Origin: a bacterium
GTDB lineage: Bacteria; Patescibacteriota; Minisyncoccia; Phycocordibacterales; Phycocordibacteraceae
Assembly: GCA_021836725.1 (NCBI GenBank)
Contig: JAKBHL010000008.1
Location: 1 to 37,996 of the forward strand
Direction of reading: 5' to 3'
Length of the DNA stretch: 37,996 nt
Shown: piece after piece, positions 1 to 37,996 of the stretch
How the letters are laid out: each line of letters begins with the position of its first letter
Position numbering within the stretch: the stretch's first letter is position 1
Notes under the pieces: generated by a model
What the model saw: only the letters and a program-made list of their open reading frames with translations
What the model was told of the DNA's origin: nothing
Databases searched by the model: none
Program-made: the position numbers and the translations under genes

Positions 1-222
1 GGCCGTTCGCGCGGCTTCGGTTTCGTTGAGATGGCTTCCGAAGCGGAAGCGCAGGCGGCTATCGACCGTTGGGACGGCAAGGAGATGGATGGGCGTACGC
101 TCTCGGTCTCTTTTGCGCGTCCGCAAGGTGATCGCCCGCCGCGCCGCGAAGGCGGTTTCGGCGGCGCCGATCGCGGCGGATACGGCGGCGGCAATGGCGG
201 TTACGGTCGCGGCGGATACTAA
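1..222 (+). CDS. C-terminal part of an RRM-type glycine-rich RNA-binding protein (5' truncated by window edge)
   Basis: Frame 1 reads GRSRGFGFVEMASEAEAQAAIDRWDGKEMDGRTLSVSFARP (RNP1-like RGFGFVEM and typical RRM end) followed by a Gly/Arg/Tyr-rich tail; stop at 220-222. Confidence 0.9.
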   Translation, partial: GRSRGFGFVEMASEAEAQAAIDRWDGKEMDGRTLSVSFARPQGDRPPRREGGFGGADRGGYGGGNGGYGRGGY

Positions 223-237
223 ATCTCCCATCGCCCG

Positions 238-278
238 GATACGAAAACACCCGCGCAGAGCGCGGGTGTTTTCGTATC
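238..278 (+). terminator. Strong intrinsic hairpin after the RRM gene
   Basis: Perfect 19-bp inverted repeat gatacgaaaacacccgcgc / aga / gcgcgggtgttttcgtatc. Confidence 0.85.
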
Positions 279-300
279 GAATCGGGCCTCTACCGGCTTA

Positions 301-330
301 TTGACACGCTGGTCTATGCCGTGTTACTAT
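301..330 (+). promoter_or_regulatory. Sigma70-type promoter for the HfaA/HfaB-like operon
   Basis: TTGACA (301-306), 18-nt spacer, TACTAT (325-330), about 90 nt before the ATG at 420. Confidence 0.7.
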
Positions 331-419
331 CCGCAAGGATTTGCCACTTGCCATTTACGGCGGGTGGCAAGTTTGCGGTACCTTTCAGCAACATAACCTC
401 AACAAAAGGGTGGTCTGAC

Positions 420-866
420 ATGAAACTGAACTTCCGTGTTCTGGTTTTGGGGATGCTTTGCGTTCTCATTTCCGCGTATCTCGCCCCTCCCGCGTCTGCG
501 GCTTCGCAAAGCGCGTCGGCGACGTGGGGGGATTCCGTAACGATTACCAATGCAACCGCGGCATACAACAATGCACTGACAGGGTATGTCATGCGGCATC
601 GCATCGGTCCCTACAGTTCGGCGATGATCACGTACACCGATCGCAGCACGAACTACACCACGACGAACTGTACTGTCGCCGGAGGGTGTCAGACGGGCGG
701 TTCGACGATCTCCGTCAACGGGTATACCGCAACGACGGTGACTGGGAACGGGAACGTGACCACGACCGGCGTTACTACGACCGGCACGAACCAGACCTCG
801 ACGGCATCGTCGGTGGTCACTCCCGGTGGCTCCATCAACACCATCACGATCGGCGGAGGGCGTTGA
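420..866 (+). CDS. Secreted Thr/Asn/Gly-rich protein, possible HfaA-like partner of the CsgG-family gene
   Basis: ATG at 420; signal peptide MKLNFRVLVLGMLCVLISAYLAPPASA; beta-prone T/N/G-rich mature region; ends 1 nt before the CsgG-like gene. The HfaA call rests mainly on position. Confidence 0.6.
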   Translation: MKLNFRVLVLGMLCVLISAYLAPPASAASQSASATWGDSVTITNATAAYNNALTGYVMRHRIGPYSSAMITYTDRSTNYTTTNCTVAGGCQTGGSTISVNGYTATTVTGNGNVTTTGVTTTGTNQTSTASSVVTPGGSINTITIGGGR

Positions 867-867
867 A

Positions 868-1743
868 ATGAACAAGGCCCTCTTGCTCATGATTGTGGCG
901 CTCACCACGCTGTCGCTTGGCGCGTGCGCGAGCACCGGGAATCTTCGTGAAGGCGTGCCGCTGGTCCAAGGGCCTGCGATACGGAACGTAACCGGCCCCT
1001 ATGACGCCGCGAAAGCGTGCGTCAAGGGAATCCCCGAAACGGCGACTATCAACGTCGGTGTCGGGGATGTCCGGGATGTGACCGGCCGCATGAGCGTCGT
1101 CGGAAACGGCAACGGCTCGTTCTTGCCGATTGTCGCCACCAAGATGATGGAATCATCTCTCGCGGACACGGGCGTCAAGCTCGTGGACATGAGCAATACG
1201 TATCGCCAGCTGGTGGACTGGTACGCCCAGAAAGGGCTCTTGAGAGGAGCGAAGCTGTTCGTCCCGGAGTATCTGGTGGAAGGAACCATATCGTCCCTCG
1301 ACTTTTTGCCCGGGAAGGCATCGTCGTTCCACATCGCGGGCGTGGGGTACGATTCTCGTACCTATCAGGCGGTCGGACGGGGAGATTTCTCCCTTTCGAC
1401 GTTCCCCTTCGGCACGGCGGCCGGCGGATATATGGTTGCCACAACCAAGGTCGCGAAGGAGTTCACTGCGGTCGAAAACGGCGGTGGTGCGTACGAATTC
1501 GTCGGCGGCGGTACTGGCGCGCGGTTTGCCTCATTCAGTCTCGACAAAGGAGAACGCGAACCGATGCAGTATACGGTCGGATTCATGACCGATTATGCTG
1601 CCGTGGATCTGGTCACGACGTTGCTTCAAACGCTTGTGAGCGAGGGGAAAATCCCTCACCCGCACGCGACGATGACAAAGATCCACGAGTGCCGGGAATT
1701 GCTTGAGGAACCGGACACTGCGTCCGCATCGAAAACGAAGTAA
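868..1743 (+). CDS. CsgG/HfaB-family lipoprotein (curli/holdfast-anchor secretion channel-like)
   Basis: ATG at 868; lipobox LSLGAC|AS; INVGVGDVRDVTGR..., ...LLRGAKLFVPEYLVEGTISSLDF and a repeated hydrophobic/Gly pattern resemble the CsgG/HfaB family. Confidence 0.75.
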   Translation: MNKALLLMIVALTTLSLGACASTGNLREGVPLVQGPAIRNVTGPYDAAKACVKGIPETATINVGVGDVRDVTGRMSVVGNGNGSFLPIVATKMMESSLADTGVKLVDMSNTYRQLVDWYAQKGLLRGAKLFVPEYLVEGTISSLDFLPGKASSFHIAGVGYDSRTYQAVGRGDFSLSTFPFGTAAGGYMVATTKVAKEFTAVENGGGAYEFVGGGTGARFASFSLDKGEREPMQYTVGFMTDYAAVDLVTTLLQTLVSEGKIPHPHATMTKIHECRELLEEPDTASASKTK

Positions 1744-1760
1744 CCGCAGCAAAGCAGTGT

Positions 1761-1789
1761 TTGACGGCTCGCAAGAGCTGTGCTAGTCT
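1761..1789 (+). promoter_or_regulatory. Sigma70-type promoter for the repeat-rich secreted protein
   Basis: TTGACG (1761-1766), 17-nt spacer, TAGTCT (1784-1789) with an extended -10 TGC. Confidence 0.6.
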
Positions 1790-1835
1790 GGAGAAGCTTG
1801 TGCGTTCCACGCTTAAGCGTAGTACCTTGCAACAC

Positions 1836-1861
1836 CCCCTCCGGGAATCCTCCCGGAGGGG
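1836..1861 (+). promoter_or_regulatory. 5'UTR stem-loop immediately before the RBS
   Basis: Perfect 11-bp stem cccctccggga / atcc / tcccggagggg, then gaggag RBS and ATG at 1880. Confidence 0.7.
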
Positions 1862-1879
1862 AAACACTGAGGAGTCGTT

Positions 1880-2383
1880 ATGAAAACCAGCAAAACGAGT
1901 CTGCTGTTCGTCACCCTCACCATGATGGCCTTCGCTTCGGTTCCGGCCTTTGCCGGCGACCACGACCACCATCCGGCGCCCGTCGACATCAACGTCGGCG
2001 TGCTCACGAATGGGGTCAGTCAGAACGCGCTCGCCTCCGCCTTCGCCAACGACGGCGTGATCGCGAACGCGACTGCGGCCAATGGTATCGTCAGCATCAC
2101 CGATACGGTCGATCAGCATGTCGGCATGAATGTCGGCATCGCGACCGGCTATATCGATCAGGATGCGAATGCGATCAGCAACAGCGATGGCTACAGCAAC
2201 GCGACGGCAACGGCGGCAAATGCCGTGGCCAGCCTGGCGGCCAGTCCGGCCAGTCCGGCGGTCAACGTCGGCGTGTTCACGAGCAACGTCTCGCAGGACG
2301 TCTCGGCCATGGCGACCAGCTTCACGACCGCAAATGCGGCCGCGACGGCTGCCAATGCTGTCGTCTCGATCAACATTCACTGA
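1880..2383 (+). CDS. Secreted repeat protein, candidate curlin/HfaD-like amyloid or beta-solenoid subunit
   Basis: Signal peptide ending ...ASVPAFA|GDHDHHP; three repeats around (I/V/M)NVG(V/I)xTxx(V/I)xQ(D/N)xxAxA...NATAANAVVSI; no cysteine in the mature region. Confidence 0.7.
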   Translation: MKTSKTSLLFVTLTMMAFASVPAFAGDHDHHPAPVDINVGVLTNGVSQNALASAFANDGVIANATAANGIVSITDTVDQHVGMNVGIATGYIDQDANAISNSDGYSNATATAANAVASLAASPASPAVNVGVFTSNVSQDVSAMATSFTTANAAATAANAVVSINIH

Positions 2384-2411
2384 TCTTTCATCTGAGCTTG
2401 GATTGCTCACG

Positions 2412-2439
2412 GCCCCCGCACATCGTGCGGGGGCTTTTT
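2412..2439 (+). terminator. Intrinsic terminator after the repeat protein
   Basis: gcccccgcac / atc / gtgcgggggc followed by TTTTTC. Confidence 0.9.
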
Positions 2440-2465
2440 CTATTCCTTTGTGCCATGATTGTCCG

Positions 2466-3314
2466 ATGAAAGACGAAGAATGGCTTCTCGAAGAAAAATA
2501 TGGCGCGAAGAAGACTGAGGAATTCGAAGCGGATAGACGCCGGCTCGCCCGCGGCGAGCCGGTCGCATACGTCATCGGCTGGCAGCCATTTCTCGGTTTG
2601 AAGATATTCCTCGACTCCCGCCCGCTCATCCCCCGCCCCGAGACCGAGTGGTGGACAGAGCAACTTCTTTCTTCCGTCTGTGTCGCACAGGCGAACCCGC
2701 CTGAGGAACGTACGGAGCGTGACGGCGCGAGTAAGAGCAATTTTTCAGCAGAAAAATATGCGATTCCGAAGGCGGGTTCGCCTGTGCGGCCACCAACTTT
2801 CTTGGACCTCTGCGCGGGCTCGGGCGCCATCGGTTGTGCGGCACTCGCGCGATTGCCGGACGCGCAAGTGTATTTTGGAGAACGTGATCCCGCGCACGAG
2901 ACGACCATCAGGAAAAACATACGCGAAAATGGCCTCGATGCCCTGCGTGCGGATATCCGCATCGGCGACCTTTTCGCCCCCTTCTCCGAGGGCATGCGAT
3001 TTGATGTCATAGCCGCGAATCCTCCCTATATCCCGGAGGGCCGCATGCTTCCGGAAAGTGTTGCTGCATGGGAACCGGAATCCGCGCTGCGCGCAGGATC
3101 CGACGGTCTCTCGCTCATCCGCCGCATCGCGGATGAGCTTCCGACACGACTCGAGCGCAGCGGCGCGGCGTGGGTTGAGTGCGACAGCTCCTCGATAGTA
3201 GCAGCACGGGAATTATTCTTGAAACGAGGGTTCATTGTCGAGATACGCACCGATCAGTACGGTGCTCCACGCGTTCTCGTATGTAGGCATACGCGGGCTC
3301 GTTCGGCGCACTAA
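2466..3314 (+). CDS. prmC: Peptide chain release factor N5-glutamine methyltransferase
   Basis: LARGEPVAYVIGWQPFLGL, FLDLCAGSGAIGCAAL, ANPPYIPEG (NPPY) motifs; carries an in-frame palindromic insert. Confidence 0.95.
   Translation: MKDEEWLLEEKYGAKKTEEFEADRRRLARGEPVAYVIGWQPFLGLKIFLDSRPLIPRPETEWWTEQLLSSVCVAQANPPEERTERDGASKSNFSAEKYAIPKAGSPVRPPTFLDLCAGSGAIGCAALARLPDAQVYFGERDPAHETTIRKNIRENGLDALRADIRIGDLFAPFSEGMRFDVIAANPPYIPEGRMLPESVAAWEPESALRAGSDGLSLIRRIADELPTRLERSGAAWVECDSSSIVAARELFLKRGFIVEIRTDQYGAPRVLVCRHTRARSAH
2540..2562 (+). repeat. Perfect hairpin within the prmC coding region
   Basis: ccggctcgcc / cgc / ggcgagccgg; encodes the family-conserved LARGEPV segment. Confidence 0.7.
2684..2788 (+). 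repeat. Palindromic element copy A, in frame in prmC (105 nt)
   Basis: Perfect 19-bp arms cgcacaggcgaacccgcct / aggcgggttcgcctgtgcg; core CGGAGCGTGACGGCGCGAGTAAGAGCAATTTTTCAGCAGAAAAATATGCG shared with copies at 10266 and 21316. Confidence 0.9.
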
Positions 3315-3335
3315 TGTTGTCCCACAAACAACATT
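3313..3335 (+). terminator. Weak hairpin after prmC
   Basis: aatgttgt / cccacaa / acaacatt overlapping the prmC stop codon; no clear T tract. Confidence 0.4.
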
Positions 3336-3369
3336 GGCCTCATTTCGCCCTCGTAGTATCATCTCTCTG

Positions 3370-3630
3370 ATGCCGAGCCAGCCGCTCCAGCCGTTTTCGC
3401 CGCCTAAAATCCTGCTCACGCACTTCCCCGCGCTGCTTTCGCAGGGCGTGCTGGTCGAGTGGTTCCTTTACGCTGTCTTCGCTTTTTGGACGCTCTATAC
3501 GCTCGTCGCCATCTACCACTGGCTCAAATACTCCCACGCCTCGTGGGTCGCTTTCCCGGCGATCGCTCTGCACCTCTTCGTGTCATTCGCGCTCATGGCG
3601 TACGCGCTCTCGGGCGCCATATTGCTATGA
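3370..3630 (+). CDS. Small membrane protein, 86 aa
   Basis: ATG at 3370; two to three hydrophobic segments; overlaps the next ORF by ATGA. Confidence 0.75.
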   Translation: MPSQPLQPFSPPKILLTHFPALLSQGVLVEWFLYAVFAFWTLYTLVAIYHWLKYSHASWVAFPAIALHLFVSFALMAYALSGAILL

Positions 3631-4163
3631 AAGAATTCGAACTCGAGCCGGGCGAACATGTCGTGAAGCAAGCGCGCAAGCATTGGTTCCTTTTCCTTGC
3701 CGAGCTGCTGCCGTTTGCGCTGCTTGCGATTATCCCCTTTGCGCTCCCGAGTTTCCTGCGGCTTGCGCCGCCTTTGGCGCAGTATGCGATTTTTTTCACC
3801 CTACAGATACCTCTTATGCGCGCGGCGCTCGGCGTCTGGCTATTGGTCTCGTGGACGGGCGCCTGGAGCGCTTTCACCCGCTACTTCCTAAATGCGTGGG
3901 TGCTCACTAACGAGCGCATCGTAGACATCAAGCAGCGTGGGTACTTCTCCCGCGAAGTCTCGAGCGTACTGCTCAATCGCGTCCAGGACGTGACTACCGA
4001 TGTACGGGGCGTGCTTCCCTCGCTTCTCAATATCGGCGATATCAACGTCCAGAGCGCCGGTGCCGTCGACAAATTCCACATGCGTGGCATACCGAAACCC
4101 GAACAGATGCGCGACCTCATTCTTAAATACGTTTCGACCACGCCCTCTTCAACCGGTATCTGA
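3627..4163 (+). CDS. Bacterial PH-domain (YdbS/bPH2-like) membrane protein
   Basis: Two TM segments, then NAWVLTNERIVDIKQRGYFSREVSSVLLNRVQDVTTDVRGVLPSLLNIGDINVQSAG. Confidence 0.85.
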   Translation: MKEFELEPGEHVVKQARKHWFLFLAELLPFALLAIIPFALPSFLRLAPPLAQYAIFFTLQIPLMRAALGVWLLVSWTGAWSAFTRYFLNAWVLTNERIVDIKQRGYFSREVSSVLLNRVQDVTTDVRGVLPSLLNIGDINVQSAGAVDKFHMRGIPKPEQMRDLILKYVSTTPSSTGI

Positions 4164-4175
4164 TACAATCGGGGT

Positions 4176-5444
4176 ATGGCCGAGCCGCTTCCGACCGACC
4201 CCTATAAAGGCGTCCGCGACTTCTATCCCGACGCATTCGCACTCCAGAGAGCGCTCTTCGAGCGTATCCGGCAGACGCTTGCGCTCTGGGGCTATGAGGA
4301 ATACAACGCTTCTCCGCTTGAGCGCGCGGAGCTCTACGAAGCGAAAACGTCAGAAGAAATCGTGGACGAGCAGACGTACACTTTCACCGACCGCGGCGAC
4401 CGGCGCGTAACGCTCCGCCCCGAGATGACGCCGACGCTGGCGCGCATGGTGGCCGGAAAACGGCGTGAACTCACGTATCCTTTGCGCTGGTTCTCCATCG
4501 GCAACCGTTTCCGCTACGAGCGGCCGCAGAAAGGCCGTTTGCGCGAGTTTTATCAGGCGGATGTCGATCTAGTCGGACTACCTGAGGGCGAAGCGGATAT
4601 CGAGATCGTCACGCTCGCCGCGCGCATCCTGCGCGACCTCGGCGCGCGCGAAAGTGATTTCGTCATCCGGATGAACGCGCGTCCGCTCCTAAACGCCGCG
4701 TGCGAAGCCGCGGGGCTCAAAGGCGAAGGCATCCACCAGTATCTGCGGCTCCTCGATAAAAAGTCGAAAATGACGCCTGAAGCTTTCGCCGCAGCCCTGA
4801 ATGCGCTGACCGCGCGGGATCCTCTTTCCTATATCGAGAACGCGGGCGACGCTCCGGAGGTGGCGCGCGAAAAGCGCGCGCTCCTCGATCGCATCGAGGC
4901 GCTCAAAGCGCGCGGCGTGAATAACGTCGTTTTCGATTCCTCCATTACGCGCGGCTTTGATTACTACACCGGCATGGTCTTCGAGGTCTTTGACAGGGAC
5001 CCGGCGAACGCTCGCTCGATGTTTGGCGGCGGACGTTACGATCGGCTTATCGCGCTTTACGGCGGCGAGGCGATTCCGGCGGTCGGTTTCGCGATAGGCG
5101 ATGTCACGCTTGCCGACTTCCTCGAAACGCATGCGCTCGCGCTTGCGGGGAATGCCGGCATGCCCCAGCTCTACCTCGGCACGCCGAGTATCGGCGACAT
5201 ACCCGCCGCGCAGGCTTTCGCCGACACGCTGCGCAAGGAAGGCGGCCGCGTCTTCGTCAACATAACCGGCCGGACGCTCGGCGAGCAGGTGAAGGATGCG
5301 GTAAAGCGCGATATTCCCCTTTTCCTCGCCTACGGCGCGGACGAAATAGCGCACCATACCGTCCGCATGAAAATACTCCGCACGGGAGAGGAGATCGGCC
5401 TTCCCGTTTCAGAACTTCCGGCGCACTTGCACGCCGGCAGCTGA
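4176..5444 (+). CDS. hisS: Histidyl-tRNA synthetase
   Basis: GVRDFYPD, LRPEMTPTLARMV, RWFSIGNRFRYERPQKGRLREFYQADVD, GGGRYDRLI. Confidence 0.97.
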   Translation: MAEPLPTDPYKGVRDFYPDAFALQRALFERIRQTLALWGYEEYNASPLERAELYEAKTSEEIVDEQTYTFTDRGDRRVTLRPEMTPTLARMVAGKRRELTYPLRWFSIGNRFRYERPQKGRLREFYQADVDLVGLPEGEADIEIVTLAARILRDLGARESDFVIRMNARPLLNAACEAAGLKGEGIHQYLRLLDKKSKMTPEAFAAALNALTARDPLSYIENAGDAPEVAREKRALLDRIEALKARGVNNVVFDSSITRGFDYYTGMVFEVFDRDPANARSMFGGGRYDRLIALYGGEAIPAVGFAIGDVTLADFLETHALALAGNAGMPQLYLGTPSIGDIPAAQAFADTLRKEGGRVFVNITGRTLGEQVKDAVKRDIPLFLAYGADEIAHHTVRMKILRTGEEIGLPVSELPAHLHAGS

Positions 5445-5448
5445 CCGT

Positions 5449-6030
5449 ATGCGCGCGATTACTTTCGATATCGAGTCAATATCTGACTCTGTGGTGCGCG
5501 GCCGCATCGACGTGAATGAGCAGGAACTCACCGTCGTGGCAATTCACGATTCGAAAACGGGAGAATATTCCTCATATACGAAAGAGGAGCTCCCGCGCCT
5601 CTGGCACATCCTTGAACACGCCGACATGCTTATCGGTTTCAATTCCGATACGTTTGATATACCGCTCCTGAATCGCTATTATCCGGGCGATCTAACGCGT
5701 TTGCGCTCGCTTGATCTGCTCGTCGAGGTGCAAAAGGTCCTCGGGCGGCGCATCCGGCTCCAATCGCTTGCCGAAGCGACGCTCGGACGCGGGAAAGCGG
5801 GCGACGGGCTTAAGGCGGTCGAATGGTGGAAAGAGGGGAAACACGAACTGGTACGCGCATACTGCATCGAGGACGTCCGTCTCACGCGCGAACTCTATGA
5901 CTATGCGCTTGCGCATGGCACGCTCAAGTACAAAGACCTGCTTGATGTGCGCGACATAAAGCTTGACACGTCTCTTTGGGACCGTGCGATAGCCGCTCCG
6001 CCGGCCATGACCCATACGCTTCCTTTATGA
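5449..6030 (+). CDS. RNase H-like 3'-5' exonuclease domain protein (YprB-like)
   Basis: ITFDIES, LIGFNSDTFDIPLLNRYY and AYCIEDVRLTRELYDYA resemble DEDD exonuclease motifs. Confidence 0.8.
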   Translation: MRAITFDIESISDSVVRGRIDVNEQELTVVAIHDSKTGEYSSYTKEELPRLWHILEHADMLIGFNSDTFDIPLLNRYYPGDLTRLRSLDLLVEVQKVLGRRIRLQSLAEATLGRGKAGDGLKAVEWWKEGKHELVRAYCIEDVRLTRELYDYALAHGTLKYKDLLDVRDIKLDTSLWDRAIAAPPAMTHTLPL

Positions 6031-6707
6031 AATCGTCCTATGCGCTCCCTATCGCGATCATTGCGGGCGGATTAATAATCGCCGGCGCCGTATATTTTTC
6101 AATTGCAAAAAAAGAACCTTCGACAAGCTCACTCGCCGGCAATCCCGCGCTGGTGCGGCCGGTCGGCCCGACCGATCATATTTTCGGGAACCCCGCAGCC
6201 AAGGTCGTGATCGTCGAATACGCTGATTTTGACTGCCAGTCCTGCAGGGGCTTTAACGAAACGCTCCATCAAATCATCGCGAACGAGGGTGCGAGTGGCA
6301 AAGTCGCTTGGGTGTACCGGGAATTCCCGCTTACGCAAATCCATCCGAATGCTATGAATGACGCCCGCGCCGCCGAATGCGTCGCAAAGACCGCGGGCAA
6401 TGAAGCGTTCTGGAAGTTCGCCGATTCCCTCTTCGCCAATCAGCCGGCCGATCCGATGAACTATGGCGTACTCGCGTACGCGGCAGGCGTCTCGGGAAGC
6501 GCTTTCGCCGCCTGTTACGCCGATGCCGCGGCAACGGTCGATGCGCGCATCCAGGCCGATCGACAGAACGCCCTTGCTATCGGAGCGCGGGGCGCGCCCT
6601 ACTCGCTCATCCTCACCGCGGGCCAAACGCCTATCGTCATGGATGGCGCTTATCCCTATGACGTCGTAAAACAGCTGGTCGACCAGGCACTCGCGAAAAT
6701 ACCGTGA
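6027..6707 (+). CDS. Membrane-anchored DsbA-family thiol oxidoreductase
   Basis: ATG at 6027; N-terminal TM; VVIVEYADFDCQSCRGFNETL (CxxC) ... GARGAPYSLIL (cis-Pro). Confidence 0.9.
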   Translation: MKSSYALPIAIIAGGLIIAGAVYFSIAKKEPSTSSLAGNPALVRPVGPTDHIFGNPAAKVVIVEYADFDCQSCRGFNETLHQIIANEGASGKVAWVYREFPLTQIHPNAMNDARAAECVAKTAGNEAFWKFADSLFANQPADPMNYGVLAYAAGVSGSAFAACYADAAATVDARIQADRQNALAIGARGAPYSLILTAGQTPIVMDGAYPYDVVKQLVDQALAKIP

Positions 6708-6721
6708 CTCATTTACTGGAA

Positions 6722-6767
6722 TCGGCCAGAATGCCCCGTCCGCTTTGCGGCGGGGATAAATGGCCGA
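6722..6767. repeat. Hairpin repeat, second family, copy 1
   Basis: Outer arms tcggcca/tggccga around AATGCCCCGtCCGC-ttt-GCGGCGGGGAT. Confidence 0.75.
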
Positions 6768-6820
6768 AGTTAAACATGAGCGGCGGAGGCCGCATCCTTA
6801 TCCAGCAAAACACCCGGGCG

Positions 6821-6869
6821 GTCGTGCGCCAATGCCCCGCCAGCTTCGCTGCGGGGATGGCGACACGAC
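6821..6869. repeat. Hairpin repeat, second family, copy 2
   Basis: Outer arms gtcgtgcgcc/ggcg(a)cacgac around AATGCCCCGcCAGC-ttc-GCTGCGGGGAT; same architecture and bulge position as copy 1. Confidence 0.75.
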
Positions 6870-6874
6870 CTGTT

Positions 6875-9790
6875 TTACGGAGGCGGGATGAGGAATCCGA
6901 CTAGATCGCAGTAATCGCATACGGCAGGGTCGCATGCCGCGGTGAACGCGGAACCGTCTGCGATCGCCTGTGCCGCGGAAACGAGCTCCGCTTCGAGCGC
7001 TTCGACCTCGGCGTCGCTGATCGTGAAGCGGCGGGTAACGATGTCTCCTTTTTCGTTCGGCTCGACGAAGTGGAGTTCGGCTTCGCTTGTGGCATACCGG
7101 CCGTCTTTCTTGAGAAGCAGTTTGTAAAAAATAAGCTGGCGGTAGTAGTCGCCCGTGCTGTTTTTGGTACGACCCTTGATGTCATTTTCGCTTCTCACCT
7201 TGCCGGTCTTATAATCGACGACGAGGACCGAACCGTCCGCTTTCATATCCAGCCGATCGAGCTTCCCGGTAAGCGGCACGGTGCCGACGCCTGGAACGGC
7301 GAGCGATACTTCTATGGGAAATTCCGATTCGCGAATGTCTTTCATGGAGCGTCCCTCTTTCGCAAGATACGCGCGGAGCGCTTGCGTACCGGTTTCCGTG
7401 AGCGCTTCTCTATCGGGCGGGGTGATCGGAAGGCGCGACAGCTCGTGACGGAAAGCGGCGACGGCGTCTTCCGGCGCCGCTGTGCCCTTCCGTACGTTAT
7501 CGGCATAGGATTTCAGGCCCGCATGGATGGCCGTCCCGAAGAGCATCCGGGGCGTCTGCGCGTCCGGGAGCCGCAGGAGCGTACGGAAATAGTATTGCCA
7601 CGGCGAGGCGCTGTAGTTGTTAAAACCGGTTGGCGAAAAGCCCTGCGCAAGCAGACGCGCCTTCAGGAAGACGGGATCGAGTATCGTGCGCGGCGCATAC
7701 GGCGCGGGGGCAGAGACGGACGGCGGGAAATCCGCCTTTCTCAGGTGCGGTGCGAGGTCGGCGAGAAACCGAAGCGGCGTCTGCGCGCGATTCTCTTCGG
7801 TCGTCTCCGACCGTGTGATGATCACGCTGTCTTTGGCGCGCGTGAGCGCCACATAGAGCAAACGGCGCATATCGTGCTCATCGTCTTCGCTCTTAAGCAG
7901 CAGAGAGAACTCCTCGGCCCTTCCGCGCAGCCAGATTTCGTCGGTCGCGTGCGCGATGATGACGTGCGGGAACTCGAGCCCCTTCGCGGCGTGGACGGTC
8001 ATGATGCGCACGCCCGAACGCTTCGTGCGGGGACGCGGTATCTTGAGCTCGTACTTCTCGATGCGCGCAAGGTAGGCCAGGAAATCCGATGCCGTCGCGC
8101 TTGGATTCTCCTTGGCGAGGAATGCCGCTTCGCCCATAAAACCCTGGTATGCCTCGTACGCGCTCTCATTTTCGGCGAGAGAAAGCATCCCGGCGACAAA
8201 ACCGCTCAGATGGGCGAGCCGCGAAAGCCAGGGGACGAGCGGCGTCGCCGGCATCTCTTCTGAAAGTTTCGTGAGCTTCCGCATCCACGCGCGCATTTGG
8301 TCGGTGCCTTTCTCCGTAAGCACGGCGGCAAGCGGCTTCCCTTCCCGCGCAAGCGAAAGAAGCCGCATACGCTCCCCGAGCGTACCGGGCATGCCCGGTA
8401 AAAAGAGCGCGCGGGCAAGCGATGCTTCATCGTCAAGGTTCGCCGCGGCACGGACAAGCGCTATGAAAAGCAAGACCGCCGGATGCGCGAGCGCGCTTAT
8501 ATCCGCGCTCGCGTGGTCTTCCGGAATGCCGGCGGAGCGGAGCATCTCCGCCAGAGCGAGCACATCCGCGTTTTTCTTCGTAAGGATGGCGATGTCTTCG
8601 TACGGCACGCCCGATCCGCGGAGCCGTTCGATGAAGGCGCGGATGGCCCCGTGTTCCTCGCTCGGCGTACTGCATACCGCCTCGAACAGTTGCCCGCCCG
8701 CCCCGCGCGCGGCCTTGAGCCGCGGACGCAGTTTTTGGGAAGGCACGGGAGCGGGGGCGATGAGATCATGGGCCGCGAGGAGCAGGCGATCGGTCGAACG
8801 ATAATTCTCATCAAGCGATATGAGCGCCGCATCGGGATATTTTTCCTTGAAATAGAAAAACGAAGCGAGGGAAGCCCCTTGGAAACGGTAAATTGCCTGT
8901 TTTTCATCGCCGACGATGAAGAGATTCGGCGTGCCGTCGAAATCAGTGATGAGCTCAAGAAGGCGGTTCTGGGCCGGGTTCGCGTCCTGATGCTCGTCCG
9001 CGAGCACGAATTGCGAACGCTCTCCGACTTCCGCGCGGAATTCTTCGTTCTCTTCGAGCCCGCGCACGGCTTCGCCGATAAGGTCTGCGTAATCGTAGAG
9101 CGACTCTCTTTCGAGAGCCTCCTGGTACGCGGCGAAGAGCTCTGCGACCTCGAGATGCTTCTCGATGCGCTCGCGATACCTCAGATGTTCGCCCTTTTCC
9201 TTTCCTTCATGCGCGCCGCGCGCGTGAATGCGGTCGGGGTCGGCTATGAGGGCCTCGTGCAACGCGGCGAGTTCGGCTCGATAACTCTCCGGAGTGTAAT
9301 GCTCTTGTTTCAGCTTCTCCATAAAACCGAGAAGATCTTTCGCAGCGCGGTGCGGATTTTTCGGATTACGTATCTTCGTATAGGATCCCTCGTCGAGCAG
9401 CCTTTCCATGAGCGCGATACCGCGCACTGCCGAGAGATGCGTGCCAAGCGCGATGCGCGGGAACAGATCGGGGCGCAATTCGAGTATTGAACGGGCAAAG
9501 CTGTGGAACGTATGAATGCGGACGCGATACGCGGCCGTGCCGATGAAACGCGCGAGCCGGGCGCGCAGCGTCGCCACCGCACTGTCCGTATAGGTAAGTG
9601 CGAGGATTTCGTCCGGTTTCGCTCCGGCGGCCTTGAGGAGGATATTCCCGATGCGGAGCGCGAGTATCTGCGTCTTGCCGGTCCCGGGGCCGGCGATGAC
9701 AAGCACGGGGCCATAGATCGTATCGACCGCCATCTTCTGCTGCGCATTCAATTTTCCGTAAGCTTCTTCAAAGGAAGGCGTCGTTATCAT
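6875..9790 (-). CDS. UvrD/PcrA-like superfamily 1 helicase with C-terminal PD-(D/E)XK nuclease domain
   Basis: LNAQQKMAVDTIYGPVLVIAGPGTGKTQILALRI, DEHQDANPAQ, LYVALTRAKDSVIITRSE, VLVVDYKTGK. Confidence 0.95.
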   Translation of the reverse strand: MITTPSFEEAYGKLNAQQKMAVDTIYGPVLVIAGPGTGKTQILALRIGNILLKAAGAKPDEILALTYTDSAVATLRARLARFIGTAAYRVRIHTFHSFARSILELRPDLFPRIALGTHLSAVRGIALMERLLDEGSYTKIRNPKNPHRAAKDLLGFMEKLKQEHYTPESYRAELAALHEALIADPDRIHARGAHEGKEKGEHLRYRERIEKHLEVAELFAAYQEALERESLYDYADLIGEAVRGLEENEEFRAEVGERSQFVLADEHQDANPAQNRLLELITDFDGTPNLFIVGDEKQAIYRFQGASLASFFYFKEKYPDAALISLDENYRSTDRLLLAAHDLIAPAPVPSQKLRPRLKAARGAGGQLFEAVCSTPSEEHGAIRAFIERLRGSGVPYEDIAILTKKNADVLALAEMLRSAGIPEDHASADISALAHPAVLLFIALVRAAANLDDEASLARALFLPGMPGTLGERMRLLSLAREGKPLAAVLTEKGTDQMRAWMRKLTKLSEEMPATPLVPWLSRLAHLSGFVAGMLSLAENESAYEAYQGFMGEAAFLAKENPSATASDFLAYLARIEKYELKIPRPRTKRSGVRIMTVHAAKGLEFPHVIIAHATDEIWLRGRAEEFSLLLKSEDDEHDMRRLLYVALTRAKDSVIITRSETTEENRAQTPLRFLADLAPHLRKADFPPSVSAPAPYAPRTILDPVFLKARLLAQGFSPTGFNNYSASPWQYYFRTLLRLPDAQTPRMLFGTAIHAGLKSYADNVRKGTAAPEDAVAAFRHELSRLPITPPDREALTETGTQALRAYLAKEGRSMKDIRESEFPIEVSLAVPGVGTVPLTGKLDRLDMKADGSVLVVDYKTGKVRSENDIKGRTKNSTGDYYRQLIFYKLLLKKDGRYATSEAELHFVEPNEKGDIVTRRFTISDAEVEALEAELVSAAQAIADGSAFTAACDPAVCDYCDLVGFLIPPP

Positions 9791-9842
9791 AGTGAGAGTG
9801 TACCTTGCAAAAACACGCTTCGCATTCTCCCGAGCGGAGTGC

Positions 9843-9871
9843 TTGACATTTATGTCATATTCTGCTACGAT
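9843..9871 (+). promoter_or_regulatory. Consensus-like sigma70-type promoter for a small membrane ORF
   Basis: TTGACA (9843-9848), 17-nt spacer, TACGAT (9866-9871). Confidence 0.8.
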
Positions 9872-9906
9872 AGCGGCGTCCCCGAGACGGATTCAGAGGA
9901 CTCCTC

Positions 9907-9923
9907 CTACGAAGGTTTCGTAG
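9907..9923 (+). promoter_or_regulatory. 5'UTR hairpin
   Basis: ctacgaa / ggt / ttcgtag between the promoter and the AAGGAG RBS. Confidence 0.55.
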
Positions 9924-9953
9924 CGGCACGACACTCCCCAAGGAGACCCCATC

Positions 9954-10193
9954 GTGATTGGATTTCTTGAGTTCCTGGCGTTAGTCATGTGTATCGTAGC
10001 GCTTGTTCTTTCCGAGGAACGGTCATTCGGCATCAGCGTGTTTATGACTGCGACGGCAATCGTCCTCACGTACCTCGCCGTAGTGGAAGCCGATGTATTC
10101 TGGATTCCATCGGTGATCCTCGCATTCATCGGATACGTGAAGTTCTCTCAGTCCGTTCAGGACGCCCGAGAGAATAAAAAATTCCGTTCCTAG
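9954..10193 (+). CDS. Small membrane protein, 79 aa (GTG start)
   Basis: AAGGAG RBS before GTG; three hydrophobic segments; promoter upstream and terminator downstream. Confidence 0.8.
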   Translation: MIGFLEFLALVMCIVALVLSEERSFGISVFMTATAIVLTYLAVVEADVFWIPSVILAFIGYVKFSQSVQDARENKKFRS

Positions 10194-10210
10194 CACCTCC
10201 CCCGCTTGAG

Positions 10211-10236
10211 CCCCCTCAACACTGAGGGGGTTTCTT
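10211..10236 (+). terminator. Intrinsic terminator
   Basis: ccccctca / acac / tgaggggg followed by TTTCTT. Confidence 0.9.
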
Positions 10237-10265
10237 ACTAGAACTCATTTCAAACCCTCCGCTCG

Positions 10266-10361
10266 GGTATGCGACAGAAAGGAGTACGCCGTCTTTTTGT
10301 GCTCAAAAAGCGGCTCGTACTCGCGTCGTCACGCTCCGTAAGCCTCTTTCTGCCGCATACC
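10266..10361 (-). repeat. Palindromic element copy C, downstream of rpoD
   Basis: Imperfect arms ggtatgcgacagaaag / ctttctgccgcatacc; minus-strand core TACGGAGCGTGACGACGCGAGTACGAGCCGCTTTTTGAGCACAAAAAGACGGCGTACTC. Confidence 0.85.
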
Positions 10362-10463
10362 TCTCGCGGAGGCCGGTCAAATTTCCTAAGATGACATCTT
10401 AGGAGGAGAGAGCCCTTTCCTGCAGCATACCTCTCGCGTCGCCCTGGAGTTTTTGGATGGGTT

Positions 10464-11708
10464 CTAGTACGACTTCAGATGCCGCGCTTTATCGTGGAAA
10501 CGGATCTTTTCGAGCGCTTTCGCCTCGATCTGGCGGATACGCTCGCGGGTAACGCCGAACTCTCTCCCCACCTCCTCAAGGGTGTGGTAGATGCCGTCCA
10601 TGAGGCCGTGGCGCATTTCAAGGATCTTGCGTTCCTTCGGCGAGAGATCGTTCAGTATGGACCGCATCTGCTCCGCCAGGATGCGCTCGGAAGATTCTTG
10701 TATGGGCGACGGGATTTTGTCATCGGGAATGAAATCCCCGAGCGTCGATTTTTCATCGTCGTCCGAACCGATCGGATTCTCCAGAGAAAGCGTATCCTGG
10801 TTGATTTTTTCTATCTGATAAATCTTATCCGGCTCGACGCCCATTTCCACCGCGATCTCTTCCGCCTGCGGATCGCGGCCGAGCACTTGCGCGAGACGGC
10901 GCGAGACCTGCTTGTACTTGGCGATTGTCTCGACCATGTGGACGGGGATGCGGATGGTGCGCGATTGATCGGCGAGCGCGCGCGTAATCGCCTGGCGTAT
11001 CCACCACGTGGCATACGTCGAGAACTTATATCCCTTTTTCCAATCGAACTTATCCACCGCGCGGAAAAGACCGAGATTCCCTTCCTGGATGAGGTCAAGA
11101 AGCGTGAGATCGGGGCTGCGGCCGACGTACTTTTTCGCGATGGAAACGACGAGGCGCAAGTTGCTCCGTGCGAGGATGTTGCGCGCTTCGGCATCGCCTT
11201 TTTCTATGCGCTTCGCGAGCTCGCGCTCTTCGGCGGCGATGAGGAGCGGATACTGTCCGATTTCACGAAGATAGATCTGTATGGAATCGTAGCCTGTGGA
11301 ATGACGGTCTTTGATGTTGCGCGTCGCGAGATATTCGTCGGCGGCGTCTTCGAGCATGCCGCCTTCGAGCACGTCGACGCCCGCGATGGCAAAACGTTCG
11401 TAGAGCGACTCGAGGAAACTCACGTCATCTTCCACATGCGGAAAGGATTTCAGGATCTCGCTGTAGGTGACGTACCCGCGCTCTTTTCCCTTCTCAATGA
11501 GCTGCTCCGCCGAGAGCGCTTTCTGGGACACCGCCTTCGCTTTCGCGCCCCGCGAGGCAGCGCGCAGGACGTGTTTTGTTCGCGCACGCGCGGTACGCGA
11601 AGCGGCGCGAACGGATCTCGAAGTTTTCTTCTTTGCGGGCGCGCGGTGCACTGCCGGCTTTTTAGCGGTTTTGTGAGCGCTCTTTTTCTTTTTTGTGGAA
11701 GTCGCCAT
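10464..11708 (-). CDS. rpoD: Primary sigma factor RpoD with basic N-terminal tail
   Basis: [49 protein letters not shown] and [19 protein letters not shown]. Confidence 0.98.
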
Positions 11709-11741
11709 ACTGTGGAAATAAAAGTGGGAAGTAAGAGTGGA

Positions 11742-13430
11742 TCAATGCCCCAAAGCGGCGAGGCGTACAGAGAGTCTTGCGCACGCCGCCTGTGCATCTT
11801 CGACCTGAGAAATGTCGCGGGCGGCTTCGGCTCTACGTAGTCGTGCCACTGCTTCTTGATACGCTTCGCGGACTACCGCTTCTTCAAAAGCGTGAAGAAG
11901 CTCATCCGCGGCGTTCTCTTCCGGATCTTCGCCGAACCTCCGCTCCGCCTCAAACAAGGCAGGTTCCGGAAGGGTTTCAAGCGGCAACGCGTGAGCTTCA
12001 GTAATTCGAAGATACTCTGATTTGACGCGCTCCGCAAGCGGCGAGTCGGGATAGGCGTGAATAACGGCGAGAAGCTGTTCCGAGCGGATGGCGCTTGGTG
12101 CGCGCGCGGGCGTCTTCGATGTCCGATCTTCCTGAGCGCTCTTTTGCGCTTCCGGTTGCCGCGGGAGACGGCGAAGCGACTCCCGGACGGCTTCGTCCGA
12201 CAGCCCAAGCGAGCGCGCGGTGATGTGCGTAAAGTGTTCGCGCTCCATAGGGCTCGGGAGCGCAGAGAGCAGAGGAAGCACTATTTCCTCGGCGCCTCGC
12301 ACAAGCCGATGGAGATCGCGTTCTTGCTCGGCCAGTTCCGTGAGAAAGAATTCGACAATCGGTCTCGCTTCAGTGATGCGCTTCGTAAATCCGCCCGGGT
12401 CTTCGCTGATGAGATCGGCCGGATCTTTCCCCGCGGGAAGCCGAACCGCTTTTACCCGCATAAGCGAGGAAAGCGCAAGAGCCGCCGCGCGCGCAGTCGC
12501 CTTGAGTCCGGCCGGATCGGCATCGAGCACGAGCATGAGATTTTCGCTATAACGCTTCATCAGGCGGAGGTGGCGTTCGGAAAGCGCGGTGCCCGAAAGC
12601 GCGACCGCATTGGTAAATCCCGCCTGATGCGCGTGCAATACGTCCATTTGCCCTTCGACGAGCATGACGAATCCGCGGGCCCGTATCGCCTCTTTTGCGG
12701 TGCTCATGCCGAAAAGAATGTCGGACTTATGGTAGAGCTCGGTTTCCGGAGAGTTGAGGTATTTCGCTGGCTCGTCCGCCGCAAGCGCGCGCCCCGTAAA
12801 CGCTACGACATGACCCGAGGCATCGCATATCGGGAACAGGAGCCGGTTGCGGAACCGGTCGTAGTACGTGCCCTGCTTCCCGTCCGCCTCTTTTATCAAT
12901 CCCGCTTCGTGCAGCTCCCTTGTCGTGAATCCTTCGCCGGTCAGCGCTTCAAGCAGGGCGCGCCACGCATCGGGCGCGTAACCGAGTTGCCATGCGCGGA
13001 TCGTCTCGCCGGTGAGGCCGCGCTTCTTTGCATAGGTCTCGGCGGGGCTTCCGATAAGCCTGCCAGCGTACCAGGCGCTCGCGCGGCTCATGAGCGCGTA
13101 CAGGCGTTCTCTCTTTGACGCGTCTTCGCGGCTTTCTTTCCCTGCGTATTCGACAGGGATGCCCGCTTTCTCGGCGAGGATTTTCAGCGCGTCCTTGAAA
13201 TCCACGTTCTCGACTTTTTCAATGAACGAAAATCCGTCGCCGCCCTCGCCGCAGCCGAAACAGTGGAACGTGCCGCGTTCGGGGCTCACGTGGAAAGAAG
13301 GAGTTTTCTCCTTGTGGAAGGGACAGAGCCCCCGCAGTGACTTCCCCGAGCGCGTGAGCTTCACATACGGGCTCACGATCTCGACAATGGAGAGACGGTC
13401 CTTTATCAAAGCGACCGTATCCTGTGCCAT
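11742..13430 (-). CDS. dnaG: DNA primase
   Basis: SPYVKLTRSGKSLRGLCPFHKEKTPSFHVSPERGTFHCFGCGEGGDGF zinc domain and Toprim region VEGQMDVLHAHQAG. Confidence 0.98.
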   Translation of the reverse strand: MAQDTVALIKDRLSIVEIVSPYVKLTRSGKSLRGLCPFHKEKTPSFHVSPERGTFHCFGCGEGGDGFSFIEKVENVDFKDALKILAEKAGIPVEYAGKESREDASKRERLYALMSRASAWYAGRLIGSPAETYAKKRGLTGETIRAWQLGYAPDAWRALLEALTGEGFTTRELHEAGLIKEADGKQGTYYDRFRNRLLFPICDASGHVVAFTGRALAADEPAKYLNSPETELYHKSDILFGMSTAKEAIRARGFVMLVEGQMDVLHAHQAGFTNAVALSGTALSERHLRLMKRYSENLMLVLDADPAGLKATARAAALALSSLMRVKAVRLPAGKDPADLISEDPGGFTKRITEARPIVEFFLTELAEQERDLHRLVRGAEEIVLPLLSALPSPMEREHFTHITARSLGLSDEAVRESLRRLPRQPEAQKSAQEDRTSKTPARAPSAIRSEQLLAVIHAYPDSPLAERVKSEYLRITEAHALPLETLPEPALFEAERRFGEDPEENAADELLHAFEEAVVREAYQEAVARLRRAEAARDISQVEDAQAACARLSVRLAALGH

Positions 13431-13432
13431 GG

Positions 13433-17149
<3,717 letters not shown>

Positions 17150-17173
17150 AGGATTCTGGGAAAATTAATAAAG

Positions 17174-20100
17174 CTATGCCTCCGCGTCCGGCGGCAGATT
17201 CAAGGGTTCAACGTCGAGCGCCAGGCCGCGGATTTGGTTGGTGAGGACGGCGAACGATGCGGGCGTGCCGGTATGGCTGATCGCCTCGCCCTTCACGATG
17301 GCATCGAAAGCCGCCGAACGCCCTTGGATATCGTCGGATTTTATGGTGAGCATCTCGCGCAGCGTATAGGCGGCTCCGTAGCCCAGAAGCGCCCATACTT
17401 CCATTTCGCCGAACCGTTGCCCGCCGTTCTGCGCTTTGCCGCCCAAAGGCTGCTGTGTGATGAGGCTGTAGGGACCGATCGAACGCATGTGGATCTTGTC
17501 CTCGACCATGTGGTGCAGTTTGAGGATGTACATGTAGCCGACGGCGATGGCCTGTGCGAAAGCTTCCCCCGAACGGCCGTCATAGAGCTGCATCTTGCCG
17601 CCGCGAGAGAAGCCGGCGGCCTCGAGCTCGTCGCGGATTTCATCCGCGGTCGCTCCGGCAAACGGCGGGACGATTGCCTGATAGCCGAGGGTATGGGCCG
17701 CGAGCCCGAGATGCATTTCGAGGATTTGCCCGAGGTTCATACGGGACGGGACGCCGAGCGGCGTAAGCAGGAGATCGACCGGATTGCCGTCCTTATCGTA
17801 GGGCATGTCCTCAACCGGCAGCACGCGGCTGATAACGCCTTTGTTGCCGTGACGGCCCGAAAGCTTGTCGCCGACCGACACGTTTCTCACCTGCGCGACG
17901 GTAACGAGTATCTTCTTGATGATGCCGCTTTCGAGCTGGTCGCCTTTTTCTCTCGAGAATATCCGTACGCCGATGACGCGCCCGCGTTTGCCGCCTTCCA
18001 TCCGGAGCGATGTGTCTTTTACGTCCTTTGCCTTGTCGCCGAAAATGGAACGCAGGAGACGTTCCTCCGGCGTGAGCTGCGTCTCGCCCTTGGGGGTTAC
18101 CTTGCCGACCAGTATGTCGCCGGAACGCACTTCCGCTCCGATGCGGATGATGCCCTCTTCGTCGAGATTCTTCAGCCGCATCTCTCCGACATTCGGGATG
18201 TCGTGGGTAGTCGTCTCGGGACCGAGTTTCGTATCGCGCACGACGCATTCGAAATCTTCGATATGAACCGTTGTGAACTTCGCGTCTTCGACGAGACGCT
18301 CGGAGATGACGATGGCGTCTTCATAATTGGCGCCGTTCCAGCTCATAAACGCGACGCGCACGTTCTGGCCGAGGGCGAGCTGTCCTTGATCGGTCGAGGA
18401 ATTGTCCGCGAGCACGTCGCCTTTCTTTACCTTATCCCCCAAACGTACGCTCGGCCGCTGCATGAACGCCGAGTTTTGGTTGGTCTGCGTGAGCCCCTGG
18501 AGGTGGTATTCCTTCGGTTTCCCGTCCTTATTTTTCACAATGACCTTTCGGGCATCGACCTGCGTGACTTCGCCCGCTTCCTCCGCGAGCACGAGGCGCC
18601 CGGTGTTGCGGGCGGCATGCGCTTCGATGCCGGTGGCCACCAGCGGCGCTTCGGGGATGAGCACGGGCGTCGCCTGCTTCTGCATGTTCGAACCCATGAG
18701 CGCGCGGTTCGCGTCGTCGTGGTTGACGAAAGGAATCAGCGAAGTGGCGATGGAGAACATCTGGAACGTCGATGCGTCCATGAGGGTTATGGCATCGCGC
18801 GCGACGATGACCGGATCCCCCTTGTGGCGGGCTTCGACGAAGTCGGAGACGATGCGGCTACTCTCATCGAGCTTCGTGGCTCCGTGCGCGATGACTTCAA
18901 GCTCTTCGTCGAGCGCGTTCAGGTGTACCACGTCGCCGGTTACTTTTCCGTTTTTCACGCGGACATACGGCGTCTCGATGACGCCGAAGTCGTTCGTGCG
19001 CGCATGGGTCGCCATGTGCAAAATGAGGCCGATGTTCTGGCCTTCCGGAGTGTGGATGGGACAGAGGCGGCCATAATGGGAAGGGTGCACGTCGCGCACT
19101 TCAAAGCCCGCGCGCTCGCGCGTGAGTCCGCCGGGGCCGAGCGCCGAGAAGGTGCGCATATTCTCCAGTTCGGCGAGGATATTTTGCTGATCCATGAATT
19201 GCGAAAGCTGATTGGCCGTGAAGAATTCGTGCACTGATGCGTGGAACGGGCGCGGATTCACGAGCGCCATGGGGAGCGTGGTCTCGCTCTCGATGGTCGA
19301 CATGCGATCCTGGATATTGCGCTTCATGCGGCTCATGCCCACGCGCATGCGCGCCTGCAGGAGCTCGCCGACGAAACGCACGCGGCGGAAGCCGAGGTGA
19401 TCGATGTCATCCGGGCGTGCGGACGGATCGGCATTCAATTTCGTAATTTCCGAAATGATATGCACGAAGTCGGTGAGCGTGAGCGTGCGCTTCCCGAGCG
19501 CTTTCTCGGAAGTCGGGAGTTCGAAACGCGCGTTGAGGCGGTGACGGCCGACTTTCCCGAGATCGTACCGCTCGGCCGAGAAGAGCGACTGCACGAAATT
19601 TTTCGCGTTTTCCGGCGTCGCCAGATCGCCGTCACGCATGCGGCGATGGATCTCGATATAGGCCTCTTCGACGGATTTCGCCTCGTCGTGCGCGAGCGTC
19701 GCCTGTATCGCCGCCTGGGCGAGCGGATCTTTCGCAAAATGCTTCAGGGTGGCTTCGCCCACGCCACCGCCGAAAACCGTGAGGAGCTCGGTGATCGGGA
19801 ATTTGCGCTTCCGGTCGATTTTCACGAAGATCGCGCCGTCCGCCTCAGAATCTATTTCTATCCAGACGCCGCGCAGAGGAATTATTTTCGCGCCGAAGAA
19901 CGGCTTCCCGCGGATGAGTTCGGAGACGAAAAATGCGCCGAAAGAGCGCGCGAGCTGCGGCACGATGGCGCGTTCCACGCCTGAAACGATAAAAGAGCCA
20001 TGCGGCGTCATCATGGGCATGTCCGTGAGGAAAATCTCCTGAGACTTTTCCGAACCGAGCGTTTTATTGACGAGTGTGACGGTCGTGCGTATCGGCGCTT

Positions 20101-20350
20101 CATAGGTGCGCATGTTCTCCCGTGCAAACTCCTCATCGTATTTCGGTTCGCCTATTTCAAAACCCTCGAACTTAAGCTCGAATTTCTTTCCCGAATAATC
20201 GGTAACCGGAGAAAACTCCTTAAAGAGCTCCGCGAGGCCGTCTTTGAGAAGCCACTCAAACGAGCTGCGCTGGTGCCCGACAAGGTCCGGGAACGGCACG
20301 CGCGGCGCCTGATAGGCACCGAAAGTCTTCTGGACGAGGTTTTTTTGCAT
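17174..20350 (-). CDS. rpoB: RNA polymerase beta subunit
   Basis: GRLCPIHTPEGQNIGLI, KLSGRHGNKGVISRVLPVEDMPY, GGKAQNGGQRFGEMEVWALLGYGAAYTL; start trimmed to MQKNLVQKTFG. Confidence 0.99.
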   Translation of the reverse strand: MQKNLVQKTFGAYQAPRVPFPDLVGHQRSSFEWLLKDGLAELFKEFSPVTDYSGKKFELKFEGFEIGEPKYDEEFARENMRTYEAPIRTTVTLVNKTLGSEKSQEIFLTDMPMMTPHGSFIVSGVERAIVPQLARSFGAFFVSELIRGKPFFGAKIIPLRGVWIEIDSEADGAIFVKIDRKRKFPITELLTVFGGGVGEATLKHFAKDPLAQAAIQATLAHDEAKSVEEAYIEIHRRMRDGDLATPENAKNFVQSLFSAERYDLGKVGRHRLNARFELPTSEKALGKRTLTLTDFVHIISEITKLNADPSARPDDIDHLGFRRVRFVGELLQARMRVGMSRMKRNIQDRMSTIESETTLPMALVNPRPFHASVHEFFTANQLSQFMDQQNILAELENMRTFSALGPGGLTRERAGFEVRDVHPSHYGRLCPIHTPEGQNIGLILHMATHARTNDFGVIETPYVRVKNGKVTGDVVHLNALDEELEVIAHGATKLDESSRIVSDFVEARHKGDPVIVARDAITLMDASTFQMFSIATSLIPFVNHDDANRALMGSNMQKQATPVLIPEAPLVATGIEAHAARNTGRLVLAEEAGEVTQVDARKVIVKNKDGKPKEYHLQGLTQTNQNSAFMQRPSVRLGDKVKKGDVLADNSSTDQGQLALGQNVRVAFMSWNGANYEDAIVISERLVEDAKFTTVHIEDFECVVRDTKLGPETTTHDIPNVGEMRLKNLDEEGIIRIGAEVRSGDILVGKVTPKGETQLTPEERLLRSIFGDKAKDVKDTSLRMEGGKRGRVIGVRIFSREKGDQLESGIIKKILVTVAQVRNVSVGDKLSGRHGNKGVISRVLPVEDMPYDKDGNPVDLLLTPLGVPSRMNLGQILEMHLGLAAHTLGYQAIVPPFAGATADEIRDELEAAGFSRGGKMQLYDGRSGEAFAQAIAVGYMYILKLHHMVEDKIHMRSIGPYSLITQQPLGGKAQNGGQRFGEMEVWALLGYGAAYTLREMLTIKSDDIQGRSAAFDAIVKGEAISHTGTPASFAVLTNQIRGLALDVEPLNLPPDAEA

Positions 20351-20622
20351 GTGAGCGTGGCGTGAAGTAATAAGATTTGCTTGCGAGTTTCCTCCCTGCG
20401 CTTGCCTCACGAATGATTGCTGACATGCATTCGATTCGGCTTCGCTTGGTAGCGAACAAGATATATAAATGCGAACGCACGGACGCAAGTCCGCTGTCGC
20501 TATGCGCTCTTTCGGTTCCCGTATTAATCTTTATGCCCCGCGCCCTCCGTTACTCACTCGTATCTGATGGCCCCACTGTATCAGGCCGCCTCCCCTATGG
20601 CAAGGGGCCCTGGGGATAAATA

Positions 20623-21303
20623 TCAGCGCCGCGCGCGCCAGGCGTCGATGTTCGCGTGGTGACCGGTCTGAAGGACGTTCGGAACGCGGTAGTTCTTCTT
20701 TTTATATAAGATGGTTTCGGGGCGGGTGTAGACCGCGCGGGAGGCGATGCGGCGCTCTTCTACCGAGGCGTCTTTGCCGAGGGCGCCCGGCAGCCGGCGC
20801 GTGACTGCATCGACAAGAGCGAGCGCCGGCACTTCAGCGCCGGTGTAGACTGCTTCCCCGATCGCGAACTCTTTCAGCGGCGCGAGCGTTTTGAGGATTT
20901 TTTTCGCCCGTTCATCTATGCCCTCATACCGTCCGCATACCAAGATAACATCTTGGTATTTCGCGAGGGCGTCGGCGTCTTTATTGGTGAATTGTTTGCC
21001 CGACGGCGAGAACCAGACGATCACGGGCTTGCGAGGCGTCTTACCGTTCCCTCGTCGCGGACTCCTCGGGATCCGCAATGCCCGTTGAACAGCATGGACA
21101 ACGGGCATTGCGGACATTACCATCCCGGGGCCCCCGCCATAGGGACGCTCGTCGACCTTTCCCCACTTATTGTCGACGAAGTCGCGCGGGTTTTGATACG
21201 CTACTGAAATCTTCTTCTCTTTGCGCGCGCGGCCGATGATGGACGCCGAAAGGTACGCGTCGCATGCGTCAGAAAAAAGGGTGATGAGATGAAATCGTAA
21301 CAT
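20623..21303 (-). CDS. trmD: tRNA (guanine-N1)-methyltransferase
   Basis: MLRFHLITLFSD, DERPYGGGPGMVMSAMPVVHAV, VILVCGRYEGIDERA; the longer ORF start at 21402 would translate part of the palindromic element. Confidence 0.96.
   Translation of the reverse strand: MLRFHLITLFSDACDAYLSASIIGRARKEKKISVAYQNPRDFVDNKWGKVDERPYGGGPGMVMSAMPVVHAVQRALRIPRSPRRGNGKTPRKPVIVWFSPSGKQFTNKDADALAKYQDVILVCGRYEGIDERAKKILKTLAPLKEFAIGEAVYTGAEVPALALVDAVTRRLPGALGKDASVEERRIASRAVYTRPETILYKKKNYRVPNVLQTGHHANIDAWRARR
21072..21114 (-). repeat. Perfect 16-bp inverted repeat inside trmD
   Basis: tccgcaatgcccgttg / aacagcatgga / caacgggcattgcgga. Confidence 0.85.
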
Positions 21304-21315
21304 TGATGTGAGTGA

Positions 21316-21420
21316 CGGAAGGCGGGGTAATTTTTGAGGCTCTCGGAGCGCGTCGGCGCGAGAGCGAGCCGATTTTTCAGCAGAAAAATACGGCGTACTC
21401 AAAAATTACCCCGCCTTCCG
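21316..21420 (+). repeat. Palindromic element copy B, between the KH-protein stop and trmD start (105 nt)
   Basis: Perfect 23-bp arms cggaaggcggggtaatttttgag / ctcaaaaattaccccgccttccg; core CGGAGCGCGTCGGCGCGAGAGCGAGCCGATTTTTCAGCAGAAAAATACGGCGTA. Confidence 0.95.
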
Positions 21421-21421
21421 C

Positions 21422-21745
21422 CTATGCGCCCAGTTCGTCAATGACTTCGTCAACGGTCTTTGCCGCAGGTTCGTTTGCGCCCTCCGGCGCGTGCTTGCCG
21501 CCGACCGGCTCATTTATCTTAAGGTTTACGCGCGCATTCCCTTTCATCCCGATAACGCGCAGCAGGATGCGCAGCGCCTCGGCGGTCTTGCCGCTCTTGC
21601 CGATAATCTTGCCCATATCCTCCGGATGCACCGTGAGCGTGAGCAGGACGCCCATCTGGTCGATGGTACGGGTGGTCTCAACCGATTCGGGGTGAGCGGC
21701 GAGCGCCTTTACTGCGTATTCGAGAAATGCCTGATCTGGTTCCAT
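21422..21745 (-). CDS. khpA: KH-domain RNA-binding protein (KhpA/YlqC-like)
   Basis: VHPEDMGKIIGKSGKTAEALRILLRVIG; gene order KH protein - trmD near rpsP. Confidence 0.9.
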   Translation of the reverse strand: MEPDQAFLEYAVKALAAHPESVETTRTIDQMGVLLTLTVHPEDMGKIIGKSGKTAEALRILLRVIGMKGNARVNLKINEPVGGKHAPEGANEPAAKTVDEVIDELGA

Positions 21746-21780
21746 GGGGGTATGGTAGCATCGCGCGCTCGGCGCGCGCA

Positions 21781-22221
21781 TTACGCCGCGGGCGTCTCTT
21801 CCGGAGCCTCTTCGGCTGCCGGGACTTCCGCGGGCGATTCCTCCGCAGCCGCGGCGGTTTCTGCGGCAATCTCGGCTTCGGTCGGTGCGGATACCGCTTC
21901 TGCCGCGGATGCGCTCGCGGGCGCAGCGGGAGCATCCTCTTTCTTTTGCGAAGTCTTCTTCGGGAGCACGTTTATCTTCTTCCCTTCGATGATGCCCTTG
22001 CTCACAAGAAGGTTATGGATGGAACCGGTCGGCTGAGCGCCCTTGGCGATCCATGCTTTCACGCGCGCCTCGTCGAGAGTAAGCGCTTTGCTCTTCGGGT
22101 TGTAGGTGCCGAGCAATTCGGTGATGCCGCCGGCTTTGGCGGCGCGCGCCTTCTCTAAAAGCACAATGCGAAATGCCGGGGCATTGCTCCGGCCGATGCG
22201 CTGGAATCGGATCATCAACAT
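21781..22221 (-). CDS. rpsP: 30S ribosomal protein bS16 with Ala/Glu/Pro-rich C-terminal extension
   Basis: MLMIRFQRIGRSNAPAFRIVLLEKARAAKAGGITELLGTYNP. Confidence 0.96.
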   Translation of the reverse strand: MLMIRFQRIGRSNAPAFRIVLLEKARAAKAGGITELLGTYNPKSKALTLDEARVKAWIAKGAQPTGSIHNLLVSKGIIEGKKINVLPKKTSQKKEDAPAAPASASAAEAVSAPTEAEIAAETAAAAEESPAEVPAAEEAPEETPAA

Positions 22222-22268
22222 GAAGGCGACTATAGCAGAAGCCGAGTTATATTGCTAGAGTAGCTCAA

Positions 22269-24227
22269 ATGGCAGGCGCACACCTCTACGAAGGTCCGAT
22301 AACGATGACCCGGAAAGGCTTCGGTTTCTTCTCCGTCGGCGAAGAAGGCGAGGATCTCCTCATACCGCCGCAGTGGACGGGCCACGCGCTCGCGGGCGAT
22401 ATCGTGAAGATAGAGCCTGCGGGCATGTACCGCGATCCCTCGGGCCGGATGCCCGCGCGGGCGGCCGGGAAAGTGGTTGAAATAATTTCAAGGGCGCGAG
22501 AGACCTTTGTTGGCGCTCTGGTCGAAGAAAACGGGGAAACGCTTCTTGCGAGCGACTACAAAAAAATGTATGTGCCGGTGGCGGTGCGCGACGCGAAAGG
22601 CGCGCAACTCGGGTACAAAGTGCTGGTGCGCATGAAGGGGTGGGAGGCGGACGCACCGTATCCCTGGGGCGTCGTCGAAGAGATCATCGGGAAAGCGGGC
22701 GTGCACGAGACCGAGATGCGGGCGCTCGCCCTGGGTCAGGGATTCTCAAGCGACTTCCCTCCTGGCGTCGAGAAAGACGCCGCATATCTTACAGAACACG
22801 GGAGAGCGATGCTCGCGGAGGAGGCGGCGCGCGAAGGCACTACCGGCGCGCGCCGCGATTTCCGCAACGCGCCGACGTGCACCATCGACCCCGCCGATGC
22901 AAAGGATTTTGACGATGCGCTCTCGGTGCGCAAGCTCGATGACGGGACCGTCGAGGTCGGCGTGCATATCGCCGATGTTTCTTTTTTTGTACGGCCCGGA
23001 AGCGCGCTCGATACCGAAGCGCGGGGACGCGCGACGAGCGTGTACCTCGTTGATCGGACCATCCCGATGCTCCCCGAGATCCTCTCCAATGATCTCTGCT
23101 CGCTCAATCCCGACCAGGATCGTCTCGCGGTTTCCGCCGTATTCACGCTCGACGCCGAGGCGAACATCATTGCTGAATGGTTCGGCGAAACGGTCATTCA
23201 CTCGGACAAGAGGTTTACCTATGAGGGCGCACAGGAAGTGCTCGACGCGGGTAGCGGCACGATGCATGATGAGCTTTCCCTCCTCTTTGATCTTTCGAAA
23301 AAGATCCGTGCGCGGCGCCAGGCAAAAGGCGCTATTGAGTTTGATACTCCGGAGGTAAAAGTGAAGCTCGACGAACACGGCGCGCCGATCGCGATAACGC
23401 TCAAGGAGCGCAAGGCGACGAATCTCCTCATCGAGGACTTCATGCTGCTCGCGAACGAGGCGGTCGCGAAACACCTCGCCAAGCTTACGAAAAACGGCGG
23501 GCCGCATTTCTCTTCGCTGTATCGTATCCATGCTACGCCGGACGCCGACCGCATCGAGAATCTCGCGAATCTCCTGCGCGTCATGGGCTATCACCTGAAG
23601 ATGACGGGCGGCAACGTGACGGGCACGGAGTTGAACAAGCTCCTTGAGGCGGTAAAGGGGAAGCCCGAAGAGTACCTCGTAAAAACGGCGACGTTGCGCT
23701 CGATGAGCAAGGCCGTGTACGCGACGCGCAACATCGGCCATTTCGGGCTCGCGTTCGAGTACTACACGCATTTCACCTCCCCTATCCGCCGCTACCCCGA
23801 CCTCGTCATCCACCGGCTCATAAAAGCGCATGCGGGCGGCGCGCCCATAACCGCCGTAGAAATGCGGGAATTCGATTCGCTCGCGCTCCATGCTTCCGAG
23901 CGCGAAGTCGCGGCCTCCGATGCCGAGCGCGACTCGATCAAAATGAAGCAGGTGGAGTTCCTCGCGCTTCGTATCGGCGAGGAGTTCGACGCCGTCATTT
24001 CAGGAGTCACCGAACGCGGCCTCTACGTCGAAGAGCAGACGACGCACGCCGACGGCATGATCCGCATTCACGACGTCGGCGACGATTATTTCGAATATGA
24101 CGAAAAGCATTACCGGCTCCTCGGCCGCAGAACTCGCAAGAGCTATCGCCTCGGCGACCCGATTCGAGTCCGCCTTTCCGCCGCCCGCGTCGCCGAAAAA
24201 GAGCTCGATTTCGTACCTGTCGTCTAG
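22269..24227 (+). CDS. rnr: Ribonuclease R/RNase II family exoribonuclease
   Basis: TIDPADAKDFDDALSV, HIADVSFFVRPGSALDTEARGRATSVYLVDRTIPMLPE, HFTSPIRRYPDLVIHR. Confidence 0.96.
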   Translation: MAGAHLYEGPITMTRKGFGFFSVGEEGEDLLIPPQWTGHALAGDIVKIEPAGMYRDPSGRMPARAAGKVVEIISRARETFVGALVEENGETLLASDYKKMYVPVAVRDAKGAQLGYKVLVRMKGWEADAPYPWGVVEEIIGKAGVHETEMRALALGQGFSSDFPPGVEKDAAYLTEHGRAMLAEEAAREGTTGARRDFRNAPTCTIDPADAKDFDDALSVRKLDDGTVEVGVHIADVSFFVRPGSALDTEARGRATSVYLVDRTIPMLPEILSNDLCSLNPDQDRLAVSAVFTLDAEANIIAEWFGETVIHSDKRFTYEGAQEVLDAGSGTMHDELSLLFDLSKKIRARRQAKGAIEFDTPEVKVKLDEHGAPIAITLKERKATNLLIEDFMLLANEAVAKHLAKLTKNGGPHFSSLYRIHATPDADRIENLANLLRVMGYHLKMTGGNVTGTELNKLLEAVKGKPEEYLVKTATLRSMSKAVYATRNIGHFGLAFEYYTHFTSPIRRYPDLVIHRLIKAHAGGAPITAVEMREFDSLALHASEREVAASDAERDSIKMKQVEFLALRIGEEFDAVISGVTERGLYVEEQTTHADGMIRIHDVGDDYFEYDEKHYRLLGRRTRKSYRLGDPIRVRLSAARVAEKELDFVPVV

Positions 24228-24238
24228 GTATGAAGGGG

Positions 24239-24270
24239 CCCGATTTTAAATGTTAAACATTTAAAACATC
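24239..24270. terminator. AT-rich palindrome between convergent rnr and smc, possible bidirectional terminator
   Basis: ttttaaatgtt / a / aacatttaaaa flanked by ccgat/atcgg. Confidence 0.55.
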
Positions 24271-24278
24271 GGCTTTGT

Positions 24279-26486
24279 TCATTTCGCCACGGCGACCGCT
24301 TCGTCAAATTTGACTGAGAGCAGCTTCGATACGCCGTCGCCGCCCATGGTGACGCCATAGAGGATACCTGCGCGGCTCATGGTCTCGCGGTTATGCGTAA
24401 TGACGATGAGCTGCGATTTCTGCGCGAGGTTCTCGATCATGTCGCCGTAGCGCCGGCTATTCGCTTCATCGAGGGCCGCATCGGTCTCATCCAGTATCAA
24501 AAATGGCGGCGGGTTCACCTGGCTCATGGCGAAAATGAGGGCGATGCTCGTGAGCGCGCGCTCTCCGCCTGAAAGCTGCATGAGGGAGCGTACTTTTTTC
24601 TTCGGCAGGTTGACGACGATCTCTATGCCGGGCCTCTCCTTTTCTTTGGGCATTCCCTCGTCGAGGGATTCTTCAAGATCCTCGCCTTCGGGCTCGACCT
24701 CCGGCTCTTCAAGAGCGAGCCGCGCGCCGCCGCCGCCGAACATGAGCGCGAAATATTCGCCAAGCGAAGCGTTGACCTGAGCGAGTCCGGCGGTGAAATG
24801 TTTCGCGAGCTCCGTTTCAAGATCGACGATGAGCGCGCGCAGGCCCGCGGCTGACGCGGCGAGATCGTCGAGCTCGCGCGCGAGGAATGCCTCGCGCTCC
24901 GATACTTCCTTATGCTCCTGTCGGATGTCCTCGCCGGTTCCTCCCGCTTCCTCAAGACGGATTTTTATGCGTTCGAGAGAGCGTTTGCGTTCTTCTTGCA
25001 CGCGCCGCTCTTCGGCGGGAAGCGCGGGCAGAGGCTCGTAGGAAAGCACGGCGGCGCCGGCAAGCGCGAGTGCTTCCGCCTTGTCGCGCTCGAGCTCTTC
25101 GGTGAGGAAACCGAGTGCGCGTTCGCGCGCGTCGCTTTTTGCGACCATGCTTTCCTCATGCGCTTTTGCTTGCGCGAGATCGAGTATGCGGCGATGCAGC
25201 TCCTTGCCGGTCTCGTCGTGCGCGGTCAGATCTTCGCGCGCGCGCGCGAGCGCCGATTTCGCCCGTTCGAGCTCCTCGGCGAGCGCGGAATCTTTACCGA
25301 GGAGCTCCGTACGTTCGTTCTCGAGCGCGTATGCGGCGTGCTCTTCTTCCGCGAGCAGGTCGTCGGCCGGCGCGATGAAACGGTCGACGAACGCGCGTAC
25401 CGCTCCGTGAAGCGCGTGTAATGCGGCACGAGCGGCTTCGAGGGTGTCTGCACGCACCGCCTGTTTTTCAGTCTCTTCCGCAAGAGCGCTGAGGGCTTCG
25501 CGCGGCACTTTTGCGTAGGGATCATTCACGACCTTGACGCTGCGCTGCTTGGCGGCGGCAAGCGATCCTTCGACGCGTCCGATCTCGCGCGAGAGGACGC
25601 TGCGCGTGCCCAGAAGACGTTCGACGTCCGTCTCCGCCTTACGTACCGTTTCGAGACGTTTCGCGCCTTCGGCGTCGCCTGTCGCCCGCTCCTCGATACG
25701 GGAAAGTTCTGCGGTCGCATCTGCAAGCCGTGCAGCCGCGTCTTTCTTTTCTTCGGCGATGGCGCGCTTCTCTTGCTCGAGAAAAGCGTCCTCGATCGCA
25801 AAATACGTCTGGCAAGCGCTCGTAAGGGTATCCCGGAGCGCCTGCGCGCGCTCGAGTTTCTTTACCTGGCTTTCGAGGAAGCGCAGATGTGGCGCAAGTT
25901 CCCGCCGGAGCGAATTCACCTGGGCGATATTGTCCTCGGTTTTCAGGAGTTTCTTCTCCGCTTCCTGCTTTTTGAATTCGTACACCCTGAGGCCGAGCGC
26001 GTCCTCGAGCATCGCGCGCCGGTCGCGCGGCGAGGCGAGCAATATCCGATCCGCCTCGCCTTGGGAAATGATATGGTGGCTCGTCTCGCCGATGTTTGCG
26101 CCGGCCAAAAGTTCCTCGATATCGCGCAAGCGCACGCGCGAACCGTTGATGGAGTATTCGCTCGTGCCGTCGCGGAAAGCCGCGCGCTCTATGATCACTT
26201 CATCGAAATCGATCTTGAAGATGCGGCGGGAGTTGTCAAACACGATGGCGACCGACGCGCGCATCAGGCGGGGCATTGAGTGAGAACCGCCCCAAATGAG
26301 ATCTTCGGCGCGCTTGCCGCGCATGCTTTTCATCGACTGTTCGCCGAGCGCGAAGCGAAACGCCTCGGCGACATTGCTCTTGCCGGAACCATTCGGTCCC
26401 ACGATCGCCGTGGTCACACTCGAAAAATTCAAGACGGTTTTCTTGGCAAAGGATTTGAAACCGACGATTTCGAGCCGTTTGAGCAT
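24279..26486 (-). CDS. smc: SMC-family ATPase, short form with no recognisable hinge
   Basis: MLKRLEIVGFKSFAKKTVLNFSSVTTAIVGPNGSGKSNVAEAFRFALGEQ; LSGGERALTSIALIFAMSQVNPPPFLILDETDAALDEANSRRY; only 735 aa. Confidence 0.9.
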   Translation of the reverse strand: MLKRLEIVGFKSFAKKTVLNFSSVTTAIVGPNGSGKSNVAEAFRFALGEQSMKSMRGKRAEDLIWGGSHSMPRLMRASVAIVFDNSRRIFKIDFDEVIIERAAFRDGTSEYSINGSRVRLRDIEELLAGANIGETSHHIISQGEADRILLASPRDRRAMLEDALGLRVYEFKKQEAEKKLLKTEDNIAQVNSLRRELAPHLRFLESQVKKLERAQALRDTLTSACQTYFAIEDAFLEQEKRAIAEEKKDAAARLADATAELSRIEERATGDAEGAKRLETVRKAETDVERLLGTRSVLSREIGRVEGSLAAAKQRSVKVVNDPYAKVPREALSALAEETEKQAVRADTLEAARAALHALHGAVRAFVDRFIAPADDLLAEEEHAAYALENERTELLGKDSALAEELERAKSALARAREDLTAHDETGKELHRRILDLAQAKAHEESMVAKSDARERALGFLTEELERDKAEALALAGAAVLSYEPLPALPAEERRVQEERKRSLERIKIRLEEAGGTGEDIRQEHKEVSEREAFLARELDDLAASAAGLRALIVDLETELAKHFTAGLAQVNASLGEYFALMFGGGGARLALEEPEVEPEGEDLEESLDEGMPKEKERPGIEIVVNLPKKKVRSLMQLSGGERALTSIALIFAMSQVNPPPFLILDETDAALDEANSRRYGDMIENLAQKSQLIVITHNRETMSRAGILYGVTMGGDGVSKLLSVKFDEAVAVAK

Positions 26487-26514
26487 CGCTCAAAGTATAA
26501 CGCATAAAAAGAGA

Positions 26515-26537
26515 CAGCCCCCACAAAGTGAGGGCTG
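26515..26537 (-). terminator. Intrinsic terminator of the first small-ORF cassette
   Basis: cagccc(c)cac / aaa / gtg(a)gggctg; T-rich tract on the minus strand (tctcttttt). Confidence 0.75.
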
Positions 26538-26552
26538 AGTTCCGATCCGTCA

Positions 26553-26768
26553 TCACCAGAGCGGCGGCAGCGAATCGGAAAAGATTCGCCACGTGAGGGC
26601 CGAGAAACCGACAGCGACCGTCACGACGGCGAACGGGAAAGAAACGGGCATCGTTATCACGATGACCAGGCAAGCAAACGCCGTAGCGAATGCGATTGCG
26701 TCCAGTACGCGGACAACCGCGGAAGGCAAAATCTTCCGTATGCGACGAACGATCTTCTTCACGCTCAT
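26553..26768 (-). CDS. Small two-TM protein, 71 aa, cassette 1
   Basis: MSVKKIVRRIRKILPSAVVRVLDAIAFATAFACLVIVITMPVSFPFAVVTVAVGFSALTWRIFSDSLPPLW with aggagg RBS. Confidence 0.75.
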   Translation of the reverse strand: MSVKKIVRRIRKILPSAVVRVLDAIAFATAFACLVIVITMPVSFPFAVVTVAVGFSALTWRIFSDSLPPLW

Positions 26769-26827
26769 GACTTACTCTCCTCCTGTAAAATCGAAAACGG
26801 TATGAATCGTTAGGGCTTCTGCGCGAA

Positions 26828-26856
26828 GTACTACGCCTACCAGCCCATCTTGTCAA
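26828..26856 (-). promoter_or_regulatory. Promoter for cassette 1 supplied by the duplicated rnc end
   Basis: Minus strand TTGACA (26851-26856), 17-nt spacer, TAGTAC (26828-26833). Confidence 0.5.
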
Positions 26857-26932
26857 GCCCCGCTTCTGCGGGCTTTCTGCTCCGCTTCCTGCTTGCTCTA
26901 CCCCTCCCCGCGGGCTATTTCCTTTTCGCCGA
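26836..26932 (-). pseudogene. Partial duplicate of the rnc 3' end
   Basis: About 97-nt near-identical copy of 27419-27514, with a 1-nt insertion and CAG to TAG. Confidence 0.9.
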
Positions 26933-27071
26933 GCGCGAAGCGAAACGCCTCGGCGACATTGCTCTTGCCGGAACCGTTCGGTCCCACGATCGCCGTGGTC
27001 ACACTCGAAAAATTCAAGACGGTTTTCTTGGCAAAGGATTTGAAACCGACGATTTCGAGCCGTTTGAGCAT
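26898..27071 (-). pseudogene. Chimeric 57-codon ORF: smc codons 1-49 fused in frame to an rnc C-terminal fragment
   Basis: MLKRLEIVGFKSFAKKTVLNFSSVTTAIVGPNGSGKSNVAEAFRFALGE|KEIARGEG*; 26925-27071 matches 26340-26486 except one base; junction at shared ttcgccga. Confidence 0.9.
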
Positions 27072-27095
27072 TTCTGTTTATTGTACCAAACGAAA

Positions 27096-27117
27096 ACGCC
27101 CTCCCGAAGGAAGGCGT
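27096..27117 (-). terminator. Intrinsic terminator of the second small-ORF cassette
   Basis: acgcc(c)tcc / cga(a)... / gga(a)ggcgt hairpin; TTTTCG on the minus strand. Confidence 0.7.
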
Positions 27118-27160
27118 TGCCAATTAGTAGCGTGGCCAATTACCAAATGAGCGGATGGGA

Positions 27161-27352
27161 TTACCACCACCCAATTGATGAACACCTGAACTCGTAGATC
27201 AAGGCCGCAATGCCCACAACAGAAGCAATGACGATGGTCACCATTGCAACCGGAATGACGCCAGCGCCAATAGCTAGTATCACACCCATCAAACAAAGGG
27301 CCACAATCACAGGCGCATACGCGTTTAACACAAAAACAATTAACTTGCGCAT
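27161..27352 (-). CDS. Small two-TM protein, 63 aa, cassette 2
   Basis: MRKLIVFVLNAYAPVIVALCLMGVILAIGAGVIPVAMVTIVIASVVGIAALIYEFRCSSIGWW; aggaga RBS upstream. Confidence 0.75.
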   Translation of the reverse strand: MRKLIVFVLNAYAPVIVALCLMGVILAIGAGVIPVAMVTIVIASVVGIAALIYEFRCSSIGWW

Positions 27353-27410
27353 ATCTGTTCTCCTAGAAAGAGTCAGAATCGGTTCAAAACCTCTGAACCA
27401 CCCGCTTGAA

Positions 27411-27439
27411 ATCATATACCTACCAGCCCATCTTGTCAA
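27411..27439 (-). promoter_or_regulatory. Promoter for cassette 2 embedded in the rnc 3' end
   Basis: Minus strand TTGACA within the last rnc codons (GLDKMGW), 17-nt spacer, TATGAT just past the stop. Confidence 0.8.
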
Positions 27440-28109
27440 GCCCCGCTTCTGCGGCTTTCTGCTCCGCTTCCTGCTTGCTCTGCCCCTCCCCGCGGGCTAT
27501 TTCCTTTTCGCCGATAAAGACGCCGACGGTGAAGAGTTTCGCGTGATCGGGGCCGGTTTCGGAGAGCGTTTGGTACCAGGGCGTCTCGTTCCGTTTCTCT
27601 TGTGCGGCCTCCTGGAAGCGGCTTTTCGCATCCTGATAAGAACGTTTCGCGATGACATCATCGATTTTTCCGTACAGTTGTTTCGCGATGAACGATTCCG
27701 CAACGACATATCCCTGATCCAGATACAGCGCTCCGATAATCGCCTCGAAGGCGTCCGCCAGGATGACGTCGCGCGCGCGTCCGGTGTCTTTCGCTTCGCC
27801 CTTCGAGAGCAGCAGGAAGCCGCTCAGCCCGAGCGCTTGCGCGCTTTCGGAAAGCGAGACGGTGTTGACGAGCGCGGCGCGGTAGCTTGTGAGTTCGCCC
27901 TCGCTTTTGGCCGGGAATTTCCTGAAAAGGAAGTCGGTCACGGCAAGCTCGAGAACCGCGTCGCCGAGGAATTCGATCCTCTCGTTGTGGTTGCCCGCAT
28001 ATCCGCGATGCTCATTCAGGTACGAACGGTGCGTCACGGCTTCGATAAGAAGGCCGGGATCATTGAACGTGACGCCGAGTGCGGAGGCGAGCGAATCGAA
28101 ATCAGGCAT
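27420..28109 (-). CDS. rnc: Ribonuclease III
   Basis: NERIEFLGDAVLELAVTDFLF signature and C-terminal dsRBD (GEGQSKQEAEQKAAEAGLDKM). Confidence 0.97.
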   Translation of the reverse strand: MPDFDSLASALGVTFNDPGLLIEAVTHRSYLNEHRGYAGNHNERIEFLGDAVLELAVTDFLFRKFPAKSEGELTSYRAALVNTVSLSESAQALGLSGFLLLSKGEAKDTGRARDVILADAFEAIIGALYLDQGYVVAESFIAKQLYGKIDDVIAKRSYQDAKSRFQEAAQEKRNETPWYQTLSETGPDHAKLFTVGVFIGEKEIARGEGQSKQEAEQKAAEAGLDKMGW

Positions 28110-29007
28110 GTGCATGCGTGTGCGCATGGTCAAGGAGGGTCTGGACGGCTTGCGTCACGATGGGGAGCATATCATCGTAGAAATTGAGGTCAATGATGTC
28201 TTGGAGGCGGAACCATTTCGCATCGTCGAGGCCGCCGCTCTTCTTGAGCGCGAGCGGCTCGAAGTCGCTTGAAGCGAGGAAGAACCAGACATGTTTGCGT
28301 ACCTTCCCTTTCTCCGGATGCGAGGCGACGTATTCATTCTCGCCGACCTGGTTTTCCACGGTCGCGTCAAGGCCGAGCTCTTCCTTGATGATGCGCATGA
28401 CTCCCGCTTGCGGCGTCGCGTCGTTTTCAATATGGCCTTTTGAGAGCGTCCATTTGCCGAAGACGTCATGCACGAGCGCGAGATAGTATTGCCCGTCGTG
28501 TTTGGCGTACACGATCGCTCCGCCCATTTTCTCCAACGGCAATTCTTCGCGCTTTGTTTTCTTTGCTCCCTGCTCATCCTTGCCCGGTTCGCCGAGCTCT
28601 TTATAGACCGCTCCGAGGACTCCGTTTACAAACCGTCCGGAGGAATCGCCTCCGAATGTTTTGGCGAGCTCGATGGCTTCATTGATCGCGACTTTCGCAG
28701 GCACCTGCGTGCGATCGGAAAAAAGGAGCTCGAAAAGCCCGAGGCGCAGGATGTTTCGGTCGACCGGCGCGATGCGCTCGAGAGGCCACTCGGGTGCGGC
28801 TTTCTCGATAACGAGATCGAGGTCGTCTTTTTTCGCGAGAACGCCGGAAAGGAGCTGGTCGATGAACGGCCGGTCGATATCGTCGCCGCCGAACTCAAGG
28901 ACGTTGCGCGCAAGAATGTCTTTCACGGCCGAAGCGGACGCATGAGTGGTGTCCCATTCGAAAAGTGTCTGCAGGACGACAGAGCGCGCTAGATGTCGGT
29001 TCGCCAT
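28102..29007 (-). CDS. nusB: NusB antitermination domain fused to a Nudix-like domain
   Basis: MANRHLARSVVLQTLFEWD...DRNILRLGLFELLF...VNGVLGAVYKEL (NusB), then GGAIVYAKHDGQYYLALVHDVFGKWTLSKGHIENDATPQAGVMRIIKEELGLDA (Nudix-like). Confidence 0.9.
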   Translation of the reverse strand: MANRHLARSVVLQTLFEWDTTHASASAVKDILARNVLEFGGDDIDRPFIDQLLSGVLAKKDDLDLVIEKAAPEWPLERIAPVDRNILRLGLFELLFSDRTQVPAKVAINEAIELAKTFGGDSSGRFVNGVLGAVYKELGEPGKDEQGAKKTKREELPLEKMGGAIVYAKHDGQYYLALVHDVFGKWTLSKGHIENDATPQAGVMRIIKEELGLDATVENQVGENEYVASHPEKGKVRKHVWFFLASSDFEPLALKKSGGLDDAKWFRLQDIIDLNFYDDMLPIVTQAVQTLLDHAHTHAHA

Positions 29008-29090
29008 GGAAAGATCTGTGCGCGCAGTATAGCAAACACCGCGGCCGCGCAAGCGCGGCCGCGGTGGATAGTTCGCGATCGCGCTCTGCG

Positions 29091-29444
29091 TTACGCGCCG
29101 CCGCCGAAACCGCTGCGCGCTTTCGGGCGGCCGCCCGTCGCGATTTTACCGGAGATCCCTTTCAAGCTTTTCGCTTCGGCATTGGCATGGTCTTCGTGCG
29201 CATGTTCGTGCGCGGGCTTCGTCGACGGGGTCGTCGAAGGACCTTTCGCTTTTGACGCGGGCGCGCGCTTCTCCTTCGGCGAGAAAATCTGCTTGCCGCG
29301 ATACATCCCCGTCGCCTCATCGAGGCGGTGCGGGAGGCGGAGATTGCCGCTCTTCGCATCCTTTACCGCTTTGACGCTTTCAAGCGCGTGATGCGACCGG
29401 CGGTTGCCGGTGTGACCCCTGGTGTGGCGCATGCGAATTGACAT
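29091..29444 (-). CDS. rpmF: 50S ribosomal protein bL32-like with long His/Glu/Lys-rich C-terminal extension
   Basis: MSIRMRHTRGHTGNRRSHHALE...SGNLRLPHRLDEATGMYRGKQI; followed by KPAHEHAHEDHANAEAKS. Confidence 0.75.
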   Translation of the reverse strand: MSIRMRHTRGHTGNRRSHHALESVKAVKDAKSGNLRLPHRLDEATGMYRGKQIFSPKEKRAPASKAKGPSTTPSTKPAHEHAHEDHANAEAKSLKGISGKIATGGRPKARSGFGGGA

Positions 29445-29478
29445 GAGCATCACCCTATCATGCGGCCGATAAAAAGAA

Positions 29479-29504
29479 AAGCGCGCCTCCGTGAAGGCGC
29501 GCTT
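29479..29504 (-). terminator. Intrinsic terminator
   Basis: aagcgcgcct / ccgtga / aggcgcgctt; minus strand continues ttttcttttt. Confidence 0.85.
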
Positions 29505-29538
29505 GCGTGTCGTGAGACCGCGCGGCAGATGTCGAGAG

Positions 29539-29826
29539 TTACGCTATAAATACGGAAGCGGAAGCAGGACGGCGCTCCTCTCCGATATTCTTCTTCTGGG
29601 GGTTCCTGTTGTAGGGCGGCGGCTTCGTGCCGTCGCAGCGTCGCGCTTGCGCTTCGGTGATGAGAACACCGTTCCCTCCGACGCGGGCGCATCGCATGAG
29701 TCCCTCCACAATCTTCCCCCCGCATCCCGGGCAAGGGGCGCATCCTTGGAATCCGGTTCCGGCAAGAGCACGTTCATGATTTTCACATGCCCACGTAGGT
29801 TTCCTGCTGTCTTGTTTTTTATTCAC
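29539..29826 (-). CDS. Small Cys-rich (zinc-ribbon-like) protein, GTG start
   Basis: agagagg RBS before GTG; CENHERALAGTGFQGCAPCPGCGGKIVEGLMRCARVGG; promoter and terminator flank it. Confidence 0.6.
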   Translation of the reverse strand: MNKKQDSRKPTWACENHERALAGTGFQGCAPCPGCGGKIVEGLMRCARVGGNGVLITEAQARRCDGTKPPPYNRNPQKKNIGEERRPASASVFIA

Positions 29827-29861
29827 GGCATCCTCTCTTTGTCTGTGTGCTGAAGGTTCAA

Positions 29862-29889
29862 CTTGCCCAGGGTCTAGTGCCTGGACAAG
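29862..29889 (-). promoter_or_regulatory. 5'UTR hairpin of the small Cys-rich gene
   Basis: cttg(c)ccagg / gtctagtg / cctgg(a)caag. Confidence 0.5.
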
Positions 29890-29894
29890 CGTTG

Positions 29895-29923
29895 TTTCTA
29901 TCACTCCTCCCGCACATAGTCAA
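29895..29923 (-). promoter_or_regulatory. Putative promoter of the small Cys-rich gene
   Basis: Minus strand TTGACT, 17-nt spacer, TAGAAA. Confidence 0.5.
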
Positions 29924-29940
29924 CCGGCTCGCGTGCCGAA

Positions 29941-30522
29941 TCAATCAAGATGTATGAAAGAACGACGATGAAGAGCGCAGAGCCCGTGCGCGCGGAGTGC
30001 TGTATAGTGCGCCTTCGTGCCATAGCCCTTGTGCTTCTCAAAACCGTACAGCGGGTACGCCCTCGAGAGTTCGTTCATGAGCCGGTCGCGCGTCACTTTC
30101 GCCGCGATGGAGGCGAGCGAGATGAGCGGGACGGTCGCGTCCCCGCGGACGATGGTCTCTTGCGCATAGTCCCTCGGCGCGTGAAGCGCGCCGTCGAGCT
30201 GTACCCGCACCGCTGTTGCGTCCGGTGCAAGCGCCTGCACGGCGCGCGCCACGGCTCTTTCCACCGCAGCGGCGATACCATCCGTATCTATCGTTACGGC
30301 GCTTTCAAACTCGACGCAAAAGCGCGCCGTACCGGCGGCGGCATGCGTTTGGAGCATCCGGAACAGCGCTTCCCGTTTTATCGCCGATAGTTTTTTTGAA
30401 TCCGCGACGCCGGGAAATTCTTCCGCTACGTCAAATCCCTCCGGCACGGCGACGACCGCAACGGCGACCGGCCCCGCAAGCGGACCGCGTCCCGCCTCGT
30501 CCACCCCGAGCATGAATCGCAT
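29941..30522 (-). CDS. rnhB: Ribonuclease HII
   Basis: MLGVDEAGRGPLAGPVAVAVV, DSKKLS, SLASIAAKVTRDRLM. Confidence 0.96.
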   Translation of the reverse strand: MRFMLGVDEAGRGPLAGPVAVAVVAVPEGFDVAEEFPGVADSKKLSAIKREALFRMLQTHAAAGTARFCVEFESAVTIDTDGIAAAVERAVARAVQALAPDATAVRVQLDGALHAPRDYAQETIVRGDATVPLISLASIAAKVTRDRLMNELSRAYPLYGFEKHKGYGTKAHYTALRAHGLCALHRRSFIHLD

Positions 30523-30543
30523 GGAGAAAGTATACTATCGCTT

Positions 30544-33500
30544 ATGGCCTCGCGCTTCGTCCATCTCCATACGCACAGCCATTATTCGTTCCTTCAGGCG
30601 CTGCCGAAAATCGATGAACTGGTCGAAAAGGCGGAGAAGGAGGGCATGAACGCGCTCGCGCTCACTGACGCCGGCAATATGCACGGAGCAATCGAATTCT
30701 ACAAAGCCGCGACCAAAGCGGGCATAAAACCGATCCTTGGCGTCGACGCGTATCTCGCCCCGCGCTCGCTCTTCGAGCGGGACCGCAGCGACGGCGCGAA
30801 ACGCTCCCGCATCGTGCTGCTCGCTGAAAACAATGAGGGGTATGAGAATCTCCTCGCTCTCGTCACCGCCTCGTGGACGGAAGGATTCTTTGAGCGCCCG
30901 CGGATGGACAAGGAGCTTTTGCGCGCTCACGCGCGCGGAGTCATCGCCCTTCTCCCCTCTTTTTCGGGAGATGTGTCTCAGCTGCTGCGCGAGGGCGACC
31001 CGCAGGGCGCGGCGGCCGCGCTCGCCGAATTCAAGGGCATATTCGGCGCTGAAAATGTCTTCCTTGAAATCACGCATCATCCGCGCGTGCGGGGGCACGA
31101 GGCGCTGATGCACAAGATCGGCGCGCTCGCGCACACAAGCTCGACGCCGCTGGTCGCCCAGCATGATGTGTATTACCTTGAACCGGACGATCGCGAAGCG
31201 ACCGAGATACTGCGCCGTATCGCCCACGGCGAACGCGGCCGAAACGAAGACGAGGATTTTTCTTTCATCAGCGAGGAGCGCGCGCTCGACCTCTTTAAGG
31301 ATACTCTGGAAGCCGTCGACGCCTCCCGCGCGATCGCGGAGCGCTGCAACGTGTCGTTTGAGCTCGGGAAATGGACCTTCCCCGCCGTGCCCGTTTCCGC
31401 CGGCTTTGCGACGCACGACGAGGAGTTGCGGGCAAAAGCGTATGCGGGCATCGAGGAGCGCGCGCTCGTGAAAACGAAAGAAGTCACGGACCGCATCGAA
31501 TACGAGCTCGCGATCATCATCAACAAGGGTTTTGCGGTGTACTACCTCATCGTCGCCGACTTGCTTGCGTTCGCGCGCACGGAGCGCATCCTCACCACGA
31601 CGCGCGGCTCGGCGGCCGGCTCGCTCGTCGCATACCTCATCGGCATCACGAACGTCAATCCGCTGTTCTATAAGCTCCCTTTTGAACGATTCCTGAATCC
31701 CGAACGTCCGAAGGCGCCGGATATCGACATGGACATGGCCGATAACCGGCGCGATGAGATGATCGCATACACGAAAAAAAAGTACGGCGAAGATCACGTC
31801 GCACAGATAGGCACGTTCGGCACGATGATGGCGCGCGCGGCGGTGCGCGATGTGGCGCGCGCGCTCGGTCACTCCTATACCGTCGGCGACCGCATCGCAA
31901 AACTCATTCCGATGGGTTCGCAGGGTTTCCCGATGACCATCGATCGCGCTCTCGAGCTCGAACCGGACCTGAAGACGCTCTATGACGAGGATGACGAGGC
32001 GCGGGAGATACTCGACCTTGGGAAACGCATCGAAGGGTGCGTGCGGCACGTCGGCGTCCACGCGGCGGGAGTGGTCGTCGCACCGACTCCGCTCGTGCGG
32101 TGGACCCCGCTCCAACCCGACCCCAAGGGGACGGGAAAACTCATCACGCAGTACGATATGTATTCCATCACCGACGAGTACGGCGGCGTCGGCCTCCTGA
32201 AGTTCGACTTCCTCGGCATCAAGAACCTTGCCATCCTCGCCGATGCGGTCGCTCAGGTGGAGAAGGCGCGCGGCATCAAAATCGACATCGAGAATATCCC
32301 GATCGATGACGCGAAAACGTACGAGATGCTCGCGCGCGGCGAAACAGAAGGAGTGTTCCAGCTGAACGGCTCGGGCATGACGCGCTGGCTCAAAGAGCTC
32401 AAACCGTCAACTATTCACGACATCAACGCGATGGTCGCGCTCTACCGCCCAGGACCGATGGAAACGATCCCGAACTACATCGAGCGCAAGCACAACCCGA
32501 GATTGATCCGCTTCGTCGATCCGCGCATGAAGGAGTACCTCGAGGCATCCTATGGCCTGTTGGTCTACCAAGACGACGTGCTCCTCACCGCGATAAAACT
32601 CGCCGGCTATTCCTGGCTTGGAGCGGATGCGCTCCGGAAAGCGATGGGAAAGAAGATCCCGAAAGTGATGTTAGCCGAGAAGGAAAAATTGCTCAGGGGA
32701 TTCGTAGAATACGGAAAGCTTTCGCCGGAAAAAGCGGAGAAGCTCTGGTCGCTCATCGAACCTTTTGCCGCATACGGTTTCAACAAAGCGCACGCGGCGA
32801 GCTACGGAAAAGTCGCATACCAGACCGCCTACATGAAAGCGAATTATCCCGTCGAATACCTGACGGCCCTCCTCACCGCGGACTCGGGCGATACCGATTC
32901 CATCGCCGTCTTCGTCGCGGAAGCGAAGCGTATGACTATTCCCGTCTTGCCGCCGGACATAAACGAGAGCGGGAGTGATTTTACGGCCATTCACGCTTCG
33001 CATCCTTCAAATGCCGTCCCGAACGATTTTCCGAACGCCATCCGTTTCGGCCTTTCATCGATCAAGAATTTCGGCGACGGGATTTCGGAAGCGATCATCG
33101 CCGAACGGGAGGCGCGCGGCCCTTTCCGTTCGCTCTCCGATTTCCTTTCTCGCATCGGCTCAAAAAACCTCAATCGCAAATCGCTCGAATCGCTCATCAA
33201 GTGCGGCGCGCTCGATTCGATAAGCCCCTCTGAAGGCGGCCGCGGCGCGCTGCTCGCAAGCATCGAGACGCTGCTCACTTTCCACAAAGAGGCGACCGCC
33301 GCCGCGCCGCAGGATTCCCTTTTCGGCACGCTCAATGCGCCGCCGCTTTCGATTCCCGCCGGAAAACCGGTCTCGCTCCTCGACAAACTCTCATGGGAGA
33401 AAGAATTGCTCGGTATTTACGTAAGCGGCCACCCGCTCGATGCGCACGGCGCGCTGGCTGCGAAAGCGAAGCTTTCGATCTCAAAGATCAAGGAAGAACC

Positions 33501-33753
33501 GCGCGCGGGAATGCCGGTCATATTGCCGGTCCTTGTCCTCGTCGTGCGCGCGATCCTCACTAAAAGCGGCGAGAAGATGGTATTTGTTACTCTCGAAGAT
33601 ATGACCGATTCCATCGAAGCGGTCGTCTTCCCCCGGCTCTTCAAGGAACATGCAAACGCGCTTGCTCCGGGCGCGTGCCTGCTGGTGAAAGGGAAAGTCT
33701 CGATCAGAAACGGCGAACCCTCGATCGCGATCGATGACATAAAGCCGCTCTGA
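30544..33753 (+). CDS. dnaE: DNA polymerase III alpha subunit
   Basis: PHP start FVHLHTHSHYSFL; PDIDMDMADNRRDEMI; YRPGPMETIPNYIERKH; C-terminal OB domain. Confidence 0.98.
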   Translation: MASRFVHLHTHSHYSFLQALPKIDELVEKAEKEGMNALALTDAGNMHGAIEFYKAATKAGIKPILGVDAYLAPRSLFERDRSDGAKRSRIVLLAENNEGYENLLALVTASWTEGFFERPRMDKELLRAHARGVIALLPSFSGDVSQLLREGDPQGAAAALAEFKGIFGAENVFLEITHHPRVRGHEALMHKIGALAHTSSTPLVAQHDVYYLEPDDREATEILRRIAHGERGRNEDEDFSFISEERALDLFKDTLEAVDASRAIAERCNVSFELGKWTFPAVPVSAGFATHDEELRAKAYAGIEERALVKTKEVTDRIEYELAIIINKGFAVYYLIVADLLAFARTERILTTTRGSAAGSLVAYLIGITNVNPLFYKLPFERFLNPERPKAPDIDMDMADNRRDEMIAYTKKKYGEDHVAQIGTFGTMMARAAVRDVARALGHSYTVGDRIAKLIPMGSQGFPMTIDRALELEPDLKTLYDEDDEAREILDLGKRIEGCVRHVGVHAAGVVVAPTPLVRWTPLQPDPKGTGKLITQYDMYSITDEYGGVGLLKFDFLGIKNLAILADAVAQVEKARGIKIDIENIPIDDAKTYEMLARGETEGVFQLNGSGMTRWLKELKPSTIHDINAMVALYRPGPMETIPNYIERKHNPRLIRFVDPRMKEYLEASYGLLVYQDDVLLTAIKLAGYSWLGADALRKAMGKKIPKVMLAEKEKLLRGFVEYGKLSPEKAEKLWSLIEPFAAYGFNKAHAASYGKVAYQTAYMKANYPVEYLTALLTADSGDTDSIAVFVAEAKRMTIPVLPPDINESGSDFTAIHASHPSNAVPNDFPNAIRFGLSSIKNFGDGISEAIIAEREARGPFRSLSDFLSRIGSKNLNRKSLESLIKCGALDSISPSEGGRGALLASIETLLTFHKEATAAAPQDSLFGTLNAPPLSIPAGKPVSLLDKLSWEKELLGIYVSGHPLDAHGALAAKAKLSISKIKEEPRAGMPVILPVLVLVVRAILTKSGEKMVFVTLEDMTDSIEAVVFPRLFKEHANALAPGACLLVKGKVSIRNGEPSIAIDDIKPL

Positions 33754-33778
33754 ATCGTTTTATGCTATCCTCTCTCTC

Positions 33779-35524
33779 ATGACTTCGCTTGAGCATAAAC
33801 GTCACACGCTCGCCCACCTCCTTGCCGCAGCGGTCGAGGAACGCTACCCGCACGCGCAGCCGGCTATCGGCCCTACCATTGAGAACGGCTTTTATTATGA
33901 CTTCGACTTCTCGGGCGGCGAGAGGCCCGGCGAAGAGGATCTCGCGGCGCTCGAGGAAACGATGCGTGCGCTGCTTCCTTCGTGGACGAATATGCGTGCG
34001 GCGGAAGTTTCTCTGAAAGATGCCCGTGATCGTTTCAAAAAGAATCCCTTCAAGAGCGAGCTTATCGACGAGATCGCCGAAAAAGGCGAGAAACTGACGC
34101 TGTATACTGCGGGTAATTTTACCGACTTGTGCCGCGGCGGACACGCGGAAAATCCTGCGAAAGATATCGCGTCCGACTCCTTCGCGCTCGAGCGCGTCGC
34201 CGGCGCGTACTGGCGCGGCAATGAGAAAAACAAGATGCTTACCCGCATCTACGGCCTCGCATTCGATACGAAAGACGAACTTGAGGCGTATCGCGCGCAA
34301 CAGGAAGAAGCGAAAAAACGCGACCATCGCAAGATCGCAAAAGAACAGGGTCTTCTCGTCTTCTCCGATCTCATCGGTTCCGGTATGCCGATGTTCACGC
34401 CGAAGGGTAATATCATCCGCTCTGAGATTATTCGTTATTCGCGCGAGTTGAACGAAGAACTCGGCTTCGGCGAAGTACATACCCCGAACATCAACAGGGG
34501 CGAGCTTTTCAAGATCTCCGGGCACTATGACAAATACAAGGAAGACATGTTTACGGTGAAGAGTCAGTATGTCGAGGACGAGATGTTCCTCAAGCCAATG
34601 AACTGCCCGCAACATACACAGATTTATGCTTCGGCTCCGAGGAGTTATCGCGATCTCCCGGTTCGTTTCTCGGACTTCGCCGTCCTCTATCGTGACGAGC
34701 GTCCAGGAGAGCTCTCTGGCCTTACGCGCTTGCGCTCATTCTCACAAGACGATGGTCATATCTTCTGCCGCGAAGACCAAATAGAGAGTGAGCTCGCGAA
34801 CGTCATCTCTGCGATCCAGAAGGCCCTCGCTACCTACAAGATTGGCTATTGGGTACGACTCTCGCTTCGCGATCCCGAGAAGAAGGAGAAATATATCGGT
34901 GAGGATGCTGTGTGGGAAAAATCTGAAAGTATTATGCGCAAGCTTCTGACGGAAAAGAACATGGAGCATAAAGAGGCGCTTGGCGAGGCCGCGTTCTATG
35001 GCCCTAAGATGGACATCATGGCCGTCGACGCAATCGGTCGTGAATGGCAGATATCCACCATCCAGCTTGACCTCAATATGCCGGCCCGGTTTAGGCTTGA
35101 ATACACCGCCGAGGACGGTAGTAAGAAAACACCCGTGATGATACACCGCGCGCTCGTCGGCTCTCCGGATCGTTTCATGGGCGTGCTCATCGAGCACTAT
35201 GCGGGCGCATTTCCGCTCTGGCTCGCGCCGGTGCAAGTACGCGTGCTTCCGGTGTCTGAAAAACACGCCGCGTATGCGCAGGAGGTTGTAAGCGCGCTCA
35301 AGGCGGCGGGTATCCGCGCAGAAACAGGCGATGCGGATGAATCGCTTGGCAAGAAAATACGCACAGGCAAAATGGAAAAGATCCCGTATCTCCTCGTTGT
35401 CGGTGATGCGGAGGCCGGAGCGAAAACCGTTTCGGTCGAGGACCGCGATGCGGGGAAACTGGATGCGATGCCGCTTGCGGATTTTATCGCGCGCGCAAAC
35501 GAAGAAATCAAGACGCGAGGGTAA
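33779..35524 (+). CDS. thrS: Threonyl-tRNA synthetase
   Basis: GFYYDFDF, LCRGGHAENP, MNCPQHTQIY, SQDDGHIFCREDQI, IHRALVGSPDRFMGVLIEHYAGAFPLWLAPVQVRVLPVS. Confidence 0.98.
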   Translation: MTSLEHKRHTLAHLLAAAVEERYPHAQPAIGPTIENGFYYDFDFSGGERPGEEDLAALEETMRALLPSWTNMRAAEVSLKDARDRFKKNPFKSELIDEIAEKGEKLTLYTAGNFTDLCRGGHAENPAKDIASDSFALERVAGAYWRGNEKNKMLTRIYGLAFDTKDELEAYRAQQEEAKKRDHRKIAKEQGLLVFSDLIGSGMPMFTPKGNIIRSEIIRYSRELNEELGFGEVHTPNINRGELFKISGHYDKYKEDMFTVKSQYVEDEMFLKPMNCPQHTQIYASAPRSYRDLPVRFSDFAVLYRDERPGELSGLTRLRSFSQDDGHIFCREDQIESELANVISAIQKALATYKIGYWVRLSLRDPEKKEKYIGEDAVWEKSESIMRKLLTEKNMEHKEALGEAAFYGPKMDIMAVDAIGREWQISTIQLDLNMPARFRLEYTAEDGSKKTPVMIHRALVGSPDRFMGVLIEHYAGAFPLWLAPVQVRVLPVSEKHAAYAQEVVSALKAAGIRAETGDADESLGKKIRTGKMEKIPYLLVVGDAEAGAKTVSVEDRDAGKLDAMPLADFIARANEEIKTRG

Positions 35525-35548
35525 TCGGCGGAGGGTTTTGAAATCCCC

Positions 35549-37990
35549 TCACGCGCCGAGCGCGGCGAGCGCGCGGGCAAGCGCAAGCTTCGCGCCGGTT
35601 ATCCCCGCCGAATAGCTTGAGTCAATCGCCGTGGCGAGTGCGGCGACGAGCTGTTCGAGATGCGGCGTGGTAAGGCGCGCCGTCAGGCGGCTTATGCCGG
35701 CATCGCAAGCGGTCCCGTCGATGCGCGCGCGGTATACGTCGTCAAGGAGGCAGACGGCGTCAAAGAGCAGCCGTTCCGGCTTCCCTCCCCCGCGCACGTA
35801 TTCCCGCAGTCCGGCAAATACCGCGGTACGATCGCCTTCGACGAGCGCCAAGACAAAACCCCGCACCTGCGGCGCTGCACCGGCTTCCGGCGCGCTCTCC
35901 TTCGCGACTGTCTCGACACGCTCGCCGATCGGTTCGACGTTTTCATATATGGATTCGACATTCTGCGTCTTCACGGCACGATCGACGACTGGCGCGTGAG
36001 TCTGATGCGAAAGGCCTTTCACGATATCCTCTATGGAGAGCGCGCCGTTATGTGCGAAAGATTTGAAACCCTCATAGGCGGAATACCCGCGCGATGCTTG
36101 AGGCGTCTCGGGACGCGGGGGCGCGATTGCCACGGGCGCTACGGTGTCCGCCGGTTTCTGCACGGTGTTGAGCGTCGCGGAAATCTTTTCTCCGAAGCGA
36201 CGTGCGCGGCCGTAGGCAAACGGCACGGCGCCGAAGAGGATGAGATAGGCAAGCGCGAGCGACCAGGCGACAAGTGCAAACCAGTAGAGCGTCGTCCCGA
36301 CGGGTCCGAGATCGAGGCCGGTATAAGGTATCTGCGAAAGGTACAGATATGCGAGCGGTTGCGTGCCCGCATGAGGAAGCGCTGAAAGTGTGATGACGGG
36401 CGGGGGTGGCCCGCCGCCTCCGCCGCAGTTGCTGGTGCACCCGCCGCTACCGCCTGTCACAACAAGCGTTGCGGTACAGGTGAGCGTCTGGCCGGTTTGC
36501 GCATGAAAGGTTCCCGTATAGGTATAACTACCGACTGTTGCCGGGGAGACGATGATTGAGCCGGGCGAGCTTGTCGCGGTCGCAATGCCGTTGCTGATGT
36601 CGACATTTGAGATTCCGCTGCCGCCCCAGGCAAGCGTAGCCGAGCCGCCGGTGGTGTAGCTTGTCGGCGAGACGGTGAGCGAGCAGGTTGGGCCGCCGCC
36701 TCCGCCGCCTCCGCCGTTCACTGAAACAGCCGCGGAACACGTTGCGGTATCTCCGGACGGACTCACGACCGTACCGGTGAATGTGGTATCGGCCGTAATC
36801 GCTCCCGAGCGTATCGATCCGCCGACGGCGGGCGATACGGAACCGATCCCGTGATCGATGGTGAACGTATCGGCATGTGTCGTTGTCCAGGTGAGTGTCG
36901 TGTAGTCGCCGGTACTCACGCTCGTCGGCGAAGCGGTGAGCGTGCAGGTGGGGGCGGAGGGCGGAGGCGGGGTCGAGGTGACTGTCACGGTAGCGGCGCA
37001 GTGGACGGTGCCGCCGGAACCGGTCGCGGTGCCGGTGTAGGTGGTCGTTGTCGGCGGAGAAACGGACTTTGAACCGGAAGCAACCGGTATAACCGGACCG
37101 ATACTTTGATCAATTGAAAACGAAGTGGCATTGGTTGTCGTCCAGCTGAGCGTCGAGGAGCCGCCCGTCTGGATTGCGGTCGGAGAAGCGCTGAGCGTGC
37201 AGGTGGGAGCAGCGGGCGGGGGCGGGGTTGAGGTGACCGTCACGCTCGCGGCGCAGTGGACGGTGCCGCCGGGACCGGTGGCGGTGCCGGTGTAGGTGAT
37301 GGTCGCGGTCGGCGAGACAGACGTCGAGCCGGCGGCGACCGGCGCGAGAGAGCCGATATCCTGATTGATCGAAAATGCCGAAGCGTTAGTTGTCGTCCAG
37401 CTGAGCGTCGAGGAGCCGCCCGTCTGGATTGCGGTCGGAGAAGCGCTGAGCGTGCAGGTGGGAGCTGTGGGAGGCGGAGCAACGGTTACTGCCGCCGCAC
37501 ACGTCGTTTCTCCGCCCGGACCTTTCGCGGTCAAAGTATAGTTTGTCGTCGTAACGGCAAAAATCAGTTTCGCCCCGGAATTCACCGGTGTGACCGAGCC
37601 GACGCCGTTATCTATACTCGTTGACGTCGCGCCGGTCGTTGTCCATGAGAGCGTGGTCAAGCCGCCTCCATACGGGAGCGAAGTCGGATTTGCCTTGAGC
37701 GTGCAGGTGGGGGCGGGGGGCGGAGCCACGGTAACGATGGTCTGACACTGCGTCTGACCGCCGGCACCCGAGACCGTCATTGTAAACTGCGTTGTTATGG
37801 ACTCGGTGACGCCTTGCGAACCGGATGAGCTTGCCGGAATCCATCCTGAGGTAACAGTACCTGCTGTGCCGTTTGCATCGCTACTTTGGATGAGCATATC
37901 CGAAGCCGCGCTCGTGGTCCATGAGAGAACCGTCGAGCCGCCTCCATACGGGAGCGTAGATGGGCTGACAGAAAGAGTGCACGTCGGCAC
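35549..37990 (-). CDS. Large surface protein with Ig-like/PKD-like tandem repeats, TM segment and cytoplasmic domain (probably continues beyond the window)
   Basis: Six repeats starting PTC(T/S)L...; TM TLYWFALVAWSLALAYLILFGAVPF; C-terminal helical domain ...LLFDAVCLLDDVYRARIDGT...SSYSAGITGAKLALARALAALGA. Confidence 0.85.
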   Translation of the reverse strand: MPTCTLSVSPSTLPYGGGSTVLSWTTSAASDMLIQSSDANGTAGTVTSGWIPASSSGSQGVTESITTQFTMTVSGAGGQTQCQTIVTVAPPPAPTCTLKANPTSLPYGGGLTTLSWTTTGATSTSIDNGVGSVTPVNSGAKLIFAVTTTNYTLTAKGPGGETTCAAAVTVAPPPTAPTCTLSASPTAIQTGGSSTLSWTTTNASAFSINQDIGSLAPVAAGSTSVSPTATITYTGTATGPGGTVHCAASVTVTSTPPPPAAPTCTLSASPTAIQTGGSSTLSWTTTNATSFSIDQSIGPVIPVASGSKSVSPPTTTTYTGTATGSGGTVHCAATVTVTSTPPPPSAPTCTLTASPTSVSTGDYTTLTWTTTHADTFTIDHGIGSVSPAVGGSIRSGAITADTTFTGTVVSPSGDTATCSAAVSVNGGGGGGGGPTCSLTVSPTSYTTGGSATLAWGGSGISNVDISNGIATATSSPGSIIVSPATVGSYTYTGTFHAQTGQTLTCTATLVVTGGSGGCTSNCGGGGGPPPPVITLSALPHAGTQPLAYLYLSQIPYTGLDLGPVGTTLYWFALVAWSLALAYLILFGAVPFAYGRARRFGEKISATLNTVQKPADTVAPVAIAPPRPETPQASRGYSAYEGFKSFAHNGALSIEDIVKGLSHQTHAPVVDRAVKTQNVESIYENVEPIGERVETVAKESAPEAGAAPQVRGFVLALVEGDRTAVFAGLREYVRGGGKPERLLFDAVCLLDDVYRARIDGTACDAGISRLTARLTTPHLEQLVAALATAIDSSYSAGITGAKLALARALAALGA
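36930..37480 (-). repeat. Nucleotide-level tandem repeats (about 260-bp period) encoding Ig-like units
   Basis: cagctgagcgtcgaggagccgcccgtctggattgcggtcggagaagcgctgagcgtgcaggtgggagc occurs near 37143 and again near 37400. Confidence 0.85.
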
Positions 37991-37996
37991 CGGCGG

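Follow-up and report, generated by a model that had tools for sequence, protein, structure and literature searches.

A recurring HfaB/CsgG-family gene cassette in Patescibacteria as a candidate system for surface attachment

Results and discussion

A patescibacterial chromosome carries a three-gene cassette (A, B and C) encoding a small secreted protein, an HfaB/CsgG-family protein with a lipobox and a repeat-rich secreted protein, which we regard as probably an hfaABD-type system gained by lateral transfer and serving to display adhesive proteins at the surface of the cell. The cassette lies in the window, by which we mean the whole stretch of DNA that was analysed (contig 5, 37,996 nt), within a 616,033-bp assembly of 16 contigs that is 98.85% complete (G000). 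To our knowledge, host attachment by Patescibacteria is poorly known beyond pili, and a cassette of this kind, which recurs, has spread horizontally and is related to the adhesin anchors of diderm bacteria, offers a concrete candidate for this role. It also raises a question about the envelope, namely what purpose an outer-membrane lipoprotein ring might serve in cells for which no outer membrane is known and in which no lipoprotein enzymes are detected. In the open literature searched, we found no description of CsgG, HfaB, curli or holdfast in Patescibacteria; the parts are of known kinds, and what those papers leave undescribed is their setting, the fact that they recur in Patescibacteria, and the lack of lipidation enzymes.

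Layout and control elements

An earlier note on this DNA had proposed for positions 420-2383 a small secreted protein, a lipobox-bearing HfaB/CsgG-like protein and a repeat-rich secreted protein, and this layout was borne out, with the open reading frames as it gave them. The features are as follows, where L002 is a 132-kb contig (JAJYCP010000001.1, isolate BP9.bin55), the sole close relative in our scan of genome contigs.

1-222, plus strand: 3' end of an RRM-type RNA-binding gene, the conserved left neighbour (gene complete in L002)
301-330, plus strand: sigma-70-like promoter TTGACA-18-TACTAT upstream of gene A, from a consensus scan
420-866, plus strand: gene A, 148 aa, predicted small secreted Ser/Thr/Asn-rich protein with a signal peptide
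868-1743, plus strand: gene B, 291 aa, HfaB/CsgG-family protein whose signal peptide ends in LGAC
916-927, plus strand: lipobox LGAC of gene B, Cys20
1761-1789, plus strand: promoter-like TTGACG-17-TAGTCT before gene C, read from the sequence
1836-1861, plus strand: 11-bp hairpin just upstream of the ribosome-binding site of gene C, present in L002 too
1880-2383, plus strand: gene C, 167 aa, predicted secreted protein with a signal peptide and three repeats of about 45 aa, in the position of HfaD
2411-2435, plus strand: intrinsic-terminator-like hairpin and T run after gene C, conserved in L002
2466-3314, plus strand: prmC/hemK-like methyltransferase gene, the conserved right neighbour

Genes A and B are separated by one base and genes B and C by 136 bp, a gap that contains the weak promoter-like site and the 11-bp hairpin. 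N-terminal segments resembling signal peptides were found in all three proteins, and the internal repeats of C (period 45 aa) gave a best self-alignment score of 87, whereas none of 300 shuffles exceeded 56. The RRM gene is followed by a terminator-like hairpin of its own. Both hexamers of the sigma-70-like site upstream of A are identical in L002, one such site having been found against 0.8 expected by chance in the stretch scanned. The site before C is weaker and below the reach of the consensus scan; it is kept in L002, with TAATCT as its second hexamer, and C, as proposed earlier, stands behind a promoter-like site of its own.

Identity of protein B and its partners

When profiles were used, B emerged clearly as a real HfaB/CsgG homologue by sequence. 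The window copy alone led to a partial match with the NCBIfam HfaB model (E 6e-6), but with 25.7 bits it missed the cut-off of 300 bits, and no match to CsgG was obtained in Pfam or in a PDB search. A tblastn search over plasmids with window B gave a single match (E 3e-7), a CsgG/HfaB protein encoded by Pacificitalea manganoxidans that in turn passes the Pfam model for CsgG with 41.5 bits. A profile built from CPR copies of B only retrieved CsgG structures from the PDB at E 1e-7, a five-sequence profile including proteobacterial relatives did so at E 8e-20, and all 11 aligned B proteins matched NCBIfam HfaB at E<=0.01, with the window copy far below the cut-off. As AlphaFold2 gave no usable model for B (pLDDT 32, two-sequence alignment) or C (pLDDT 31), the fold of B rests on profile-sequence homology to CsgG. 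Both transmembrane hairpin regions of CsgG align in B at similar length; the lipid-facing register of the window hairpins has a mean of -0.01, compared to 0.84 in E. coli CsgG, and their alternation (p 0.29) is not significant, nor is it in the diderm Pacificitalea protein. Hairpin amphipathicity is weak in the B proteins of both the window and L002, and for window B this makes a pore uncertain. The C-terminal extensions of the long B proteins from three other genomes (G820, G914 and G876) showed no Pfam match.

For gene A, a leave-one-out HMM gave 14.3 bits, a score reached by 0 of 200 shuffled decoys, and the A proteins of the window, L002, G726, G1060, G1025 and G820 form one family (0/200 decoys each). 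A thus appears HfaA-like by position and family, the family being one within CPR, to which the Pacificitalea A protein showed no link. The C proteins yielded no common HMM and are not alignable with each other, so HfaD membership of C rests on position and character. Neither window A nor window C had Pfam matches to CsgE, CsgF or curlin repeats.

A genuine and selected locus

L002 contains A, B and C at the same site as the window and with the same junctions, at identities of 92% (A), 94% (B) and 89% (C). The dN/dS ratios between the two are 0.15, 0.11 and 0.14 respectively and fall within the range of three neighbouring genes (0.07-0.21), showing that the cassette is under purifying selection. 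Its GC content matches that of its neighbours. In relatives with an empty site the RRM gene lies directly upstream of prmC; the gap between them is 141-343 bp in six genomes of the same genus, where it holds no open frame of more than 60 codons, and is larger in three more. These empty sites make an insertion on the branch leading to the window and L002 the most likely origin of the cassette at this site. None of the 33 other same-genus genomes surveyed had a match to window B. The independent contig with shared junctions and the empty sites in relatives exclude the mis-join about which the earlier note had been cautious and place the cassette in a CPR genome.

Distribution and phylogeny

The models NF037935 and PF03783 proved insensitive in surveys, failing to recover even B of the window itself, and later profile surveys took their place. 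At class level such a survey found the cassette in G726, and at order level in 7 of 377 genomes, namely the window's own, G1060, G1025, G968, G820, G914 and G876; a phylum-wide sample, the broadest profile survey, yielded nothing beyond the window's own genome and a single marginal match. The order A-B-C was found in seven CPR genomes besides those of the window and L002 (loci L015 and L025-L030), each at different loci, so that the suggested survey of related genomes has revealed a recurring arrangement. These seven genomes belong to the same order or class as the window (Paceibacteria-like, the class name being inferred). Proteins flanking several of the cassette loci match the window genome (DnaK-like 74%, SecD-like 53%, UMP-kinase-like 58%), which indicates that these loci are on CPR chromosomes, whereas L028 and L030 have no such flank match and their CPR placement rests on binning. 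The empty sites, together with the patchy distribution at differing loci, support horizontal acquisition as the earlier note had supposed. The G1060 cassette (L025) is located between UMP-kinase-like and secF-side genes; on contig 16 of G000 these genes are 0.6 kb apart, which makes a reciprocal empty site. Two other CPR genomes (L004 and L005) encode CsgG-domain proteins that lack A and C partners, one of these proteins with a lipobox.

In a tree of B proteins, the window, L002, G1060 and G1025 form one group (support 100/98), and a protein from G770, a further CPR genome, falls with E. coli CsgG (100/100); the deeper order is weak, with G968 and others weakly placed. Window B groups outside CsgG, in line with the earlier view of an HfaB-type rather than a true curli protein. 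The phylogeny that had been called for delivered this part but not the donor lineage, as it took in only three proteobacterial non-curli HfaB relatives and with these names no donor and gives no count of transfers.

Comparison with known systems

The gene order in Caulobacter is hfaA-hfaB-hfaD. The cassette resembles this system of C. crescentus in that a small secreted protein, an HfaB/CsgG lipoprotein and a further secreted protein are encoded together, but differs from it in the score of window B (25.7 of 300 bits), in a C protein with no detectable family similarity, and in a host with no known outer membrane and apparently without Lgt, LspA and Omp85. In Caulobacter, HfaA and HfaD arrive at the outer membrane in an HfaB-dependent manner, and cells that lack any one of the anchor proteins shed their holdfast (PMC6707917). 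The same three-gene layout is present on plasmid pDY25-D of P. manganoxidans (CBW24_RS18440, RS17635 and RS17640: a small secreted protein, HfaB and a repeat-rich protein), whose CsgG/HfaB protein is 26-28% identical to B; unlike the window's genome, the host there is an alphaproteobacterial diderm, and A and C are not alignable with confidence. With curli (type VIII secretion) the cassette shares a B protein in the CsgG fold family by profile, but it has no CsgE, CsgF or curlin-repeat gene, and B stands outside CsgG. A complete curli operon was observed in G770, a CPR genome of the window's class (contig 6, L016, 132000-149000, at 6587-12580), comprising CsgE (E 3e-25), CsgF (E 2e-42), CsgG, two curlin-repeat proteins and an outer-membrane-barrel-like gene; a ribosomal protein operon is on the same 207-kb contig.

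Lipoprotein and outer-membrane machinery

Among the nine B proteins from CPR cassettes, eight retain the lipobox Cys. HMM searches at maximum sensitivity, with all filters off, detected no Lgt anywhere in the 616,033-bp assembly, and their control recovered left-out known Lgt proteins at E<=1e-45; LspA was likewise not found in the assembly with a two-sequence HMM, run with filters off and without a positive control. Pfam searches agree on both missing enzymes, and since the Pfam Lgt control missed B. subtilis, the absence of Lgt in other genomes is less sure. By Pfam, G726 alone among nine cassette or curli genomes has Lgt. LspA is also present in G726 and was not seen in the window's genome, that of L002 or G770. 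G726, with both enzymes, holds the one B copy that has no lipobox, and Lgt went undetected in all seven genomes searched among the eight that keep the lipobox Cys. Omp85 was absent in four genomes tested, the window's among them, which leaves the insertion of a beta-barrel unexplained. We know of no outer membrane in Patescibacteria, and the apparent absence of Lgt, LspA and Omp85 from the genome sharpens the paradox, a point that the earlier note had missed. A simple lipobox filter passed 2 of 649 predicted proteins, B being one of them; the filter is crude, as it missed the lipoboxes of two diderm HfaB proteins. The other protein that passed (L050, G000 contig 1, 40001-50339; contig positions 49626-50165, minus strand) has 179 aa, the motif LGACASPGG and no Pfam family, and lies near a contig end.

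Proposed function

By analogy with HfaA-HfaB-HfaD of Caulobacter, the cassette probably serves attachment. A, B and C would exit through Sec, and the signal peptide of B, or lipidation via another route, would keep B at the membrane. By the same analogy B may assemble a CsgG-like ring to which A and C are anchored and which perhaps also leads them to the outside; A and C would form an adhesive, possibly amyloid-like surface structure for sticking to a host cell or a biofilm. As no outer membrane is known in the group, anchoring and nucleation at the surface would be the main tasks of the ring, rather than those of an outer-membrane translocon.

The weak hairpin amphipathicity in window and L002, together with the partnerless CsgG-domain proteins of L004 and L005, would fit a poreless CsgG-fold surface protein, a soluble or tethered oligomer for wall maintenance or stress, with A and C as unrelated small secreted proteins. 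We give this reading limited weight, as eight CPR loci other than the window, and the Pacificitalea plasmid too, share the A-B-C order, which speaks for a single functional unit. It seems unlikely that B is instead a functional CsgG-type channel in a real outer layer, either an outer-membrane-like envelope of the cell's own or a diderm host's outer membrane, into which the episymbiont would insert it: B preserves the hairpin regions of CsgG at comparable length, most CPR copies keep the lipobox Cys despite undetected Lgt, and G770 has its curli operon with the barrel-like gene, but Omp85 is absent where tested and the window hairpins are weakly amphipathic. An improbable, bolder proposal is that a CsgG-family secretion ring works in Patescibacteria without Lgt, LspA and Omp85, located in an as yet unrecognised outer layer of the episymbiont or, after insertion, in its diderm host's outer membrane; the host, or some novel pathway, would then modify the conserved Cys.

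Very little speaks for a functionless relic of recent transfer or an artefact of assembly or binning. The absence from the 33 other same-genus genomes and the missing lipoprotein enzymes could be read in this way, but such a reading is already contradicted by the shared junctions on L002, the empty sites in relatives, dN/dS values of 0.11-0.15 across all three genes and a GC content like that of neighbouring genes. Next to these readings, the preferred one remains an adhesin-anchor cassette of the hfaABD type.

Other features of the window

A 150-bp direct repeat (26337-26486 and 26922-27071; 99% identical, 585 bp apart) represents the 5' end of an smc-like gene duplicated upstream of the gene, either a duplication or an assembly artefact. 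The minus strand at 35549-37990 encodes a large candidate surface protein, which combines a membrane segment with numerous Cys-containing repeats that resemble one another.

Follow-up and report, generated by a model that had tools for sequence, protein, structure and literature searches.

The prmC locus and its palindromic insert

The window, by which we mean the whole 37,996-nt stretch of DNA analysed here, is one entire contig of a 616-kb assembly that is 98.9% complete. The gene of interest is prmC (2466–3314, plus strand), recognised by its open frame, by TIGR03534 and by an AlphaFold model. Its product is a PrmC/HemK release factor N5-glutamine methyltransferase, for which TIGR03534 is the best of the family profiles (E 6e-50, below the equivalog cut-off), and the named relatives of the protein are mainly from Candidatus Kaiserbacteria and other Parcubacteria. 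Within the gene sits a palindromic element of 105 nt, equivalent to 35 codons (2684–2788, plus strand), flanked by LIPRPETEWWTEQLL on one side and FLDLCAGSGAIG on the other. The left outer arm (CGCACAGGCGAACCCGCCT; 2684–2702, plus strand) and the right outer arm (AGGCGGGTTCGCCTGTGCG; 2770–2788, plus strand) are perfect 19-bp complements of one another at every position, as the initial annotation of this DNA had described. Its further claim that the element preserves the prmC reading frame also holds, the frame being open throughout from 2466 to 3314. Folded as single-stranded DNA, the element gives a z-score of -9.65, and none of 200 shuffled sequences folds equally well.

The AlphaFold model of PrmC has a mean pLDDT of 88.9 and a methyltransferase-like order of alpha and beta elements. 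Residues approximately 77–110, corresponding to the insert, are without regular secondary structure and have a pLDDT of about 55. The predicted structure thus shows the insert as a low-confidence unstructured loop, with the fold intact.

The same annotation reported that the core of the element recurs at 10266–10361 and 21316–21420. Both of these copies are real and the inner core is common to all three, but the outer arms are unrelated among them, the left arm differing from copy to copy. The second copy (10266–10361, minus strand; model match 10285–10343) is intergenic and belongs to a long-arm group that we refer to as family A, and the third (21316–21420, plus strand) is also intergenic and has perfect 23-bp arms that are unique to it.

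A conserved core of two hairpins

The conserved core is about 58 nt in length and consists of two adjacent hairpins; in prmC it spans 2708–2765 (plus strand), where covariance model R1 matches with 76.6 bits. In hairpin P2 (TAC-GGA-GCGT-GACG-GCGC-GA-GTA; 2711–2733, plus strand) a 4-bp stem is capped by a GACG loop and adjoins an NNA/GA internal loop; in hairpin P3 (GCA-ATTTTTC-AGCA-GAAAAAT-A-TGC; 2737–2761, plus strand) the stem has a single bulged A and is capped by an AGCA loop. Both hairpins covary in two alignments, A1 comprising 32 core copies and A2 comprising 33 distant copies found with the model. Pairing is maintained in 96.5% of the cells of A1, with compensatory change at 15 of the 17 pairs and two-sided changes outnumbering one-sided changes by 111 to 2; for A2 the values are 98.8%, 16 of the 17 pairs and 170 to 3. 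These pairing percentages are inflated, because the copies of A1 were picked with a pattern that requires pairing and the model itself guided the alignment of A2. G-T pairs were permitted both in the P2 pattern and in the model, so the near absence of G-U is less biased. Pairing in the core is nearly purely Watson-Crick, which indicates either pairing at the level of DNA or templated correction, and suggests, by inference, that the core acts as a DNA hairpin and not as an RNA.

Copies of the core are dispersed. The covariance-model scan proposed with the initial annotation does yield further copies, with R1 finding 52 in the source genome (designated G000; BLASTN finds approximately 34 in its 616 kb) and locating copies in 70 of the 106 genomes of the same family and in 39 of 380 genomes sampled from the phylum, representing 30 of 313 genera. 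A count of perfect inverted repeats with arms of at least 14 nt and spacers of at most 70 nt gave 43 over 249 kb of sequence from these genomes, compared with none in shuffled copies. It should be borne in mind that these are metagenome assemblies, that the E-values of the model are rough and that there are no protein data.

Several known kinds of element were considered for the core and discarded. A known Rfam RNA is ruled out, as neither the window nor the core at the loci of relatives scored above the curated threshold of any family. Carriage by viruses found no support, two exact core patterns giving no matches in viral contigs. The core is not an IS200/IS605 end, since tnpA loci with a readable gene lack it at their ends; a type-2 palindrome lies near one of them. 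TIGR arrays were set aside as a reading because the core copies are dispersed singles, a judgement limited to the portion of the TIGR source available to us.

Insertion hot spots in prmC and dnaE

PrmC was located in 99 of the 106 same-family genomes, and 30 of the proteins were aligned. The residues of the insert are not common to all of them. Two relatives (L059 and L063) have only a short linker from which these residues are missing, and dozens of other members of the genus have approximately 0–42 nt separating the conserved blocks that flank the insert. Most of the 30 aligned relatives have inserts of differing types, every one of which is read through, and the palindromes found at this same linker have different centres, including the window core, a GGTAAGACTTGGCCTAGCGGCCCGGAGCGC type, further types and simple palindromes. 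The prmC of G069 (L040) retains a mere remnant of the window core, followed by another palindrome. Because close relatives either lack an insert or have a different palindrome, we regard the linker as an insertion hot spot and rule out an ancestral PrmC loop.

Other palindromes of this linker deserve a brief description. A second type, centred on GTAAGACTTGGCCTAGCGGCCCGGAGCGC, is in frame in six species (loci L043, L045, L048, L053, L055 and L060) and has covarying arms. Simple REP-like palindromes, once doubled, are in frame at three further loci (L061, which is the prmC of G071, L062 and L064). In two genomes a RAYT-like gene lies 1–3 kb from prmC (G001 C2:147317-149194 and G036 C2:35960-39577).

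The second hot spot is dnaE, which the window contains in its empty form (30544–33753, plus strand; linker 32995–33033): the blocks that match relatives stop at 32994 and resume at 33034, leaving 39 nt between them. Core copies within long open frames of other species are found chiefly in dnaE, between PPDVNESG and IRFGLSSIKNFGDG, and the region homologous to these insert sites has a family match to DNA polymerase III alpha. Such inserts occur in at least seven relatives (G089, G071, G048, G069, G063 and G034, plus G001, where the orientation is reversed); all are stop-free when read through, and more than one reading frame is used. The likeness to the in-frame behaviour of Rickettsia palindromic elements (RPEs), put forward in the initial annotation for prmC alone, is therefore supported by a second host gene. 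Palindromic repeats in dnaE and in repair genes have already been recorded for other bacteria (PMC3733652).

Variable arms, some of which match their surroundings

About 25 copies, those of family A, have common arms; the remaining copies have unique arms that are often 20–29 bp in length and perfect. Over 101 copies the arm complementarity score averages 16.0, compared with 6.0 for shuffled flanks, whose maximum is 10. Differences between orthologous arms are mirrored. In the 21316 copy, which is also occupied in G037, a collinear relative with approximately 90% identity to G000, 6 of 17 left-arm positions differ between the two genomes, and 5 of the 6 are mirrored in the right arm. For the prmC copy 4 of 6 left-arm differences between G000 and G036 are mirrored, and for type-3 copies in prmC the figures are 3 of 3 and 2 of 4.

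The origin of some arms can be traced. In three PrmC relatives (L038, L046 and L057) the conserved codons for WWTEQLM themselves form the left arm, and the right arm, situated just before FLDL, is their inverse; in L050 the arms similarly derive from the conserved EQL/EML codon stretch and its inverse. The core is also found downstream of tRNA genes, both in distant Patescibacteria and in one local sub-group, and is there followed by a copy of the 3′ end of that same tRNA. This copy is 15–25 nt long, typically 21 nt (C56–A76), starts at C56 in the T-loop and mostly ends at CCA, and the tRNA types concerned include Arg, Gly, Phe, Gln, Tyr and Ser. To the left of the core is a partial inverse comprising at least the first 7–9 nt of the tRNA copy. 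A direct copy of at least 10 nt from the nearest upstream tRNA was present in 13 of the 38 copies tested. One G000 copy, beside tRNA-Met, has the same design and is missing in G037. Apart from these tRNA contexts, a third copy of the arm is almost never found within 400 nt. From such sequence comparisons the outer arms appear to have been copied from the surrounding host DNA.

A separate family, f65 (L205, L202, L203, L204 and L207), has the core with common short arms, TTGTAAAATTA and TAATTTTACAA, and in this respect parallels family A.

Recent and nested insertions

Family-A copies of G000 are missing from the collinear sites of G037, so that recent insertions can be observed directly against empty sites. 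At one clean site G037 is empty and reads GTTAGTACTAG|TGA, and G000 has approximately 153 nt inserted at TACTAG|TGA with no target duplication. CTAG precedes the insertion here but not at the other sites, which are also empty in G037 although less tidy; in the region of the 10266 copy about 200 nt are missing from G037. Insertions are also nested. The prmC copy of G037 contains an extra 57-nt in-frame element inside P2, and another G000 copy has a similar element inside P3.

Tandem core units were also seen, of 131 bp in L210 (G299 C43) and 116 bp in L191 (G018 C47), and also in L142. The tandem unit of L210 and L142 includes a tRNA 3′ end.

A model for the element and its alternatives

We propose that this is probably a dispersed non-coding palindromic mini-element in which the two-hairpin core spreads and the arms are mostly inverted copies of host DNA made by template switching, although no enzyme that moves the core has been found. 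In this model the conserved spreading unit would be the core of about 58 nt, forming the apex of a longer hairpin. The core would fold within single-stranded DNA, either on the lagging strand or in a gap, and the growing strand could then snap back, copy its own flank and rejoin the normal template. Such snap-back copying would create, extend and keep repairing a near-perfect palindrome. An insertion within a gene would persist only if it was in frame, free of stops and placed in a surface loop that tolerates it, for instance the PrmC linker preceding the SAM-binding motif or a DnaE loop, and would then be translated. Template switching at hairpins is documented in general (PMC8794818); as the cause of these arms it is our inference, as is the neutral or selfish status of the element. 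Three observations sit uneasily with this proposal: no intermediate and no mobilising enzyme was found; family A, with its common arms and fixed outer end, behaves like an ordinary MITE and not like a host-copied element; and the window prmC copy has arms of its own that cannot be traced to host codons. A broader form of the proposal is possible but remains tentative, namely that a phylum-wide core builds its arms from each target, captures the last 21 nt of tRNAs, spreads through host replication without a dedicated transposase and is a source of in-frame insertions.

Unique complementary arms would likewise result if the core inserted into palindromes that already existed, and the nested insertions into loops indicate that such events occur. 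The core could then be a small transposable element with a preference for landing in hairpin loops that were already there, its arms being older palindromes. Suitable sites are abundant, as these genomes have many simple perfect hairpins with spacers of 0–6 nt; the targets would be terminators, REP palindromes and tRNA T-arms, the loop of the T-arm being the junction seen at tRNA genes, and REP dimers within palindromes are known in several bacteria (PMC3733652). However, arms that consist of conserved codons and their inverse, together with mirrored changes at multiple sites, require copying during or after insertion, and the tRNA cases need both a duplicated 3′ end and an inverse, a combination that plain insertion into a loop would not give. 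We therefore consider this explanation unlikely as an account of the arms. Arm complementarity could also be maintained if selection acted on an RNA hairpin, and a non-mobile structured RNA (a terminator, processing signal or small RNA) would fit the position of most copies 3′ of genes and beside tRNAs as well as the strong covariation. It does not sit well with copies inside the coding frames of prmC and dnaE, with the lack of a consistent orientation to neighbouring genes among the copies inspected, with the scarcity of G-U pairs and the lack of any Rfam match or with presence and absence that differ among close relatives, and we hold it to be very improbable.

The remaining alternatives supply an enzyme. 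Mobilisation of a REP/REPIN-like element by a RAYT (Y1 HUH) transposase is suggested by the presence of Y1 proteins in 67 of the 106 family genomes, by their association with the core at family level (odds ratio 4.0, p 0.001) and by the one clean site, where the insertion follows CTAG and the target is not duplicated. Over the phylum the association is absent (20/39 versus 158/341, p 0.61), four near-complete genomes with 7–10 core copies have no Y1 match (G084, G236, G020 and G377), and the four RAYT neighbourhoods inspected are flanked by other short simple palindromes without the core; we have rejected RAYT as the mobiliser on the missing phylum-level association and leave this reading only a slim chance. 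A retroelement-like process, with tRNA 3′ ends as template up to C56 of the T-loop, would account for the points at which the tRNA copies begin and mostly end, and the left arm resembles a primer-binding site, with a TGG start in several copies. Against this, G000 has no reverse transcriptase, the presence of the enzyme does not track the core across the phylum (17/39 versus 116/341, p 0.29) and the tandem unit of L210 runs past CCA. Reverse transcriptase was rejected as mobiliser on the first two of these points, and the process seems to us barely credible. Eleven core-bearing genomes of the phylum sample lack both Y1/RAYT and reverse transcriptase.

Relationship to known palindromic elements

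RPEs are palindromes of approximately 100–150 nt that are scattered through a small genome and occur in frame, and are translated, in unrelated essential genes (PMC10969869). The element described here resembles them in its length of 105 nt and its 52 dispersed copies, and in its in-frame insertion in unrelated essential protein genes, prmC and dnaE. It differs in having no sequence conserved over its whole length, the arms of type-B copies being unique and only family A sharing arms, and also in its conserved two-hairpin core, host-copied-looking arms, tRNA-adjacent copies and occurrence in a different phylum. In-frame palindromic repeats are also known outside Rickettsia, among the CGTC and GTAG REPs, and the CGTC-tagged REPs include RPE-4, RPE-6 and Neisseria dRS3 (PMC3733652). 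With the CGTC REPs the element shares a short stem starting with AT, a 4-nt loop (AGCA here, the criterion being 4–5 nt), the lack of a dedicated transposase, intragenic copies in DNA replication and repair genes including dnaE, and dimers that sometimes lie within larger palindromes. However, CGTC is expected at the end of an 8–9 bp stem, and in A1 it is found there in 1 of 32 copies, GCAT in 17 and CCGT in 6; moreover GACG is here the loop of a second hairpin, and the core has its two hairpins fixed together as one unit. Behaviour like that of RPEs and CGTC REPs is thus supported, and membership of either group is not, because the ends proved not to be conserved and most copies lack the CGTC tag at the end of the stem.

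Like GTAG REPs and REPINs, the element is palindromic, high in copy number and mostly intergenic, and RAYTs are present in these genomes. The design is nevertheless the reverse of a REPIN, with a conserved centre and variable arms; a phylum-wide link to Y1 is missing, and in none of the four neighbourhoods does the RAYT gene have this repeat on its flanks. It differs from MITEs in that type-B copies lack conserved terminal repeats, and no target duplication was present at the one clean family-A site. In its perfect local inverted copies, multi-base compensatory changes and few G-U pairs it resembles hairpins generated by template switching (quasipalindrome correction; PMC8794818), with the difference that the same mobile core is here at the inferred switch point at many loci. 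The element is a new family of unusual design, having a conserved centre and apparently host-copied arms.

Previously, in-frame palindromic insertions had been described chiefly in Rickettsia and in certain REP-rich bacteria. The core bears on the question of how palindromic elements without a transposase multiply, and because a single core is shared across the phylum, with recent, nested and coding insertions and arms that can be matched to their host source, it can be tested directly where the palindromes come from and what part template switching plays. The relatives also provide a natural series in which forms of PrmC and DnaE that have an insert can be set beside forms that lack one.

Other repeats

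Repeats of other kinds were seen in these genomes. RAYT-like Y1 genes (L133, at G000 C13:13952-14173, L134, L135 and L136) are accompanied by the lineage-specific palindromes CCTAAGATGTCATCTTAGGA, TTAAATGTTTAACATTTAA and TACAAGGTTCCACCTTGTA. In the window, two 255-nt tandem repeats that are 81% alike (36924–37433) lie within a large minus-strand open reading frame (35549–37990), and the stretch 26337–27514 contains direct repeats, approximately 585 nt apart, that are almost the same (over 150 nt at 99% and over 62 nt at 98%).
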